A DNA stretch of 64,000 nt from assembly GCA_025774935.1 (NCBI GenBank), contig JALGZK010000004.1, forward strand, positions 62,001-126,000, written 5' to 3'. The DNA comes from a bacterium. Its GTDB lineage: Bacteria > Joyebacterota > Joyebacteria > Joyebacterales > Joyebacteraceae. Shown here one piece after another: positions 1 through 64,000 of the stretch (position 1 is its first letter; every line of letters begins with the position of its first letter). The notes beneath the pieces were generated by a model, which was not told where the DNA came from, searched no databases, and saw only the letters and a list, made by a program, of their open reading frames with translations. Made by a program: the position numbers and the translations under genes.

Positions 1-1085
1 TCGACGGGGGCCCGGCCCACGAAGACGTCGGCGTACATGTCGACCTCGTCCTGGTTGACCTCGCCCCACTTCCCGTCGCCGTCGGCGTTCCACGTGCCGT
101 CGAGGTCGGCGTAGTAGAGGTCGCAGCGGATCTCGTCGTTCCCGGCGTCCGTGTTGATCGCGAAGACCGTCCTCGCCGGGACGCGGTTCGTGTCGCCGCC
201 AAGAAGAACCCACGTCGTTCCGTAGTTCTCGTAGTAATCGATGATGCAGTTCCTGACCTTCTCCTGGTTGTCGACGCCGCTGTAGTTGGCGTAGATCCAG
301 TCCGTGGTCACGATCTCGGTTGTGAGTCCCTTCTGTTCCTTCCAGTCCGCGAGTACCTGGAAGCTCGAAACATAGCTCGGGTACGTGATGATGAGGTACT
401 CGGCCTCGGCGGTCCGCGGACCGCGCAGAGCCGCCGTCGGAACGTCTTCGTCGTTCACCACGAGCGACGAAAGGCGCCGATCGAGGGCCCGTTGCGCCGA
501 CTCCGACCGCGAGGACGGAACGCGCGCCCTACCTGGCGCGACCTCGAGCGCGAGCGTGATCTCGATCGTCTCGTTCACGATGAGCTTCCGCGCGGCGGGG
601 ACGTATTGGACCGGATGGACCGCCACCGTCGCGATCGGGCGGCCCGAGATGTTCCCGGTGCCGAGCAGCACGCACGGGGTCGCCGGATAGGGCGTCTCGG
701 ACGAATAGACCGCCGCGTCGGGATCCACCCACCGTGCGAGCTCGGGACGGGAGAGGGGAACCTGCGGCTGCGTGGGCCGGACATCGTACAGGCCGTCGAG
801 CTCGGTCGAGGAGCGGACGAACGCCTCGGCGCCGACCGCGACCGTCCCTTCGGGCAGGACGAACCGAACGTACTCGACGGGAAGCTCGGGGCTGCCTTCC
901 TCGACCGTCGAGGAAGCGCCAGCGAGCCTCACTGTGACGTAGCCGCCGATCTCGTCGGTCTCGACGTCGGCGGCGCTCGTGTGCACGGTGTGCGAGAGTG
1001 GGGGAGTCGCGGCGAAGACGGGCGCTGCCAGAACCAGGAACGCACCGACCGCGCACAAACATGTCCGGAGCCCGAACAGGCGCAT
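1..1085 (-). CDS. Secreted gingipain-type (family C25) cysteine peptidase, 3'-truncated by window edge
   Basis: The reading frame is open from an ATG at 1085 to the window edge, giving 361 codons with no stop, so the C-terminus lies outside. An AAGGAGG ribosome site precedes the ATG by about 7 nt. Residues 1-26 form a signal peptide (hydrophobic core ending in FAATP). Residues about 30-210 look like the gingipain propeptide: VSx/TV-rich strands, then 'LPVEYVRFVLPEG' and 'VNETIEITLALEV'. From about residue 223 the C25 catalytic fold begins with 'AEYLIITYPSY' and continues with 'VRNCIIDYYENYGTTWVLLGGD', typical of the start of this domain. The catalytic His and Cys would be beyond the edge. The protein is probably exported and proteolytic. 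Family assignment is from motif recognition and is fairly secure; activity cannot be judged from a fragment. Confidence 0.8.
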   Translation of the reverse strand, partial: MRLFGLRTCLCAVGAFLVLAAPVFAATPPLSHTVHTSAADVETDEIGGYVTVRLAGASSTVEEGSPELPVEYVRFVLPEGTVAVGAEAFVRSSTELDGLYDVRPTQPQVPLSRPELARWVDPDAAVYSSETPYPATPCVLLGTGNISGRPIATVAVHPVQYVPAARKLIVNETIEITLALEVAPGRARVPSSRSESAQRALDRRLSSLVVNDEDVPTAALRGPRTAEAEYLIITYPSYVSSFQVLADWKEQKGLTTEIVTTDWIYANYSGVDNQEKVRNCIIDYYENYGTTWVLLGGDTNRVPARTVFAINTDAGNDEIRCDLYYADLDGTWNADGDGKWGEVNQDEVDMYADVFVGRAPV

Positions 1086-1393
1086 TTGAATCCTCCTTAC
1101 TCCGGGTTCACTACGGTGTAATTCGCTTTATGGCTACATTTTAACGCAAATGGACGTCTTGGTCAAGAAGCGACTGAGCGGCTGCTCAGGAGAACCGCCG
1201 GAAGCCCCTTGGGGCGGGGCTCCCGGACCGCGCCCGACGGAGCACCAGGAGGCGGAAGCACGAGCCCGACGCCGCAAACGCGGACGCGGCGCGCCACGCA
1301 GTGCCCTCGCTCGAGGTCCGCGCGGGCGCGCCGCGCCCGTGTCCACATCGCTGTCGGTCCGGCAGCCGGGCGGCCTGCCCGGGACCCGAACCG
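1086..1393. other. Intergenic region, no gene seen
   Basis: This 308-nt gap lies between two minus-strand genes. The 60 nt next to the C25 gene are AT-richer than the surroundings and probably hold its promoter, but I cannot fix -35/-10 boxes. A GC hairpin lies at 1366-1382, just past the stop of the upstream gene, and another short one (GGGCGC/GCGCCC) at 1324-1338. Open frames across the region overlap one another on both strands and look like high-GC shadows. Confidence 0.5.
1366..1382 (-). terminator. GC hairpin downstream of the 407-aa secreted protein gene
   Basis: CCGGGC (1366-1371) pairs with GCCCGG (1377-1382) around a 5-nt loop. It lies 11 nt beyond the stop codon of the minus-strand gene ending at 1394. 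There is no T-tract, so intrinsic termination would be weak. Confidence 0.35.
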
Positions 1394-2617
1394 CTATCTA
1401 TAGAAGGACTTGATCCGGCCCCACGACGCCTCGTCGACCGCGCTCTCATCAACGCCTTCGAACCACGTGTCGTCGAGGTTGATGCCGGCTCCTCCCGCCG
1501 AACCGGGTCCGCAGCCGTTCTCGGTGGTGAAGAACGTGAGCTTGTACTGGACCTCGATCTGCCTCGCATCGGGCAAGAGCTCGGTGAGGTCCTCACCGTC
1601 GAAGCCTGACGTGCCCCACCCGTCGCAGCCGCCGAAGTCGCCCCACCAGGAGCCCAGAGAGAGCCAGTCGCCGCCGTTGAAGCGTACCGCGTTGTGCCAG
1701 TAGTCGTTGTCGACCGTGGGCACCTCGGCGTGGATGGCCATCCTGAGGGTGCAAGTGACCGCCCCGGTGATGTTAGCGGGGGGCGTGATCACGGAGTTGT
1801 TGAGATTCGGAGGGATCAGCGACGTGTCGGCGTCGTCCCCGCACCACCAGCTGTGGGGCGGGCTGTAGGACGAGCAGTTGTCGACCACGACGTGCCACCA
1901 GTCGCCCCACTGCACGCTGGGCACCGACGGCACGCAGAGCCCTCCTGACTCCACGTCGTCGAAGAAGTAGTTCTGGGACGTGTAGAAGTCGAAGATCCTG
2001 ATGTCGTCGCAGTGGAACGCCCCGCCGTCCGAAAGGTACAGGCCGTCCTCGTCAGACCATCCGCCGTCCGAGATGAACCGGAACCGTGCCACGACGGGGT
2101 TGTTGTACGCGCCGAGCGGGAAGCCGTAGACGCCGATGTCGAACCAGCCGCCGCTCGAGCCGTCGTACCCCGTGTTGAGGTCGATCCACACCCTGCCGCT
2201 CTCGGCCTGCACGTACGTGAAGTCGTAATTGAACTCCGAGTCGTACCGGGCCTTGAACGTCAGGATCGGGTAGGTCGAGCCAGAGACGTCCGTGGGCGGA
2301 ATGTCCAGCCGGTCGTCCCACGAGTTGCCGTACCCGCCGTTCGCGTCGTAGGCCATCGTCCCGCACCACCAGGAGTTGGTGTCGTAGGCGTAGTACGTGT
2401 CAACATGGAAGTGCGGAGTGCCGGTGCCCGTGTTGTCGACGGTCGTCCACCCGCTCGTGTCGCCCTCGATGTCGTCATACCAGTACAGCGTGTTCGGGGG
2501 TCTGCTCAGATCGTGGTCGTACCTGGGCGTGGCCAGCTGGCGCTTGGCTCCCGCCGCAGTCCCGACGAGGAGCGGAAGGAGGAGGAGCAGGGCTGCGAGA
2601 TACATTAGCCTTCGCAT
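1394..2617 (-). CDS. Secreted protein with two jelly-roll (MAM/immune-inhibitor-A-like) repeats
   Basis: 407 residues from the ATG at 2617. This start gives a clean signal peptide (MRRLMYLAALLLLLPLL...AGA) and has an AGGAGG site 7 nt upstream; the longer open frame upstream is arginine-rich and not credible. The mature part holds two units of about 170 residues. Each begins 'F/Y-x-D-D-x-E' and contains an 'SWWCG' motif, near residues 86 and 265, with a Trp- and Asp-rich beta pattern. This resembles the accessory beta-sandwich domains attached to M6/immune inhibitor A peptidases, but no peptidase motif is present. There is no FlgD/type IX C-terminal domain. Probably an exported binding protein of unknown ligand. 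The neighbouring C25 gene is on the same strand downstream. Confidence 0.65.
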   Translation of the reverse strand: MRRLMYLAALLLLLPLLVGTAAGAKRQLATPRYDHDLSRPPNTLYWYDDIEGDTSGWTTVDNTGTGTPHFHVDTYYAYDTNSWWCGTMAYDANGGYGNSWDDRLDIPPTDVSGSTYPILTFKARYDSEFNYDFTYVQAESGRVWIDLNTGYDGSSGGWFDIGVYGFPLGAYNNPVVARFRFISDGGWSDEDGLYLSDGGAFHCDDIRIFDFYTSQNYFFDDVESGGLCVPSVPSVQWGDWWHVVVDNCSSYSPPHSWWCGDDADTSLIPPNLNNSVITPPANITGAVTCTLRMAIHAEVPTVDNDYWHNAVRFNGGDWLSLGSWWGDFGGCDGWGTSGFDGEDLTELLPDARQIEVQYKLTFFTTENGCGPGSAGGAGINLDDTWFEGVDESAVDEASWGRIKSFYR

Positions 2618-2761
2618 GCGTTCGCCTCCTGACTGACTCGTCGGTGGCCGCCGCCCCGGGCCCCTCCCGGCGCATCCGACCGTCCGACCTCTCGGCGGCC
2701 TCATTCTTGGAGAGACGCGGCGCACTGTCAACCAAAAAAAGCACGTTTGAACGCTCTCTCC

Positions 2762-2790
2762 TTGACAGGCGTCCCCGGGCGTCGGATGCT
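2762..2790 (+). promoter_or_regulatory. Sigma70-type promoter for glgC
   Basis: A perfect TTGACA lies at 2762-2767. A weaker -10 (GATGCT, 2785-2790) follows at 17 nt spacing. The start codon of glgC is at 2854. Confidence 0.45.
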
Positions 2791-2853
2791 AGGAAGCGTG
2801 CCGCCGGCGGCATCCGGCAGCTCGACGGGACCAGTGCGTCCCGAGGAGAGAGA

Positions 2854-4098
2854 ATGCGCAGAGACGTCGTGACGATGATCCTCGCCGGCGGGAAGGGCGA
2901 GCGGCTTTGGCCCCTCACTCGCGACCGCGCGAAGCCGGCGGTGCCTTTCGGCGGTATCTACCGCATCATCGACTTCAGTCTCTCGAACGCCCTCAATTCC
3001 GACCTCCGCCAGATCTTCGTGCTCACTCAGTACAAGTCGAGGTCGCTGGCGAGCCACCTCCGGCGCGGCTGGGGGTTCCTCAGCTACAGCCTCGGCGAGT
3101 TCATAGAGACCGTGCCCGCGCAGCAGAGGCTCGGGGAGGACTGGTACAGGGGGACGGCGGACGCCATCTGGCAGAACGTCCACCTGCTCGACCAGCACGA
3201 GCCCGAGCACGTCCTCGTCCTCTCGGGCGACCACGTCTACCGGATGAACTACCGGCCGCTCCTCGAGAGCCACCGCGCGTCGGGAGCCGACGTCACCCTC
3301 TGCGTGCAGGAACGGGACGTCGCGGAAGCGTCGGGACTCGGCGTCGTCCAGGTCGACGAGGACTACCGGGTGCGGGACTTCCAGGAGAAGCCGGCCGCTC
3401 CAGCGACTGTCCCGGAGAGGCCCGACCGGGTGCTCGGATCCATGGGGATCTACATCTTCCGGACGGACGCCATGGTCCAGTGGCTCCGGCAGGTGACGGC
3501 CGAAGGCAACTTCGACTTCGGGCGGCACGTCCTTCCCGCGATGACCTTCGGCGGGGCGGACGTCAGGACCTTCGTCTTCGGCAACGACGGCAGCGGCTAC
3601 TGGCGGGACGTCGGGACCATCGACGCATACTGGCAAGCGAACATGGATCTCGTCGACATCACGCCCCAGCTCAACCTCTACGACGACGCGTGGCCGGTGC
3701 GGACGTACCAGGGAAGGTACCCCCCCGCGAAGTTCCTCTACGCCGACGCGACGGCCGGCGGGAGGATGGGCATCGCGGTCGACTCCATCGTGTCGGCCGG
3801 GTGCGTCATCTCGGGAGGCCGAATCCAGCGGTGCGTCCTTTCGCCCAGGGTTCGCACGAACAGCTTCAGCTACGCATTCGAATCGATTCTGATGGAAGAC
3901 GTCGACGTCGGACGATACGCCAAGCTCCGCAGGGTCATAGTGGACAAGGGCGTGAGAATCCCCCCCAGGACTCAGATCGGATACGATCCCGAGGACGACG
4001 CGAGGCGCTTCACGATCACCGACAGAGGCATCGTCGTGGTCCCCAAGGAGTACCGCTTCGAAGAGATCGAGGAGCACTCCGTACCGCGACTCCGTTGA
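2854..4098 (+). CDS. glgC: Glucose-1-phosphate adenylyltransferase (ADP-glucose pyrophosphorylase)
   Basis: 414 residues, the normal GlgC length. It makes ADP-glucose from glucose-1-phosphate and ATP, the committed step of bacterial glycogen synthesis. The N-terminal nucleotidyltransferase signature 'MILAGGKGERLWPLT' is at about residues 8-22. It is followed by the 'RAKPAVPFGG' segment, 'GTADAIWQN' and 'LVLSGDHVYRMNY'. The C-terminal third has the left-handed beta-helix pattern ('DSIVSAGCVISGG...') that carries allosteric contacts in the family. Start: the ATG at 2854 follows GAGGAGAGA; upstream in-frame sequence is low-complexity and lies across the promoter. No other glycogen gene is adjacent, so glgC appears to be a single-gene unit here. 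Confidence 0.95.
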   Translation: MRRDVVTMILAGGKGERLWPLTRDRAKPAVPFGGIYRIIDFSLSNALNSDLRQIFVLTQYKSRSLASHLRRGWGFLSYSLGEFIETVPAQQRLGEDWYRGTADAIWQNVHLLDQHEPEHVLVLSGDHVYRMNYRPLLESHRASGADVTLCVQERDVAEASGLGVVQVDEDYRVRDFQEKPAAPATVPERPDRVLGSMGIYIFRTDAMVQWLRQVTAEGNFDFGRHVLPAMTFGGADVRTFVFGNDGSGYWRDVGTIDAYWQANMDLVDITPQLNLYDDAWPVRTYQGRYPPAKFLYADATAGGRMGIAVDSIVSAGCVISGGRIQRCVLSPRVRTNSFSYAFESILMEDVDVGRYAKLRRVIVDKGVRIPPRTQIGYDPEDDARRFTITDRGIVVVPKEYRFEEIEEHSVPRLR

Positions 4099-4201
4099 GC
4101 GCGAGACGTCCCCATGGCGATCGTGAACCGAGGCTCGGGCGCCCCGCGAGCCGCCCACACGGCGGGTTGCGCCTTCACGCCGACCGAGGATCGACTCTCA
4201 G

Positions 4202-4942
4202 ATGGACGTGCAGCCTCCGTACATCACGAAGTACCGCAGGAGGCGAGAGCAGGTCTACCGGACGCGCATCGGGTACGCGATCGCGGCCGCGGTCCTGTTC
4301 CACCTGTCGCTCTTCGCCTGGCTCGCTCCGTTCAGCGAGCGGCTCCCGCTCGTAAGGCACATCGGATACCAGGGGGTGCTCCGCATCCTCCCCGAGATCT
4401 CCGTTCGGCGCAGAACGGCCGAGGTAGAGACCGACCTCGAGACCTCGCGCGGGCTCGGCTCGGAGGGCATCTTCCAGGTCGTCTCGATCGAGATGGTCGA
4501 CTGGGCCGTTCCCGCGGGAACGCCGGCGGAGGAGATCACCGGCGAGGTCGAGCAGGAGTCCGGAGACGACCTCCGCAACCTCCTCGAGGAGTCACTCCCG
4601 CAGCCGACGAGCTCCGACGTCGTCGTGCTGAGGGTCGTGAAGCCGACCTACCCGGCGGCGTCGATCATCGACGGAGTCGAGGGCGTCGTCGTCTTCCGGC
4701 TGCACCTCTCGGAGACGGGGGACGTTGTCCGCGCGTGGCTTCTGAGCTCGGAGGTCGACGAAGCCTGCGAGGAGTCGGCGCATCACGCGGTCCTGCAGTG
4801 GAAGTTCCGGCCGTTCCTGGTCAACGGCGAGCCGACGTCCATTCTCGTAGACCAGAGGGTCCGGTTCCGCCTGCACGACCCCCCCGAGGTCGCCCCGGGA
4901 CGCCTGAGAATAGGAGGCGACCGGAACGGCGGCCCGCGATGA
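4202..4942 (+). CDS. TonB-family energy transducer protein
   Basis: 246 residues. One membrane segment near residues 22-42 follows a basic cytoplasmic N-terminus (RRRREQ...), the topology of TonB. The last 90 residues hold a TonB C-terminal domain: 'KPTYPAASIIDGVEGVVVF', then 'ETGDVV' and 'ALQWKFRPFLVNGEP'-type residues, matching the Y-P-x-x-A...G-x-V and W-x-F-x-P pattern of the family. Unlike E. coli TonB there is no proline-rich spacer; the linker is acidic (about residues 100-140). It would couple inner-membrane energy to outer-membrane transporters or act in a related envelope role. No ExbB/ExbD genes are adjacent. Confidence 0.8.
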   Translation: MDVQPPYITKYRRRREQVYRTRIGYAIAAAVLFHLSLFAWLAPFSERLPLVRHIGYQGVLRILPEISVRRRTAEVETDLETSRGLGSEGIFQVVSIEMVDWAVPAGTPAEEITGEVEQESGDDLRNLLEESLPQPTSSDVVVLRVVKPTYPAASIIDGVEGVVVFRLHLSETGDVVRAWLLSSEVDEACEESAHHAVLQWKFRPFLVNGEPTSILVDQRVRFRLHDPPEVAPGRLRIGGDRNGGPR

Positions 4943-4973
4943 CGGGCGCCGGGCCGCGAGCGGCTCCGATTCC

Positions 4974-5002
4974 TTGACTGCCGGGCGCGAATCGTGGAGA
5001 CT
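4974..5002 (+). promoter_or_regulatory. Possible promoter for the S55 peptidase gene
   Basis: TTGACT (4974-4979) and GAGACT (4997-5002) are separated by 17 nt, and the gene's ATG is at 5052. The -10 is a weak match. Confidence 0.35.
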
Positions 5003-5051
5003 CGCGGCGGGCCCGTCGGGGCGTGTTCTCTTCCGAACCGAAAGGACGGTC

Positions 5052-6914
5052 ATGCAGCGTCTTCCGAGTTCTCTCCCGATCGCCTTGGTCGTCGCGGTCA
5101 TGGCGTTCGCGCCGGCGCTCGCGGCGACGGTCTCCGGAGCGGGGTTCGACACCGAGCGATTCGTTCCCGTCGAGGAGCTCAAGCCCGGTGACCGATGTGT
5201 CGGTAGGACCGTCTTCTCCGGGACTGCGATCGAGGAGTTCGAGGTTGAGATCCTGGGAATCGTGCGGGGCTCCGCCCCCGGCAGCGACCTCATCATCGCG
5301 CGCGCGTTCGGGGAGACGCTCGAGAGGACTGGAATCCTCCAGGGGATGAGCGGGAGTCCGGTCTACCTCGACGGGCGGCTGGTCGGCGCGATGTCGTCTA
5401 CGTGGGCGTACACGAAGGAGCCGATCGGCGGGATCACGCCGATCGCGGAGATGCTGCCCGCGCTCGACGCCATGGACGACGAGACGGGAGAGCTCCGGCG
5501 CGGCTCGGGAGGTTTCGGACGACTCCTCTTCCCTGAGGGGGAGTTCGCGTCGTCGAGGATCGGGTGGCTAACGGCCGCTTCGGGTGCGCGCCAGTCTCCC
5601 GAGGGTCTCGCGGCGGGCTCCTCTCTCGGCTCGTACGAGGGCAGGGCGTTGACCCCCATCGACGTCCCGCTCGTGGTCTCCGGCGGCGGCGACAGGTTCC
5701 TCGCGCAGGTGGAGGAGATCCTGGGCGGAGCGGGCGTCACGGTGGTGCGCGGCTCGGGCGCCGGACAGATCGACGCGGTCTCGGAGCTCGAGCCCGGATC
5801 GGCGGTCGGCGTGCAGTTCGTGTCCGGCGACGTCTCCTGGACGGCGATCGGCACGGTCACACATCGCGAGGGGAACGACATCGTCGCCTTCGGGCATCCG
5901 CTCTTCAACGCGGGCAGGGTCGAGACCCCGATGGTCGGCGCGTTCGTGCACACGCTGCTGCCGCTGCAGACCGTCTCCCAGAAGTTCGCGTCCGGTGGTG
6001 CGACGGTCGGCACGTTCAGGCAGGACAGGCGCCGGATGGTCGCGGGACGGATCGGACCGGTTCCCGACATGATGCCGCTCAGGGTCCGTATCGACGAGGA
6101 GGGTTACGGGTCCTCCGTCTTCGAGTTTGAGGTGATGCGGATGCCTCCGTACTCGTCCCTCTTCGCGGGCCTCGCCGCGTCCGGGGCGGTGTCGCAAGCC
6201 GTGTTCTCGGCGGGAAGGAGCTCGGCCGAACTCAGGCTCCGCATCCAGACCGGCGACAACGTCGTAGAGTACGCGACGACGTTCTTCACCGCAGACCTCC
6301 CGCTCCGCGCGGGCGGCGAGCTCTCGGCCCTGATGGATTTCGTCTTCGAGAACTCGTTCGAGACGCGCGAGATTTCCTCGGCGGAGCTCACCGTCGACGT
6401 CTTCGGAGAACGACGACAGACGTTCATCGAGCGCGTCGAGATCGACCGGCCGATCTACCACCCCGGCGACGAAGTCGTGGTCAGCGTCACGCTCCGCGAC
6501 TGGGAAGGCGCGAGGACGACCAGAACGGTCACCCTCGCGATTCCGTCGTCTGTCGGGGAGGATCCTCTCCTCCTCAGGGTGGGCGGGGCCGACTCGTATC
6601 ACGAGTGGGAGGCCGAGAGGCTCGGAGCCGGACTCCGTCCCAGGAACTTCGAGCAGCACCTGGCTCTTATCCAACGATCGAAGCCCGGCAACGCCGTAGT
6701 GGCTCAGCTCGTGTCCGGTCGGCCAGGGCTCTCTCTTCACGGGGGCGAGCTCCGCGACGTGCCGGGCAAGGCGGCTCTCGTCCTCGGGTCGTCCGCGACC
6801 AGCGGCGCCGTCGATCTGGTGGAGTACTCGCTGGTCGACCAGACCGAGTTCACGACCGACCGCGAGGCACAGGGGTATCACGAGCTCGTGCTCGTCGTGA
6901 GAGAAGACGACTGA
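5052..6914 (+). CDS. Secreted SpoIVB-like (peptidase family S55) protein
   Basis: 620 residues from the ATG at 5052, chosen because it directly precedes a signal peptide (MQRLPSSLPIALVVAVMAFAPALA) and follows AAAGGACGG. Residues about 30-300 match the SpoIVB/S55 serine peptidase domain: 'GMSGSPVYLDGRLVGAM' around residues 98-114 contains the candidate nucleophile Ser, and 'AFGHPLFNAG' lies near residue 280. In Bacillus the family cleaves signalling partners in sporulation; here there is no sporulation context, as in the many S55 proteins found in non-sporulating bacteria. The rest (about 330-620) looks like beta-sandwich domains, including 'IDRPIYHPGDEVVVSVTL'. The next gene starts 41 nt downstream on the same strand and may be co-transcribed. 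Confidence 0.78.
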   Translation: MQRLPSSLPIALVVAVMAFAPALAATVSGAGFDTERFVPVEELKPGDRCVGRTVFSGTAIEEFEVEILGIVRGSAPGSDLIIARAFGETLERTGILQGMSGSPVYLDGRLVGAMSSTWAYTKEPIGGITPIAEMLPALDAMDDETGELRRGSGGFGRLLFPEGEFASSRIGWLTAASGARQSPEGLAAGSSLGSYEGRALTPIDVPLVVSGGGDRFLAQVEEILGGAGVTVVRGSGAGQIDAVSELEPGSAVGVQFVSGDVSWTAIGTVTHREGNDIVAFGHPLFNAGRVETPMVGAFVHTLLPLQTVSQKFASGGATVGTFRQDRRRMVAGRIGPVPDMMPLRVRIDEEGYGSSVFEFEVMRMPPYSSLFAGLAASGAVSQAVFSAGRSSAELRLRIQTGDNVVEYATTFFTADLPLRAGGELSALMDFVFENSFETREISSAELTVDVFGERRQTFIERVEIDRPIYHPGDEVVVSVTLRDWEGARTTRTVTLAIPSSVGEDPLLLRVGGADSYHEWEAERLGAGLRPRNFEQHLALIQRSKPGNAVVAQLVSGRPGLSLHGGELRDVPGKAALVLGSSATSGAVDLVEYSLVDQTEFTTDREAQGYHELVLVVREDD

Positions 6915-6955
6915 CGCGCTCGTCGCGTCACGCAGGTGTCTCCCAAGGGGGTACG

Positions 6956-9043
6956 ATGTCAGAGCGAAGAGTCCCGATGATCCTCCTCGTCGCGGTGATG
7001 GCCGCGGCGCTCCTTCCGGGGCCGGTCGAGGCGTCGTCGGCCTCCTTCTGGCGCACGGACACGTTCGGCGCGTTCCTGGAGGGCAACGCGGACGGTGTGT
7101 CGATCCGTCAGGACGGCACTCTCGTGCTCTCGCCCGACCTCCGGGGCGAGGCGGTGCCCGACGCCAGGTACGCCTGGACCGCGGTCACCGGGAGCGGCGG
7201 CAGGCGCTACGTGGCTGCGGGGCAGCCGGGGAAGCTCTACCGACTCGAAGGCGGCGAGTTCACGCTTCTGTTCGAGGACGATCTGGCCGATTTCCCGGCG
7301 ATCGCCGTCGGTCCCGAAGGCGACGTCTTCGTGGGGACTGCCCCCGGTGGAGTCGTTCACCGGGTGACGGGCGTCGGCTCTCACGAGCCGTTCTTCGACA
7401 CCGGTGAGGAGTACATCTGGTCGATGGTCTATTCTCCCGAGCACGGGCTCGTGGTCGGGACCGGCGACACCGCGATGGTCTTCGTGGTCGACGGCGACGG
7501 CGTGGGGGAGATGGTGTGCGAGCTGGACGAGTCGAGCGTCATCTCCCTCGCCGCCATCGGCGGCCGCGTCTACGCAGGGACGGCCGGCGAAGGACTGGTC
7601 CTCGACGTGACGCCGGGCGACGACCTGCGCGTGATCCACGACACGCGGTTCGACGAAGTGGTGGGCATCGCGCCGGGGCCGGACGGTCTCGTCTTCTTCG
7701 CCGGGACCACGGTCGTCTTCGAGTCGACGTTCGAGGAGAACGGCGAGCTCGGGACGGGACTCGGGGAGGGCGCCGTCTACGTGACCACGCCTTCCGGAGG
7801 AGCCCGCGAGGTCTGGACGAGCACCGAGGTGCCGATCACCGCACTTGGCGCCGGTCCGGGGGGAACCGCGTGGGCGGGCACGGGATCGAACGGGCTCGTG
7901 TTCTCCGTCGACCACGTCGGAGAGGTCGACCTGATCGCGGACCTGCCAGACGAGGAGATCCTCTCGGCGGGGCTCAGCGGGGGTCGTGCGGCCGTGACGA
8001 CCGGAGCGCCTGCCACGGTCTACGTCGTGGGGACCGAACCGGCCGACCGCGGCGCCTACGAGTCCGATGTCATGGACGCAGACGCCGTCGCCCGATGGGG
8101 CGAGGTCCGGTGGTCGGCGGAGTCCGGCGGCGGATCGCTCGAGATCTCGACGAGGTCGGGCGCCACGGCGATCCCCGGGGAGCTGTGGTCGGCCTGGGCG
8201 AAGGTCGACGGGGAGTCTGAGGGGACGGTCCTGTCTCCACCGGCCAGGTTCCTCCAGTGGAAGGCCGAGCTCACGCGAGGGCGCGGCGACGGCCCGGTGC
8301 TCAGATCCGTCGAGGTCTCGTTCCTCCGCGAGAACCTTCCTCCGGCCATCGCCCACGTCGCGGTTTATGAGCCCTGGGAAGCCCCGTTCGCGGGCGGCGG
8401 TGGCGGCGGTCCGCTCACCCAGACGCTCCCCAGCGGGGTGGAGGTGACGTACTCGCTCGAGCCGTCCGGTGGTCCGCCGAGCATCAACCTCCCCGCGCTC
8501 GTCCGCGGCGTCCGCGCGGCCGAGTGGCACGCGGTGGACCCGAACGGAGACGAGCTCACGTTCTCGCTCTGGATCAGGAGCGAGGAAGAGGAGCGGTGGA
8601 AGCTGATGGAGGACGAGCTGTCCCGCACTGCTCATTCTTGGGACACGGCCTCGATGCCCGATGGCTCCTACCGCATGCGTGTCGTCGCGACCGACAGGCC
8701 GGGTAACAGCGAGGCGACCGCGGCGACGGACGAGAGGGTGAGCGCCCCGTTCCTCGTGGACAACACGGCGGCCCGGATCACCAGCCTGTCGGTGTCCCGT
8801 GAGGGGGATGGCCTCGCTGTCGACGGAGCCGTCGAGGATGCGCTGAGTCCCATCGCACAGGTGGAAGTCTCCGTCGACTACGGGGAGTGGGAACCCGCCT
8901 TCCCCGACGACGGAATCTTCGACTCCAGGATCGAGGCATTCTCTCTGGTCATCGAGGAGGCGGGAGAGGGCGAGACGGCCGTGGCGGTCAGGGCGGTCGA
9001 CCGGGCCGGGAACATCGCGGTGTCGAGGACGGTCCTCAGGTAG
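6956..9043 (+). CDS. Secreted beta-propeller protein with C-terminal beta-sandwich domains
   Basis: 695 residues. The ATG at 6956 follows AAGGGGGT and opens a signal peptide ending near 'VEASSA'. Residues about 40-370 contain repeated strands of the form 'G-x-V-Y-A-G-T-x-x-x-G-x-V' (for example 'VFVGTAPGGVVHRV', 'VYAGTAGEGLVLDV', 'AWAGTGSNGLVFSV'), consistent with a 6- or 7-bladed propeller. Later segments look like Ig-type or fibronectin-type folds ('DPNGDELTFSLWIRSEEEERW', 'VDGAVEDALSPIAQVEVSVD'). No enzyme motif and no FlgD-type tail. It follows the S55 peptidase by 41 nt, so an envelope or secreted role in the same unit is plausible, but substrate and partner are unknown. Confidence 0.65.
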   Translation: MSERRVPMILLVAVMAAALLPGPVEASSASFWRTDTFGAFLEGNADGVSIRQDGTLVLSPDLRGEAVPDARYAWTAVTGSGGRRYVAAGQPGKLYRLEGGEFTLLFEDDLADFPAIAVGPEGDVFVGTAPGGVVHRVTGVGSHEPFFDTGEEYIWSMVYSPEHGLVVGTGDTAMVFVVDGDGVGEMVCELDESSVISLAAIGGRVYAGTAGEGLVLDVTPGDDLRVIHDTRFDEVVGIAPGPDGLVFFAGTTVVFESTFEENGELGTGLGEGAVYVTTPSGGAREVWTSTEVPITALGAGPGGTAWAGTGSNGLVFSVDHVGEVDLIADLPDEEILSAGLSGGRAAVTTGAPATVYVVGTEPADRGAYESDVMDADAVARWGEVRWSAESGGGSLEISTRSGATAIPGELWSAWAKVDGESEGTVLSPPARFLQWKAELTRGRGDGPVLRSVEVSFLRENLPPAIAHVAVYEPWEAPFAGGGGGGPLTQTLPSGVEVTYSLEPSGGPPSINLPALVRGVRAAEWHAVDPNGDELTFSLWIRSEEEERWKLMEDELSRTAHSWDTASMPDGSYRMRVVATDRPGNSEATAATDERVSAPFLVDNTAARITSLSVSREGDGLAVDGAVEDALSPIAQVEVSVDYGEWEPAFPDDGIFDSRIEAFSLVIEEAGEGETAVAVRAVDRAGNIAVSRTVLR

Positions 9044-9219
9044 GGGCGCCTGCGTGGTTTCGCCGGCGGTCCAATAAGACTATATATAGAGGGAAGCACG
9101 GTATTTGTGACTGTTGGTCAGTTCGCTGCTTCGGACCGGTGCTAGGCGAAACCCCCGGCCGGTCACGGGGGTCACAGGAAGTGCGCGGGAGCGATGCATC
9201 CTGAGCCCGCGCAGGGAGC

Positions 9220-9774
9220 ATGATGAACTGCGAGCTCTGCAGAAGCCTCATCCAGAAGGAACTCGACGGCGAGATTTCGGCCACCGAGTTGGGCGGTCTC
9301 GAGTCGCATGTCTCGAGCTGCGAGGACTGCCGGTCCGAGCGGGCGGCGTACCTCGCGATCGACCAGATTCTGGGTGAAGCTCCCCTCGTTCGCGGACCGG
9401 CCTGGATGGCCGACGCGGTGATCGGGGAGATCGCGAAGCGGCGGTCGGCAAGGCGCTTCGTAGAGCCGCTCGTGATCGGAGCTTCCGCGGGGGCGGCGAC
9501 CGTCGCAACCGCATTCGCCCTAACGCGATACCTGAGCCCCGAGACGCGCCAGACGCTGAGCGAGACCGTTGCCCGCTCCTTCCGGCCCGTTGCCGATCTC
9601 CTCGCGGCCGTCGCCGAGAGGGTACCGGGCGCCGAGGTGGCAGCAGCCGGCGGGCCCGGCCTGCACGGTGTCGTCTGGGGTCTCGCCGTCGTCGCGGTCG
9701 CTGTTCTCGCGTTCGTGGCCCTGAGGTCTTCGAGGCAGCTCGTCTGCGAGCTCCGCGAGACGCCGTCTACGTAG
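9220..9774 (+). CDS. zf-HC2 domain membrane protein, anti-sigma-factor-like
   Basis: 184 residues. The N-terminus 'MNCELC...LESHVSSCEDCRSE' has the H-x3-C-x2-C zinc-binding pattern of zf-HC2 (ZAS) anti-sigma domains. A hydrophobic segment lies at about residues 87-106 and a second near 147-168, so the protein is membrane-anchored. Two consecutive ATGs (9220, 9223) follow AGGGAGC; either may be used. ZAS proteins hold ECF sigma factors inactive. An ECF gene lies about 1 kb downstream (10797) but in a separate unit, so partnership is only a suggestion. A TATATA box at 9081-9086 could be the -10. A strong terminator follows the gene. Confidence 0.7.
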   Translation: MMNCELCRSLIQKELDGEISATELGGLESHVSSCEDCRSERAAYLAIDQILGEAPLVRGPAWMADAVIGEIAKRRSARRFVEPLVIGASAGAATVATAFALTRYLSPETRQTLSETVARSFRPVADLLAAVAERVPGAEVAAAGGPGLHGVVWGLAVVAVAVLAFVALRSSRQLVCELRETPST

Positions 9775-9800
9775 CAGGTCTCACATTGCAGCCAGCGAGC

Positions 9801-9835
9801 GCCCCGGGCACCGCGAGTGCCCGGGGCTTATTCTT
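9801..9835 (+). terminator. Rho-independent terminator of the zf-HC2 gene
   Basis: An exact 11-bp stem (GCCCCGGGCAC, 9801-9811, with GTGCCCGGGGC, 9817-9827) has a 5-nt loop and is followed by TTATTCTT. It starts 27 nt after the stop codon. Confidence 0.9.
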
Positions 9836-9905
9836 GCGCGCGGGGGCCGGGGACTCCGGGAACGCACCGGTTGCTGTTCCGGACGCTCCGGACCGGGGCA
9901 CATAG

Positions 9906-9955
9906 AGGAGCGCCCGATCTCGAACCAGGGGTCCGTTCGAGGGCCGGGCGCTCCT
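9906..9955 (-). terminator. Large two-tier hairpin downstream of the small membrane protein gene
   Basis: AGGAGCGCCCG (9906-9916) pairs perfectly with CGGGCGCTCCT (9945-9955). A second stem inside it pairs CTCGAAC (9919-9925) with GTTCGAG (9935-9941) around a 9-nt loop. On the minus strand it comes 41 nt after the stop at 9997. There is no good T-tract, so termination or mRNA 3'-end protection are both possible. Confidence 0.6.
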
Positions 9956-9996
9956 GCACGTGCGCTCGATGGCGCGAGGGATGCTGTGTCTCCGAC

Positions 9997-10419
9997 CTAC
10001 TGGGGCGGCGTCGGCGACGGGGGGACTGCGGTGTCGGTGAGCTTCACGGGCTCGCCGTTCTGCGCCTCGTCCTTGAAGCGCATGGTCACGATAACGTGGA
10101 ACGCGATGAGGGCTATCCCTATGAAGAGCGTGATGAACACGCCGGGCGCGCCATCGGAGAGGATGCCGAGGAAGATGAAGCCGATCAGCATGCCGATGCC
10201 CATGGCCGTCAAGACGAGTCCCCAGCCGAGCGACGCGTAGCCGCGCCGCTTCTTCTGGAGGAGCGACGGATCGTAGACGCCTCTGTCGAGCGCCTCCTTG
10301 TAGGCCTTGTGGCGTACGTTCTGCCTGTGCGTGATGCCCCGCACGATCATCATGACGATCAGCACCAGCGCGGCGATCGACACGAGGGTGGTCAAGAGGG
10401 CGAACGCGAACGGATCCAT
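9997..10419 (-). CDS. Small three-helix membrane protein (DUF6249-like)
   Basis: 140 residues from the ATG at 10419, which follows AAGGAGGTTGTGACC; upstream in-frame codons are not needed. Hydrophobic segments lie at about residues 4-25, 65-85 and 92-112. Between the first and second is a basic, conserved-looking stretch (ITHRQNVRHKAYKEALDRGVYDPSLL), the layout I associate with DUF6249 proteins. Such proteins often sit beside ECF sigma and zf-HC2 genes, and here both flank it. Function unknown; a role in envelope-stress sensing is only a guess from position. Confidence 0.6.
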   Translation of the reverse strand: MDPFAFALLTTLVSIAALVLIVMMIVRGITHRQNVRHKAYKEALDRGVYDPSLLQKKRRGYASLGWGLVLTAMGIGMLIGFIFLGILSDGAPGVFITLFIGIALIAFHVIVTMRFKDEAQNGEPVKLTDTAVPPSPTPPQ

Positions 10420-10681
10420 GGTCACAACCTCCTTGCTCTGATTCCCCCGGTCCGGTTCCTTCTCCCGCAGGCGGCCGGGGGGTCCGGTCAGTGCCTCCTG
10501 CGTCACTCAGTCGTCTGTCCGTGGTTCCTTCCCTCGAACCGTACACTATGACCCCGGACCCGGCCAGCCGGTTTCGCCCGGTTTCCGCATCCGGTCGTCC
10601 GGCGCGCGGGGTCAGCCCGGCGGGGGCGGAGCGCCGAATGGGGTTCATCTTCGCGATGGACCTCTGGGGGCGGAAGTCGGC
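10420..10681. other. Divergent intergenic region, no gene seen
   Basis: This is the upstream part of the 377-nt gap between the divergently transcribed DUF6249-like and sigma-factor genes. It carries the leader of the minus-strand gene and the region upstream of the sigma-factor promoter. No RNA gene or clear repeat was recognised. Confidence 0.4.
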
Positions 10682-10709
10682 TTGGATTCGCGCGGGCTTC
10701 TGCTAGTAT
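10682..10709 (+). promoter_or_regulatory. Promoter of the ECF sigma factor gene (extended -10)
   Basis: TTGGAT (10682-10687), a 16-nt spacer and TAGTAT (10704-10709), the last preceded by TGC, an extended -10. It sits about 90 nt upstream of the sigma gene. Confidence 0.45.
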
Positions 10710-10796
10710 TGGTCGCTGGACCCGGCCAGACGGCACGCGGGTGTGCGGCCCGACGGACCATGTCGCTGGTAGTCGATCGGGCCCGGTCACGCGGAG

Positions 10797-11414
10797 GTGT
10801 CTTTGGCTGTGTCCGAGCGCCACCACACGTCGTCGCCTTCGGATGAGGAGCTCATCGCGAGGGCCGTGTCCGGGGACGACGGGGCCTTCGCCGCGCTCGT
10901 CCGGCGGCACACCGACCTCGTGTACACCGTGGTACTCCGCGTCGTCGGCAACGAGGCGGACGCCGACGACGTCACACAGGAGGCGTTCGTCAGGGCGCAC
11001 CGCGCGCTCGGACGGTTCAGGGGCGACTCGAAGTTCTCGAGCTGGCTCTACCGCATCGCAGTCAACCGCGCGCTGACGCATCTCCAGAAGAAGAAGCGGC
11101 GGGGCACGTCGGTCGAGCTGGACGAGAGTCCGTACGTCGAGGCCGCGGTGGCAGGCGAGCGCGTCGTCGACCCCGAGTCCTTCGTTCTGAACGAGGAGAT
11201 GAGGAGACAGGTGCGGGAGGCCGTGGAGGCGCTCCCTCCAAGATACCGGGCGGTGGTGACGCTCTTCTACCTCGAGGAGCGGAGCTACAAGGAGGTCGCG
11301 GAGATCCTGGGCATCCCGCTCGGGACGCTCAAGACCCACCTCCATCGCTCTCGTGCTCTCCTCAAAGAGATACTCGTGTCACGCGGAACTGAAACCACCA
11401 GGAGGCAGGCGTGA
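10797..11414 (+). CDS. ECF-family RNA polymerase sigma factor (RpoE-like)
   Basis: 205 residues from the GTG at 10797; the TTG at 10803 and GTG at 10809 are alternatives, and the ribosome site (GGAGG) overlaps the first. Region 2 is clear: 'DEELIARAVSGDDGAFAALVRRH', then 'DADDVTQEAFVRAHRAL' and the DNA-melting 'SSWLYRIAVNRALTHLQKKKR'. Region 4 is at about 145-195: 'LPPRYRAVVTLFYLEERSY', then an HTH 'EVAEILGIPLGTLKTHLHRSR'. It directs polymerase to alternative promoters. Its stop overlaps the GTG start of the nitroreductase (GTGA), so the two are translationally coupled. No anti-sigma gene follows directly; the zf-HC2 protein at 9220 is the nearest candidate. Confidence 0.9.
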   Translation: MSLAVSERHHTSSPSDEELIARAVSGDDGAFAALVRRHTDLVYTVVLRVVGNEADADDVTQEAFVRAHRALGRFRGDSKFSSWLYRIAVNRALTHLQKKKRRGTSVELDESPYVEAAVAGERVVDPESFVLNEEMRRQVREAVEALPPRYRAVVTLFYLEERSYKEVAEILGIPLGTLKTHLHRSRALLKEILVSRGTETTRRQA

Positions 11415-12226
11415 AAGAGAGCTGTCTGGACGTCATCTTCGAGAGACGGGCCGTGGAGCACTTCGAGGATCGTGAGATCCCGAAGGAGGATCTGGACAAG
11501 GTGCTCCGCGCAGCGCTTCAGGCGCCCGGGGCGGGAGGGGTTCCGACGAGCGGCTACCGCGGTGCGAAGCCGCTGTCGATCATCGTGGTCGAGGAGAGGG
11601 AGCGGAGGGAGCAGCTCAATCGGCTTCTTTGCGACGGGAAGCGGAAAGTGATCGAGGAGGCTCCGGTGTCGCTCGTCTTTTGCGCCGACGTCCACCGTCT
11701 GAACCGCTGGGCGCGGCTGCGAGGGGGAGTCCCGCACTTCACGGGGATCGGCGTTCTCTGGGTCGCACTGCGTGCGGTCTACACTGCGGCGCAGACGAGC
11801 GTGATCGCCGGCGATGCTCTCGGGCTCGGATCCCAGTACATCCAGGAGATCGCGTGGGCCCCGCACACGACCCTTGAGTTCTTCAAGCTCCCGAAGCAGG
11901 TCATGCCGGTCGCAATGGTCGCGATGGGATACCCCGCCAAGAGACCGCCCATCGGACCGACGCTCCCGATTGACATCGTCGCGCACGACGAAGTCTACCG
12001 CGACCCGTCGGACGAGGAACTCCTCGAGGGCTACGCCACGAAGGAGCAGTTCTTCCAGGACTGGCGGACCTCGCTGCCGGAGGACTCCGAGGCGCGGAAG
12101 ATCATGGACTCCAACGGGATCGAGAACCTCGCGCAGTACATGTCCCTCCTCGTCTACACGAGCAGCTTCTATAAGTGGAGGGACGACGTCATTCGCACGA
12201 ACCTGAGCTTCGCCGACTTCGAGTAG
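11411..12226 (+). CDS. Nitroreductase-family FMN oxidoreductase
   Basis: 271 residues, starting at a GTG that overlaps the sigma factor stop. The N-terminal 'DVIFERRAVEHFEDREIPKEDLDKVLRAALQAPGAGG' is the R-R-S/A-V-R-x-F...APS pattern that binds FMN phosphate in this family. The C-terminal half has 'AMVAMGYPAKRPP', the usual G-Y-P motif before the last strand. The protein is longer than typical nitroreductases (about 200 aa), with an extra 40-50 residue C-terminal segment ('FQDWRTSLPEDSEARKIMDSNGI'). These enzymes reduce nitro-aromatics, quinones or flavins with NAD(P)H; the natural substrate is not evident. Co-expression with an ECF sigma factor suggests stress control. Confidence 0.85.
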   Translation: MKESCLDVIFERRAVEHFEDREIPKEDLDKVLRAALQAPGAGGVPTSGYRGAKPLSIIVVEERERREQLNRLLCDGKRKVIEEAPVSLVFCADVHRLNRWARLRGGVPHFTGIGVLWVALRAVYTAAQTSVIAGDALGLGSQYIQEIAWAPHTTLEFFKLPKQVMPVAMVAMGYPAKRPPIGPTLPIDIVAHDEVYRDPSDEELLEGYATKEQFFQDWRTSLPEDSEARKIMDSNGIENLAQYMSLLVYTSSFYKWRDDVIRTNLSFADFE

Positions 12227-12263
12227 CGTGAGTTCGCGGCCCTCGCCGCAACCGGAAGGTCGA

Positions 12264-13472
12264 ATGGAACGCGAGATCATCGCGCTGATCGCGTCGATCC
12301 TCCTCATCGTCGTCCTGGTGCGGTTCAGGGTCGACCTTGGGGTCTCCATGCTCCTGGGCGGAGCCTCGATGGCTCTCATCGCCGGGAAGCCCATCGGCTG
12401 GACCGGAATCGAGGTCGGCCGGGCCGCCGTCGATGTCGACACCCTCTGGCTCCTCGGCCGGATCGTGACGATCATCGCCCTCGGCGCGCTCGCCGGGCGC
12501 CTCGGCTATCTCGACCGCCTCGTGTCCGGCCTCCGGAAGCTCATCTCCGATAACCGGGTCGTGATCGCGCTCATACCGGCGTTCGGCGGACTCCTGCCGA
12601 TGCCCGGTGGCACGATGCTCACCGCTCCGATGGTGGAGAGCGCGACGTCCGGGACCGACGTCACGCCCGAGCAGAAGCTCTTCGTCAGCTACTGGTTTCG
12701 GCACGTGTGGGAGTACATCTGGCCGCTCTACCCAGGTGTCGTCTTCGCCGCCGCACTCGTCGAGCGGTCCGAGAGCGAGATCGCGTTCGCCCACCTTCCC
12801 CTGACGATCTCGGCGATCGTCGGCGGCGTGGTCTTCACGCTGATGTGGCTCGACGCCGGCAAGAACGAGCGCGTGGCGAGCGAGCGCGCGGAAGGCTGGC
12901 GCGACCTCCTGATCGGCGTCCTTCCGTTCGGCGTGGTCGTCGCCGGAGTCCTGGTGCTCAAGCAGGAGGTCGTCTACGTAGTCCTCGTCGTGATCGCGCT
13001 CCTCTCGATCATCGGGAGGGTCAAGCCGAGGGACCTCCTCCACGCGTTCAAGCGCGGGACCGAGCTCCAGATCATCACGCTCGTCGTCGGCGTCGCCGCG
13101 TACAAGCACATTCTGACCGAGGCCGGCGTCGTCGCCGCGGTGCCGCCGTTCTTCATGCAGCTGGGGCTCCCCGAGCTCGTCGTGATCTTCGCGGTCCCGT
13201 TCATGGTCGGGCTCGTCACCGGCGTGACGCTCGCGTTCGTCGCGGTGACCTTCCCGCTCCTCCTGCCGCTCATGGGCGGTGCCGACGTCGACCTCCAGCT
13301 CGTCATGTTCGCATACGGCGCCGGGTTCGTTGGCTGCCTCCTGTCGCCCGTGCACCTGTGTCTCGTCCTCACCCGCGAGTACTTCCGGGCCGACTTCGGG
13401 AAGGCCTACAGGATGCTGCTCCTGCCCTGCGCGCTCATCGTCGCCGTTGCCACGGCAATCGTGCTCCTGTAG
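12264..13472 (+). CDS. DUF401-family integral membrane permease
   Basis: 402 residues, nearly all hydrophobic, with about ten membrane spans. The ATG at 12264 follows GGAAGGT. The motif 'LLPMPGGTMLTAPMVE' (residues about 110-125) and the later 'LVTGVTLAFVAVTFPLLLPLM' and 'YGAGFVGCLLSPVHLCLVLT' are characteristic of DUF401 proteins, distant relatives of GntP/CitM-type anion transporters of the IT superfamily. The substrate is unknown. The gene lies 37 nt after the nitroreductase, so it may belong to the sigma-factor transcript. Confidence 0.78.
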   Translation: MEREIIALIASILLIVVLVRFRVDLGVSMLLGGASMALIAGKPIGWTGIEVGRAAVDVDTLWLLGRIVTIIALGALAGRLGYLDRLVSGLRKLISDNRVVIALIPAFGGLLPMPGGTMLTAPMVESATSGTDVTPEQKLFVSYWFRHVWEYIWPLYPGVVFAAALVERSESEIAFAHLPLTISAIVGGVVFTLMWLDAGKNERVASERAEGWRDLLIGVLPFGVVVAGVLVLKQEVVYVVLVVIALLSIIGRVKPRDLLHAFKRGTELQIITLVVGVAAYKHILTEAGVVAAVPPFFMQLGLPELVVIFAVPFMVGLVTGVTLAFVAVTFPLLLPLMGGADVDLQLVMFAYGAGFVGCLLSPVHLCLVLTREYFRADFGKAYRMLLLPCALIVAVATAIVLL

Positions 13473-13559
13473 CATTGATGCCTTCCGACGTCTGACCTGC
13501 ACTCCAACGGGGCGAGCCGCGGTCCGACCCGCGAGCAGCACCCCCGAGCGGAGGACGCG

Positions 13560-14477
13560 TTGAAGGGGTCGAAGGGCGCCATCCTGGCCACGCTGGGGGC
13601 AGGACTCCTCTGGGGCTCGTCGTTCTCGGTGATCAAGATCGGCCTCCGGTCGATCGATCCCTACTGGTTCGTCTTCTTCCGTTTCCTGTTCGCGTCCGCG
13701 ATCGCCCTCGCGGTGACCGCGTCGATCGGGAAGCTCTCGAGCGTGCTGGCGCTCCTCAGGCACCCCGTCGTGGTTCTGCTCGGAGTCACCAACGCGCTCA
13801 GCTTCATCCTCCAGTTCAAGGGGCAGACGATGACGACCGCGGCGAACGCCGCGCTCCTGATCAACACGTGTACGATCTTCGTGGCGATCATGTCGCGGTT
13901 CGTCTTCCGCGAGCGGTTCGGCCCGCTCAAGTCGATCGCCGTCGTGATCGGCGTGATCGGCGTCTACCTCGTGACGACCGGGGGGAGGATCGCGGTCCAG
14001 GCCGGCCCCGGCCTCGTAGGCGACCTCCTCGTGCTCGGCGCCGCGCTGTTCTGGACCTTCTTCATCATCCTCAACAAGAAGGCCCTCAGCGGCCGGGGCG
14101 TCGACGTGCGCTCGCTCACGACGGCGATGTTCGTGGCGACCGCAGCGGGAGCGCTTCCCGCAGCGCTCGTGTTCGGACGGGGCAGCTTCCCGGGCGTCAC
14201 CCCGCAGTGGTGGGCCGTTCCGTACACGGCGGTCTTCTGTACGATCATCCCGTTCTTCCTCTGGGCGTGGGGTCTGAAGCGTGTGTCCGCCACGACGTCC
14301 AGTGTGATCATGTTGACCGAGGTCGTCTTCGCCCTCGCCCTCGCCGCGCTTCTTCTGGGCGAACGACTGTCGGGCGGCGGGCTCGTGGGGAGCGTGCTCA
14401 TCATGGGGGCCGTGGCCCTCGCCTCGCGCGACGCGGCGGCGGAGGGTCCGGCCGGGCCGGACGTCGTGCCGGAGTGA
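13560..14477 (+). CDS. EamA/DMT-family drug-metabolite transporter
   Basis: 305 residues with ten predicted helices in two EamA repeats (about residues 5-140 and 150-292). Repeat 1 begins 'ILATLGAGLLWGSSFSVIKIGL'; repeat 2 includes 'ALFWTFFIILNKKAL' and ends 'LLLGERLSGGGLVGSVLIMGAV', the usual E-x-L-s signature of the family. The start is a TTG at 13560 with GGAGGACGCG just upstream; no ATG fits as well. Likely exports a metabolite or amino acid; the substrate cannot be predicted. Confidence 0.85.
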   Translation: MKGSKGAILATLGAGLLWGSSFSVIKIGLRSIDPYWFVFFRFLFASAIALAVTASIGKLSSVLALLRHPVVVLLGVTNALSFILQFKGQTMTTAANAALLINTCTIFVAIMSRFVFRERFGPLKSIAVVIGVIGVYLVTTGGRIAVQAGPGLVGDLLVLGAALFWTFFIILNKKALSGRGVDVRSLTTAMFVATAAGALPAALVFGRGSFPGVTPQWWAVPYTAVFCTIIPFFLWAWGLKRVSATTSSVIMLTEVVFALALAALLLGERLSGGGLVGSVLIMGAVALASRDAAAEGPAGPDVVPE

Positions 14478-14547
14478 CCGGGGGGAGACGACCGGAACGG
14501 ACGCGCCCCGGCGAGGCTCTCGCGCAGGCAGTGAGGAGGGAACACCG

Positions 14548-15618
14548 TTGACAAGGCACTGGAGAACCCGAAGGCGGAGGGCGCACGCGATGCCCGCGCC
14601 TGTCGCCGTCGCGCTGACCGCGGTCGCGCTGATTTCGACCGTTCTGGTCGCGGCGCTGACGGTCCCCGCGGCGGCGCAGGAGGCGGCCGGGCTCGACTCG
14701 CTCGTGGTCCGGGCCGACCGCGCGCTCTCCTGGGGGCAGTTCGCGAGGGCGGACGAGTTGCTGCAGAAGGCGGTCGCCATCGACGACGACGACCCGCGCG
14801 TCAATCACGGCCTCGCGATCAAGGGGCTCATTGAGGACGACGCGGACTTCGCCATCGAGCACGCGCGGAAGGCCGTCCAGAAGGACAAGAAGAACTCCGA
14901 GTACCGCATGACGCTCGCCAACGGCTACGGAATGAAGGCGCAGCAGGGCGGGATGAGCGCGGTGTACTACGGACGCAAGTACCGGGAGGAGTGCCAGAAG
15001 GCGATCAAGTACGATCCCGAGAACGTCGAAGCCTACTTCGGGCTCCTCTACTTCTACGTCTACGCTCCCTCGATCGTCGGGGGAGGCAAGGACAGGGCCA
15101 GGGAACAGGCCGAGAAGATTCGCGAGATCGATCCGATGAGCGGTCACTCCGCGGACGCCCTGATCGCACAGGTCGAGGGCGACACCGTGGCGGTCGAGGC
15201 CGCGTACGTCGCTGCGACCGAAACGGACTCGACGAGCGCGAACGCGTGGTGGACCCTGGGGGTGTTCTGGAGCGGGCAGGGGCGCGTCGAGGAGTCCCTG
15301 AGGGCCTTCGAGCGCGCGGCCGCAGCGGCGCCGGAGAGCCCGAGCATCAGCTACCAGCTCGCGAAGGCGAGACTGGAGTCGGGCGTCGAGCTCGAGGCGG
15401 CGGCCGACGGGTTCGGCATGTACATCGAGTCCGAGCGTCGCCCGGACTACCCGCCCCTCGCCGCGGCGCACTGGCGCAGGGGCGAGGTGTTCGAGGCGCT
15501 CGACCGACTGGAGGACGCGAAGGCGGAGTGGGAGGCCGCACTCGAGGCCGACCGTGAGTACCTGGAGGCGGAGGAGGCACTGAGACTACTCGAGGCGGAG
15601 CACCCGGAACTCTGGTAG
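14548..15618 (+). CDS. Secreted/periplasmic TPR-repeat protein
   Basis: 356 residues. The TTG at 14548 with GAGGAGGG upstream is preferred; the ATG at 14590 is the alternative and lies immediately before the hydrophobic core of a signal peptide (VAVALTAVALISTVLVAALTVPAAAQ). The mature protein holds tetratricopeptide-like helical repeats, for example 'ALSWGQFARADELLQKAVAID', 'WWTLGVFWSGQGRVEESLRAFERA' and 'RRGEVFEALDRLEDAKAEWEAAL'. A central segment 'YYGRKYREECQKAIKYDPENVEAY' matches proteins in which TPR units process stepwise lists. It is a scaffold for protein contacts; the partner is unknown. It is followed 9 nt later by the OPT transporter, so they are probably co-transcribed. Confidence 0.75.
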   Translation: MTRHWRTRRRRAHAMPAPVAVALTAVALISTVLVAALTVPAAAQEAAGLDSLVVRADRALSWGQFARADELLQKAVAIDDDDPRVNHGLAIKGLIEDDADFAIEHARKAVQKDKKNSEYRMTLANGYGMKAQQGGMSAVYYGRKYREECQKAIKYDPENVEAYFGLLYFYVYAPSIVGGGKDRAREQAEKIREIDPMSGHSADALIAQVEGDTVAVEAAYVAATETDSTSANAWWTLGVFWSGQGRVEESLRAFERAAAAAPESPSISYQLAKARLESGVELEAAADGFGMYIESERRPDYPPLAAAHWRRGEVFEALDRLEDAKAEWEAALEADREYLEAEEALRLLEAEHPELW

Positions 15619-15627
15619 GAGCGAGAA

Positions 15628-17631
15628 ATGGACGAGAACGAGAAGACCTGTCTGGGGACGGACGCGTACGGCGGGGTCGACGGTGAGGACTACAGCCCGT
15701 ACGTCGAGCACCATCGGACGATCCGCGAGTTCACCCTGAGGGCCGTCATCATGGGGGCGCTCGTCGGCATCGTCTTCGGCGCGGCGAACGCCTACATCGG
15801 ACTCAAGGTCGGAATGACGGTCTCCGCGTCGATCCCCGCGGCCGTCATCGCGATCGCGCTGGCGCGGCTATGGCGGTCGTCCGTGCTCGAGAACAACATG
15901 GTGCAGACTGTCGGGTCGGCCGGAGAGTCTCTGGCCGCGGGAGTCATCTTCACCATCCCGGCTCTCATCGTTCTCGGGTTCGTGCCGGCTCTCTCGAAGA
16001 TCTTCATCCTGTCCGTGATCGGCGGACTCCTCGGGGTTCTCTTCATGGTTCCGCTCAGGCGGTACTTGATCGTCCATGAGCACGGGAAGCTGCCCTACCC
16101 CGAGGGAACGGCGTGCGCCGAGGTGCTCGTCGCGGGCGACCGAGGGGGAACGCTCGTCAAGAGGGTCATGGCGGGCGTCGGGATCGCCGGCGTCTACAAG
16201 TTCCTCATGGAGGGGATGGGGCTCTGGCCGTACAAGCCCGCGTGGAACATCCGGGGTCTGACGGGGGCGCGCATCGGCGCGGAGGTGACACCCGCCCTCC
16301 TCGGCGTCGGCTACGTCATCGGGCCGAAGATCGCGGGGCTCATGCTCGCCGGCGGCGCCATCGGCTGGCTCGTCATCATCCCTCTCATCAAGATGATGGG
16401 GAGCGGGCTCGCGGAGCCGCTCTTCCCGGCGACGACGCTCATCAGCGACATGGAGCCGATCGACATCTGGGACAACTACATCCGCTACATCGGCGCCGGC
16501 GCCGTGGTCTTCGGCGGAGTCGTCACTCTCATTCGGGCCGTCCCCACCATCATTCGCTCCTTCAGGATGGGCATCAAGGGGCTCACGAGCGGCGGGGAGG
16601 AGGACGGCGAGGGCGAGAAGCGCACCGCGCGCGACCTGCCGACGAGGTACGTGGTCATCGGGGCCGTCGCGCTCGGTCTTCTCACGTGGGCGGTGCCGCA
16701 GATCCCGGTGAACTTCGTCGGAGCGCTCCTCATCGTCATCTTCAGCTTCTTCTTCGTGACCGTCTCGTCGACCATCGTCGGGCTGATCGGGAGCTCGTCG
16801 AACCCGGCGTCCGGGATGACGATAGCGACGCTCCTCGCGACGAGTCTCGTGTTCCTCGGGTTCGGCTGGACCGGAGAGGCGGGGATGGTTGCCGCGATCT
16901 CGGTCGGCGCCGTCGTCTGCATCTCCATCTGCATCGCGGGCGACACGTCCCAGGACCTGAAGACGGGGTTCCTCGTCGGGGCGACGCCGAGGCGCCAGCA
17001 GTACGGGGAGATCGTGGGCGTCCTCACCTCCGCGCTCGTCATCGGGGGTGTCGTGTTCTTCCTCCACGGCGTCTACGGGATCGGGTCCGACCGGCTCCCG
17101 GCGCCGCAGGCCGTCCTCATGTCGATGGTGGTCAAGGGGGTTCTCACGGCGTCGCTCCCGTGGGGGCTCGTCTTCATCGGCGTGTTCCTCGCTGCGTGCA
17201 TCGAGCTCCTCGGCGTGCCGTCGCTCCCGTTCGCCGTCGGGCTCTACCTCCCGGTCAGGTTGTCGACGCCGATCATGCTGGGAGGCGTGATCCGGCTGTT
17301 CACCGAGCGCACCCGCGACCCGGGCCTCCGGCACACGAGGAGAGAGCGCGGGGTCCTCTACAGCTCGGGGCTCATCGCGGGCGGCGCGATCGTCGGGCTC
17401 GCGGTCGCGTTCCTCGAGAACGCGCAGATCCAGAGGGACGATCTCATCGCCCAGGGGGAGCCTGTCGGAGTCATGACGAGGGGTCTCGCGACCTTCTTCG
17501 ACAAGGTCCACATCGGGTCGGGCTGGGCGGGAAGTGCGGAGGGGGTCGCAGCTCTCATCTTCTTCTTCATACTGGCGGCGACGCTCGTCGTGGCGATCAG
17601 TCCCCGTCGCGGGAGAGGGGCACCGGAGTAG
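15628..17631 (+). CDS. OPT-family oligopeptide transporter
   Basis: 667 residues with about 15 membrane spans, the length expected for bacterial OPT proteins. Diagnostic segments are 'EFTLRAVIMGALVGIVFGAANAYIGLKVGMTVSASIPAAV' (split across residues 34-73), 'PYPEGTACAEVLVAG', 'GSSSNPASGMTIATLL' and 'AGDTSQDLKTGFLVGATPRRQQ'. The last two are hallmarks of the family, which takes up peptides or metal-chelates using the proton gradient. The ATG at 15628 follows GGAGCG. It sits 9 nt after the TPR-protein gene. Substrate unknown. Confidence 0.93.
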   Translation: MDENEKTCLGTDAYGGVDGEDYSPYVEHHRTIREFTLRAVIMGALVGIVFGAANAYIGLKVGMTVSASIPAAVIAIALARLWRSSVLENNMVQTVGSAGESLAAGVIFTIPALIVLGFVPALSKIFILSVIGGLLGVLFMVPLRRYLIVHEHGKLPYPEGTACAEVLVAGDRGGTLVKRVMAGVGIAGVYKFLMEGMGLWPYKPAWNIRGLTGARIGAEVTPALLGVGYVIGPKIAGLMLAGGAIGWLVIIPLIKMMGSGLAEPLFPATTLISDMEPIDIWDNYIRYIGAGAVVFGGVVTLIRAVPTIIRSFRMGIKGLTSGGEEDGEGEKRTARDLPTRYVVIGAVALGLLTWAVPQIPVNFVGALLIVIFSFFFVTVSSTIVGLIGSSSNPASGMTIATLLATSLVFLGFGWTGEAGMVAAISVGAVVCISICIAGDTSQDLKTGFLVGATPRRQQYGEIVGVLTSALVIGGVVFFLHGVYGIGSDRLPAPQAVLMSMVVKGVLTASLPWGLVFIGVFLAACIELLGVPSLPFAVGLYLPVRLSTPIMLGGVIRLFTERTRDPGLRHTRRERGVLYSSGLIAGGAIVGLAVAFLENAQIQRDDLIAQGEPVGVMTRGLATFFDKVHIGSGWAGSAEGVAALIFFFILAATLVVAISPRRGRGAPE

Positions 17632-17717
17632 CGAGGGCGCGGGGGCCCAGCACTCCGGATTGAAGGCCATCCCCAGCCCGGTTTGGGCGGGTTATCCACA
17701 TTATTGAGGAAAAGTGC

Positions 17718-17746
17718 TTGACGGGGAACGCGGCGCCCCCTAGGGT
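17718..17746 (+). promoter_or_regulatory. Promoter of the PhaR-like regulator gene
   Basis: TTGACG (17718-17723) and TAGGGT (17741-17746) with 17-nt spacing, 48 nt before the ATG at 17794. A single DnaA-box-like nonamer TTATCCACA lies just upstream (17692-17700). Confidence 0.55.
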
Positions 17747-17793
17747 CGTGGTGCGGCGCACAAAACACAAGAAGCTTTTGATGACCGGGAATC

Positions 17794-18126
17794 ATGGCGC
17801 GTCTGATTACGAAGCACGCCAACAGGCGTCTCTATGACGCCGAGCAGAAGAGGGTGATCACCCTCCTCGAGCTCTCCGACCTTGTGGCCGGCGGCGAGGA
17901 CGTCGTCGTCGAGCTCAAGGGGACCGGAGAGGACATCACCGCCGTGACGCTGCTTCTGTCGGTCCTCGAGCGGGTCAAGCGCAACTCGGGCGACGGGATG
18001 GGGTCGGGCACGGTAGAACGCCTCGTGTCGGCCGTGCGGCGGGCGATCGACTCCCTGAGCCAGGGAGGCGAGGGGCTCGATCGGAACCTCGAGGAGACGC
18101 AGACCGGCGCAGCGGTCAGCGATTGA
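17794..18126 (+). CDS. PHB/PHA accumulation regulator DNA-binding domain protein (PhaR-like)
   Basis: 110 residues. The first 62 residues match the PhaR N-terminal DNA-binding domain: 'ITKHANRRLYDAEQKRVITLLELSDLV' followed by 'GEDVVVELKGTGEDIT'. In polyhydroxyalkanoate makers PhaR represses phasin genes and binds the polymer. Here no pha genes are present and the usual C-terminal domain is replaced by a short charged tail, so this is a small PHB_acc_N-type regulator with unknown targets. It stands alone with its own promoter. Confidence 0.75.
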   Translation: MARLITKHANRRLYDAEQKRVITLLELSDLVAGGEDVVVELKGTGEDITAVTLLLSVLERVKRNSGDGMGSGTVERLVSAVRRAIDSLSQGGEGLDRNLEETQTGAAVSD

Positions 18127-18210
18127 GATCCCGGGCGCGTGTCCGTCCCCACAGGCGGGAGGGCTCGTGTTGCGGGAGACCTGTAGCCCGGCCGTGTCAC
18201 AGGGACTTCG

Positions 18211-20577
18211 ATGAGCGCACCACCTGTCGAGCGTACAGCGCGGGCTGAAGAGATGAGCGAACCCATCGACGACATCGGGCGCGACGACGTCGAGGAGCCG
18301 CGAACCGGACTCCTCGGGGTCTTCCGGAACAGGAACTTCACGCTCCTGTGGTCGAGCACGATGGCGTCGCAGCTCGGTGACCACCTGAACCTCATGGCGC
18401 TGACGGCGCTCATCTTCGCGATGTCGGGCGGCGAGATCAGGGGGCTCGAGTTCTCGAAGATCCTGCTCCTGGCTAGCGCCCCGGTACTCATCTTCGGGCC
18501 GGTCTCCGGAGTCTACGCAGACCGGCTGAACCGCAAGACCCTGATGATCGTGTCCGACCTGCTCAGGGCCGCTCTCGTGGCGCTGATCCCGTTCCTCGGA
18601 AGCTCGATGATCCCCGTCTACATCATCATCTTCCTCGTCTTCACCATCAACCGGTTCTACCTCTCGGCGAAGTCGGCCGCGATCCCGCAGATAGTCCGCA
18701 GCGATCAGCTGATGTCCGCGAACTCGCTCCTGAACGTCGCGATGGTGACGACCATCGTGCTGGGACCCGCGGGAGGCGGGATCCTGGTCGAGCGATTCGG
18801 GCACGACGTGGGGTTCTTCGCCGACGCCGGAACGTACGTGGTCTCGGCAGTCCTCGCGGCGTTCATCGCGCTCAGGAGCGTCTCCGAGATCGCGGCGGCC
18901 CGCGCCGCCGAGCGGGCCGAGCGTCGCCGGGTCCTCGAGACCACGGCCAAGCACGCGCTGCACGCGCACAGCCCCGCCGAGTTCGCGGAGGACGCTGCCA
19001 GGATCGGGAGGGAGATCGCCGCGCCGATCGAGGAAGAGGTCGAGGTCATCGGGTCGATCTACCAGCGTCTCATCGCCGACCTCAAGGACGGCGCCCGGAA
19101 GATGAGGGAGAACCGGATCGTGATGTACTCCACGATCTCCTCAGCCGCCGTCATGTTCATCGCGGGGTTCGTCCTCGTCGCCACGCCGGTGCTCGTAAGG
19201 AACGAGTTCGGCGTGGGCACCGCGCGGCTGGGAGTACTCTTCTCGGCGGGAGGCGCCGGGATGCTCGTCGGGTCGCTGGTAGTGGGGAGGTTCTTCCAGG
19301 CGGCCGAGCGCAGGGCGATCGTGGCCGTGAGCTTCCTCCTCGCGGGCGCCGGAGTGCTCGCGATCTCCATGGCAGGGTCGATCCCTGCCCTCGCGATCTG
19401 GCTATTTCTCTCCGGACTCTTCATCGCGCCCACGATGGTGACCTGCGACACGATCCTCCAGGAGTCGATGCCGGGCGAGTCGGTGGGGAAGGCGTTCGGG
19501 TTCAGGGACATGGTCGCGAAGGCAGCGTTCGGAGTCGCGGGCATCCTCTCCGGCGTAGTCGCTGACGCCGTCGGCCCCAGGTACCTCCTCGTCGCGGTCG
19601 GCTTGGGATGCCTCGCATACGCCGGAGCTTCACCGTTCCTCTTCGCGGACACGACGAAGCTCAACATGCTGAACGCGTACCCGCTCATGAGGATCGTGTC
19701 CGGCCTGGCGGCCAGGCTCCCGAGACGGATGACCTACGGGCTCGGGTCGTATCTCTCGTACGCCGCGTTCCTGCTCCTCAAGGAGAAGAGGAAGGCCGCG
19801 AGGGAGAACGCCGCGCGCGTGCTCGGGGCTTCGCCCGAGAGCCGCGAGGCGGGCAGGCTCGCAAGGCAGATGTTCAGGAGCACGGGGTTCTACTGGGTCG
19901 ACTTCTTCCGGCTGAACAGACTCACGGACGAGGAGATAGCGGAGACCGTGAGGGTCGAGTGCATCGAGCACATCCGGGAGGCTCTGACGCACGGCCGGGG
20001 CGCCATGATCGTGACGGCGCACCTCGGGAGCTGGGACGTCGGGGGAGTGGCGGTTGCCGCGGAGCAGGGCATGCCTCCGCTGTCGGCGATCGTCGAACCG
20101 GTCACCCAGGAGAGTTCCAACGTGGCGATGACCGCCATGCGCGAGCGTCGCGGGATACGCGTGATACCGCTCGGGAACGCGCTCGGTGTCGGTCGCGCGC
20201 TCCGGCGTAACGAGGTCGTCCTCATCGTGGGCGACCGCCTGATAGACGGCGAAGGCGTCGCGGTCGAGTTCTTCGGAGAGCAGACGCTGCTTCCGAGGGG
20301 GACGGCATACTGGTCCATCAAGACCGGCGCTCCCGTCCTTGTCGGATGCTGCGTCCGGGATGCCGACGGAGGGTACGCCGTCCTCTCGGATCCGCCGGTC
20401 TACTCCGAGCCCACCGGGGACATCGACGCCGACGTGCGGCTCCTCACGCAGCGCATCGCGACGACGATGGAGAAGTACATCGCTCGGTATCCGGAACAGT
20501 GGGCCATGCTCCAGGCCATCTGGCCGAACGGAGAGGGAACCGGCGAACTGCGGAAGGATCGACGGGGGACGGCATGA
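18211..20577 (+). CDS. Fusion of an MFS transporter and an HtrB/PatA-type lipid acyltransferase
   Basis: 788 residues. Residues about 35-485 are a 12-helix major facilitator of the MFS_3/enterobactin-exporter type ('FRNRNFTLLWSSTMASQLGDHL', 'GPVSGVYADRLNRKTLMIVSDLLRA'), with an extended charged cytoplasmic loop (about 230-295). Residues about 500-780 are a lysophospholipid/lauroyl acyltransferase domain: H604-LGSW-D609 supplies the HX4D catalytic motif, followed by 'LIVGDRLIDGEGVAVEFFGEQTLLPRGTAYWSIKTGAPV', the conserved F-x-G...P-x-G-x-a segment (split here across residues 670-705). The gene overlaps the next, a PimA-like glycosyltransferase, by ATGA. In actinobacteria patA and pimA are neighbours in phosphatidylinositol mannoside synthesis, so a role in glycolipid acylation and perhaps flipping is a reasonable inference. 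The sequence reads through without frameshift. Confidence 0.82.
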   Translation: MSAPPVERTARAEEMSEPIDDIGRDDVEEPRTGLLGVFRNRNFTLLWSSTMASQLGDHLNLMALTALIFAMSGGEIRGLEFSKILLLASAPVLIFGPVSGVYADRLNRKTLMIVSDLLRAALVALIPFLGSSMIPVYIIIFLVFTINRFYLSAKSAAIPQIVRSDQLMSANSLLNVAMVTTIVLGPAGGGILVERFGHDVGFFADAGTYVVSAVLAAFIALRSVSEIAAARAAERAERRRVLETTAKHALHAHSPAEFAEDAARIGREIAAPIEEEVEVIGSIYQRLIADLKDGARKMRENRIVMYSTISSAAVMFIAGFVLVATPVLVRNEFGVGTARLGVLFSAGGAGMLVGSLVVGRFFQAAERRAIVAVSFLLAGAGVLAISMAGSIPALAIWLFLSGLFIAPTMVTCDTILQESMPGESVGKAFGFRDMVAKAAFGVAGILSGVVADAVGPRYLLVAVGLGCLAYAGASPFLFADTTKLNMLNAYPLMRIVSGLAARLPRRMTYGLGSYLSYAAFLLLKEKRKAARENAARVLGASPESREAGRLARQMFRSTGFYWVDFFRLNRLTDEEIAETVRVECIEHIREALTHGRGAMIVTAHLGSWDVGGVAVAAEQGMPPLSAIVEPVTQESSNVAMTAMRERRGIRVIPLGNALGVGRALRRNEVVLIVGDRLIDGEGVAVEFFGEQTLLPRGTAYWSIKTGAPVLVGCCVRDADGGYAVLSDPPVYSEPTGDIDADVRLLTQRIATTMEKYIARYPEQWAMLQAIWPNGEGTGELRKDRRGTA

Positions 20578-21770
20578 AGGTCGGCATCGTCACCAATGTG
20601 TTCTACCCCTACCCGGGCGGCGTGAGCGAGCACGTGCGGCAGCTGTACGGCACGCTCACGAGGTTCGGACACGACGTCCGCGTCGTCACGACGTCGTTCG
20701 GGCGAGGCATGTCGGACGTGGAGGACCACGTCATCCGGCTCGGCCGCTCCTTCCCGGTACCGACCAACGGCTCGCTCTATCCCGTCGCGCTCCACCCGCG
20801 CATGGGGAGGATGGTCAACGAGATGCTTGCCCGCGAGCGGTTCGACGTGCTCCACATCCACGAGCCGTTCATGCCGGCCCTGTGTCTCGCTGTGCTCCGT
20901 GAGGCCGCCGCGCCCGTGGTGGGGACGTTCCACGCGAACCACGAATCCCCCCACACGTACGGCGTCTTTCGTCGCGTGCTCGAGAGACACGAGGGCAGGC
21001 TCGCTCGGCGGATCGCCGTGTCGCCAGCCGCCCGCCACACGATCGCCAGACACATCGGCGGCGAGTACGAGATCGTTCCGAACGGCGTTGACGTCGGACA
21101 GTTCTCGTCCGCTGAGCGTCTGCCGGAGCTCGACGACGGGCGGCTGAGCGTTCTGTTCGTGGGTCGCATGGAGCCGCGCAAGGGGGTCAAGTTCCTCTTC
21201 CAGGCGATGCCGGAGATCCTGGACGCCGTTCCGGAGTGCCGGCTGACCGTCGTCGGGAGCGGGCCCTACGCTCGTTACTACCGGTCGTTCATCCCGCCCG
21301 CCGCGGCGGACAGGGTCGAATTCGCGGGATTCGTTTCCGCCGAGATGCTCCCGCGCTACTACGCGAGCTCGGACGTCTACTGCTCCCCGGCGACCGGCGG
21401 GGAGAGCTTCGGGATCGTCCTGGTCGAGGCGATGGCCGCAGGTGCCGCCGTCGTCGCGTCCGACATCGCGGGGTATCGCGATGTGGTGAAACACGAAGAG
21501 ACGGGTCTCCTCGTCGAGCCGGAGTCCCCCGGCTCGATCGCGGCGGGCGTGATCCGGCTCGCGAGGGAGGGGGACCTGAGGCGGCGTCTCGTCGAGAACG
21601 CGAAGCGCGACGTCGAGCAGTACTCGTGGGAGCGGGTGACGTCCAGGATCGTGGAGGTGTACGAGGCGGCGGTCGCGGAGCGCCGCGGCGCCGGTCGATC
21701 GTCGGGGCGCTCAGACCTGCAAGCCGAGGAGCGGAAGTCCGGCGAGAGGGAACGGGTCGTCGTTATCTGA
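20574..21770 (+). CDS. GT4-family glycosyltransferase, PimA-like
   Basis: 398 residues from the ATG at 20574, which overlaps the stop of the fusion gene. The N-terminal Rossmann domain opens 'MKVGIVTNVFYPYPGGVSEHVRQL', typical of GT4 enzymes of the phosphatidylinositol mannosyltransferase type, and has 'HIHEPFMPAL'. The C-terminal domain has 'VLFVGRMEPRKGVKFL' and the E-x7-E nucleotide-sugar motif in 'GGESFGIVLVEAMAAG'. The last 35 residues are charged and probably disordered. It likely adds a sugar, perhaps mannose, to a membrane lipid that the preceding acyltransferase modifies. Sugar and acceptor specificity cannot be read from sequence. Confidence 0.85.
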   Translation: MKVGIVTNVFYPYPGGVSEHVRQLYGTLTRFGHDVRVVTTSFGRGMSDVEDHVIRLGRSFPVPTNGSLYPVALHPRMGRMVNEMLARERFDVLHIHEPFMPALCLAVLREAAAPVVGTFHANHESPHTYGVFRRVLERHEGRLARRIAVSPAARHTIARHIGGEYEIVPNGVDVGQFSSAERLPELDDGRLSVLFVGRMEPRKGVKFLFQAMPEILDAVPECRLTVVGSGPYARYYRSFIPPAAADRVEFAGFVSAEMLPRYYASSDVYCSPATGGESFGIVLVEAMAAGAAVVASDIAGYRDVVKHEETGLLVEPESPGSIAAGVIRLAREGDLRRRLVENAKRDVEQYSWERVTSRIVEVYEAAVAERRGAGRSSGRSDLQAEERKSGERERVVVI

Positions 21771-21857
21771 GGGCGGTCCGCGCCGGCGTACGAGTGCGAA
21801 CGGACGCGAGACAGATCGGAGACACGGGAGTCTTCTAGCAAGTGGAGGCGATGGGCG

Positions 21858-23240
21858 ATGGTGACAAACTTGGCGACACGGACGAAGGCGCAGGCGGCGA
21901 AGACCCTCTTGAATCTCGTGCCCCACATCTCGGTCGACAACCTGGTGCGGGCAACGCGGTTCGCCGAGAAGCTCACGCGCGTCGAGCGTGACCGGGAGGT
22001 CATCCGCGGGCTCAGGGGCTACTTCGAGAGGCGACATCCCGCGTTCATGATGGCGAAGGACATCATGGACCGGCTCTCGCCGAACTGCCGCAGGAAGCTC
22101 ATCGAGAATCTCTTCGTCAATGCGTTTCTCATCGGGACGGACAAGCGCGAGATTGAGATGCCGAGGAAGGAAGGATTCAAGCCTCCGATGCTCCTCGTCA
22201 TCAGTCCCACTATGGCCTGCAATCTCGCGTGCCCCGGCTGCTACGCCGGGGAGTATGAGCAGCACCGCGGAATCTCGACCGATCTCGTCGACCGGGTCAT
22301 CACCGAGGCGAAGGAGATGGGGACGTACTTCATCACGATGAGCGGCGGAGAGGTCTTCACCAGGGCCGACATGTTCGACATCTGGAGGAAGCACGACGAC
22401 GTCTACTTCCAGCTCTACACGAACGGCACCATGATCAACAGCGAGGTCGCGCGGAAGCTCGAGGAATGCGGCAACGTCGCGCCGATGATCAGCCTCGAGG
22501 GTCACAAGAAGCGCACCGACGAGCGCCGAGGACCCGGGACCTTCGACACCGTAATGAAGGCGATGGAAAACCTCCGGGAGGCGGGCGTCATGTTCGGGGC
22601 CTCGTTCACCGAGACCAGAGAGAACATGGAGGAGATCGCGAGTGACGACATCCTCGATCTCCTCGTCGAGAAAGGCGCCTTCGTTGCGTGGTACTTCCAG
22701 TACATCCCGATCGGGCGCGAGCCGAGCGTCGACCTCATGCCGACACCGGAGCAGCGCGACTGGCTGCGCCGGAGGCTCCTCGACCTCCGCGAGGAGAAGT
22801 CGATCTTCCTCGGCGACTTCTGGAACGACGGCTACTACGTCGAGGGGTGCATCGCCGGCGGCCGGGAGTACATTCACATCAACGCGAACGGCGACGTCGA
22901 GCCCTGCGTCTTCTGTCACTTCGCCGTCGACAACATCAGGGACAAGAGCCTGAAGGAGGTGCTGAACTCCGACTTCATGAAGGCGATCAGGCGCGCTCAG
23001 CCCTATCGCGAGAACTACCTTACGCCCTGCATGCTCATCGACGAGCCGGACGTCCTGAGGGACGCGGTGATGAAGTGCCACGCGTACCCCACGCACGAGG
23101 GTGCGGAGACGCTCGTCACCGACCTCAAGGACGACATCGACGCGTACGCGCGCTCGTACCGGGCCATCGCCGACGACGTCTGGGAGACGGAATACAAGGA
23201 CAAGAACTCGAGAAGGGTCAAGTCCGAGCGGCACGTCTAG
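21858..23240 (+). CDS. Radical SAM protein with SPASM-type C-terminal domain
   Basis: 460 residues. The radical SAM cluster ligands are C121, C125 and C128 in 'CNLACPGCYAG'; 'MSGGEVFTR' follows as the SAM-binding GGE motif. A C-terminal Cys-rich part ('EGCIAGGREYIHINANGDVEPCVFCHF', 'TPCML', 'KCHAYP') fits a SPASM/twitch domain with auxiliary 4Fe-4S clusters. Residues 1-110 form an unusual helical extension found in a subset of B12-independent radical SAM proteins. Substrate unknown: no small precursor peptide is evident nearby. The GTG at 21867 could be an alternative start, but the ATG at 21858 follows GGAGGCGATGGGCG. The XRE-cupin regulator starts 98 nt downstream. Confidence 0.85.
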   Translation: MVTNLATRTKAQAAKTLLNLVPHISVDNLVRATRFAEKLTRVERDREVIRGLRGYFERRHPAFMMAKDIMDRLSPNCRRKLIENLFVNAFLIGTDKREIEMPRKEGFKPPMLLVISPTMACNLACPGCYAGEYEQHRGISTDLVDRVITEAKEMGTYFITMSGGEVFTRADMFDIWRKHDDVYFQLYTNGTMINSEVARKLEECGNVAPMISLEGHKKRTDERRGPGTFDTVMKAMENLREAGVMFGASFTETRENMEEIASDDILDLLVEKGAFVAWYFQYIPIGREPSVDLMPTPEQRDWLRRRLLDLREEKSIFLGDFWNDGYYVEGCIAGGREYIHINANGDVEPCVFCHFAVDNIRDKSLKEVLNSDFMKAIRRAQPYRENYLTPCMLIDEPDVLRDAVMKCHAYPTHEGAETLVTDLKDDIDAYARSYRAIADDVWETEYKDKNSRRVKSERHV

Positions 23241-23338
23241 TCACGAGGAGTGGTCTTCACTGAGTGAGCCCGAAGGGGCGAGCTGCAACGAGAGCGGGTG
23301 GGGCCGGAAGGGTCGAGGAGACCCGGGGGAGGAGAACA

Positions 23339-23908
23339 ATGCTGGACAAGGCGGAACTCGGAAGGAGAGTCAAACTCGAGCGTCTGGCGAAGAGCATGAC
23401 GCTCAAGCAGGTGGCCGACGCGTCCCACATGTCGCCGACACACATCTCCGAGATCGAACGAGGCAGGACGTCGCCGACGGTCGGGGCGCTCTTGAGAATC
23501 GCGCACGCGCTGGGGAAGCCGGCGACGTACTTCGTCGAAGAGGAGGAACTTCCCAGCGTCTCCGTCGTGCGGCGCCACGAGCGCGCGCGGCGGGGGGTGG
23601 CGGAGAGCGGGCAGTCTGTCGCCGACCTCGACTTCCTCACGACCGGGATTCCGGCGGGACGGCTTCGCGTCGTCGAGCTGAGGGACTTCGTTGTCGGCCC
23701 CGTCGAGGGCACGCTCCACGAGGGCGAGGAGATCATCCTCGTCACCAGGGGCCGCATGAGGGTGACCGTCGGGGAGACCGCGTACGAGCTGGAGGAGGGG
23801 GACTGCGTGCAGTTCAAGGCCAGCCTGCCCCACAGCTTCGAGAAGATGGGCGACGGCGACCCCAGAGCGCTCTGGATCACCGCGTCCGACGGGCTTCTCT
23901 CGCCCTAG
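23339..23908 (+). CDS. XRE-family transcriptional regulator with cupin sensor domain
   Basis: 189 residues from the ATG at 23339, after GGGGGAGGAGAACA. Residues 6-65 are an HTH_3 (Cro/CI) domain: 'LGRRVKLERLAKSMTLKQVADASHMSPTHISEIERGRTSPT'-type (read in two parts). Residues about 110-185 are a cupin_2 domain ('HEGEEIILVTRGRMRVTVG', 'LEEGDCVQFKASLPHSFEKMGDG'). This pairing is common in regulators of amino-acid, polyamine and stress genes, the cupin sensing a small ligand. It may control the radical SAM gene upstream or the DUF3160 gene downstream; no operator is identifiable. Confidence 0.88.
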   Translation: MLDKAELGRRVKLERLAKSMTLKQVADASHMSPTHISEIERGRTSPTVGALLRIAHALGKPATYFVEEEELPSVSVVRRHERARRGVAESGQSVADLDFLTTGIPAGRLRVVELRDFVVGPVEGTLHEGEEIILVTRGRMRVTVGETAYELEEGDCVQFKASLPHSFEKMGDGDPRALWITASDGLLSP

Positions 23909-23994
23909 AGGAGAGAACGACACTGCGCCGGGGATGTGTCCGATCGGACGCGACCGGTCGCGGTCGAGGGCTGACCTCGAGAAAGGGGCCGTCA

Positions 23995-26025
23995 TTGCGA
24001 ACGCCACGTCGCGCCGGTCGCGCGTCGCGCGCCCGCGCAGCCCAGCTCGCCGCGCTGATCCTGGGAGCACTCCTTGCGTCGGCGGCTGCAGCCGAGACTC
24101 CGGACCTCGCGCATCTCGGGCTCTCCCCGTCCGCCGAGCGTATGCTCGTCGACAACGGCTTCGTCGTCGTCGCGGGCGAGGCACTCGACTTCCCGGAGGC
24201 CTACACCGACATCCGCGAGAGGAACGTCCCCGCGTTCGTCACCACCGACACGGCCTTCTACATCACGGACCTGTTCCTCGACTACGTCTTCGTCGCGACC
24301 GTGGAGGACTACCTCCACCACCGTCTCCAGCAGCTCTCGCGCGAGATGGTCCGGCTCTCCGAGGAGCAGTACCTCTACGCGACCGATCAGGCTGTCAGAG
24401 AGGCGGCGCGTCGCAACGTGGCGTACTTCGGTGTCGGCCTGCACCTCCTGGACTCCGACTACTATCCGCCCGAGATCGCATCGAGCCTCATGACGCGGGA
24501 ACTCGCGCTCATCGAGGACGCCGCCGGCGTGTACGTGTCGCCGATAATGGGGCGGGTTCCCCTCGACGGCATCGCGGGGCCGGGCGAGGACTACACCCAG
24601 TACGTCCCGCGCGGTCGGTTCAAGGAGAACGACCTCCTCGAGCGTTTCTACCGCGCATACACGTGGTACAGCAGGATGGCGTTCGCGATTCCGGAGGGCC
24701 GCGTGGACGACCTCACGCCGACGCGGCAGGCCCTACTCGTCGTGCAGGCGCTGGAGAGCGAGGCCGGCGACTGGCTCGAGCTGTGGCACCGCATCGCGGA
24801 TCCCATGCGGTTCTTCGCCGGCGGCGCCGGCGACCCGACGCCCGTCGACTACATGGCGACGGCCCACGAGATCTACGGGACGGGATTCGACGTCGACGAC
24901 CTCGCGGACGACGATAAGGTGATCGAGTTCGCCCAGGCGGTCGCTGAGTACGCTCCCATGCACTTCGAGACGCACGAGGTCCGGGGCATGAGGTACATGA
25001 GCCCGTGGGTGTTCCCGGACAGGAGCTGGTTCATCCAGCTCCCGCCCACGTCCGCTCCGCAGACGGCACTCGACGTGATGTCTCTCATGAGGTCCCGCGC
25101 CGCGAGGACGGTCCTCGAGGAGACCGGGCGGTTCGACGACAGGACCTATCAGCGGAACTACTGGGAGATCGAGCGGTGGTTCGAGTCGCTGACGTACGGC
25201 GACTGGACGCGCGACCTCTACTGGAGCTGGTCGTACGCGATCACCGCCATGATCGGGGGGGCTCCCAACGGCGCCCCGCCGTTCATGGGCAGCCACGAGT
25301 GGAATCTGCGCGCCCTCTCAACAGGGGCGGCGGCCTGGTCGATCGAGCGTTTCCCGGCGGGACGCGTCAGAGGGACCGAGCCCTCCCCGAGTCCGCCTCC
25401 GCCGCTCGAAGCGAGCATGAGGCCCTACGTGGAGCCGTACCCGGACCTCTACCAGCGGCTCCGCGAGCTCCTCGAGAACCTGCGCGACCAGCTCTGGGAG
25501 AACTACCTGCTCGACGATGCCATGTATGCGACGTTCAACGAGTACTGCATCTTCCTGACATCGCTCGAGCGCATCTCCCGGTCGGCCCTCGCCGGCGAGG
25601 ACGTGCGGCCGGCAACCGGCAAGCTCGGGAGCCACGCGCGGACGCTCGCGAGGTTCGCGGCGACGACCGTGGAAGAGACGACCGGAACCGAAGGCACCGT
25701 TCCGTCGGTGGCGTTCTCCGGAATCGTCTACCGTGACATCACGACTCAGAAGATCCTCCAAGTGGGCATCGGCGGTCCCGACATCATCTACGTCCTCATG
25801 GAGACGCCCGACGGTCCGGCCGTCTACGGCGGGGCCATCTTCGCGTTCTACGAGTATCAGTGGGACGACATCAGGAACACGATCGGGAGCGATGACTGGA
25901 CCGCTCTGCTGTACCCATGGAGATTGGACGTCATCACGACGGCGGCGGCCGACAAGTGGTCGCTCCTCCTCGAGGGAGGGGTTCCCCGGCGACCTGAGTG
26001 GGTCTGGGGCTTCGCCGCGGAGTAG
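23995..26025 (+). CDS. Secreted DUF3160-family protein
   Basis: 676 residues from a TTG at 23995, selected because GAAAGGGGCC lies just upstream and it gives an Arg-rich signal peptide (MRTPRRAGRASRAR... core AALILGALLASAAAAE). An in-frame open region extends upstream but crosses the XRE gene and is not coding. The mature protein matches DUF3160: 'NVPAFVTTDTAFYITDLFLDYVF' near the start and 'IVYRDITTQKILQVGIGGPDIIYVLMET' near the end, with a helical middle of aromatic-rich repeats. DUF3160 proteins are large exported proteins of unknown function found in FCB bacteria, Planctomycetes and archaea. Confidence 0.75.
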   Translation: MRTPRRAGRASRARAAQLAALILGALLASAAAAETPDLAHLGLSPSAERMLVDNGFVVVAGEALDFPEAYTDIRERNVPAFVTTDTAFYITDLFLDYVFVATVEDYLHHRLQQLSREMVRLSEEQYLYATDQAVREAARRNVAYFGVGLHLLDSDYYPPEIASSLMTRELALIEDAAGVYVSPIMGRVPLDGIAGPGEDYTQYVPRGRFKENDLLERFYRAYTWYSRMAFAIPEGRVDDLTPTRQALLVVQALESEAGDWLELWHRIADPMRFFAGGAGDPTPVDYMATAHEIYGTGFDVDDLADDDKVIEFAQAVAEYAPMHFETHEVRGMRYMSPWVFPDRSWFIQLPPTSAPQTALDVMSLMRSRAARTVLEETGRFDDRTYQRNYWEIERWFESLTYGDWTRDLYWSWSYAITAMIGGAPNGAPPFMGSHEWNLRALSTGAAAWSIERFPAGRVRGTEPSPSPPPPLEASMRPYVEPYPDLYQRLRELLENLRDQLWENYLLDDAMYATFNEYCIFLTSLERISRSALAGEDVRPATGKLGSHARTLARFAATTVEETTGTEGTVPSVAFSGIVYRDITTQKILQVGIGGPDIIYVLMETPDGPAVYGGAIFAFYEYQWDDIRNTIGSDDWTALLYPWRLDVITTAAADKWSLLLEGGVPRRPEWVWGFAAE

Positions 26026-26076
26026 GAGCACTGGGGTCCGGTACCCCCCGCGTCTTCCCCTGTCACCGCACGCCCG

Positions 26077-27300
26077 TCACTCGTGTCTGAACGTGAGCGT
26101 CGCCGCCACCGTGAAGATCACCGCGAACCCGGCAAGCGCCGCAGCCTGCGGCGCCACCTCCGCAAGCGTGTAGCCCCTTCCCACAAGATTGTGCATCGCG
26201 TCCATCGCCCAGCCGGTCGGAATGAGGTGTCCGACCGTCTGATAGGCCTTCGGCGTGATCTCGAGCGGCCACCAGAGTCCGCCGAGCGCGCACATGGAGA
26301 GCGACAGGATGAGGGAGAGGCTCTCCGCCTGGCGCGACGTCCGCGTCGTCGAGCCGATGAGGACCGACAGACCCGCGACGGCCGCGATGTACGTGACGGT
26401 CACGAGCAGGAGCGCTGTTGGCGAGTCACCCCAGTCGACGCCGAAGACGAGCGCGCCGAACCCGATCAGGAACCACATCTGCACGAGTCCGACGACGAAC
26501 CTCCACGCGAGGTTGCCTACTATGATCTCGCTTCTTCTCACGGGCGCGGTGAACAGTCGCATCAGCGTCTTCTCGCGGCGTTCCGAGACGAGGAACGACG
26601 AGGCCATGAGTCCGTTCAGGAGGACCCACATGAGTGCCATGGCAGGGGAGGAGTGGCTGTACCCTCCGGGCGGGAGCCGCTCCTCAAGCGTCCGTCCCAC
26701 GGTCTCCGCCGAGACAGTGACCGGCGGTCGCTCCCACGCGTCGGCGACGAACGACCGAGCACGGCCAGTGAGCTCCGCGGCCTTCTCCTCCGTGGGCTCG
26801 CCCCACAGCTCGGCATACGCCTCCCGGGCGCCGGCGACCACCATCGCCTCGGCGTTCAACCGCGACAGCACGCGCTCGACCGCCTCCCGCGTGACGAGCG
26901 GGTTCATTCGCTCGGGGTTCCTGTGGAACTTGATGGTGGCCTGCGCCCCACCGCCGATCTTCGCGGAGTAGTCCGCGGGTATGATGAGGGCGGCCGAACG
27001 ATCGCCGTCGTCCACGAGCGCGATCGCCGTCGAGTCGGCCCCCGGCTCCTCAAGGAGCAGGAGGTCTATCTCGTCCGCTTCCTCGACAGCGGCGAGAAGC
27101 TCCGCCCCTCGTCCCCCCTCGTCCAGGTTCACCACCGTGAGCGCGTACCGTACCGGACCGCTCCGACCGCCTCCGGACGGATAGACGAACCCCGTGACGA
27201 ACGTGAAGACGATCGGCATCGCGAGCAGCCAGAAGAACGCGCTCTTGTCCGAGCGGAGCACCCCGAGGTAGAGGACCGTGATGTGGATGATCTTCCTCAT
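26077..27300 (-). CDS. ABC-2 type transporter permease
   Basis: 407 residues. One N-terminal helix (about 22-41), a large extracytoplasmic domain (about 45-220), then five helices from about 225 to 400, the YhgE/Pip/NodJ-type ABC-2 arrangement. Motifs include 'FFWLLAMPIVFTFVTGFVYPSGG', 'SERREKTLMRLFTAPVRRSEIIVGN' (cytoplasmic coupling helix) and 'GGLWWPLEI..AYQTVGHLIPTGWAMDA'. It works with the paralogous permease immediately upstream (gap 13 nt) and the ATPase before that, forming a heterodimeric exporter. The gene is last in this minus-strand operon. Confidence 0.9.
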   Translation of the reverse strand: MRKIIHITVLYLGVLRSDKSAFFWLLAMPIVFTFVTGFVYPSGGGRSGPVRYALTVVNLDEGGRGAELLAAVEEADEIDLLLLEEPGADSTAIALVDDGDRSAALIIPADYSAKIGGGAQATIKFHRNPERMNPLVTREAVERVLSRLNAEAMVVAGAREAYAELWGEPTEEKAAELTGRARSFVADAWERPPVTVSAETVGRTLEERLPPGGYSHSSPAMALMWVLLNGLMASSFLVSERREKTLMRLFTAPVRRSEIIVGNLAWRFVVGLVQMWFLIGFGALVFGVDWGDSPTALLLVTVTYIAAVAGLSVLIGSTTRTSRQAESLSLILSLSMCALGGLWWPLEITPKAYQTVGHLIPTGWAMDAMHNLVGRGYTLAEVAPQAAALAGFAVIFTVAATLTFRHE

Positions 27301-27313
27301 GCGTGCGTTCCCA

Positions 27314-28537
27314 CTACCTCCGAGACAGAAGGGCGACCGACAGCGCGAAGAAGACCGCGGACATCGCGAGGACGATCCCGATCTCCTGGGAGATGCCAGC
27401 GAGTCCCGCGTCGGCGAAGGCCAGCTTCTTGAATCCGCTGTGAGCCCAGTAGTTGAACGTGAACCGCGCGACGCTCTGGAACGCGGGCGGCGCCTGCTCG
27501 ACCGGCCACATGCTCCCGCCGAGGAGCGACATCACAAGGACGAAGGCCGTCCCGATGCTGTCGGTCTGTCTCGCGGTGCGGGTGAATGAGGCCACGAGAA
27601 GCCCCAGCGAGGATGCGCCCGCCGCCGTGACGACGGCCATGACGACGACCGCGAGCGGATTCGTACCCCAGCCGATACGGAAGAGGAGTGTTCCGAGGCC
27701 GATGAGCACGAGGATCTGCACCGTGGCGAGAAGGTAGCTCCCCGCTAACTTCCCGGCGATGAACGTCGTGCGCGAGACCGGCGCCGTCATCAGGCGCTCG
27801 TACGTCCCCGACTCGCGCTCCTCGTGGATCGACTTCCCGCTTGCGACCGTCGTGAACAGGAGAAAGAGGACCGCGAAGGCAGGCATGAAGTACGCGTAGA
27901 CGTTGATCTCGTCCTCCTCGACGTCGGAGGACTCGATCCCGATAGCGGGCTCTCTCCAGCGCTCGGACATCCACTGGAACATCCAGCCGCCGAGCTTCCA
28001 CCGCTCCGAGTCCGTAAGCTCCCGCTCAGCCTCGATCGCGTCGAAGACGCCGCGGCCGGCGACGCCTCCGGCCGACGCGTACGTCGCGAGGCGCTCGGCG
28101 AGCGACTGCACGATTCCGGCCTTGATCCTGCTGACGGGGTCGCGGAGCACGGTCACTTCGACCGTCGCCGTGTCGAACACGGCCCGAAGGAACCCGGGCG
28201 GGATGAGGATTGCGCCGGCCTTCTCCCCGGCCCCGACGGCCGCCCTCGCTTCCTCCTCGGTGGCGACCTCCGCGTCGAACATCTCGATCTGTGACATGAG
28301 GTTCGCGGCGGCCCCGGTCAGCAGCTCGCCTTCGTTCTCCATGAAGAGGTGTTCTTCTTCTTCGGCGGGGGCGACGAGCAGGAACTCGACCGTCGATATC
28401 CCGCCGCCGGCGACCCCGCCCAGTGCGAACCCGATGATCGCGACGAGCGTGATCGGCATGAAGAGCATCATGAGGAGCGTGTTCCGGTCACGGAGCCGGA
28501 TGCTAAGGTCCTTCAGCGCGATCCGGATGATCCTCAT
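27314..28537 (-). CDS. ABC-2 type transporter permease (paralogue of the adjacent gene)
   Basis: 407 residues from the ATG at 28537, with GGAG 7 nt upstream; an earlier in-frame start lies inside the ATPase spacer and is less likely. Topology matches its neighbour: N-terminal helix, long extracytoplasmic domain, five C-terminal helices, with 'ESGTYERLMTAPVSRTTFIAGKLAG' and 'LGGSMWPVEQAPPAFQSVARF'. The two permeases have identical lengths but clearly diverged sequences. Together with the ATPase they form a multidrug- or lipid-type exporter. Confidence 0.9.
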   Translation of the reverse strand: MRIIRIALKDLSIRLRDRNTLLMMLFMPITLVAIIGFALGGVAGGGISTVEFLLVAPAEEEEHLFMENEGELLTGAAANLMSQIEMFDAEVATEEEARAAVGAGEKAGAILIPPGFLRAVFDTATVEVTVLRDPVSRIKAGIVQSLAERLATYASAGGVAGRGVFDAIEAERELTDSERWKLGGWMFQWMSERWREPAIGIESSDVEEDEINVYAYFMPAFAVLFLLFTTVASGKSIHEERESGTYERLMTAPVSRTTFIAGKLAGSYLLATVQILVLIGLGTLLFRIGWGTNPLAVVVMAVVTAAGASSLGLLVASFTRTARQTDSIGTAFVLVMSLLGGSMWPVEQAPPAFQSVARFTFNYWAHSGFKKLAFADAGLAGISQEIGIVLAMSAVFFALSVALLSRR

Positions 28538-28564
28538 ATGAACGCTCCGCTGTTCAGCGAACAC

Positions 28565-29554
<990 letters not shown>

Positions 29555-29568
29555 GGCGTACCTCCGCG

Positions 29569-30405
29569 CTATCCGTCTGACTTCCTCGCCACCGCGACCA
29601 GCTCGCCCGGGTACTTCGAGCCGTAGGGGGTCCCCTCGTAGTCGGCATAAACGTGCTCGAGCGTGAATCCCGAACGCACGAGGAGGTGCTCGAGCTCGAA
29701 TCGGAAGAGGTATCTCATCGGGAACGCCTGCACGAGGCGCTCCTCACGTCCGTTCCCGTGTGTCACGTAGTAGATGAGCTCGATCTGATTGACCTGGTTC
29801 AGTGGGTCCCGCGAGACGACGCGGGCGCGCTGGACGACCCGCTCTCCCGACGGCATCGTGAACGGTTCGTCATCCCCGAACTCCTCTCCGAGGTCGTTGC
29901 TCGTGAGGAGCTCCAGGGAAGGGTTGAAGACATCGAGGATGAGCCGACCGTCGCCGGTCAGGTGGCGCCGGATGCTCTCGAGGCAGGACATCTGGTCCGC
30001 GACCGTGACCAGATGCTGGAACGGTCTGAACGGCGTCGTGACCAGCCGGAAGCTCCGCGGCAGGTCGAAGTCGCGCATGTCGCCGTGCACGAGCTCCACC
30101 CTCGACCGGACCTCAGGAGGTTCATCCAGCAGCCGCTTGCGGCAGACGCCGAGCATCCTCTCGGACGCGTCGAGTCCCGTGATCTCGATCCCGGCGCGGG
30201 CCGTCGGAATGAGGACGCGGCCGGTCCCGCATCCCAGCTCCAGAACCGGTCCTTCCGAGTGCTTCGCGGCGTCGACGAAGAACTGCACGTCCGGACGCTC
30301 GCGGTAGTCCGCAACGGTGTCGTAGTACTCGGCGATGTAGTCGTGGCCGGTAGTCGACTCCGACGCGCTCACGGCAGGCTCCCTCGCGCCGACGCCGGTG
30401 TGCAT
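29569..30405 (-). CDS. Class I SAM-dependent methyltransferase
   Basis: 278 residues from the ATG at 30405; a TTG directly before it is also possible. SAM-binding motif I is 'VLELGCGTGRVLIPTARAG' at about residues 54-72, followed by the acidic 'ITGLDASERML' and 'VELVHGDMRDFDL'. It matches Methyltransf_25-type enzymes. The N-terminal 'YIAEYYDTVADYRERPDVQFFVD' is common in small-molecule methyltransferases. Its position before the ABC exporter (14-nt gap) suggests co-expression, but the substrate is unknown. Confidence 0.88.
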   Translation of the reverse strand: MHTGVGAREPAVSASESTTGHDYIAEYYDTVADYRERPDVQFFVDAAKHSEGPVLELGCGTGRVLIPTARAGIEITGLDASERMLGVCRKRLLDEPPEVRSRVELVHGDMRDFDLPRSFRLVTTPFRPFQHLVTVADQMSCLESIRRHLTGDGRLILDVFNPSLELLTSNDLGEEFGDDEPFTMPSGERVVQRARVVSRDPLNQVNQIELIYYVTHGNGREERLVQAFPMRYLFRFELEHLLVRSGFTLEHVYADYEGTPYGSKYPGELVAVARKSDG

Positions 30406-30498
30406 CAAGCGGCGAAGGCACGGGACACGAGGCTTCGTTGTTCTCGTGGAATCTCGCGGGTGAGGATACGCGCCTGCGAGGTCGGAATCAACCTCGCG

Positions 30499-31644
30499 TT
30501 ACACGACCGAGCGGTCCTGCGTGATGCGCCCGTCGGTGAACCGCCTCGCGCTCAGGCGCTCGATGTCGAGGTCGGGCTCCTCCCCGGTGATCGCCTGTGC
30601 GAGGAGGACGGCCACCTTCGGGCAGATCATGAAGCCGTGGCCTGAGAAGCCGTTGGCCTGGAAGAACCCAGGGAGCTCGTCGAGCTCCCCGAGGATCGGC
30701 TGCGCGTCCGGGGTCATGTCGTAGAGCCCGGCCCACTGCCTGACGACCTTGACGTTGTTGAGGCGCGGCATCAGGTGTGAGAGCTTCCAGGACATGGTCC
30801 GGAGGAACTTAAGGCTCGAGGTCTCGTTGAACCCGGGGGGCTCCGCGGGGTCGCCGTAGCCGCCGATCACCGCGCCGTGCTTCACCTGTCGGAAGTAGAT
30901 CCCGAAGCTGAACGAGATGATCATCGGGTGGAAGAACCTCTCGAGCGGTTCGGTGACGAGGATCTCGCGGCGGTACGGCGTGATCGGGAGGTCGATCCCG
31001 GCCGTGGCCGCGATCGGCACTGAGTGGCTGCCCGCCGCGTTCACTACGAGTGGCGCCCTGATCGTCCCCCGGGCCGTCTCGACGCCCGCTACCCTCCCGC
31101 GCTCGGTGAGGATCTTCGTCACTGGCGTGAAGAGCTCGATCGAGACGCCGAGGCGCCTCGCGGCGTCGGCGTAAGCCTGCGTCGTCAGGAAGGGGTTCGC
31201 GCTCGCGTCCTGGGCGCAGTAGGTCGCCATGCGGACGCCCTCGACGTTCAGCTCGGGGACGACCTTCTCGTTGATGTCGGCGGGGGAGAGGATCTGTACG
31301 TCGAGGCCGAGCCCGCGCTGCAGCTCGACGTTCTTCTTGAACTGCTCCTCATCCTCCTCGGTGTAGGCGAGCACGAGGTAGCCGCCCTGCAGGAACTCGA
31401 TGTCCGCGTCGAGCTCATCCTCGAGGCCGGCGAAGAGCCTCACGCTCTCGATGGCGAGTCGGGTGTTCGCCTCGGTGCTCCACTGCTGCCGGATGCCGCC
31501 GCCGCAGCGGCCGGTCGCGCCGCTCGAGAGGTAGTCCGCCTCGACGATCACGCAGTCGGTCATGCCCCGCTTCGCGAGGTAGTACGCGATCGCGGTGCCG
31601 ACGACCCCTCCGCCTATGATCACGCAGTCGGCGCTAGTCCGCAT
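30499..31644 (-). CDS. FAD-dependent amino-acid dehydrogenase, beta (catalytic) subunit
   Basis: 381 residues from the ATG at 31644 (a GTG at 31653 is an alternative). The DAO-type FAD fold begins 'DCVIIGGGVVGTAIAYYLAKRG' with the GxGxxG dinucleotide motif, then 'SSGATGRCGGGIRQQW'. It ends with 'GLYDMTPDAQPILGE' and 'FFQANGFSGHGFMICPKVA', as in sarcosine oxidase beta, HcnC and the beta subunit of dye-linked L-proline dehydrogenase. It would oxidise an amino acid (proline, sarcosine, glycine or similar). It is the last gene of a four-gene operon and overlaps the BFD-like gene by 11 nt. Confidence 0.85.
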   Translation of the reverse strand: MRTSADCVIIGGGVVGTAIAYYLAKRGMTDCVIVEADYLSSGATGRCGGGIRQQWSTEANTRLAIESVRLFAGLEDELDADIEFLQGGYLVLAYTEEDEEQFKKNVELQRGLGLDVQILSPADINEKVVPELNVEGVRMATYCAQDASANPFLTTQAYADAARRLGVSIELFTPVTKILTERGRVAGVETARGTIRAPLVVNAAGSHSVPIAATAGIDLPITPYRREILVTEPLERFFHPMIISFSFGIYFRQVKHGAVIGGYGDPAEPPGFNETSSLKFLRTMSWKLSHLMPRLNNVKVVRQWAGLYDMTPDAQPILGELDELPGFFQANGFSGHGFMICPKVAVLLAQAITGEEPDLDIERLSARRFTDGRITQDRSVV

Positions 31645-31942
31645 CGTACTCACCGCCTGACGGGTTGCCGTCGGGCGGGCCTCCTGCCGCCATCACACCG
31701 ATCTCGACGGGTCTCGAGGGAGGGCGAACCACCGGGAACCGAACCTCGGCGACCGGCACGCCCGTCTCCTGCGAGATGATCCGGACGATCAGCCGCGAGC
31801 ACGTGCGGCCCTGGCAGGGCCCCATTCCGCAGCGGAGGATCCGCTTGATCTCCTCCGTCGTGGTGAGTCCTCCACGAACGGCATCGACGATCTCACCGTA
31901 CGTGATGTCCTCACACCTGCAGATGACGACGTCTTCCTTCAC
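31634..31942 (-). CDS. BFD-like [2Fe-2S] subunit of the amino-acid dehydrogenase complex
   Basis: 102 residues. Four cysteines have the bacterioferritin-associated-ferredoxin spacing: 'VICRCEDITYGEIVDAV' gives C-x-C, and 'RCGMGPCQGRTCSRL' supplies the other ligands with one extra Cys. The C-terminal 45 residues are Pro/Gly-rich. In archaeal dye-linked proline dehydrogenase a similar small subunit (PdhX) sits between PdhF and PdhB, as here. It likely transfers electrons between the flavin subunits. Confidence 0.8.
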   Translation of the reverse strand: MKEDVVICRCEDITYGEIVDAVRGGLTTTEEIKRILRCGMGPCQGRTCSRLIVRIISQETGVPVAEVRFPVVRPPSRPVEIGVMAAGGPPDGNPSGGEYDAD

Positions 31943-31955
31943 GCGAGCGCCCTTC

Positions 31956-32462
31956 TCAAGACGTTCCTCCCCGATCGGGCTTCCTTCTGAAGTGCCGCAC
32001 CCGCATCGCGAGGTTCTTCGGGACCTCGATGGTGACGATCGGCGTGCGGTCGAGGGCCTTCGCGGAGAGCACGCGCACGACCTTGCCCTCGCCGGACTCG
32101 GCTCCCTCCCGGTCGAGTGTGGTCACGATCTCTCCGGTCTCCGGGAGCGGCCTGAACTCGTAGGGTATCGAGACGAGCGCCGGATCTCCGGTGGCGTCGA
32201 CGGCGAAGATGGCGAGCCCGGGACACGCGCTGATGCAGACACGGCAGCCGTCGCACGTCTCGAAGTCGACGACCGGCGTGTCGTTGATGTCGCCCCGGAT
32301 CGCAATCGCGCCCTTCGGGCAGGCCGCGACACACGGGTTGCAAGGGATGTTCTCGACGCACTCGACGATCACGACCGGCCCGCGCGCGAGACGCTCGGCG
32401 GACGGGACGACCGGCCCCATCTCGGCTTCCCTGAGAACGCCGTCGCGCCTGCGCTCCGTCAC
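31956..32462 (-). CDS. 4Fe-4S dicluster ferredoxin-type subunit of the amino-acid dehydrogenase complex
   Basis: 168 residues from a GTG at 32462 whose codon overlaps the stop of the gene before it (GTGA). Two 4Fe-4S motifs are visible: 'CVENIPCNPCVAACPKG' (C-x5-C-x2-C-x3-CP) and 'CDGCRVCISACPG' (C-x2-C-x2-C-x3-CP), at about residues 35-51 and 70-82. A C-terminal beta-rich segment follows. It corresponds to PdhF of the archaeal complex and would wire the alpha and beta flavoproteins. Confidence 0.85.
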   Translation of the reverse strand: MTERRRDGVLREAEMGPVVPSAERLARGPVVIVECVENIPCNPCVAACPKGAIAIRGDINDTPVVDFETCDGCRVCISACPGLAIFAVDATGDPALVSIPYEFRPLPETGEIVTTLDREGAESGEGKVVRVLSAKALDRTPIVTIEVPKNLAMRVRHFRRKPDRGGTS

Positions 32463-33931
32463 CGGTCACCTCCTCGCGACGCCGCGAGCGCGAGCATCCG
32501 CTCCTTGCCGAGCCTCGGCCTATCTCCGAACGGTCCTGCCCGGAGCTCGCTGAGACCCGATGCCGCTTCTTCCTTCATGGCGAGGAGCTTCTCGCGATCG
32601 ACCTCGACTTCGAGCCGCTCGACGGCGGCGAGCCCCGCGAGACGCCCCTCGAGCATGGCCGTCGACGCCTCCTCGATGCCCGACGCGTCTCCGGCGATGA
32701 AGACGCCTGGGACGCTCGTCTCGAGATCCGCGTCGTGAGCGGAGACCAGCCCCCCGAGCTCGGGCACGTACTCGTCGTCGCAGCCCGCCATCGACGCGAG
32801 CTCGCAGTTCGGCGTGAGTCCGACGGCGAGACAGATCGTGTCGACGTCGATCGTCCTCTCGGTTCCCTCGACCGGCTGCCAGTCCGAGTCGACGCGGCTG
32901 ATCGTCGCGCGCTCGACGCGGTCGGTCCCGCCGGCCGACAGGATCGTGTGGGACGTGAGGATGGGCACGCCCATTCGCCGGATCTTGGCGGCGTGCACGT
33001 GGTAGCCCCCGATCTCGTCCATCGCGTCGATCACCGCGGCGACATCGACGGCCGCCTGGAGGAGCTGGTAGCCCACGATGAGCCCGATGTTGCCGGCGCC
33101 GACCATGAGCACGCGCTCGCCGGGGGCGACCCCGTAGACGTTCATGAGGGTCTGGACCGCGCCCGCTCCGTAGACTCCCGGCAGGTCGCAGTTCTCGAAG
33201 GCGAGCATGTTCTCGGAGGCGCCCGTCGCGAGGACGACCGTCCGCGCGCGCAGCTCTCCCCGGACGCCGTTCTTCATGAGCGAGAGCGTCTTCCACGGCG
33301 GGTCGTCGGTGTAGAGGCCGAGGACGGTGGTTCCCGTCAGGAGCTTCGAGGGACACTTCTCCAGCTCGCGGCAGAGCTGCGTGCCGATGTCGACGCCCCG
33401 GACCCGCGCGTAGTGCTCGAGCGAGCCGAAGAACATGTGGGTCTGCTTGATGAGCTGACCGCCCGGGACTTCATTCTCGTCGACGACGACCGACTCGACG
33501 CCCAGGCGACCGGCGTAGACGGCCGCGGAGAGGCCGGCCGGGCCGGCGCCCACGATGGCGAGGGGAACGGTTCCGAGGTCGGACCCGGACCCGTCGCCAG
33601 CGATGCTCCCGGCGCCCTTGGCTTCGGCCGCGAGCGTGCCCTTGCCCGTCTGGGTCTCGACCTTCATGCCCCGTCGGAGGGGAGTCACGCAGGTCATCAC
33701 GTTGGGCACGCCGTCGACGGTCATGAGACACGACGAGCAGCGCCCGATCGCGCAGAAAAACCCCCTCGGTCGTCCGTGCCTGATACTCTTCCTGAGCACG
33801 CGGACTCCCGAGGCGTGCAGGGCGGCCGCGATCGTCTCGCCCTCGTGCCCACAGAGCCTTCTTCCGTCGAAGTCGAACTCCACCTCGCGCCCGCGTTCGA
33901 ATTCCAGAATCGGGTGCTCGCGAATGCGCAC
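32459..33931 (-). CDS. Alpha subunit: N-terminal [2Fe-2S] ferredoxin domain fused to an FAD/NAD(P) oxidoreductase
   Basis: 490 residues from a GTG at 33931. Residues 1-95 hold a Fer2_4 domain with 'FFCAIGRCSSCLMTVDGVPNVMTC', the C-x4-C-x2-C...C ligand set. From about 122 there is a pyridine-nucleotide-disulfide oxidoreductase fold: 'PLAIVGAGPAGLSAAVYAGRLG', a second GxGxxG in 'RVLMVGAGNIGLIVGY', and a final FAD motif 'VPGVFIAGDASGIEEAS'. HcnA and HcnB of hydrogen cyanide synthase, and SoxA-type and proline dehydrogenase alpha subunits, have these parts. It is the first gene of the operon alpha-(4Fe-4S)-(BFD)-beta, the order I recall for archaeal pdhAFXB. Likely passes electrons to a quinone or NAD. 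Confidence 0.85.
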   Translation of the reverse strand: MRIREHPILEFERGREVEFDFDGRRLCGHEGETIAAALHASGVRVLRKSIRHGRPRGFFCAIGRCSSCLMTVDGVPNVMTCVTPLRRGMKVETQTGKGTLAAEAKGAGSIAGDGSGSDLGTVPLAIVGAGPAGLSAAVYAGRLGVESVVVDENEVPGGQLIKQTHMFFGSLEHYARVRGVDIGTQLCRELEKCPSKLLTGTTVLGLYTDDPPWKTLSLMKNGVRGELRARTVVLATGASENMLAFENCDLPGVYGAGAVQTLMNVYGVAPGERVLMVGAGNIGLIVGYQLLQAAVDVAAVIDAMDEIGGYHVHAAKIRRMGVPILTSHTILSAGGTDRVERATISRVDSDWQPVEGTERTIDVDTICLAVGLTPNCELASMAGCDDEYVPELGGLVSAHDADLETSVPGVFIAGDASGIEEASTAMLEGRLAGLAAVERLEVEVDREKLLAMKEEAASGLSELRAGPFGDRPRLGKERMLALAASRGGDR

Positions 33932-34155
33932 GGACCTGACCCCTCGCCGTCCCGCGCGCGAGCGGCGGGACGGACAGACGACACCGGAGAATGACGTTGA
34001 TGGCCGTCGGATCGGTCATTAGAATGAGAGCCCTGTGGGTTGACCCTCGCGGAAGCTGACCGTCGTCGTGGCCGCAATCGACCGAAGATAGCATCCGTCA
34101 GGCCGCCGCCGCAACAGGAATCGTCGGCGCGCTCAGCAGCTTCACTGGAGGAACC

Positions 34156-34974
34156 GTGCCCAATGCCACCGCACTCACGATAGCCGGCTCCGACTCGTCG
34201 GGCGGCGCCGGGATCCAGGCCGACCTGAAGACGATGGCGGCGTTCGGTGTCTACGGCGCGACCGCTCTGACCTCGGTCACGGCTCAGAACACGCTCGGCG
34301 TGCGAGGCGTCGTGAATCTCCCGCCGGAGTTCGTCGAGGCCCAGATCGACGCCGTGATGGAGGACGTCGGCGCGGACGCGGCGAAGACCGGAATGCTGGC
34401 GACGCGAGGGATCATCGAGGCCGTCGCCGACAGGGTCCGGTCGCACGCGATCCCGAACCTCGTGGTCGATCCCGTCATGGTGGCGACGTCGGGCGCCTCT
34501 CTTATAGAGGAGGACGCGGTCCGGGCGATGGCTGACGCCGTCGTGCCGCTGGCGTATGTCGTTACCCCGAACCTGCGCGAGGCGGAGATCCTCTCGGGGA
34601 TCGGAATCGACTCGGACGCGGCGGTGGAGGAAGCAGCCCGGGCCATCCACGGCCTCGGCGGCCGGAACGTCCTCATAAAAGGAGGGCATCTCGAGGGCGC
34701 GGCGACCGACGTCCTCTTCGACGGAAGCATCTTCGTGCGCTACACCGTGCCGCGTGTCCCCGTCGGAGACGTTCACGGCACCGGGTGCACGCTCTCGGCA
34801 GCCATCGCTTCCGCGCTCGCTCTGGGGCTCCGCCTGCCCGAGGCGGTCGAGGCGGCCAAACGGTACGTGACCCGCGGGATCGCGACCTCCTTCGGAAGGG
34901 GGAAGGGGAGCGCGCTCCTCAACCACTTCGCGTCTCCGTGGGACGACGTGGAGGAGGAGGCCTCCGGATCATGA
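34156..34974 (+). CDS. thiD: Hydroxymethylpyrimidine/phosphomethylpyrimidine kinase
   Basis: 272 residues from a GTG at 34156, preceded by GGAGGAACC. It phosphorylates HMP and HMP-P to the pyrophosphate used in thiamine synthesis. Family signatures: 'ALTIAGSDSSGGAGIQADLKT' at residues 6-26, 'VVDPVMVATSGASL' and the anion-hole 'GDVHGTGCTLSAAIASALA' near the C-terminus. It is separate from the riboswitch-controlled thi genes 5 kb downstream; I see no TPP riboswitch in its leader. Its stop overlaps the ATG of the following radical SAM gene. Confidence 0.95.
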   Translation: MPNATALTIAGSDSSGGAGIQADLKTMAAFGVYGATALTSVTAQNTLGVRGVVNLPPEFVEAQIDAVMEDVGADAAKTGMLATRGIIEAVADRVRSHAIPNLVVDPVMVATSGASLIEEDAVRAMADAVVPLAYVVTPNLREAEILSGIGIDSDAAVEEAARAIHGLGGRNVLIKGGHLEGAATDVLFDGSIFVRYTVPRVPVGDVHGTGCTLSAAIASALALGLRLPEAVEAAKRYVTRGIATSFGRGKGSALLNHFASPWDDVEEEASGS

Positions 34975-35894
34975 GCCCAAGGCACGTGTTCGGCCCGGTC
35001 CCCTCGCGGAGGCTCGGGTTCTCGCTCGGCGTCGACCCCCTCATGCCCAAAATCTGCACAATGGACTGCGTCTACTGCGAGCTCGGCCCGACGACCGACT
35101 GCACGGTCCGGAGGGCCTCCTACGTTCCAGTCGACGACATACTGGACGAGCTCCGCGCCGCGCTGGCCGAGCCCCAGAGGCTCGACTTCGTGACCCTCTC
35201 GGGGTCGGGCGAGCCCACCCTCCACGCGGAGATCGACCGCCTGATCGCCGGGATTCGGGAACTCGCACGGGTACCCGTTGCGGTGCTCACGAACGGGAGC
35301 CTCCTCGGGGACCCCGCCGTGCGGGCCGCGGTCGCCGGCGCCGACGTCGTCGCGCCTTCGCTCGACGCGGTCTCCCAGGAGGCCTTCGCTCGCGTGAACA
35401 GGCCACACCCATCTCTCGACGCCGCGGCGATCGTCGACGGGCTCGTCGAGTTCGCTTCCGCATATACTGGACGGATCTGGGTCGAGACGCTCTTCGTCGC
35501 CGGCATGAACGACGGCGACGAGGAGGTCGGGCGAATCCGGGAGGCCCTTGGGCGCATCCGGCATGAACGCGTTCAGGTGAACACGATTCTGAGGCCGCCC
35601 TCGGAAACGCGAGCGCGTCCCGTTGACCCCGAGCGGCTGGCCGTCATCGCGGAGATGCTCGGTCCGCTGGCCGAGATCATCGCGGTGCCCGGCGGACCGG
35701 GACAGCTCCGTGTGGAGGGTGACGTTGCAGAGCGCGTCATCGCGATGGCGTCGCGACGACCGGTCACGCTCGACGACGTCACGAGGGCGACCGGCGCGCA
35801 TCGCGCCGAGGCTCTGAAGATTCTTGCGGGTCTCGTAGAAGAAGGACGCTTAGAGGTTGTGCAGAGGGGCGAAACGCAGTACTATAGAGCCTGA
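34971..35894 (+). CDS. Radical SAM Fe-S oxidoreductase (COG0731/Wyosine-like type)
   Basis: 307 residues; the ATG overlaps the thiD stop (ATGA). Ligands C29, C33 and C36 lie in 'KICTMDCVYCELG', preceded by 'FGPVPSRRLGFSLGVD', the signature of the COG0731 group. 'SGSGEPTLH' replaces the usual GGE motif. The last 65 residues look like a winged helix ('VTRATGAHRAEALKILAGLVEEGRLE'). The function of this group is not established. It is followed by another radical SAM gene in 12 nt, suggesting an anaerobic-metabolism unit. Confidence 0.82.
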   Translation: MSPRHVFGPVPSRRLGFSLGVDPLMPKICTMDCVYCELGPTTDCTVRRASYVPVDDILDELRAALAEPQRLDFVTLSGSGEPTLHAEIDRLIAGIRELARVPVAVLTNGSLLGDPAVRAAVAGADVVAPSLDAVSQEAFARVNRPHPSLDAAAIVDGLVEFASAYTGRIWVETLFVAGMNDGDEEVGRIREALGRIRHERVQVNTILRPPSETRARPVDPERLAVIAEMLGPLAEIIAVPGGPGQLRVEGDVAERVIAMASRRPVTLDDVTRATGAHRAEALKILAGLVEEGRLEVVQRGETQYYRA

Positions 35895-35912
35895 CTCTGG
35901 AAGGGGGTGGCT

Positions 35913-36626
35913 GTGAAGTTCGCGATCAAGGGGTTCGACCGGATGTCCCTCGTCGACTGGGACGGGATGGTCGCGACAACACTCTACCTCTCCGGCTGCA
36001 ACTTCAGGTGTCCCTACTGCCACAACTCAGGTCTGGTTCTCTTCCCCGAGCAGTACGAGACCGTCCCGATCGCGGAGGTGCTTCCGTATCTGAAGGAGCA
36101 CAACGACTTCCTCGACGGCGTCGTCGTCACCGGGGGCGAGCCCTGCATGCACAGGCAGGCGCCCGAACTCATCGACGCGCTCCGCGACACTGGGATGCGA
36201 GTCAAGGTGGACACGAACGGCTCGTACCCGGAGATGCTCGAGAAGCTCATCCGCGACGAGCTCGTCGACTACGTCGCGATGGACATCAAGGCGCCCCTCG
36301 ACTTCGACTCGTATGCCAAGAGCGCCGGCATCGCCGACAGGCGCACGCTCGAACGCGTCCGCGACAGCGTCGACCTCCTGATGGACGGCGACGTCGAATA
36401 CGAGTTTCGGACGACGGTCGTCCCGGCGCTGCACCGTTCGAGCGATCTCGCGAGGATTGCGGAGCAGGTCAAAGGGGCGCGGCGGTTCGTGATTCAGAAC
36501 TACATCGCGAGGGACACGATCGACCCGGGGTTCATGGAGGAAGCGCCGTACGACTCGGAGAGGCTCCAGGAGTTCAAGCAGATGATGGCGTCGTCGTTCG
36601 AGCAGTGCGTCGTCCGAGACGAGTAG
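35913..36626 (+). CDS. nrdG: Anaerobic ribonucleoside-triphosphate reductase activating protein-like radical SAM enzyme
   Basis: 237 residues from the GTG at 35913, 6 nt after AAGGGGG; the GTG at 35907 would clash with that site. Cluster ligands C29, C33 and C36 are in 'SGCNFRCPYCHNS', followed by 'VVVTGGEPCMH'. This is the NrdG2 type, which generates the glycyl radical on NrdD. No nrdD is in the window. Being in a thiD-radical SAM-nrdG unit suggests an anaerobic or facultative lifestyle. A hairpin with a T-tract follows the stop. Confidence 0.85.
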   Translation: MKFAIKGFDRMSLVDWDGMVATTLYLSGCNFRCPYCHNSGLVLFPEQYETVPIAEVLPYLKEHNDFLDGVVVTGGEPCMHRQAPELIDALRDTGMRVKVDTNGSYPEMLEKLIRDELVDYVAMDIKAPLDFDSYAKSAGIADRRTLERVRDSVDLLMDGDVEYEFRTTVVPALHRSSDLARIAEQVKGARRFVIQNYIARDTIDPGFMEEAPYDSERLQEFKQMMASSFEQCVVRDE

Positions 36627-36660
36627 CCCCGGCCCTCCGCCAAGAGAACGGTCCCACCAG

Positions 36661-36693
36661 AAGCGCCGGCGTCAGCCGGCGCTAGCGTTTTCT
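36661..36693 (+). terminator. Rho-independent terminator after nrdG
   Basis: AGCGCCGGC (36661-36669) pairs with GCCGGCGCT (36674-36682) around GTCA; a TTTTCTT run follows at about 36687-36693. It overlaps the 3' end of the convergent minus-strand gene and may serve both directions. Confidence 0.8.
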
Positions 36694-37401
36694 TCCGCGG
36701 ACGTTGAACCTGCGACGCCTCGGCTCCCGAGGACCGGGGAGGAGCGTCTTCCTCGCGTACATGCGGTCCCGCATCTGACGGACGCTGTCACTCCCGGCGT
36801 CGGGCTCGCGCACGACCTGCTTCCCCTTGCCGAGCAGGAGCGGCACCGCGTAGACGGAGACAACGAGGAGCGGGACGTGGATCGGACCCTCGACGGCGAG
36901 CCCGACTGCTCCCGCGAGGAGACCGGAGCCCGCGAGCGCCCAGTGGAGGACACGGTCGGTCGCCGGCGACGCGCAGTTCACAAGGGCGAGCGCCAGCAGG
37001 ATGGTCGGGGGGAGGAGAACACCGAGCGGCGAGAATATGAACGACGGGAGCTCGCCGGAGTACCCGGGGTAGACGATCGCGAAGAGCGCTGCGACCGCCA
37101 TGACCGTGAGCCTCGCGCGCGGCGCCCGCCTGAAGTCGTAGCGCGTTCGCAGGAGAATCGCGTCGCGGATCCAGAGCACGGCGAGTCCAGTCGCGATGAC
37201 CGCGGCCGGTCTCGAAGCGGCGACCGACGACAGCGCGAACGCGGTCGTCGCGAACGCCGCGGCGAAGTAGACATCGACGATCCTCTCCATCGACGCCCGG
37301 CGAATCCAGAAGATCGCCCCGATGACCGCGACCGCCAGGTGATGGCCGGCCGCGAGGCCGAGGTTGTCCGCCGCGATCGTCTTCAAGAGCTCAGCGTTCA
37401 T
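36682..37401 (-). CDS. Multi-pass membrane protein of unknown function
   Basis: 239 residues with about seven hydrophobic segments (residues about 15-33, 44-62, 68-85, 98-112, 122-142, 150-170, 173-190), then a strongly basic 45-residue tail ending 'RRRRFNVRGRKR'. No family recognised. It is 32 nt downstream of the HypE/ThiL-superfamily gene on the same strand and is the last gene of the riboswitch-led unit, so a role linked to thiamine (perhaps transport) is possible but unsupported by motif. Confidence 0.6.
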   Translation of the reverse strand: MNAELLKTIAADNLGLAAGHHLAVAVIGAIFWIRRASMERIVDVYFAAAFATTAFALSSVAASRPAAVIATGLAVLWIRDAILLRTRYDFRRAPRARLTVMAVAALFAIVYPGYSGELPSFIFSPLGVLLPPTILLALALVNCASPATDRVLHWALAGSGLLAGAVGLAVEGPIHVPLLVVSVYAVPLLLGKGKQVVREPDAGSDSVRQMRDRMYARKTLLPGPREPRRRRFNVRGRKR

Positions 37402-37433
37402 ACGCCGACTCCCGCTTCACGAGCGACCGCACG

Positions 37434-38498
37434 TCACGCCGTCGCGCGCACGGCCTGCTTCTCGAGGTACTCCTCGAACCGGATCCAGAACGGATCGATC
37501 CTCGGGTGATCGAGCGGATGTCTTCCGTCCTCGTCGATGACCTGCACGCCCTCGCCCGCCGGCAGGAGTTCTCCGACGTCCGAGGCCGGGATCCCTTCCG
37601 CATCGAGTGCGGCGAGGATGTCGGCCACCGCTGAGGGGCGAACCGCCGCAACGAGCGTGCCTTCGCTGATCGCCTTGTACGGATCGATGTCGAAGACCTC
37701 GCACGTCCTCATCACGATGTCCTGCGTGACGATCTTGCGCTTGTCGACGACGAGACCTCTGCCGCCAGCGTTGGCCAGCTCGAAGAGCGCCCCCCAGATG
37801 CCGCACTCCGTGGCGTCGTGCATCGCCGTGACGCCGCCCGTGCGCGCGCAGATCGCCGCGTCGCGGACGACAGACATCTGGTAGAACACCTCCTGCGCCT
37901 CCGCGGTCGCTTCCTTCCCGTGGACCTCGTCGATGAACTCCGGGAACTGGACGGACATGAGGCCCGTCGTCTCGACAGCGGGGCCCTTGGTGATGATGAT
38001 GCGGTCTCCGACCTCAGCCTTCCTCGGGTCGACGAGTTCCTTCTCGGAGCCGACCCCGAAGACGACGGCCCCGCCCACCATGGGGTAGCTGCAGCCGGCG
38101 TAGCGCGCCGTGTGGCCCGAGACGACCGCGATGCCGAGCCGGAGAGACTCGTCGTGCACTGTCTGCCACACCGTGGCCAGGGTCTCCTCGTCCATCTCAG
38201 GCGGCAGGTTCAGATCGACCGCCAGGAAGCGCGGGGGGATGCCGCTCACCGCGACGTCGCTCGCGATGATGTGAAGCGCGAACCAGGCTGCCCGCTCCCA
38301 GCCGAGGGACGGGGCGATGAAGAACGGGTCGGACGACATCACGACGATCTGATCGCCGATCGAGATGGCGCCGAAGTCGACTCCGTGCTGCGGTCCGACC
38401 ACCACGGCGTCGTCGGGCGCGCCGAGGCGTGGGAAGATGACCTCGTCGAAGAACTCGGGGGTCGCCTTGCCGAGCTGCGGAAGCTTCTTGGCCGTCAT
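37434..38498 (-). CDS. AIR synthase-superfamily protein (HypE/ThiL-related)
   Basis: 354 residues from the ATG at 38498, with AGGAG upstream. N-terminal ATP-binding half: 'VVVGPQHGVDFGAISIGDQIVVMSSDPFF', then 'IASDVAVSGIPPRFLAVDLNLP', as in HypE and ThiL. The C-terminal half has 'VTAMHDATECGIWGALFELANAGG', corresponding to the 'HDpTEGG' motif. The N-terminal Cys/Sec of SelD is absent, so this is not selenophosphate synthetase. The HypE C-terminal Cys is also lacking (the tail is 'KQAVRATA'). Placement in a TPP-regulated operon with thi4 and thiE suggests that it could be the thiamine-monophosphate kinase or another ATP-dependent step, but this is inference. Confidence 0.7.
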   Translation of the reverse strand: MTAKKLPQLGKATPEFFDEVIFPRLGAPDDAVVVGPQHGVDFGAISIGDQIVVMSSDPFFIAPSLGWERAAWFALHIIASDVAVSGIPPRFLAVDLNLPPEMDEETLATVWQTVHDESLRLGIAVVSGHTARYAGCSYPMVGGAVVFGVGSEKELVDPRKAEVGDRIIITKGPAVETTGLMSVQFPEFIDEVHGKEATAEAQEVFYQMSVVRDAAICARTGGVTAMHDATECGIWGALFELANAGGRGLVVDKRKIVTQDIVMRTCEVFDIDPYKAISEGTLVAAVRPSAVADILAALDAEGIPASDVGELLPAGEGVQVIDEDGRHPLDHPRIDPFWIRFEEYLEKQAVRATA

Positions 38499-38590
38499 GG
38501 GGACTCCTTCCTGCGGGCCTGAGCGGACCTGCGCTCCGGACGGGCGCCGGGACCTGCGGCCGCTTGTGGTGCTCCAAGTCTGTTGATGCT

Positions 38591-39118
38591 CTACCGGTCT
38601 CTCAGGAACTTCGCGATCGCGTTCCTGTGGGTCGTGAACGCGATGTCGTGAGGGAGCGCGTCGGCCGGGAAGAACACGGCCTCCTCGGCGTCGTCGCCCG
38701 GCTCGAGCTCGCCACCCACGACATCGCCCGTGAACGCGAAGCTCACGATCGGCGTGCGCGGGTCCTCGGCCGTCGCCCAGCTGTCCAAGAACCCGGTGAT
38801 GCGGATCTCGAGTCCGGTCTCCTCTTCGACCTCGCGCACGGCGCTCTCTTCGGGCGACTCGCCCGCCTCGATGAACCCGGCCGGGAGACACCAGAGCCCT
38901 CTCTGCGGCGGATACCTCCTTCTGACGAGGAGGATCGCGCCGTCGCGCTCGATGAGGACGCACGCGACGGGGGCGGGGGTGAGGTAGAAGACGTAGTCGC
39001 ACTCCGGGCACACGAGTCGTTCGTGCTCCCTCACGTCCGCGCGACGGAGCTCCGCCGCGCATCGCGGGCAGTACCTCAGCCCCTCGTAGTTGACCTGATC
39101 GTCGATGTTCGGCTTCAC
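38591..39118 (-). CDS. NUDIX hydrolase with N-terminal zinc ribbon
   Basis: 175 residues. Residues 15-42 hold 'YCPRCAAEL...LVCPECDYV', a C-x2-C...C-x2-C zinc ribbon as in NudC-like proteins. The Nudix box 'GFIEAGESPEESAVREVEEETGLE' has the full G-x5-E-x7-REVEEETG pattern (read as positions about 80-103). It hydrolyses a nucleoside diphosphate-X compound. It is between thiE and the HypE/ThiL-like gene on the same strand (24 and 92 nt gaps), so it may clean up toxic HMP-PP or thiamine analogues, as some Nudix proteins do; that is inference. Confidence 0.88.
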   Translation of the reverse strand: MKPNIDDQVNYEGLRYCPRCAAELRRADVREHERLVCPECDYVFYLTPAPVACVLIERDGAILLVRRRYPPQRGLWCLPAGFIEAGESPEESAVREVEEETGLEIRITGFLDSWATAEDPRTPIVSFAFTGDVVGGELEPGDDAEEAVFFPADALPHDIAFTTHRNAIAKFLRDR

Positions 39119-39142
39119 GGGTGTTCCTCTTATGCGTCCGCG

Positions 39143-39793
39143 CTAGCCGCCCGGCTGGATCGAGCTCAAGAGCTCGTCGAGCGCCACAAGCGGATCGTCG
39201 GCGAAGCAGACGGCCGACACGACCGCCACGAAGTCCGCCCCCGCGCGGAGGACGTCCGCGGCGTTCCCGGCGTCGAGCCCGCCGATCGCGACGACCGGAA
39301 GCCCGGGACCGGCCGCCGCGATCGTGCGCAGGCCCTCGAGGCCCACGGGCTCACTCGCGTCGGGCTTCGTCGCCGTCGGGAAGACGGGCCCGACCCCCAC
39401 GTAGTCCGCCCCGGCCGCTCGCGCCGCCGCGACCTCGTCGACCGTGTTCGCTGAAAGCCCCACGATGGCGTTCGGTCCGACGATCGCTCTGGCGCTCAGC
39501 GGGTCCATGTCGGCTCTTCCTACGTGCACCCCGTCGGCGCCGACCTCGGCCGCGACGTCGGCCCGGTCGTTGACGATGAAGAGGGTCCCCGTGTCGGCCG
39601 CGACGTGTCGAAGCGTCCTTGCGAGCGCCACGAGCTCATCGTCGGGGAGGGTCTTCTCGCGGAGCTGAAGCGCGGGCACTCCCCGCTCGACGGCCGCCCT
39701 CGCGAGCGTCGCGTGCGGCACTCGGGGCTCGGTGAGCACGAGGTAGAGCCCGACTCGTGCGAGTATCTCCAGGCGTCCTGCTCTCCGGCTCAT
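39143..39793 (-). CDS. thiE: Thiamine-phosphate synthase
   Basis: 216 residues, the usual ThiE length. It couples HMP-PP with the thiazole phosphate to form thiamine phosphate. Motifs: 'GVPALQLREKTLPDDEL', 'LFIVNDRADVAAEVGADGVHVGRADM' (split over residues 71-96), 'GLSANTVDE', 'GADYVGVGPVFPTATKPDA' and 'VVAIGGLDAGNAADVLRAGA', all in canonical order. It begins 4 nt after thi4 ends and is part of the TPP-riboswitch operon. Confidence 0.95.
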   Translation of the reverse strand: MSRRAGRLEILARVGLYLVLTEPRVPHATLARAAVERGVPALQLREKTLPDDELVALARTLRHVAADTGTLFIVNDRADVAAEVGADGVHVGRADMDPLSARAIVGPNAIVGLSANTVDEVAAARAAGADYVGVGPVFPTATKPDASEPVGLEGLRTIAAAGPGLPVVAIGGLDAGNAADVLRAGADFVAVVSAVCFADDPLVALDELLSSIQPGG

Positions 39794-39797
39794 CGTC

Positions 39798-40622
39798 TCA
39801 CCTCGCCGCCGCGACGGCGTCGCGGTCGGCCGTGGCCGCCGAGTCGGCCCCGCCGAGGCTCTCGAGGATCTGCCCCGCGACCTTCTTCCCCGAGATTAGC
39901 ATGCCGCCGAAGATCGGTCCCATCCGGTGTCCGCCGTGCACCGCGGCCGCCGCCATCCCGGCCACGTAGAGCCCGGGGAACACTTCCCCGGTGTGCTCGA
40001 TCACGGCCTGCTCGCCGCTCTCGGCCCACATGCTGCGCTCGCCCAGGATCCCGCCGGTCTCCGTGTTGAGTTCGACCTCCATCTTGCGCACCGTGACGTG
40101 CACGACCTCAGCCGCGTGTCCCGTCGCGTCGAGGACGGTGGTAGCTCCGACCGAGAGCGGATCGACGTGGAGCCCCGCGGTCAGGACCGGCGTCCACAGG
40201 ATGACGACGCCGGCCACGCGACCCTCCCTGAAGAGCACGTCCTCCACGCGGCACGCGTTGATGACGATCACCCCGGCCTCCGTCGCGCGGTAGGCGAGGG
40301 CCGACGCGGTGTGCACCGCATCGGCGGTGTAGTAACCTCCCCCGTACTCGCGATAGGAGATTCCGAAGTCCCGCAGGATCTCGAGCGCGTCGTCCTGGAC
40401 GACGATCTCGTTCATCAGCATCCCGCCACCCCAGATGCCCCCTCCTATGGAGAGCTTGCTCTCGAAGACCGCGACGCGCCTGCCGGCCTGGGCGAGGTAG
40501 TACGCGGCGACGAGCCCGGACGGCCCGGCGCCGACGATTGCGGCGTCGAGCTCGAGGGCCGAGTGGAACTTCTCGAAGAAGCGCTCTGAGATCGCCTTCG
40601 TTACCGTCACGTCGTTGATCAT
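39798..40622 (-). CDS. thi4: Thi4-type thiazole synthase (sulfide-dependent, His variant)
   Basis: 274 residues from the ATG at 40622, with GAGGAGGCGGG upstream. It makes the thiazole moiety of thiamine from NAD, glycine and a sulfur source. The FAD/NAD fold motif is 'DAAIVGAGPSGLVAAYYLAQAG' followed by 'VFESKLSIGGGIWGGGMLMNE'; the C-terminal 'GLYVAGMAAAAVHGGHRMGPIFGGML' is diagnostic. At the place where yeast Thi4 has the suicidal sulfur-donor Cys, this protein reads 'AGLHVDPLS' with His152. Archaeal Thi4 with His uses free sulfide catalytically, so this one is expected to be a multi-turnover, sulfide-dependent and probably anaerobic enzyme. First gene after the TPP riboswitch. Confidence 0.93.
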   Translation of the reverse strand: MINDVTVTKAISERFFEKFHSALELDAAIVGAGPSGLVAAYYLAQAGRRVAVFESKLSIGGGIWGGGMLMNEIVVQDDALEILRDFGISYREYGGGYYTADAVHTASALAYRATEAGVIVINACRVEDVLFREGRVAGVVILWTPVLTAGLHVDPLSVGATTVLDATGHAAEVVHVTVRKMEVELNTETGGILGERSMWAESGEQAVIEHTGEVFPGLYVAGMAAAAVHGGHRMGPIFGGMLISGKKVAGQILESLGGADSAATADRDAVAAAR

Positions 40623-40686
40623 GTCCCGCCTCCTCATTCCGATGGGGTGCGGGGCGGCCGGTCCGTGCGCGCCGGACCCGGGACGC

Positions 40687-40717
40687 AAAGGGGCTCCCCG
40701 TCAAACGGAAGAGCCCC
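40687..40717 (-). terminator. Riboswitch expression-platform terminator
   Basis: On the minus strand GGGGCTC (40717-40711) pairs with GAGCCCC (40696-40690), extended inside by CCGT/ACGG, and is followed by TTTG. It lies between the TPP aptamer and the thi4 ribosome site, so TPP binding probably causes premature termination. Confidence 0.8.
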
Positions 40718-40737
40718 TCACACCAATCTCGTTCTCA

Positions 40738-40818
<81 letters not shown>

Positions 40819-40967
40819 ACTTCGATTCTGCTTCCGCTCGCGCTGCCTGCCCGCCCGGGAGAGCCCCGGCGCCAGCCGTCGCTTGAGCGGCTATGTCGGT
40901 TGGTATAAGCTACCACAGCGAATCACACTCGTCAACGGTCACGCTAGGCACGCGAGCGGAGGGGAGC

Positions 40968-42359
40968 ATGAGAGTCACGGTCCACGACGCCGTGAGGAAC
41001 GTCACCGGAACGAAGCACGTGCTGACCACCGCGGGCGTACGGACGCTCCTCGACTGCGGGCTCGTTCAGGGGCGACGGTCCGAGAGCGACAGGAAGAACC
41101 GGAACCTGCCGTTCGACGCCTCGTCCATCAGGAACGTGATCCTCTCGCACGCCCACGTCGACCACAGCGGCAGTCTGCCGACTCTCGTGAAGCGCGGGTT
41201 CAAGGGACAGATCTTCTGCACGCACGCCACGGCGGACATCGCCGAGATTCTCCTTCGGGACACCGCGTACATCCAGCAGCACGACCTCGAGTACCTGAAC
41301 AAACGACGGCGCAAGAGGGGAGAGGTCGCGCTCGAACCCGTCTACACCGATTCCGACGTCGAGGACACTCTCCCTCGATTCGTTCCCGTCGACTACGACA
41401 CGCCGACCGAGATCTCCCGCGGACTCACCGTCACCTTCCGCGAAGCGGGTCACATCCTTGGCTCGTCCATTCCCGTCATCGACGCGATCGAAGGACGCCG
41501 CCGGGTCAGAGTCGTCTTCACGGGGGATCTCGGTCGTGACGACATGCCGATACTGCGCGACGTCTACCGACCCCGTTCGGCCGACGTGCTCATCACCGAG
41601 AGCACCTACGGTGACCGAACCCACAATCCTCCCGACAAGATCGAGAGCGAGCTCGCGGAGTTCGTCTCTCACACGGCGAAGCGCAAGGGGAAGATCGTCG
41701 TGCCCGCGTTCGCCGTCGGCAGGACGCAGCGGATGATCTACATGCTCCACGGGCTAATGAGAGACGGTCGCGTGCCCGAGATCCCTATCTACATCGACAG
41801 CCCGCTCGCCGTCCGGGCGACCGACATCTTCCGGCGCCACCCCGAGTGCTACGACGAGGAACTGGCGGCTCTCCTCAACCGCGACGACGACCCGTTCGGT
41901 TTCTCGCGGGTCACCTACGTCCGGGACGTCCAGGAGTCGAAGAGGCTCAACCGGAGGCCCGGCCCGATGATCATCGTCTCCGCCTCGGGCATGTGCGAGG
42001 CGGGGAGGGTCCTCCACCACCTCAAGAACACCGTCACGAGCCGCCGAAACGCAGTCATGATAGTCGGTTATCAAGCCCGACACACCCTCGGGCGGCGGAT
42101 CGTCGAGGGCGAGAAGAGGCTCAAGATATTCGGGGAGCCCTACACGATGCGAGCGCGCGTCGGGGTGTTCAACGAGTTCAGTGCCCACGCCGACAGCGAC
42201 GAGCTCTTCGAGTTCGCCGACGGCATGAGGCGACCGCCGCGGAAGACGATCATAGTCCACGGTAACGAGGACCAGTCGCTCGCGTACGGTCGCCGGTTGA
42301 CCGAGAGCGGGTTCCCGAACGTGGTGGTTCCGCTCGACGGCGAGAGCATCGAGATCTGA
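40968..42359 (+). CDS. Metallo-beta-lactamase/beta-CASP ribonuclease (CPSF73/YSH1-like)
   Basis: 463 residues from the ATG at 40968, preceded by GGAGGGGAGC. MBL motif 2 is H61-AHVDH66; then 'EAGHILGSS', 'VFTGDLGRDD' and 'DVLITESTYGDRTH'. The beta-CASP motifs follow: 'GKIVVPAFAVGRTQRMIYML' , 'IIVSASGMCEAGRVLHHL' and the final 'FSAHADSDEL'. Bacterial members of this RNA-metabolising group act as endo/exonucleases. It appears to be a single-gene unit, divergent from the thi operon. Confidence 0.93.
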   Translation: MRVTVHDAVRNVTGTKHVLTTAGVRTLLDCGLVQGRRSESDRKNRNLPFDASSIRNVILSHAHVDHSGSLPTLVKRGFKGQIFCTHATADIAEILLRDTAYIQQHDLEYLNKRRRKRGEVALEPVYTDSDVEDTLPRFVPVDYDTPTEISRGLTVTFREAGHILGSSIPVIDAIEGRRRVRVVFTGDLGRDDMPILRDVYRPRSADVLITESTYGDRTHNPPDKIESELAEFVSHTAKRKGKIVVPAFAVGRTQRMIYMLHGLMRDGRVPEIPIYIDSPLAVRATDIFRRHPECYDEELAALLNRDDDPFGFSRVTYVRDVQESKRLNRRPGPMIIVSASGMCEAGRVLHHLKNTVTSRRNAVMIVGYQARHTLGRRIVEGEKRLKIFGEPYTMRARVGVFNEFSAHADSDELFEFADGMRRPPRKTIIVHGNEDQSLAYGRRLTESGFPNVVVPLDGESIEI

Positions 42360-42604
42360 CATCCGCACGCCGCGCGCGACGCCGGTCGACCGCGCGTCTC
42401 CCACGCGACACCTCGCGGCGCTGTACACTCACCGCGACAACTGAACGCGGTCATGATCGCGCGCGCTTCGATCGCACTCGCAACCGATCACGTCGTGTCG
42501 TTCGAACGTCACGAACGAGCGCGCGAGTCATCGCGTGAACCATCGCGCGAGTCGACCTCGGACGCGAGCTCGAGCAACGCGACGTCTCTCATGTCACTTT
42601 TCAC
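42360..42604. other. Intergenic region without a recognised gene
   Basis: First part of a 478-nt gap. It is rich in short CG-containing repeats ('TCGCG', 'GCGCGAGTC') and weak palindromes. No coding frame has a ribosome site. From 42605 on lies the promoter and long leader of the histone-like gene. A structured leader or regulatory RNA cannot be excluded. Confidence 0.4.
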
Positions 42605-42633
42605 TTGACACAATTCCTCAGTCATTCTACATA
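42605..42633 (+). promoter_or_regulatory. Promoter of the histone-H1-like gene
   Basis: TTGACA (42605-42610), 17 nt, TACATA (42628-42633), embedded in an AT-rich patch. The predicted leader to the ATG at 42838 is about 200 nt. Confidence 0.6.
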
Positions 42634-42837
42634 TGTCAACGACAGGCGAACCGAATGCGTTCGACATCGAGTTGGACTCGGAGCGAAGGAGGTTCGTCGT
42701 CACCGTCGGAGATCGCCGACGGTCGGTCGGGCGCGGAGCCGCGAACATCATCGTCCGCGAACGCGCCCGGTGGAGAGAGCCAGGTCGGCCAATTCCCCCC
42801 GCGAATGGGCGCGGGCGGGCAAAGGAGGTAGAGGCTC

Positions 42838-43245
42838 ATGGCAGTGAAGAAGCCAAGGAAGCCTGCCAAGAAGAAGGCGGCCAAGAAGAAGGTGACCAAG
42901 AAGAAGGTCGCCAAGAGGAAGCCGGCGAAGAAGAAGGTGACCAAGAAGAAGGTCGCGAAGAAGAAGACCGCGAAGAGGAAGCCGGCCAAGAAGAAGGTCG
43001 CCAAGAAGAAGACGACCAAGAGGAAGCCGGCCAAGAAGAAGGTCGCCAAGAAGAAGACGACCAAGAGGAAGCCGGCCAAGAAGAAGGTCGCCAAGAAGAA
43101 GACGGCCAAGAGGAAGCCGGCCAAGAAGAAGGTCGCCAAGAAGAAGACGGCCAAGAGGAAGCCGGCCAAGAGGAAGGTCGTCAAGAAGAAGACCGCGAAG
43201 CGGAAGCCCGCCAAGCGGAAGACGACTCGCAAGAAGAAGAAGTAG
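42838..43245 (+). CDS. Lysine-rich histone H1-like DNA-binding protein
   Basis: 135 residues composed almost wholly of Lys, Ala, Arg, Pro, Thr and Val. The pattern is a repeat of about 14 residues of the type '[15 protein letters not shown]', with roughly seven copies. AAAGGAGG lies about 10 nt before the ATG. Composition matches the C-terminal tails of histone H1, chlamydial Hc2, AlgP and similar bacterial nucleoid proteins, so it probably condenses DNA or binds nucleic acid. The nucleotide repeat ('AAGAAGGTCGCCAAG') makes other frames open as well (Glu/Gln/Gly-rich or Leu-rich); those are artefacts. Copy number of the repeat is likely variable between strains. Confidence 0.88.
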
Positions 43246-43310
43246 CTGAAGGTCTCCCAAGCAGCAAGAGAGAGCGGAGCGCGACGAGAGTCGGGCTCCG
43301 CTTCTCTTTG

Positions 43311-43385
43311 TGGTAGCGCCAACGGGAATCGAACCCGTGTTACCGGCTTGAGAGGCCGGCGTCCTAACCGCTAGACGATGGCGCC
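43311..43385 (-). tRNA. tRNA-Glu (CTC)
   Basis: The minus strand folds as a complete cloverleaf with encoded CCA. The anticodon arm is CCGGC-CTCTCAA-GCCGG with anticodon CTC; the T-arm holds GGTTCGATTCC. The acceptor begins GGCGCCA and ends TGGCGCT-A-CCA, with a G-U first pair. It lies 11 nt downstream of tRNA-Gln and both follow gltX. Confidence 0.96.
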
Positions 43386-43396
43386 GTATCTTCTCG

Positions 43397-43470
43397 TGGT
43401 TGGGGAGGGAGGATTCGAACCTCCGCCGGCGGATCCAGAGTCCGCTGTCCTGCCACTAGACGACTCCCCA
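43397..43470 (-). tRNA. tRNA-Gln (CTG)
   Basis: The minus strand gives TGGGGAG...CTCCCCA-A-CCA as acceptor stem with encoded CCA. The anticodon arm is GCGGA-CTCTGGA-TCCGC, anticodon CTG; the T-arm holds GGTTCGAATCC. It starts only 3 nt after the gltX stop codon. Confidence 0.96.
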
Positions 43471-43473
43471 GCG

Positions 43474-44952
43474 CTATTCGTTTGTCAGCCCGCGCGCGTC
43501 CTCGATTCGTGAAAGCGTCTTATCCCGTCCGAGGAGCGACAGGGTCTCGAAGATGCCCGGGCTCGCCGTCCGTCCCGTCACGGCGACCCGCACAGGCTGC
43601 ACGAGCTTCCCGAGGGAGAGGCCGCGCTCCTGAGCGTGCGCGCGAATGATCCGCTCGAGCGTCTCCGGCTCGAAGTCCGGTGCTCCCTCGAGGATTCGCT
43701 GAAGCCCGGCGAGGGTCTCGTCCGCACCGGGCTTCGCAAGCACCTTCTTCACCGACATACTATCATAGATCACGTCCGACGCAAGGAAAAAGCCCGCCTG
43801 GTCGGTGATGTCGTTCAGGGTCTTCAGCCGGTCGCCGATCGTCTCGACGATCTTCTCGAGGCGGTCTCTCTCCTCGCCGGCGACGCCGGCCTCGATGAGC
43901 CCCTCGCCAGTGAGGAACGGCAGGACGCGATCGGTGCGTTCGCTCACCGGGAGGCTCTTGATCCACTGCTCGTTCATCCAGAGGAGCTTGTCCGGATCGA
44001 ACGCGGCCGGTTTCCGGCTGACCTTCCCAACCTCGAACTTCTCCACGAGCTCGTCCGGCTGGAAGATCTCCTGGACTCCGTCGTACGCCCAACCGAGGAG
44101 CGCGAGGTAGTTCATGAGCGCCTCCGGGAGGTACCCCGACCTCCTGTACTCACCGATGGCGACGGCACCCCTGCGCTTTGAGAGGACCTTCCCGTCCTGC
44201 GCCAGCACCAGGGGGAGGTGCCCGTACGTCGGAGGAGTCCCGCCGAGCGCCCGCGCGATCAGAACCTGCTTCGGTGTGTTGGACAGGTGGTCGCTGCCAC
44301 GGATGACGTGGGTCACGCCCATCTCCAGGTCGTCGACGACGACCACGAAGTTGTAGGTCGGCGTGCCATCCGTCCTTGCGATCACGAGGTCGTCCAGCTC
44401 GGAGTTGTCGAACTCCACCCTCCCGAGAATCAGATCGTCGACGACCGTAGCGCCGTCGGGGACGCGGAACCGGACGGAAGCGGGGGCGCCGCTCTTCAGC
44501 AGCCGTTCGCGCTCCTCGTCCGCGAGCTCGAGGCACCTCCGGTCGTACCGCCAGTCCCGCCCTTCCTTCGGGGCTCGCCCCCGCCGCTCCTCGAGCTCCT
44601 CCTTCGTGCAGAAGCACCGGTAGGCGGAGCCGTCCGCGATCAGCCTCTCGATCGCCGGGCCGTACGACCCCGCGCGCTCGGACTGGAAGTAGGGGCCACG
44701 CGGCCCCCCGACCTCGGGTCCCTCGTCCCAGTCGAGGCCCAGCCACTTCAGATCCTCGACGATCGCCTGGTAGTACTCCTGGGTCGAGCGGGCGGTGTCG
44801 GTGTCCTCGATCCTGAGGATGAACGCCCCGCCGGAGTGGCGCGCGAGGAGCCAGTTGTAGAGAGCCGTCCGGCCTCCACCGACGTGGAGAAACCCCGTGG
44901 GACTCGGTGCGAAGCGTACCCGCATGCCTTCCACGACTCGGCCTCCGGCCAT
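43474..44952 (-). CDS. gltX: Glutamyl-tRNA synthetase
   Basis: 492 residues from the ATG at 44952; the ATG at 44925, just before 'RVRFAPSPTGFLHVGGGRTA', is an equally good candidate because it removes a non-conserved N-terminal tag, though its GGAAG site is very close. Class I signature is 'HVGG' (HIGH variant) at the start, 'ILRIEDTDTARST', and 'KVLSKRRG' as KMSKS. The C-terminal anticodon-binding domain is present, so length is normal. It charges tRNA-Glu and, in bacteria lacking GlnRS, also tRNA-Gln for transamidation. The genes for exactly those two tRNAs lie directly downstream on the same transcript. Confidence 0.96.
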   Translation of the reverse strand: MAGGRVVEGMRVRFAPSPTGFLHVGGGRTALYNWLLARHSGGAFILRIEDTDTARSTQEYYQAIVEDLKWLGLDWDEGPEVGGPRGPYFQSERAGSYGPAIERLIADGSAYRCFCTKEELEERRGRAPKEGRDWRYDRRCLELADEERERLLKSGAPASVRFRVPDGATVVDDLILGRVEFDNSELDDLVIARTDGTPTYNFVVVVDDLEMGVTHVIRGSDHLSNTPKQVLIARALGGTPPTYGHLPLVLAQDGKVLSKRRGAVAIGEYRRSGYLPEALMNYLALLGWAYDGVQEIFQPDELVEKFEVGKVSRKPAAFDPDKLLWMNEQWIKSLPVSERTDRVLPFLTGEGLIEAGVAGEERDRLEKIVETIGDRLKTLNDITDQAGFFLASDVIYDSMSVKKVLAKPGADETLAGLQRILEGAPDFEPETLERIIRAHAQERGLSLGKLVQPVRVAVTGRTASPGIFETLSLLGRDKTLSRIEDARGLTNE

Positions 44953-44993
44953 CAGAAAGGGCCCCCGGGTGGAGGCCCAGTGAGAGTCCGGAG

Positions 44994-45023
44994 ACTATAG
45001 CAGGCGGGCGGCGCGCGTGTCAA
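44994..45023 (-). promoter_or_regulatory. Promoter of gltX-tRNA-Gln-tRNA-Glu
   Basis: On the minus strand TTGACA (45023-45018), an 18-nt spacer and TATAGT (44999-44994). The short leader contains a GGGCC/GGCCC hairpin with a TTTCT run directly before the first ATG, a possible attenuator. Confidence 0.7.
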
Positions 45024-45216
45024 GAAACGGGGCCGAACGGGGTCCTCCGGCCCGCCGGACGCCCGGGACCGCCGAGGCCGGCGGCCTCCGGACGGGGCCC
45101 GGGCTGGCACGAAACTGGCTTCGTTCCGGGTCGGCAGGGCGTCGCCTCGGGCTCCCTGGCGTCGCGCCTGCGCGCGGCGGCGGGGCGGAGGCCGTGGACG
45201 CGGGAGGGACGACCCG

Positions 45217-45852
45217 GTGATCGATCTCATAAGAGCGGCAATGGCGCGCGACCCCGCGGCCCGGGGGGTCTCAGGCGTGCTCGAGATCGTGTTCACGTAC
45301 TCGGGCTTCCACGCGATCCTGCTGCACCGAGCGACGCACCTCCTCTGGATGCTCCGGGTCCCGTTCGTCCCCCGCGCTCTCTCCCAGATCGCGCGGTTCT
45401 TCACGGGGATCGAGATCCACCCCGGCGCCGAGGTCGGCCGTGGCTTCTTCATCGACCACGGGATGGGCGTCGTGATCGGCGAGACGACCGTCGTCGGCGA
45501 CAACGTCACCCTCTACCAGGGCGTGACGCTCGGCGGAACGGGCAAGGAGACCGGCAAGCGTCATCCGACGCTCGGCGACAACGTCGTGGTCGGTTCCGGC
45601 GCGAGGGTCCTCGGGAACATCACCGTCGGCAACGACGTGCGGGTCGGCGCGGGGTCCGTGGTCGTCAGGGACGTGCCGGACCACTGCACGGTCGTCGGCG
45701 TGCCCGGTCGGATCGTCCGGGACCGGGGGAAGAGGGTGCTCGACGCTCCCCTGGCCCACGATGCCATCCCCGATCCCTTCGCCCGGCAGATCGAGTCCCT
45801 CGAGGAACGCCTGCGGCGGCTCGAGGAGAGCCTCACCGACGAGCACTCCTGA
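45217..45852 (+). CDS. cysE: Serine O-acetyltransferase
   Basis: 211 residues from a GTG at 45217, with GGGAGGG 7 nt upstream. It acetylates serine, the first step of cysteine synthesis. The hexapeptide-repeat core has 'GIEIHPGAEVGRGFFIDHGMGVVIGETTVVG', with the catalytic His in 'IDHGMG', and 'TLGGTGKETGKRHPTLGDNV' (both read in segments). The C-terminus is a charged helix. It is shorter than E. coli CysE (273 aa), like the EpsC-type enzymes. No cysK is adjacent. Confidence 0.95.
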   Translation: MIDLIRAAMARDPAARGVSGVLEIVFTYSGFHAILLHRATHLLWMLRVPFVPRALSQIARFFTGIEIHPGAEVGRGFFIDHGMGVVIGETTVVGDNVTLYQGVTLGGTGKETGKRHPTLGDNVVVGSGARVLGNITVGNDVRVGAGSVVVRDVPDHCTVVGVPGRIVRDRGKRVLDAPLAHDAIPDPFARQIESLEERLRRLEESLTDEHS

Positions 45853-45856
45853 CCCC

Positions 45857-45885
45857 TTGACACGTGGTCCCCCCGGGTCTAGGCT
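45857..45885 (+). promoter_or_regulatory. Promoter for the 165-aa membrane protein gene
   Basis: TTGACA (45857-45862), 17 nt, TAGGCT (45880-45885), beginning 5 nt after the cysE stop codon. Confidence 0.6.
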
Positions 45886-45916
45886 GGCGGAACCGGCCGG
45901 CGGCCTCGAGTCCCGG

Positions 45917-46414
45917 GTGTGTCCGGGCTTCGGCAGGGGGCTGAAGCTGCGACTCGGTCTCGACAGAGAGAAGTTCCGCAAGCTGGGGTGGCTGGCGGCA
46001 TTCGCCATAGGCATGGCGTACGTCGAATCCGCCGTGGTCGTCTATCTCCGCTTCCTCTACTATCCGGACGGGTTCTTCGTCGCAGGCGTCGCCGCCCTCT
46101 CGACCGTCCCCCGACACATCCTGGCGATCGAGATCGGCCGCGAGGCGGCGACGATCCTGATGCTCGCGGCCGTGGCGCTGCTGACCGCGCGAAGAAGTTG
46201 GTGGGAGCGACTGGCGTTCTTCCTCTGGACCTTCGCCGTCTGGGACGTCTTCTACTACATCTGGCTCTACGCCTTCCTGCGCTGGCCTCGCGATCTGATG
46301 ACCCTCGACGTCCTCTTCATGATCCCGAGTATCTGGATCGCCCCCGTCGCCCTGCCGCTCGTTGTCTCCGGGATCATGGCGGTCGTTGCGGTCGTGATAC
46401 TGAAGCGCATGTGA
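45917..46414 (+). CDS. Conserved-looking integral membrane protein, function unknown
   Basis: 165 residues from a GTG at 45917, the only start that fits between the promoter and the first helix; there is no good ribosome site, so the start is uncertain (a later ATG at 46013 would remove the first helix). Four membrane segments: about 18-42, 65-83, 95-117 and 133-160. Aromatic-rich motif 'FFLWTFAVWDVFYYIWLYAFL' is distinctive. No known family recognised. Confidence 0.6.
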   Translation: MCPGFGRGLKLRLGLDREKFRKLGWLAAFAIGMAYVESAVVVYLRFLYYPDGFFVAGVAALSTVPRHILAIEIGREAATILMLAAVALLTARRSWWERLAFFLWTFAVWDVFYYIWLYAFLRWPRDLMTLDVLFMIPSIWIAPVALPLVVSGIMAVVAVVILKRM

Positions 46415-46449
46415 GTCGAACCGATGCCGGTGCCCGCAGGGGGTGTGCC

Positions 46450-47154
46450 GTGAAGACCACACGATTGCTCATCGTCCTTGCGCTGGCAGGCGCTCTCGCG
46501 GCCTGCTCGGGTGAGGAGACGGCCCGGGAACCATCGGGCCAGGAGGAGGCCGCGGCGTCCACCGTGTCCGCCGGGGCAGAGGGCGTGGAGACCGCGGAGC
46601 CCGCCGGTGAGCCTCCCGTTCCCGGCGAGACGGAGTCGGGAGAGATCGCCGAGCTCGGGGCTGAGGAAGAAGGCACGCCCTCGAGCGAGGAGCCTGCGGT
46701 CTCAGGTCGCGACGTTCCCGAAGAGGGACTCGAGGGCGTCGGCGCTGCCGAGACCCCGGACGAGGGCGACGTGGAGCCCCGGGAGGCCGCGGCCGGCTTC
46801 GCCGAGCGGGTCGTGTCGCCGTCTGGCCTGCACGTCCTGCGCGCGTACGTCTGCAAGGGGATCGAGCAGAACGAGCCGACCGAGGCGGGGAAGAGCTTCG
46901 TTCCCGAGGCCGACGGGATCCTCCGACTCTGCTGCTTCAGCGAGATCGGCGGCGCGGGCGAGGAAGCTACCATCCTGCACGTCTGGTACTGGGGCGACCG
47001 CGAGATGGCGCGCGTCGAGCTGCCGGTCAGGAGCTTCAGGTGGCGTACCTGGAGCACGAAGAAGATCCTGGACGAGTGGCAGGGGGAATGGCGCGTCGAC
47101 ATCACCGACCAACAGGGATTCGTTCTGACCAGCCTCACGTTCTCCGTCGAGTAG
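46450..47154 (+). CDS. DUF2914-type lipoprotein
   Basis: 234 residues from a GTG at 46450. A lipoprotein signal 'LLIVLALAGALAAC' places the lipidated Cys at about residue 19. Residues 20-120 are acidic, Glu/Gly/Ala-rich and probably disordered. The last 105 residues match DUF2914: 'GIEQNEPTEAG', then 'CCFSEIGGAGEEATILHVWYW' and 'RTWSTKKILDEWQGEWRVDI'. DUF2914 is a small beta-sandwich of unknown function, often on membrane proteins. A GGGGGTG site lies upstream of the GTG. It is 35 nt downstream of the membrane protein gene. Confidence 0.8.
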   Translation: MKTTRLLIVLALAGALAACSGEETAREPSGQEEAAASTVSAGAEGVETAEPAGEPPVPGETESGEIAELGAEEEGTPSSEEPAVSGRDVPEEGLEGVGAAETPDEGDVEPREAAAGFAERVVSPSGLHVLRAYVCKGIEQNEPTEAGKSFVPEADGILRLCCFSEIGGAGEEATILHVWYWGDREMARVELPVRSFRWRTWSTKKILDEWQGEWRVDITDQQGFVLTSLTFSVE

Positions 47155-47324
47155 ACGCCTGCCGAGACCGCTTGCGCGTTTGCGGGCAGGAGCCTCCTTT
47201 CGGGCCCGCTGGCAGCCCGCCGCGGCCTGCTGACGGCCCGTCCGAGCGGATCGTCTCACACCCCCTCAGCCTCCCACTGACCTCCCGCCCCCAGCACGCT
47301 CCCCCGGGACCCTGAGATTCCCGC

Positions 47325-47354
47325 TTGACAGCCCGGCTATTAGAACTATATAAT
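47325..47354 (+). promoter_or_regulatory. Consensus sigma70 promoter of the ArsR-thioredoxin-TlpA unit
   Basis: TTGACA (47325-47330), 18 nt, TATAAT (47349-47354): both boxes are perfect. A short inverted repeat TGAA-TG-TTCA lies just downstream (about 47367-47376) and could be an autoregulatory site. Confidence 0.85.
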
Positions 47355-47402
47355 ATTATGACTTTTGAATGTTCAGGCGAAATCCCGAGCGGGGCGTGAT
47401 TC

Positions 47403-47792
47403 GTGGGACGATCCCAGACGAGCGACGAGTGGAAGGGCGACAAGGGCCGTGCGAAGGGCGCGGCAGGGGGTGAGGGCGCGACTCGGGGCCCGACCTCCGG
47501 CCGGCCGATCGAGCGGGCCGCCGAGACCCTGCGAGCGCTGTCGCACCCCGTGAGGCTCCGCATCGTAGAGCTTCTCGCGGGAGGGGAGCTGTGCGTGAAG
47601 GGACTCGAGGAAGTGCTGGGGATCTCGCAGCCCTCGGTGTCGCAGCACCTGGCGCGTCTGAGGTACGCGGGGCTCATCGAGTTCGAGCGCCGCGGTCACC
47701 TCGTCTGCTACAGGCTGGCGAGCGACCGGGCGTCGCGGATTCTCGAGGCGCTCTTCGAGGATGGCGCTGAAGCGAGTGACGAGAGCAGTTAA
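47403..47792 (+). CDS. ArsR-family transcriptional regulator
   Basis: 129 residues from a GTG at 47403. The winged helix is clear: '[63 protein letters not shown]' pattern over residues about 43-105, with recognition helix '[13 protein letters not shown]'. There is one Cys in the ELCV position typical of metal-sensing ArsR proteins, and one in the wing, so a metal or thiol-redox signal is possible. It is followed by thioredoxin and TlpA genes and may link their expression to redox or metal state. Confidence 0.9.
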
Positions 47793-47859
47793 CGACGAGT
47801 ACTGCGGGCGGAGCGCCGGTCGGCGCGACCGCCCGGCCCGAGGTGGAGAGGAGAGAACG

Positions 47860-48189
47860 ATGGAGACGACGAAGACTGTGGCCGCCACCGACGCCACGTT
47901 CGATGACGAGGTTCTGAAGTCAGAGTCTCTGGTGCTGGTGGACTTCTGGGCGCCATGGTGCGGGCCCTGCCGTCTGGTAGCCCCGGTTCTCGAGGAGATC
48001 GCGGGAGAGAACACCGGCAAGGTGAAGGTCGTGAAGGTCAACGTTGATGAGAACCCCGGTGTGTCTCAGCGCTACGGCATCCGGAGCATCCCGACGATGA
48101 TGTTCTTCAAGGGCGGCTCGCAGGTCGACACGCTCATCGGCGCCGCTCAGAAGCAGCACATCCAGGAGAAGGTCGACACGCACGGCTAG
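47860..48189 (+). CDS. trxA: Thioredoxin
   Basis: 109 residues from the ATG at 47860, after GGAGAGGAGAGAACG. Active site '[20 protein letters not shown]' at about residues 27-46 and cis-proline '[11 protein letters not shown]'. Typical cytoplasmic thioredoxin length with no signal peptide. It is the electron donor for ribonucleotide reductase, and through membrane carriers for extracytoplasmic thiol-redox proteins. Confidence 0.96.
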
Positions 48190-48219
48190 GCGCGAAGCGC
48201 AACGAGAGGGAAGACAGAG

Positions 48220-48915
48220 ATGGCAAAGACGAAGCTGGGACTCCTCGCGCTTCTCGCCGCGGCGCTTGTGGTGATCGCGGCCGGGTGCGGAGGCGATGAT
48301 GAGAGGACCGCGACGGAAGAGGCCGCGGTCGGGGAGCAGATGGCGGACGCAGACGTCTCGTCCGGAACCTCGGGTGAAGGCGTCGCGGACGATTCGGATG
48401 AGGAAGCGGCGTCGCGGGACGCCTCCGGTGCGGACGCGGGTGAAGCGGACATTCCTACAGATGAGATCGGCGTCGACGACGGGGACTTCCCCCCGCCGTT
48501 CGCGCTGCCGGATCTCGAGGGGAATCAGGTGTCGCTTTCGGACTACCGCGGCAAGGTTGTCGTCCTCGATCTGTGGGCGACGTGGTGTGGGCCCTGCCGC
48601 GCCGAGATCCCGTTCCTGGTCGAGCTCTACGAGGACCTGAGGGACGAGGGGCTCGTCGTGGTGGGTGTGGGTCTCGACAGGGGAGGCGCCGGGGTGCTCA
48701 GGCCTTTCGTGGAGTCGAACGGCGTCACCTACCCGATCCTCGTCGGGAACCCGTCGATCCAGCAGGAGTATAAGGTCAGCGGCATCCCCACGACGTTCAT
48801 CCTGAACAGGGAAGGCCGCATCGTGACGAAGCACGTGGGCTATCACCCTTCGATGGCCGAGGGTCTTCGGGCCGAGATCGAGGGGATCGTCAGAGGCGGC
48901 GCCCCGCAGGCGTAG
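48220..48915 (+). CDS. TlpA/ResA-like thiol-disulfide oxidoreductase lipoprotein
   Basis: 231 residues. Signal with lipobox 'VVIAAGC' (Cys about residue 23), then an acidic Ser/Glu-rich linker to about residue 88. The thioredoxin-fold domain has 'FALPDLEGNQVSLSDYRGKVVVL', the active site 'WATWCGPCRAE' and cis-Pro 'SGIPTTFILN'. It acts outside the inner membrane, reducing disulfides, for example in cytochrome c maturation. It is 30 nt after trxA in the same unit. Confidence 0.93.
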   Translation: MAKTKLGLLALLAAALVVIAAGCGGDDERTATEEAAVGEQMADADVSSGTSGEGVADDSDEEAASRDASGADAGEADIPTDEIGVDDGDFPPPFALPDLEGNQVSLSDYRGKVVVLDLWATWCGPCRAEIPFLVELYEDLRDEGLVVVGVGLDRGGAGVLRPFVESNGVTYPILVGNPSIQQEYKVSGIPTTFILNREGRIVTKHVGYHPSMAEGLRAEIEGIVRGGAPQA

Positions 48916-48952
48916 CATGGGACGGACCGGGAGCTCAGAAGGGAGGCGTGGG

Positions 48953-49048
48953 ATGGCGTGGAGGGAGCTTGTGTTCCCGGCGCTCTTCCTGGCTGCCTGG
49001 CTGCTCATTCAGCTGGTGATCCTGCCGCGGTTCGGGGTGTCGACGTGA
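48953..49048 (+). CDS. 31-residue single-helix membrane protein
   Basis: An ATG at 48953 follows AAGGGAGGCGTGGG and opens a 31-codon frame ending TGA at 49048. The peptide is MAWRELVFPALFLAAWLLIQ followed by LVILPRFGVST, one membrane helix with a conserved-looking 'LPRFGV' end. I recall similar miniproteins with an LP-x-G-V tail beside thioredoxin/TlpA genes in other bacteria. Here it follows tlpA by 37 nt. Possibly a membrane partner of the TlpA lipoprotein. Confidence 0.6.
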   Translation: MAWRELVFPALFLAAWLLIQLVILPRFGVST

Positions 49049-49116
49049 CTGCGCACGGCCTGCGGGTCCGCGGAGCGGACCCAGGAGCGCCCGGGCGCGG
49101 CCGGAGACGATGACCG

Positions 49117-49509
49117 ATGACGCAGCCGACCGTGACGGTTCGTAAGACCGAGCGCTCGCTCGAGCTTGCGACAGACGCCGGCGTCGAGCGCTTCACGATC
49201 GCGATCGGATCGAACCCCGACGGCGCCGACAAACTCGCCGTCGGGGACTGCCGCACTCCCGAGGGCGAGTTCGAGATCGTCTCCATCGAGGAGTCAGGCG
49301 ACTGGGAGCACGAGGGCGAGCGGGTCTACGGCCCGTACTTCCTGAGGCTCCACTGCCCTCCGTGGGAGGGCATCGGCATCCACGGCACGAGCGAGCCGGA
49401 CAGCCTCGGCACGAAGGCGACGCGCGGATGCGTCCGCATGAGGAACGAGGACGTCACCCGTCTCGCCTCTCTCGTCGAGGTCGGCACGCTCGTCAGAATC
49501 CTGCCCTGA
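49117..49509 (+). CDS. L,D-transpeptidase (YkuD domain)
   Basis: 130 residues. The catalytic motif 'GIHGTSEPDSLGTKATRGCVRM' contains the conserved His, and the S/T-x-GC-[IV]-R-M core with the nucleophile Cys near residue 109. It lacks a signal peptide and LysM domain, so it is either cytoplasmic-facing or non-classically exported; small stand-alone YkuD proteins like this are known. It would form 3-3 or Lpp-type cross-links in peptidoglycan. Start ATG at 49117 with GGAGACGATGACCG. Confidence 0.9.
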   Translation: MTQPTVTVRKTERSLELATDAGVERFTIAIGSNPDGADKLAVGDCRTPEGEFEIVSIEESGDWEHEGERVYGPYFLRLHCPPWEGIGIHGTSEPDSLGTKATRGCVRMRNEDVTRLASLVEVGTLVRILP

Positions 49510-49547
49510 TTCCCCGCACGCGAATCGAACGACCGACCGGAATTCCG

Positions 49548-49577
49548 TTGACAGACTTCAGGCCCCGGGAGTAGAGT
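49548..49577 (+). promoter_or_regulatory. Promoter of the deoxynucleoside kinase gene
   Basis: TTGACA (49548-49553), 18 nt, TAGAGT (49572-49577). Confidence 0.65.
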
Positions 49578-49639
49578 CAGTCCGCCTCAGGCCGGTGGCT
49601 CTCCGCCGGCGCCCACCCCTCAGACAGCGGAGCACGCGA

Positions 49640-50314
49640 ATGCGACCGGGACAGTTCGTCGCCGTGGCCGGTAACATAGGTGTCGGCAAGACTCACCTGA
49701 CGACGCTTCTCGCGAACCACCTCGGGTGGCGAGCCTACTACGAGCCGGTGATCGACAATCCTTACCTCGACAACTTCTACGAGGACATGGAGCGGTGGTC
49801 GTTTCATCTGCAGGTCTTCTTCCTCTCAAAGCGCTTCGAGATTCACCGGGAGATGGTGAGCTCCGACGACCCGTGCATCCAGGACCGGACGATCTACGAG
49901 GACAAGGAGATCTTCGCGGCGACGCTCCACCGTCAGGGCTTCATGTCGGAGCGGGACTACGAGAACTACTCGGCGCTCTTCGACACGATGACGAGCTTCC
50001 TCCGGACCCCGGACCTCATCGTCTACCTCCGGGCCTCGGTCGGCACGCTCCTCGGTCGCATCCAGTGCCGCGGGAGGGACTGCGAGCGCGACATCTCGGG
50101 CGACTATCTCGATGCTCTCAACCGCGCCTACGAGGACTGGTGCGATCGCGCGTCGCGTCTGACGCGCGTCCTCACAGTCGACACGGAGAACCTCGACCTC
50201 GTCGCGGACGAGTCGGCGATCGAGGAGCTCCTTACGAGAATCGTCGGGCTCATCGGCGACGGAGCGCCGGCGGAGCCCGAAGTCGGCCTCGGTGTCGAGC
50301 TCGCGAGCGTCTGA
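49640..50314 (+). CDS. Deoxynucleoside kinase (dGK/dAK family)
   Basis: 224 residues from the ATG at 49640. P-loop 'VAVAGNIGVGKTHLT' at residues 7-21; 'YYEPVIDNPYLDNFYEDM' and 'CIQDRTIYEDKEIFA' (the DRS-type substrate site, here DRT) are typical of the bacterial dGK/dAK group. 'VYLRASVGTLLGRIQCRGRDCER' is the LID region. It salvages deoxynucleosides to deoxynucleotides. Stand-alone gene with its own promoter. Confidence 0.92.
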   Translation: MRPGQFVAVAGNIGVGKTHLTTLLANHLGWRAYYEPVIDNPYLDNFYEDMERWSFHLQVFFLSKRFEIHREMVSSDDPCIQDRTIYEDKEIFAATLHRQGFMSERDYENYSALFDTMTSFLRTPDLIVYLRASVGTLLGRIQCRGRDCERDISGDYLDALNRAYEDWCDRASRLTRVLTVDTENLDLVADESAIEELLTRIVGLIGDGAPAEPEVGLGVELASV

Positions 50315-50511
50315 ACGCGCGGGCGACCCCAGGCAGCTCAGAACGGCTCAGAACGGCAGGAGATGCTCCCCTGGGGGCCTTCGGGCGCCTCGGGGGCTTG
50401 CGGCGGCTTCCGCGGGGGACTGAATGCCTCGCACGGGAGCCGCGTCAGTTCATGGTGGACGGTTCACGAATCCGCCCGGGGAGCCTGACCGGGCGTAAGT
50501 GTGCGTAGTTC

Positions 50512-50540
50512 TTGACGTTCGGCCTTTGCGGTGGTATAAT
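50512..50540 (+). promoter_or_regulatory. Promoter of the TlpA-DUF6029-Omp28-selenoprotein cluster
   Basis: TTGACG (50512-50517), 17 nt, TATAAT (50535-50540). It lies 30 nt before the first ATG of the cluster and is the only strong promoter I see upstream of the next five genes. Confidence 0.85.
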
Positions 50541-50569
50541 GTGGAAGCGGTGTGAACCATGGGGGTGAC

Positions 50570-51169
50570 ATGAAGAACAGGAGATCTCTCGTCCTGGCAT
50601 CCGCCTGGACGGCGGTTCTCGTGCTGTCGTGCGTGAACGTCTCGCTCGCAGCGAGCGACGCCGCGCCCGACTTCACGCTGAAGAACCTGGCCGGCGCCGA
50701 CGTGAAGCTCACCGAGCTTCTCGAGGACGGTCCGGTCGTCATCGATTTCTGGGCGACCTGGTGCAAGCCCTGTATCAAGGGCTTTCCTCAGCTCCAGGAG
50801 ATCTTTGACAGCTACAGAAGCTGCGGCTTGAAGGTGCTGGCGGTCTCGATCGACGGTCCGAAGTCGACGTCGAGAGTCGGTTCCTTCATCCAGTCGAAGG
50901 GCTATTCCTTCGAGGTGCTGCTCGACTCCGCGCAGAAGGTCGCGCGGAAGTACCACGTCTCTTCCGTTCCCCGAACCGTCCTTGTGGACACCGACGGGAA
51001 TATCGTCTACTCGGTCACGGGCTACCGTCCGACGAACCACGACGAGCTCGAGAAGGCCATCGAGAAGATCTACCCCGAGCCGTGTCCCGAGGAGACCGGG
51101 GAGAGCGCAGAGGGCGAGCAGGCCGGGGAGGCTGCCGAGGTCGAGTCGACGGAGGAAGCTGGTGAGTAG
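50570..51169 (+). CDS. Secreted TlpA-family thioredoxin-like protein
   Basis: 199 residues from the ATG at 50570, which follows ATGGGGGTGAC; in-frame codons upstream lie between the promoter and this start. Signal peptide MKNRRSLVLASAWTAVLVLS... to 'SLAAS'. Thioredoxin domain: 'APDFTLKNLAGADVKLTEL', active site 'IDFWATWCKPCIKGFPQL', cis-Pro 'SSVPRTVLVDTDG'. A 30-residue acidic tail (EEAGE) ends the protein. It should deliver electrons to, or oxidise, partners outside the inner membrane. Its end overlaps the DUF6029-like gene by 8 nt, so co-translation is likely. Confidence 0.92.
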   Translation: MKNRRSLVLASAWTAVLVLSCVNVSLAASDAAPDFTLKNLAGADVKLTELLEDGPVVIDFWATWCKPCIKGFPQLQEIFDSYRSCGLKVLAVSIDGPKSTSRVGSFIQSKGYSFEVLLDSAQKVARKYHVSSVPRTVLVDTDGNIVYSVTGYRPTNHDELEKAIEKIYPEPCPEETGESAEGEQAGEAAEVESTEEAGE

Positions 51170-52658
51170 GGGACGGGGGGCCGCCGCCTGCACACTCGCG
51201 CTTCTGATCGCCACCGGACCCGGGGCCGCCGTTGCGCAGACCGACGTGTTCGCGACGGGTGTCGTCACGGGCGACTTCCTCTACAACACTGATGAGGAAG
51301 CGTCCGTCGCCGACGCGAGGTTCGAACTGGACCTCATCGTAGGGCCGGTGACGGCCGGAAGCGTCTTCCGCGCGTACCAGCTCTCCGACCCGTCGTACAA
51401 CCCGCGGTCGGTCTACGTCCCTCCGGCGGAGCTCAAGCATCTCTACGCGGAGTACGTGCAGGGAGAGTTGCTCCTCCGAGGCGGCAACTACCTCGAGACG
51501 TTCGGGAGGGGCATCACCCTTCGCGCCTACGAGGAGGTCGCGCTCGAGTACGACACGACGCTCGACGGACTGCTCGGCGAGTACACGTGGGACTGGGCGG
51601 AGTTCACGCTTCTGACCGGCGTCGTGACGGAGGACGTCACCGCGGTCCGGCACAGGGAGCACATCGTCCAGGGCACGCGCCTCTGGGCGCGGGCGACGGA
51701 CTGGCTCAGTCTCGCCGGGAGCGCCCTCGGGCGTTCGGCCACCGAGAAGGACGACGAGGTGGAACTCCCGGACGAGATCTCCAGGTTCGAGGACGTCGTG
51801 CTCGGGGGGGAGGTCGACGCGTGGCTCGGTCCGGTGACGGTCGGGATTGAATACGCGGGGCGGAGTGGGGAGAACCCTGTGACCGAGGAGCAGAAGCTCG
51901 AGGGCCATGCGGGGTACGCGACGGTGACCGCGATGGTCGGCCCGGTGACCTTCTTCGGCGAGTACAAGGACTACGACGACTACTACGACTACATGGTCAA
52001 CCCGCCGACGGCTGTGAAGGAGCACCCCTGGACGCTCATGAACCGGGCGACATACCAGATCGATCTGAACGACGAGCGGGGCTGGCTGGCCGAGGGTAGC
52101 GCCTCCGTGGGATCCGGGGGATTCATCTCCGGCGGGGCATCCGAGGCGAGGAACCACGACAGCGACCTCCGGCACTGGGAGATCTACGGAGACTACGTCC
52201 ACACGTTCGATTCGGGCACGATCCTGGCGTTCGCCGGTTCGTGGCAGCGCGAGTATCTCTTCGTCGGCGAGACCGCGTCCGGCAAGTTCACCGAGCGGTT
52301 CATCGGTGCGGGCGAGGTGGACTTCAGCTTGGGGACGGGGCAGATTGAACTGGTGGTGGAAGCTGAGCGTCTCGACGCCCCTGACGGCGAGCCGTACGAG
52401 GACCTCCTGACGTCGGTCGCCTGGTACCCGACGCCGACGTCCACGGTCATCGCAACGGCGGAGAAGACGACCGACGATGTCGCTGACGGAGAACGCGACA
52501 CGTGGTTCATCGTCGAACTCAGGAAGACGCTCGCGCAGGACCTCGACGTCTCCTTGAGTGGCGGAACACAGCGCGGCGGGAAGATCTGCACCGGTGGCAT
52601 CTGCTACGTCGAGCCCGAGTTCGAGGGCGCGCGTCTCAGGTTCACCAAGTACTTCTAG
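51162..52658 (+). CDS. DUF6029-like outer-membrane beta-barrel protein
   Basis: 498 residues from a GTG at 51162 with GGAGGAAGCTG upstream. The signal peptide ends 'AVAQTD'. The mature protein alternates hydrophobic and polar residues throughout, with aromatic girdles, and ends in 'EGARLRFTKYF', a terminal Phe typical of outer-membrane barrels. The motif 'LRGGNYLETFGRGITLRAYEE' is what I associate with DUF6029 proteins of Bacteroidetes, which commonly neighbour TlpA and Omp28 genes. Two Cys lie near the C-terminus ('GGKICTGGICYVEPE'), interesting next to thiol-redox genes. Confidence 0.78.
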   Translation: MSRGRGAAACTLALLIATGPGAAVAQTDVFATGVVTGDFLYNTDEEASVADARFELDLIVGPVTAGSVFRAYQLSDPSYNPRSVYVPPAELKHLYAEYVQGELLLRGGNYLETFGRGITLRAYEEVALEYDTTLDGLLGEYTWDWAEFTLLTGVVTEDVTAVRHREHIVQGTRLWARATDWLSLAGSALGRSATEKDDEVELPDEISRFEDVVLGGEVDAWLGPVTVGIEYAGRSGENPVTEEQKLEGHAGYATVTAMVGPVTFFGEYKDYDDYYDYMVNPPTAVKEHPWTLMNRATYQIDLNDERGWLAEGSASVGSGGFISGGASEARNHDSDLRHWEIYGDYVHTFDSGTILAFAGSWQREYLFVGETASGKFTERFIGAGEVDFSLGTGQIELVVEAERLDAPDGEPYEDLLTSVAWYPTPTSTVIATAEKTTDDVADGERDTWFIVELRKTLAQDLDVSLSGGTQRGGKICTGGICYVEPEFEGARLRFTKYF

Positions 52659-52674
52659 AGAGGACGGTCGGTTG

Positions 52675-53733
52675 GTGGAACAGGGAACAACGGGAGTGTG
52701 GCGGGCTCCGATCGTACTCGTGGCGGTGCTGACCTTCGCTGCCCTTCTCGCGGCGGGCGGCTGCGACTGGTTCGACGACCCTCCGGAGGAGAACCTCCCG
52801 CCCTCGACGACGATGGAGTCGTGTCCGTCCATGCGGGACGTTCAGGTCGGCGACGACGTGACGTTCGAGTGGACGGGCGAAGACCCGGACGGGTCGGTCG
52901 CCCTCTACGAGTGGGCGTACGACGACACGCTCTCCGGCGAGACAGCCGAGGAGTCGCTCACGGTGGAGGACGTCGCCGAAGGCGAACACCTGTTCGAGGT
53001 TCGCGCCGTCGACGACAAGGGCGCGCGCGACCCGTCGCCGGCGACGTGCGAGTTCACCGCGATTTCTGGCGGCAGTCTGGTCGACCGCGCAGTGCTCGTC
53101 GAGTTTCTCACAGCTTCGTGGTGCGTGAACTGCCCCGAGGCTGAGGAGGCCCTCCTGAACCTGCTGGACCAGTACGGACAGGAGAACCTGTCGGTCATAG
53201 CGTATCACTATCCGCCGGGACCTCTCTGGACGCTCGAGACGAAGGACAGGGTCGACCTCTACCACGGCGTGGGAGTTCCGGATGTCTTTCCGGCGTGCGT
53301 CTTCGACGGGTTGACCTGGGAGATCGGCGCTCTGAGCGTCGCCGACGCGCAGGCGCGCTACGAGTTCCGGATCGACTCGAGGATGCCGGTCGGCTCCCCG
53401 ATCAGTCTGGAGGTGACCGGATCGATCGCGGCCCGTGGGCAGGTGAGTGTCAAGGTGAAGCTCCACGACGCGCTCGCTGGCGGACCGAACGTGGTGAGGA
53501 TCGGGGTCATCGAGAACGAGATCCCGCTTGAGGATCCGCCGTACGAGTTCGTCGTGCGGGACATGCTCGACGAGGAGACGCTGACGATAGCCGCAGCAGG
53601 GGACTCGACCACAGTCGTGCGCGACTTCACGGTCGATCCCTCATGGAACGAGAATCACCTGGATGTCATCGCGTTCGTCCAGAACGACACGACGCTCGAG
53701 ATCATCCAGTCAGTCAGATTGGGCAACGAGTAG
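52675..53733 (+). CDS. Omp28-like lipoprotein with PKD-like and CxxC thioredoxin-fold domains
   Basis: 352 residues from a GTG at 52675 (TTG at 52672 also possible). Lipobox 'FAALLAAGGC'. Residues about 35-125 look like a PKD/Ig domain ('DVTFEWTGEDPDGSVALYEWAYDD'). Residues about 135-230 are thioredoxin-like with 'LVEFLTASWCVNCPEAEEALL', i.e. CxxC, and 'GVGVPDVFPACVFDG' in the cis-Pro region. Residues about 235-352 form the Omp28 C-terminal beta-sandwich. It is a close domain homologue of the next two genes, which have UGA in place of the first Cys of CxxC. It probably acts in thiol exchange at the outer membrane. Confidence 0.85.
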   Translation: MEQGTTGVWRAPIVLVAVLTFAALLAAGGCDWFDDPPEENLPPSTTMESCPSMRDVQVGDDVTFEWTGEDPDGSVALYEWAYDDTLSGETAEESLTVEDVAEGEHLFEVRAVDDKGARDPSPATCEFTAISGGSLVDRAVLVEFLTASWCVNCPEAEEALLNLLDQYGQENLSVIAYHYPPGPLWTLETKDRVDLYHGVGVPDVFPACVFDGLTWEIGALSVADAQARYEFRIDSRMPVGSPISLEVTGSIAARGQVSVKVKLHDALAGGPNVVRIGVIENEIPLEDPPYEFVVRDMLDEETLTIAAAGDSTTVVRDFTVDPSWNENHLDVIAFVQNDTTLEIIQSVRLGNE

Positions 53734-53837
53734 GGGAGGAGAACGACAGCAAGAGCGGGAACACTGCTTCCACCGCGAGACGAAGGCAGGCAGGATCCTG
53801 ACGAGAGAACGCGGCGATGCCGCGAAAGGAGTGGGGG

Positions 53838-55895
53838 ATGTCGAAGAGATTGGCGATCGTGGGGCTCTCTGCCCTGATCCTGCTTGGGGCCGCCGCGCCG
53901 GCGTTTGCGGCGCAGCGTGCCGTGTTTGCCGAGCTGTTTGGGGGCACGAACTGAAGCTTCTGCCCAACAGCGCAGGCTGCGCTGCAATGCATGCTGCTCG
54001 GATGGGACTACCCGTACGACCCACCGCAGCCGTTTCCGGAGGACGCGATATACGGTGAGGATGAGCTCGTCGTCATCTACTGGCACAGCAGAAACGGGGG
54101 CGTGTACTACACCACCGAGGCCCGCAACCGGCAGCTCTTGTACCCGGACATCAGCGCGCACCCGACGTGCAAGTTCGACGCCGTCCAGACCTATGTCGGG
54201 GGCGGCGGCAGCACGTACAACGCCTACATGAACATCATCAACTCACGGCTGGCTGTCGACACGCCCATCACGATCCGCTCCAAGGGTCTCATCGGAGATA
54301 CGGAAGGGTGGGTCGAGGCGACCTTCAAGACGGAAGAGCCGATCGCCGGGACGCTCCAGGCTCACTTCGTCCTCATCGAGAAGGTCGGCGAGCACTACAA
54401 CTGGACGTCTCGCGACCATCTCCCGTGGGAGACCGTGACCCTGGCGGCCGCCGGAGACTCGGTCACGGTCTACAGGGAGTTCACTATCACGAGCTCCCCG
54501 TGGCCGGTCATCGGCGACCTCGACGTCGTGGTCTTCATCGAAGACACGTCGCCGCACCTGGTCTACAACGCGCAGTTCATGCCCGATCCGTACGTCCTCG
54601 AAGCGCAGAGCCCATCCTACGCTGAGGAGATCCTGCCGCTGGAGACGGCGACGTACTCGATGACTGTCAAGAACATCGGAACGATCGACGACACCGTCAC
54701 CGTTGCGATCTCCGAGCACGAACTGCCACCGGGCCTCGATCTGGCCGACTGGGAGGCGAACTACCGGCTGGTGGGCGGGTCGTGGATGTCGACTCCTTCG
54801 GAGCACACCATCCTGATCGGCGAGACGCTGGAGTTCGAGCTGCGCGTCGTCGACACGGTCGGGGACACGGAAGGAATGGCGGTCACGACTCTGACCGCGA
54901 CCAGTAACGGCGATGCGGACGTCGACGGCGGAGCCACGTTCGCGACCTTCGTCGGGCTCCCCTCGGTCCTCCTCGTCGATGACGACGGGGGAGAGACGTG
55001 GGAGACGTACCTCCAGACCGCGCTCGCCGACACTGGCTACGCTGCACGACACTGGGACGTCATGGCCGAAGGCAGGCCGGGCGAGGGACATCTCACGTCC
55101 TACTGGGCGGTCGTCTGGACCACGGGCACCACGACCACGAGCCTCGGGCGCGACCAGGACAAGCTCATGGCTTACCTCGACGGCGGCGGAAACCTCTACC
55201 TGTCGAGCATGGGCTTCCTCAACGAGTCCCTGTCGCTGCCCAACACGTTCGTCGACGACTACCTCCACATCGACGCCTGGAACAGCGACAACGGCGGTTT
55301 CTTCATGACCGGTGTCGCGGGCGACGAGATCTCGGACGGAATGAACCTCGGGATGCTCGGGAGCCCGATCCCGCCGGGCGGCATCGACAGCTTCACCAGG
55401 ACGGCGCCCGCGGACACGATCTTCTACGCCGCGAACGGCTCGAAGGGACTCAAGGTCGAGGAGGCCGGGCACAAGATCGTCTTCACCGCGTTCCCGTTCG
55501 AGAACGTGAAGACGGCGACCGCTGCGCCGAGCAACGCGAAGACCCTGATCGGGAGGATCATGGACTGGTTCGGGACACCGGCGGCGGGCGTCGACGGAGG
55601 CTCGAACGAGCTCGGTCGTCTCGCGCTCAAGCAGAACTTCCCGAATCCGTTCAATCCTGTGACGAAGCTCGAGTTCTCGATCCCCGCGGGGGTTGAGCAC
55701 GTGAGCCTCGTCGTCCACAACGTGAACGGCCAGGTTGTCAGGACGCTCGTCGACGGGCGGATGACTGCCGGTCCTCACGCGGTGGTGTGGGACGGGACGG
55801 ACGAAAGCGGCGAGAGTCTCTCTTCTGGTGTCTACTTCGCGAGGCTCACTGCCGACGGCGAGAAGGCGTTCACGAAGATGACGCTTCTGAAGTAG
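53838..55895 (+). CDS. Predicted secreted selenoprotein 1: Omp28/thioredoxin-like UxxC protein with FlgD/type IX-like C-terminal domain
   Basis: Read from the ATG at 53838 (AAAGGAG upstream) the frame has one TGA, at 53952-53954 (codon 39), then stays open to TAG at 55893, giving 685 residues with TGA as Sec. The signal peptide is MSKRLAIVGLSALILLGAA up to 'AFAA'. The context 'AELFGGTN-U39-SF-C42-PTAQAAL' aligns with 'VEFLTASWCVNCPEAEEAL' of the preceding lipoprotein and with the next gene. A strong hairpin follows the TGA. After the Omp28-type sandwich comes a 'SVLLVDDDGG...VVWTTG...YLDGGGNLYLSSM' domain resembling a class I amidotransferase fold, then a C-terminal sorting-type domain with 'NFPNPFNP' and final 'KMTLLK'. 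A standard caller would begin at an internal ATG (53991), losing the signal and Sec. The alternative is a nonsense mutation, but the paralogue has TGA at the same codon. Confidence 0.85.
53952..53986 (+). promoter_or_regulatory. Sec UGA and candidate bacterial SECIS hairpin, gene 1
   Basis: TGA is at 53952-53954. CAGCGCA (53968-53974) and TGCGCTG (53978-53984) form a perfect 7-bp stem with loop GGC, 20 nt after the UGA. Bacterial SECIS elements lie just downstream of UGA with a small apical loop having G in the first positions, so position and loop fit. SelB binding is not testable here. Confidence 0.7.
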
Positions 55896-55907
55896 CGGAA
55901 GTACGTG

Positions 55908-55930
55908 CCCGGCGGCCGCGGGCCGCCGGG
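55908..55930 (+). terminator. GC hairpin between the two selenoprotein genes
   Basis: CCCGGCGGCC (55908-55917) pairs with GGCCGCCGGG (55921-55930) around GCG, 12 nt after the stop. No T-tract. Related hairpins follow the next two genes. Confidence 0.55.
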
Positions 55931-55985
55931 TACGGGCGGGCTACCGGCCGAGACTCGCGGACCCGCTTCGAAAGGAGAGAAGACG

Positions 55986-58007
55986 ATGCTCAAGCGAACG
56001 GCGATCGCTGCCCTCGCTGTCGTGATCCTGCTGGGAGCTGCGGCGACAAGTCTGGCCGCCACGCGCACGGTATTCGCGGAGCTCTTCGGGGCGACGTGGT
56101 GAGGCTCCTGCCCGAGTGCCCGTGAGGCGCTCTCGGCACTGCAGGACGAAGTGGGAGAAGATGTGCTCATCAACGTGTACTGGCACGTGTCGAGCAGTGA
56201 CTACGGTACAACCGAGGCCGATGCCCGCGCGGACCTCTACGATGTCACCGGGATCCCCGAGGTCGACTTCGACGCCGTGGCGGAGGTCATCGGCGGGGGA
56301 GCGTTGGACGTTCTCCTCCCGATCTATGGACCCATCGTCGAAGGAAGGCTCGGACTCGAGACCCCGGTGACGATCCGCTCCTACGGGATGGTCGGCGAGA
56401 CCGGCGGATGGGTGGAGGCCGTGTTCAAGGCCGACGCGGACATCGCGCCGACCGTGGGCTCGCTCACGGCGCAGTTCGTCGTGATCTCGAACCCCGAGCT
56501 TCCGGACTACCCGTGGAACGTGATCGACCAGCTCCCGCCCGAGACCGTGACACTCTCGTCGGCAGGAGACTCGGTCGTCGTCTACAGGGATATCGCGGCG
56601 ACGTGGCCGCCTGAGTACGTCGGCGACGACATCGACGTCGTCGTCTGGATTGAGGACATGAATCCCCACGAGGTCTACAACTGCCAGATCATGCCCGATC
56701 CGTACCAGATCGAGTTCGCGAGTGCGCTGTTCGCGACGGAGATCGGTGCTCTGGAGTCCGCCGAGTACTCGGTCACGATGAAGAACGCCGGGAACTTCGC
56801 GGACGAGATCACGGTCGAGCTCTCTCAGGTCGAGCTCCCCGACGGGGTCGACCCATCGGAGTGGCTGGCCGAGTATCGGGAGATCGGGGGCTCGTGGACG
56901 ACCGTGCCGAGCGTGCACAGCTTGGAGGCGGGCGAGTCAGTCGGATTCGAGGTCCGGCTCACCGACCTCGTCGGGGACACCGTCGGCATGGCACTGACTC
57001 GACTCGGCGCCCAGAGCGGGAATGACGTCGAAGTCTCCGAGAACGCGGACTTCGCCACGTTCGTCGGGCTTCCCTCGATCCTCCTCGTGGACGACGACGG
57101 CGGGGATGCCTACGAGACGCATCTCAGATCGGCGATGACCGACACCGGCTACGCGTCGAGGCACTGGGATACAGAGGTCGAGGGCAGGCCGAGTGAGGAG
57201 CAGCTGTCGTCGTACTGGGCTGTGGTCTGGACGACGGGCAGTCAGCTCACCAACCTCTCGCACGACCAGGAGAACATCGTCACCTACCTGGAAGGCGGGG
57301 GGAACCTCTACCTGTCGAGCTGCGGGTTCCTCGGTGAAGGCACGGAGCCGAGTCCCTTCATCACCGACTACCTGCACGTCGACTCGTGGACTCCCAATAC
57401 GGGCGGGTTCTTCATGAACGGTGTCGCGGGCGACGCGATCACCGACGGCATGCAGCTCGGGTTGCTCGGCGGGGCTCCGATCGCGCCGGGGGACAGCGAC
57501 TCCTTCGTTCGGTCGGCGCCGGCCGACACGATCTTCTACGCCGCGTCCGGTCAGAAAGGACTGAAGGTCGAGGAGACCGGTCACAAGCTCGTCTTCACGG
57601 CATTCCCGTTCGAGAACGTGAAGACCACGACGGCGTACCCGAACAATCAGAAGACCCTGATCGCGCGGATCCTCGACTGGTTCGCGGCTCCGGCGGCGGG
57701 GATAGACGGGGGTTCCGACGAGTTCGGTCGTCTCGTGCTCCGGCAGAACTTCCCGAATCCGTTCAATCCCGTGACGAAGCTCGAGTTCTCGATTCCCTCC
57801 GGGGTGGAGAACGTGAGCCTCGTCGTCCACAACGTGAACGGTCAGGTGGTCAGGACGCTCGTCGACGGGCGGATGACGGCCGGTCCTCACGCGGTGGTGT
57901 GGGACGGGACGGACGAAGACGGCAAGAGCCTGTCCTCTGGTGTCTACTTCGCCAGGCTCACGGCCGACGGTGAGAAGGCGTTCACGAAGATGACGCTTCT
58001 GAAGTAG
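55986..58007 (+). CDS. Predicted secreted selenoprotein 2: Omp28/thioredoxin-like UxxC protein with FlgD/type IX-like C-terminal domain
   Basis: The ATG at 55986 follows AAAGGAGAGAAGACG. The frame has TGA at 56100-56102 (codon 39) and then is open to TAG at 58005, 673 residues in all. The signal peptide is MLKRTAIAALAVVILLGAA to 'SLAA'. The active-site context is 'AELFGATW-U39-GS-C42-PSAREAL', an almost textbook W-C-G-x-C-P thioredoxin motif with Sec for the first Cys. 'YDVTGIPEVDFD' supplies the cis-Pro region. The domain order is the same as in selenoprotein 1, and the C-terminal 95 residues are nearly identical, also at the DNA level. Without recoding, translation would start no earlier than 56151 and the product would have no signal peptide. 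Likely an exported, type IX-like secreted or surface-attached oxidoreductase. Confidence 0.88.
56100..56145 (+). promoter_or_regulatory. Sec UGA and candidate bacterial SECIS hairpin, gene 2
   Basis: TGA is at 56100-56102. Stem: CCTGC (56107-56111) with GCAGG (56141-56145), then AGTGCC (56115-56120) with GGCACT (56135-56140), then GAG (56124-56126) with CTC (56130-56132), apical loop GCG. The internal loop on the 5' side includes an unpaired U. The loop starts 25 nt after the UGA. Confidence 0.75.
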
Positions 58008-58020
58008 CGGAAGTTCGTGC

Positions 58021-58042
58021 CCGGCGGCCGCGCGCCGCCAGG
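58021..58042 (+). terminator. GC hairpin after selenoprotein 2 gene
   Basis: CCGGCGGC (58021-58028) pairs with GCCGCC-A-GG (58034-58042) with a bulged A, loop CGCGC. It is homologous in position and sequence to the hairpin at 55908. Confidence 0.5.
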
Positions 58043-58081
58043 TGCGGTGGGATCACGACCAGCTACCTAGGAGGGGGTTAG

Positions 58082-59530
58082 ATGATGAGGAACCGGCTTC
58101 CGGCCTTGGCCGCGGCCGTTCTCGGGATCCTGCTGTCGACGGCGCTCGCTGTTGCGGCACCCGCGGACGAGGCGGTCAGGGCTGACGGGGGCGATGCCGG
58201 AAGCGACGGGGGTTCCCGCGCGTTCGGCGTCGAGATCACGCCTGATTTCGTTGCCTCGGAGATCGAACCGGGTGGTTCGGCCATCTACTACACCTTTGTG
58301 ACGAACACCGGGGACGTGACCGACGTGATCACCGTCGACATCACTCACGACGAGATGCCTGACGGCGTCACCGAGTGGGACTGGTTCGCCAACTACTGCG
58401 ACGAGAGCATCTGCCATACCGGCCCGTGGGACTACACTCTCGGGCCCGGTGAGTCTCAGCTGCTCGACGTCCACCTGGACGACTTCATCGGGACGGCCAC
58501 CGGCCTGTCCGTGATGACGCTCACAGCTGTAAGCAACGGTGACCCGGGCGCCGACGACGCGCAGGAGTACGCGACCTTCGTCGGCGTGCCGTCGATTCTC
58601 ATCGTCGACGACGACGGCGGCGCCAACGACGAGGACTACATCGAGGACGCGGTCACGGACGCGGGCTACTACGCGTACACGTACGACGGCGACAACGATG
58701 GGATCGCAGACGTCTGTGACGCCGACGCGTTCCGGATCGCCCTGTGGACGACGGGCGGTGGCGATGCCACCTACGTCACGGGCGCGACCGAGACCATCTG
58801 GATGAACTACCTCGACGACGGCGGGAGCTTCTTCCTCGCGAGCGCCGAGTACCTCTCGACGCGCGGCGGGCCTACCACGTTCACGACCGATTACCTGCAC
58901 CTCGACGGGTGGAACAACGACGTCGGCGGGTCGCTGGTCACGGGCGTCCCGGGCGACGCGATCAGCGACGGGATGGTGCTGCCTCTCGGCACGACCGTCG
59001 CGGTCTCGGACGACTCCTGGGATCCGCCGAGCTTCCCGGCTGAGTCGTTCTTCGACGTCTTCACCTCGACGGAGGGTGTGAAGGGGCTGCGGGGCGGTGA
59101 GGACGGACACATGATCGCGTTCATCCCGTTCGCCTTCGAGAACGTGAGCACCGTCGACGCCGACCCCAACAACCAGAAGACCCTCATCGGCCGCGTGATC
59201 GACTGGTTCGACCCGACCGACACCGGCGTAGAGGGTGGCGTCGGGCTGGCGCGCGCGTCGCTCAAGCAGAACTACCCGAACCCGTTCAACCCGACGACGA
59301 CGATCGAGTTCGCAGTGCCTGCTGAAGCCGGACACGTGAACCTCGTCGTCTACAACGCGAACGGACAGGTCGTGAAGACGCTGGTCGACGGTCGCGTCTC
59401 GCCCGGACCTCAGTCGGTCGTGTGGGACGGGAAGGACGGCGCAGGCCAGAGCCTCGGATCGGGCATCTACTTCGCCCGCCTGACGGCTGATGGAGAGACG
59501 GCCTTCAGGAAGATGACGCTCCTGAAGTAG
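58082..59530 (+). CDS. Secreted protein with amidotransferase-like and FlgD/type IX-like domains, lacking the thioredoxin domain
   Basis: 482 residues; the ATG at 58082 follows AGGAGGGGGTTAG. Signal peptide ends near 'ALAVAAPADE'. Residues about 45-165 are a beta-sandwich ('FGVEITPDFVASEIEPGGSA'). Residues about 170-390 are the 'SILIVDDDGGANDEDYIEDAV...IALWTTGGG...YLDDGGSFFLAS' domain shared with both selenoproteins, and residues about 395-482 the 'NYPNPFNPTTTIEFAVP' sorting-type domain ending 'KMTLLK'. It looks like a paralogue of the selenoproteins that has lost, or never had, the UxxC part. Role unknown; perhaps a structural partner. Confidence 0.75.
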   Translation: MMRNRLPALAAAVLGILLSTALAVAAPADEAVRADGGDAGSDGGSRAFGVEITPDFVASEIEPGGSAIYYTFVTNTGDVTDVITVDITHDEMPDGVTEWDWFANYCDESICHTGPWDYTLGPGESQLLDVHLDDFIGTATGLSVMTLTAVSNGDPGADDAQEYATFVGVPSILIVDDDGGANDEDYIEDAVTDAGYYAYTYDGDNDGIADVCDADAFRIALWTTGGGDATYVTGATETIWMNYLDDGGSFFLASAEYLSTRGGPTTFTTDYLHLDGWNNDVGGSLVTGVPGDAISDGMVLPLGTTVAVSDDSWDPPSFPAESFFDVFTSTEGVKGLRGGEDGHMIAFIPFAFENVSTVDADPNNQKTLIGRVIDWFDPTDTGVEGGVGLARASLKQNYPNPFNPTTTIEFAVPAEAGHVNLVVYNANGQVVKTLVDGRVSPGPQSVVWDGKDGAGQSLGSGIYFARLTADGETAFRKMTLLK

Positions 59531-59551
59531 CCCGTGTGACGTAAGACAACG

Positions 59552-59588
59552 GCGTGCCCGGCGGCCCTCGGGGGGGAGCCGGGCACGC
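59552..59588 (+). terminator. Hairpin after the amidotransferase-like gene
   Basis: GCGTGCCCGGC (59552-59562) pairs exactly with GCCGGGCACGC (59578-59588), 15-nt loop. It ends 35 nt before the next ATG and has no T-tract. Confidence 0.6.
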
Positions 59589-59623
59589 ATACGACAAAGC
59601 CGGTCCATCTGGAGGGAGTTGGC

Positions 59624-61945
59624 ATGAGGATGTCGATGCTGGCCCTGGCCGCGCTCCTCGCCGTGCTGTGCTCGGCGACGGGAGTGTCCGCGTATCCGAG
59701 GGATGACGCTGCGGTGGTGGAGGTGGAGATCCTCTCCAGGGCCGACGTCGCCCGGCTGAACGAGCTCGGGATGGACATCATGAACGTGAGGGACGGCGTC
59801 GCGGAGATCGGGGCGATTCCCTCCGAGATCGACGTCCTCTGGGCGAACGGGTTCCGGCCGCGGATCGTCGTCGAGAACATGCGCGACGAAGTCGCGTCGC
59901 TGCGCCTCGAGGACCGCGGGGAGTACCACAGCTACGCCGAGCTCACCGCCGACCTCGCCGCGTGGGCAGCGACCTACCCCGAGATCACCGAGCTCGTATC
60001 GATCGGGCAGAGCGTGCAGCACCGAGAGCTGTGGGCGCTCAAGATCAGCGACAACGCCGACGTCGAGGAGTTCGAGCCGGAGATCCAGTGGATCGGTGGC
60101 CACCACGGCAACGAGACGATCGGCATCGAGGTGGTTTACTACATGGCGGAGTACCTCCTCGAGAACTACGGCACCGACCCTCAGGTCACGTGGCTCGTCA
60201 ACGAGCGCGAGTTCTGGCTCATCCCTTCGTTGAACCCCGACGGACTCGAGAACGGCTCCCGCTACAACGGGCAGGGCACCGACCTCAACAGGAATTACCT
60301 CTGTCCCGACGGGTGCAACGCCGGAACGGCGTTCTCAGCGCCGGAGACCCGCGCCCTCCGCGACTTCAACGTCGGCATGAACCCCGTGACGTCGCTCACG
60401 TTCCACGCGGGCGCGGTCTACGTGAACTACCTCTGGGACTACACGTACGCCCCGACGCCCGACGAGCCGATGATCATCACGATCTCGGACGAGTACGGTG
60501 CCCTCTCCGGCCTCCCCGTCACGAACGGCGCCGACTGGTACGTCATCACGGGAAGCTGTCAGGACTGGTGCTACGAAACGCGAGGCGAGATCGACACGAC
60601 GATCGAGGTCTCGGTCGACAAGGACCCTCCCGCGTATCAGATCGACGGCATTGTGAACGCGAACATCCCCGCCATGCTCTACCAGGCCCGCATGTCGGGC
60701 CGCGGGATCCGCGGTCTCGTCTACGACGGTGAGACGATGGAGCCGCTCTACGCCACGATCAGCATTCCGGAGATCGGGAAGGACGTGTACACCGACCCCG
60801 CCGTCGGCGATTACCACCGCATGGTCGAGACGGGCACGTACACCGTTACGGCGAACGTCGAGGGCTACCCGACGCAGACGGTATACAACGTGACCGCGAG
60901 TCTCGACACGTTCGTCGTCGTGAACTTCCCGATGGAGCCGCCGCCGCGCGGGTCCATCGCTGGGTACGTGACGGACGACGCATCGAACCCGATCGCCGCC
61001 ACCGTCGAACTCACCGACCTCTCCGGCTACTCCGCCACCGCGGACGCGGGCACCGGGTACTACGAGATTCCTTTCGTCCCTGCCGGGACACACAGCGTGA
61101 GGGCAAGCCTCCTCGGCTACCTCTCCGATATGCGCGACGACGTCGTCGTGCAGGACAACACCATCTCAACGGAGGACTTCGAGCTCCAGAGCCCCGTTGT
61201 CTATGACGATCTCGAGTCGGGCCTCACGAACTGGACGGGAGCATGGGCCCTGACCTCGCTCCACTGCAACAGCCCGAGCTCGTCGATGACGGACAGCCCG
61301 GGCGTCGACTATCCGAACCACGCTCTCACCACGATGACCCTCTCCGGTGTCGTCGACCTCTCTGAAGCCGAGAGCGCCGCCCTCTCGTTCTGGCACCGGT
61401 ACGCGACCGAGCCGACGTACGACTTCTGCTTCGTCGAGGTAAGCACGAACGGCGGCGGGGCTTGGACCCAGGTCGCTTCGTACGACGGATTCCAGGGCGA
61501 GTGGGAGGAGGTCGTGATCGACCTCGCCGACTACGTCGGCACCGAGGTGTTCAAGGTGCGATTCGTCCTCGACTCGGACGGATGGGTGACGGACGACGGG
61601 TGGTACGTCGACGACGTGGCGATCTTCGCGCAGACGTCGGCCTCGGGCATCGACGACGGAGCCGGCGCGCGCAGGCTCGCGGTCTCGAACTACCCGAACC
61701 CCTTCAATCCGAGAACGAGCATCCGGTACGAGCTGCCGGCGGCTGGTCCGGTCGAGCTCCGGATCTACGATCCGGCGGGGCGTCTCGTCCGCACCCTGGA
61801 AACGGGGGAGAAGGGGGCGGGGGCGCACGAGGTCGACTGGGACGGCGCCGACGACCGGGGAGTGCCTGTCGCGGCCGGCATCTACTTCGTCCGGGTCGCG
61901 ACGGAGAGAGGAGAGGCATCGGGGAAGGTGGTCCTCCTCAAGTAG
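59624..61945 (+). CDS. Secreted M14-family zinc carboxypeptidase with carboxypeptidase-regulatory, jelly-roll and FlgD-type domains
   Basis: 773 residues. Signal peptide to 'GVSAYP'. After a propeptide-like region, the M14 domain (about 105-360) has the zinc site H-x2-E in 'IGGHHGNETIG', the third ligand His in 'SLTFHAGAVYVNYLW', the substrate-binding 'NPDGLENGSRYNGQGTDLNRNY' and catalytic Glu in 'DTTIEVSVDK'. Two carboxypeptidase-regulatory-like beta domains follow ('GIRGLVYDGETMEPLYATISI', 'GSIAGYVTDDASNPIAATVEL'). Then come a MAM/jelly-roll domain ('YDDLESGLTNWTGAWALTS') and a C-terminal domain with 'NYPNPFNPRTSIRYELP' ending 'KVVLLK'. It releases C-terminal amino acids from external peptides. 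A strong terminator follows. Confidence 0.92.
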   Translation: MRMSMLALAALLAVLCSATGVSAYPRDDAAVVEVEILSRADVARLNELGMDIMNVRDGVAEIGAIPSEIDVLWANGFRPRIVVENMRDEVASLRLEDRGEYHSYAELTADLAAWAATYPEITELVSIGQSVQHRELWALKISDNADVEEFEPEIQWIGGHHGNETIGIEVVYYMAEYLLENYGTDPQVTWLVNEREFWLIPSLNPDGLENGSRYNGQGTDLNRNYLCPDGCNAGTAFSAPETRALRDFNVGMNPVTSLTFHAGAVYVNYLWDYTYAPTPDEPMIITISDEYGALSGLPVTNGADWYVITGSCQDWCYETRGEIDTTIEVSVDKDPPAYQIDGIVNANIPAMLYQARMSGRGIRGLVYDGETMEPLYATISIPEIGKDVYTDPAVGDYHRMVETGTYTVTANVEGYPTQTVYNVTASLDTFVVVNFPMEPPPRGSIAGYVTDDASNPIAATVELTDLSGYSATADAGTGYYEIPFVPAGTHSVRASLLGYLSDMRDDVVVQDNTISTEDFELQSPVVYDDLESGLTNWTGAWALTSLHCNSPSSSMTDSPGVDYPNHALTTMTLSGVVDLSEAESAALSFWHRYATEPTYDFCFVEVSTNGGGAWTQVASYDGFQGEWEEVVIDLADYVGTEVFKVRFVLDSDGWVTDDGWYVDDVAIFAQTSASGIDDGAGARRLAVSNYPNPFNPRTSIRYELPAAGPVELRIYDPAGRLVRTLETGEKGAGAHEVDWDGADDRGVPVAAGIYFVRVATERGEASGKVVLLK

Positions 61946-61978
61946 CGCGTCGAACGCGCGGCAGTACTGCAAATCCAG

Positions 61979-62010
61979 GACGGGGCGGCCGGTGCCGCCC
62001 CGTCTCGCTT
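61979..62010 (+). terminator. Rho-independent terminator after the M14 peptidase gene
   Basis: GACGGGGCGGC (61979-61989) pairs with GCCGCCCCGTC (61994-62004) around CGGT; TCGCTTTG follows. Confidence 0.8.
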
Positions 62011-62072
62011 TGTGCGCGGCTACGCGCGGGGCGACCTCGATCGGCGCGGGACACGCCTGCTCCTGAATCCCC

Positions 62073-62101
62073 TTGACACCGGAAACTCCCGGTGGAAGAA
62101 T
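62073..62101 (+). promoter_or_regulatory. Promoter of the SLC13-type transporter gene
   Basis: TTGACA (62073-62078), 17 nt, AAGAAT (62096-62101, four of six matches). The leader to the GTG at 62217 is about 110 nt. Confidence 0.5.
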
Positions 62102-62216
62102 GCCGCCACCGAGGACGCGGGCCCGATGCCGCGGGGCCAGCGCGTGCGGCCGGCGTGATCCCGTCACGCCGAGGCCGGGCCTCGGCTGACCAGCGGCGGC
62201 GAGAGGAGCCTGCCGG

Positions 62217-63602
62217 GTGAGGCGAGCGAAGATCCTCTCCATAGTCATCGCCCTCGTTCTGCTCGGCGCGATCGCGTTCGCGCCGTCGCCCGCCGGTCTC
62301 TCGCGGGCCGGTCAGAACGCCATCGCCATCTTCGTCCTCTGCTTCGTCCTCTGGGTATCGAACGCCCTTCCGCTCGCCGTCACGAGCCTCCTCGCCATCG
62401 TCCTTCTGCCCATGCTCGGCGTGGTCCCGCTGACGCGTTCGTTCGCGCTCTTCGGAAGCCCCGTCGTCTTCTTCATCCTCGGTGCGTTCATGCTCGCGGC
62501 GGCTCTCATGCGCTCCGGCCTCTCGACGCGCCTCGCCGTCGCGTTCATCCGACGCTTCGGGAAGACGCCGAAGTCGCTCATCGCCGGGATCATCCTCTCC
62601 GGTGGGTTTCTCGCGTTCTGGATGCCTGAGCACGCCGTCGCGGCGATGCTCTTCCCGATCGTCCTCGAGATCGCGCGCGCGCTCGACCTCCAGCCGAGGA
62701 AGAGCGGTTACGGCGCCGCGCTCTTCCTCGCCCTGGCCTGGGGCGCGGTCGTCGGAGGCATCGCCACGTTCCTCGGAGGCGCCAGGGCACCGCTCGCCCT
62801 CGGCATCCTCTCCGAGCACTACGACCTCACGATCGGCTTCCTCGACTGGATGGTCGCCGTGGCGCCCCTCTCGATCATCCTGATGTTCGCGGCCTACTTC
62901 GTCCTTACGAAGTTCTTCCCGATGGACGTGCAGGACATCGCGCGCGCCAAGGACGCGCTCGACGCGAAAGCCCGCGAGCTCGGTCCGGTCTCTGCGCGCG
63001 AGAAGGGCGTGAGCGCGATCACGGCCCTCACGATCGCGGCTTGGATCTTTGCGGGGCGCGACTTCGGGCTGGCGCCGATTGCGCTCTTGGCCTCCGTCGC
63101 GCTCTTCGTCTTCGGCCTCATCGAGTGGAAGAGCGTGGAGGAGTACGTCAACTGGGGCGTCATCCTGATGTACGGCGGGGCGCTCGCGATCGCGGCGGCG
63201 CTCCACGAGACGGGCGGGGCGAAGTGGATCGCGGACGTCGTCATGGCGCGCGCCGCCGGACTCCCGAGCATGTGGGTCGTGGCCACCTTCGCGCTCCTCG
63301 CGGCCTTCCTCACGGAGGCGATCAGCAACGTAGCCGCGGTCGCGCTCCTCCTGCCGATCTGCTTCGGTGTTGCCGAGGGCGCGGGCATCGGGCCGATCAC
63401 GGTGGTGTACGCCGTCGCGGTACCGGCGGGCCTAGCGTTCGCGCTGCCGATGGGCACGCCGCCGAACGCCATCGCCTTCTCGGCAGGCTACTTCAGGCTG
63501 AAGGACTCGGTCGCAGCGGGCGCGATCCTGAAGCTCGTCGCGCTCGTCATACTGTTAGTAGTGGCGAAGTTCTACTGGGCGTTCCTGGGGATCACGGGCT
63601 AG
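62217..63602 (+). CDS. SLC13/DASS-family sodium:anion symporter
   Basis: 461 residues from a GTG at 62217, with about 12 membrane spans. The family signature is visible near the end ('TEAISNVAAVALLLPICFGVAEG', with the SNV/SNT motif of the substrate loop, and 'ALPMGTPPNAIAFSAGYF'). The first-half loop 'FLAFWMPEHAVAAMLFPIVLEIAR' has an 'MPEHAV' where the SNT motif of repeat 1 is usual, a divergence that may change substrate choice. Transports dicarboxylates, sulfate or similar anions with Na+. It is followed 23 nt later by a universal stress protein gene. Confidence 0.88.
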   Translation: MRRAKILSIVIALVLLGAIAFAPSPAGLSRAGQNAIAIFVLCFVLWVSNALPLAVTSLLAIVLLPMLGVVPLTRSFALFGSPVVFFILGAFMLAAALMRSGLSTRLAVAFIRRFGKTPKSLIAGIILSGGFLAFWMPEHAVAAMLFPIVLEIARALDLQPRKSGYGAALFLALAWGAVVGGIATFLGGARAPLALGILSEHYDLTIGFLDWMVAVAPLSIILMFAAYFVLTKFFPMDVQDIARAKDALDAKARELGPVSAREKGVSAITALTIAAWIFAGRDFGLAPIALLASVALFVFGLIEWKSVEEYVNWGVILMYGGALAIAAALHETGGAKWIADVVMARAAGLPSMWVVATFALLAAFLTEAISNVAAVALLLPICFGVAEGAGIGPITVVYAVAVPAGLAFALPMGTPPNAIAFSAGYFRLKDSVAAGAILKLVALVILLVVAKFYWAFLGITG

Positions 63603-63625
63603 TCGATCGCTCCCGGAGGGTGCAC

Positions 63626-64000
63626 TTGAAGCGAATACTGCTACTGCTCTCGCCTTCGCGCGTCTCGTCGAAGTGCGTCGAGGCCGCCATCGGAGCGGCC
63701 GTGAAAGAGAACGGCGAGCTCGTCGCCCTCTACATCGTCGACACCTCGCTCTCGGACGACGTCAGGGAACGCCTGCAGGATCTCGGCTTCCTCGGAGAGA
63801 GGCCGAGCGACCAGCTCCTCGAGGAGATGCGGCGGGAGCAGGAGCGACAGGGGAAAGGAGAGCTCGCGCGCATCCGCGAGCTGGCCGGACGGCGCGGGGT
63901 CGACTGCAGGACGAATCTGGTCGAGGGGGAGTTTCTCGAGAGCTCGCTCGAGGTCGCGAGGAAGGAGTCCGCGGACGCCATCTTCGTGACGCGCCGCGAG
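63626..64000 (+). CDS. Universal stress protein (UspA-like), 3'-truncated by window edge
   Basis: A TTG at 63626 with GGAGGG 6 nt upstream opens a frame that runs to the window edge (125 codons). It begins 'MKRILLLLSPSRVSSKCVEAAIGAA' and includes 'GELVALYIVDTSLSDDVRERL', 'LARIRELAGRRGVDCRTNLVEG' and 'ADAIFVTRRE', matching the UspA alpha/beta pattern (beta1-alpha1, VxxVxD-type, and the DAIF strand). The ATP-binding G-x2-G-x9-GS loop would be beyond the edge. UspA domains are common next to, or fused with, transporters, and here one follows an SLC13 transporter. Confidence 0.75.
   Translation, partial: MKRILLLLSPSRVSSKCVEAAIGAAVKENGELVALYIVDTSLSDDVRERLQDLGFLGERPSDQLLEEMRREQERQGKGELARIRELAGRRGVDCRTNLVEGEFLESSLEVARKESADAIFVTRRE

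Follow-up and report, generated by a model that had tools for sequence, protein, structure and literature searches.

Within the 64,000-nt stretch of DNA analysed here (the window), a gene that starts at ATG 55986, with AGGAGAG just 5′ of the start, meets an in-frame TGA at 56100-56102 and then stays open for another 634 codons, to TAG 58005-58007. This raised the question of whether the TGA ends the gene or is read as selenocysteine (Sec), and if the latter, what kind of protein is made and where it works. Both the host genome and the relatives used for comparison are metagenome-assembled.

An in-frame TGA recurs at the same codon and exchanges only with Cys

GGC TCC TGC CCG directly follows the TGA, and when the TGA is read as Sec the product contains ELFGATWUGSCP, giving a W-U-G-S-C-P active site. 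In the full product, a signal peptide and this motif are followed by a long middle region, with a FlgD_ig domain at the C terminus (Table 1). Coding sequence lies on both sides of the in-frame UGA, as expected for a bacterial selenoprotein, and homology runs through the TGA, which bears out the original prediction that a signal peptide and a thioredoxin motif are joined across codon 39.

Table 1. Coordinates of the Sec39 gene, its encoded domains and its relatives in the window
Feature	Position	Strand	Details
Whole Sec-containing gene	55986..58007	+	673 aa, stop TAG 58005-58007; 62% identity with neighbouring paralogue across the TGA
Signal peptide, ~residues 1-24, MLKRTAIAALAVVILLGAAATSLA	55986..56057	+	Putative, read from sequence; N-terminal form common to orthologues
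Thioredoxin-fold domain	56058..56351	+	AlphaFold2 model; HBP35 best Foldseek match
TGA = Sec39, first residue of U-x-x-C-P motif	56100..56102	+	Codon 39 from ATG 55986
SECIS-like hairpin, loop GUGA starting 19 nt after UGA	56106..56146	+	Synonymous-codon test p = 0.042 for the Sec39 gene
Resolving Cys42, invariant	56109..56111	+	
Beta-sandwich like HBP35/Omp28	56367..56690	+	AlphaFold2 model, Foldseek; weak PF11551 matches in relatives
Ig-like beta domain	56709..57065	+	Full-protein model
Alpha/beta (Rossmann-like) domain	57078..57686	+	Model; no Pfam match above cutoff
C-terminal sorting domain, FlgD_ig / T9SS type A	57750..58004	+	PF13860 52.7 bits, cutoff 27; TIGR04183 28.6 bits, cutoff 23
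Cys homologue open frame, SWCVNCP	52558..53733	+	Cys codon 53122-53124; lipobox LAAGGC; start uncertain
Adjacent Sec-containing paralogue, TNUSFCP	53838..55895	+	TGA 53952-53954, its sole TGA, same codon
Related gene without thioredoxin head, middle and tail kept	58082..59530	+	45% identity to residues 241-673; FlgD_ig and Por_Secre_tail

Five genes of the host genome, two of them adjacent in the window, have a TGA at this codon, with the motifs TNUSFCP (window 53952), TWUGSCP (window 56100), TNUSFCP (contig C1), and ADUAFCP and QGUVFCP (both contig C30). The adjacent paralogue is 62% identical to the Sec39 protein over residues 1-673. Because the TGA is found at exactly the position of codon 39 in five paralogues on three contigs and in many orthologues from independent assemblies, it reflects neither chance nor sequencing error, and we ruled out a pseudogene or a sequencing error as its source. 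A reassigned genetic code was likewise ruled out, since TGA otherwise serves as a regular stop codon in the host genome and ends 15 of the 35 likely genes of the window. Taken with the Sec machinery and the hairpins described below, these features make it nearly certain, on sequence grounds, that the gene encodes a selenoprotein, and we infer Sec insertion at codon 39.

The family is present in 20/20 genomes of the host phylum examined. Among the 37 homologues whose loci were read, a subset of the matches in these genomes, the site is occupied by Sec (18/37) or Cys (19/37) and by nothing else, while the Cys at +3 and the Pro at +4 are invariant. All 37 therefore have Cys or Sec aligned at position 39, the check that the original prediction had called for, and its placement of Sec at the nucleophilic Cys position of a C-x-x-C pair is upheld. 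On a tree of the family, six Sec/Cys changes are required, at least four of which are forced by well-supported branches; U was written as C when the tree was built, so the site itself is uninformative in it. Clean swaps were also found between orthologues of a single genus at the same conserved locus, where ...GATSUGYCPNAREAL in one corresponds to ...GAVGCGYCPNAREAL in the other, and a gene for a Cys lipoprotein lies directly upstream of both.

In the window, four related genes stand in a row (52558-59530): the Cys lipoprotein, the two Sec paralogues and a relative lacking the thioredoxin head. The pairing of a Cys lipoprotein with a long protein is kept in most genomes of the host phylum. A search of plasmids returned matches to the tail only. 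Several genomes of the phylum, the host among them, also encode another Sec family (L067:1326 on G000:C21, L050, L068-L073). Its members are shorter (~340 aa), have a motif of the EHFTASWUSSCP type and carry a T9SS/FlgD tail; only the Sec form of this family was seen.

The genome encodes the machinery for Sec insertion

The original prediction further hinged on selA, selB, selC and selD being encoded in the genome, and all four components were found. tRNA-Sec, with anticodon TCA (UCA), lies at C14:179043 on the window's own contig, next to selD (C14:177978), which has an in-frame TGA of its own in the active site (CAGUASK). selA (533 bits) and selB (345 bits) both score over their cutoffs. The Sec-containing selD sits just upstream of the tRNA-Sec gene, the two spanning G000:C14:177978-179137.

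Across the host phylum, tRNA-Sec scores at least 68 bits in 19 of the 20 genomes and selA is over cutoff in 16. Some of the missing cases come from incomplete assemblies, though two of the genomes that lack selA have completeness ratings of 96-99%. In another genome, a SelB-profile match with one in-frame TAG (G012:C138:15322-16518) is probably another elongation factor.

Sec genes carry an excess of SECIS-like hairpins downstream of the UGA

In most Sec genes a hairpin is possible with a small loop starting ~17-21 nt past the UGA and a G near the 5′ end of the loop. Over the 66 nt that follow the TGA, folding energy was not unusual (z -0.37), and scanning 53900-56300 against Rfam with permissive settings yielded chance-level matches only, none of them SECIS-related. 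We instead used a control that kept the protein sequence constant while replacing codons with synonyms sampled from codon usage within the family. With the loop start allowed between 16 and 37 nt, which is reportedly the range of the published SECIS model, the Sec genes (n=25) exceeded the control in hairpins with a loop G (p ~1e-4). With the loop start at 15-22 nt the excess reached p ~1e-10, a range set after viewing the hairpins and in sequences that are related, so these p-values are approximate. The Cys genes (n=19) showed no hairpin excess over either range (p 0.95 for 16-37 nt and 0.43 for 15-22 nt), nor was there any in a control region further downstream of the codon (p 0.68), and a thinned set of 17 gave the same answer. 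Individual genes vary, some Sec genes being without a signal in this test; the downstream hairpin with an apical-loop G, as in bacterial selenoproteins, is thus strong at the group level and modest for the Sec39 gene itself (p = 0.042).

The thioredoxin-like head most resembles HBP35

To characterize the part of the protein that bears Sec39, we turned to structure prediction. With the full-length model, matches to the beta-domains swamped the Foldseek result, and the head with its following sandwich was therefore modelled alone with AlphaFold2, from 20 window and related sequences with Cys in place of Sec (pLDDT 91.7). In this model the helix after the motif begins at model residue 18, and the invariant Pro67 appears to occupy the cis-Pro position of thioredoxins. 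The best Foldseek match of the head was HBP35, the 35 kDa hemin-binding protein of Porphyromonas gingivalis (5y1a; E 2e-9, TM 0.75), the next best being 6e-4. Profile searches of PDB sequences also returned HBP35, in first place with alignment A3 (E 1.8e-5) and in second with alignment A5 (8e-5). Alignment A3 sets TAEWCGYCP of HBP35 on the U-x-x-C-P motif, with Sec39 on the catalytic Cys48; Cys48 and Cys51 are both needed for the thioredoxin activity of HBP35 (PMC2907840). The model thus predicts a thioredoxin head and a beta-sandwich of the HBP35 fold. The two proteins share a thioredoxin head with C-x-x-C-P, a beta-sandwich and a C-terminal T9SS sorting domain. They differ in that the Sec39 protein has Sec in place of Cys48 and two extra domains before the tail, and identity in the structural alignment is 18%.

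Other known families are more distant. Thioredoxin/TlpA-like UxxC selenoproteins have the same active-site motif and presumably the same chemistry, but another architecture, and Pfam thioredoxin models gave no match above cutoff for the Sec39 protein. The Omp28 family (PF11551, NF033782; PDB 2r2c) is weakly similar in the beta-sandwich and CxxC region, but its curated cutoffs are not reached: PF11551 (gathering cutoff 34.9 bits) had no match in the Sec39 protein and scored 21.4 bits for one paralogue, and filing under PF11551 was rejected.

A selenoprotein family related to Omp28 does exist. NF045500, 'Omp28-related selenoprotein', is the hypothetical protein GOS_C listed with UxxC in Table 1 of a 2026 review (PMC13188914); it was first found in marine metagenomes, and a Trx-like fold was described for it (PMC2398784). 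Like GOS_C, the Sec39 protein has a thioredoxin-like fold and U-x-x-C, and its residues 25-155 match the NF045500 model significantly (E 4e-12). However, the model is matched only in part, at 46.2 bits where the curated cutoff is 200, so despite the significant match we rejected filing the protein there; its paralogues and relatives score 66 bits at most, and the shorter EHFTASWUSSCP family lower still. The original prediction, that the family might be new as an Omp28-like selenoprotein with a FlgD/type IX-like sorting domain, therefore needs one correction: an Omp28-related selenoprotein was already known as NF045500/GOS_C. As the Sec39 protein is only its distant relative, what is new is the architecture of a T9SS-type cargo and the set of paralogues found across the phylum. 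In the literature searched, Omp28 and selenoprotein were joined nowhere.

The C-terminal tail points to export by a type IX system

The tail of the Sec39 protein passes the cutoffs of PF13860 and TIGR04183, and relatives pass that of TIGR04183 too. The genome also encodes a translocon for T9SS cargo: SprA, as a 2208-aa frame, scored 529.8 bits in the host and was found in none of 14 control genomes, and several copies of the PorV family are over cutoff. These results agree with the earlier suggestion of a secreted protein with a FlgD/type IX-like sorting domain. FlgD_ig-type C-terminal tails occur in ~150 places of the host genome (G000), which suggests a large T9SS-like secretome.

The same ~150 matches mean that such tails are so common that not all need be T9SS signals, and this gives some substance to another reading, in which the protein is a selenoprotein but a periplasmic one, handling disulfides in the manner of Dsb/TlpA, with a tail that is merely structural. 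It would also fit the score of the tail against PF18962 (22.2 bits, below the cutoff of 27). However, the TIGR04183 cutoff is passed by the Sec39 protein and its relatives alike, the tail is the very end of the protein, and both SprA and PorV are encoded in the genome. HBP35, the closest structure, has been proven to be a T9SS cargo, which the Por (type IX) system delivers to the cell surface (PMC3120885). We consider a purely periplasmic protein unlikely, and T9SS export of the Sec39 protein, as judged from its sequence, likely.

A probable Sec version of an HBP35-like cargo

Readings without Sec fare far worse. Were the TGA a true stop, the gene would be broken, or the frame beyond it would be translated on its own with GTG 56151 as start. 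Such a frame, open for 618 codons, does exist, but its product would have neither signal peptide nor active site; moreover, five paralogues and many orthologues keep the TGA in frames with no other break, it swaps only with Cys, and the hairpin excess in Sec genes would be unexpected for pseudogenes. We regard this reading as highly improbable. Insertion of another amino acid, whether by suppression to Trp or Cys or through a reassigned code, is hardly credible either: the site does align with Cys in homologues, but TGA terminates genes normally here, the genome has a dedicated tRNA-Sec(TCA) with selA, selB and selD, and Trp occupies the site in 0 of the 37 homologues.

The Sec39 protein is predicted to be a new Sec variant of the kind that is built like HBP35 and works as a thioredoxin. 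Its fold and motif make disulfide oxidoreductase chemistry outside the cytoplasm likely, and we hold it probable that the protein is a T9SS cargo of the HBP35 type with Sec in its active site, acting as an extracytoplasmic thiol oxidoreductase. SelB and tRNA-Sec would place Sec at UGA39, directed by the hairpin just downstream; the signal peptide would then take the chain across the inner membrane, and the C-terminal sorting domain would send it through the type IX system to the cell surface or into the medium. There, Sec39 and Cys42 of the HBP35-like head would form a fast redox pair (U-x-x-C) that may reduce or rearrange disulfides, this direction of reaction being the one we infer. The Cys lipoprotein encoded just upstream is a possible electron partner. 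Whether this extends to surface selenium thiol chemistry throughout the phylum, with several T9SS-exported Sec paralogues per cell that form a redox relay with the anchored Cys lipoprotein, is a question on which we lean neither way.

If that reading holds, selenoproteins would for the first time be described as cargo of a type IX secretion system. The protein would bring together Sec incorporation and type IX export, a pairing absent from the literature searched, where type IX secretion and selenoproteins were co-mentioned only in one paper, on rabbit feeding. That the costly and oxidation-sensitive Sec would be used on a surface protein, in multiple copies and with repeated swaps to and from Cys among close relatives, in an uncultured seep phylum offers a natural test of when selenium is worth its cost outside the cytoplasm. 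Automatic annotation is likely to truncate such genes at the TGA.

Other features of the window were also noted. Directly downstream of the gene cluster, 59624-61945 encodes an M14 zinc carboxypeptidase that also has regulatory-like domains and a MAM domain, along with a FlgD/T9SS-like tail, followed at 62217-63602 by a transporter of the sodium:sulfate/citrate type. Elsewhere there is a TPP riboswitch (40730-40824, -) and then two tRNA genes (43314-43385 and 43400-43470, -).
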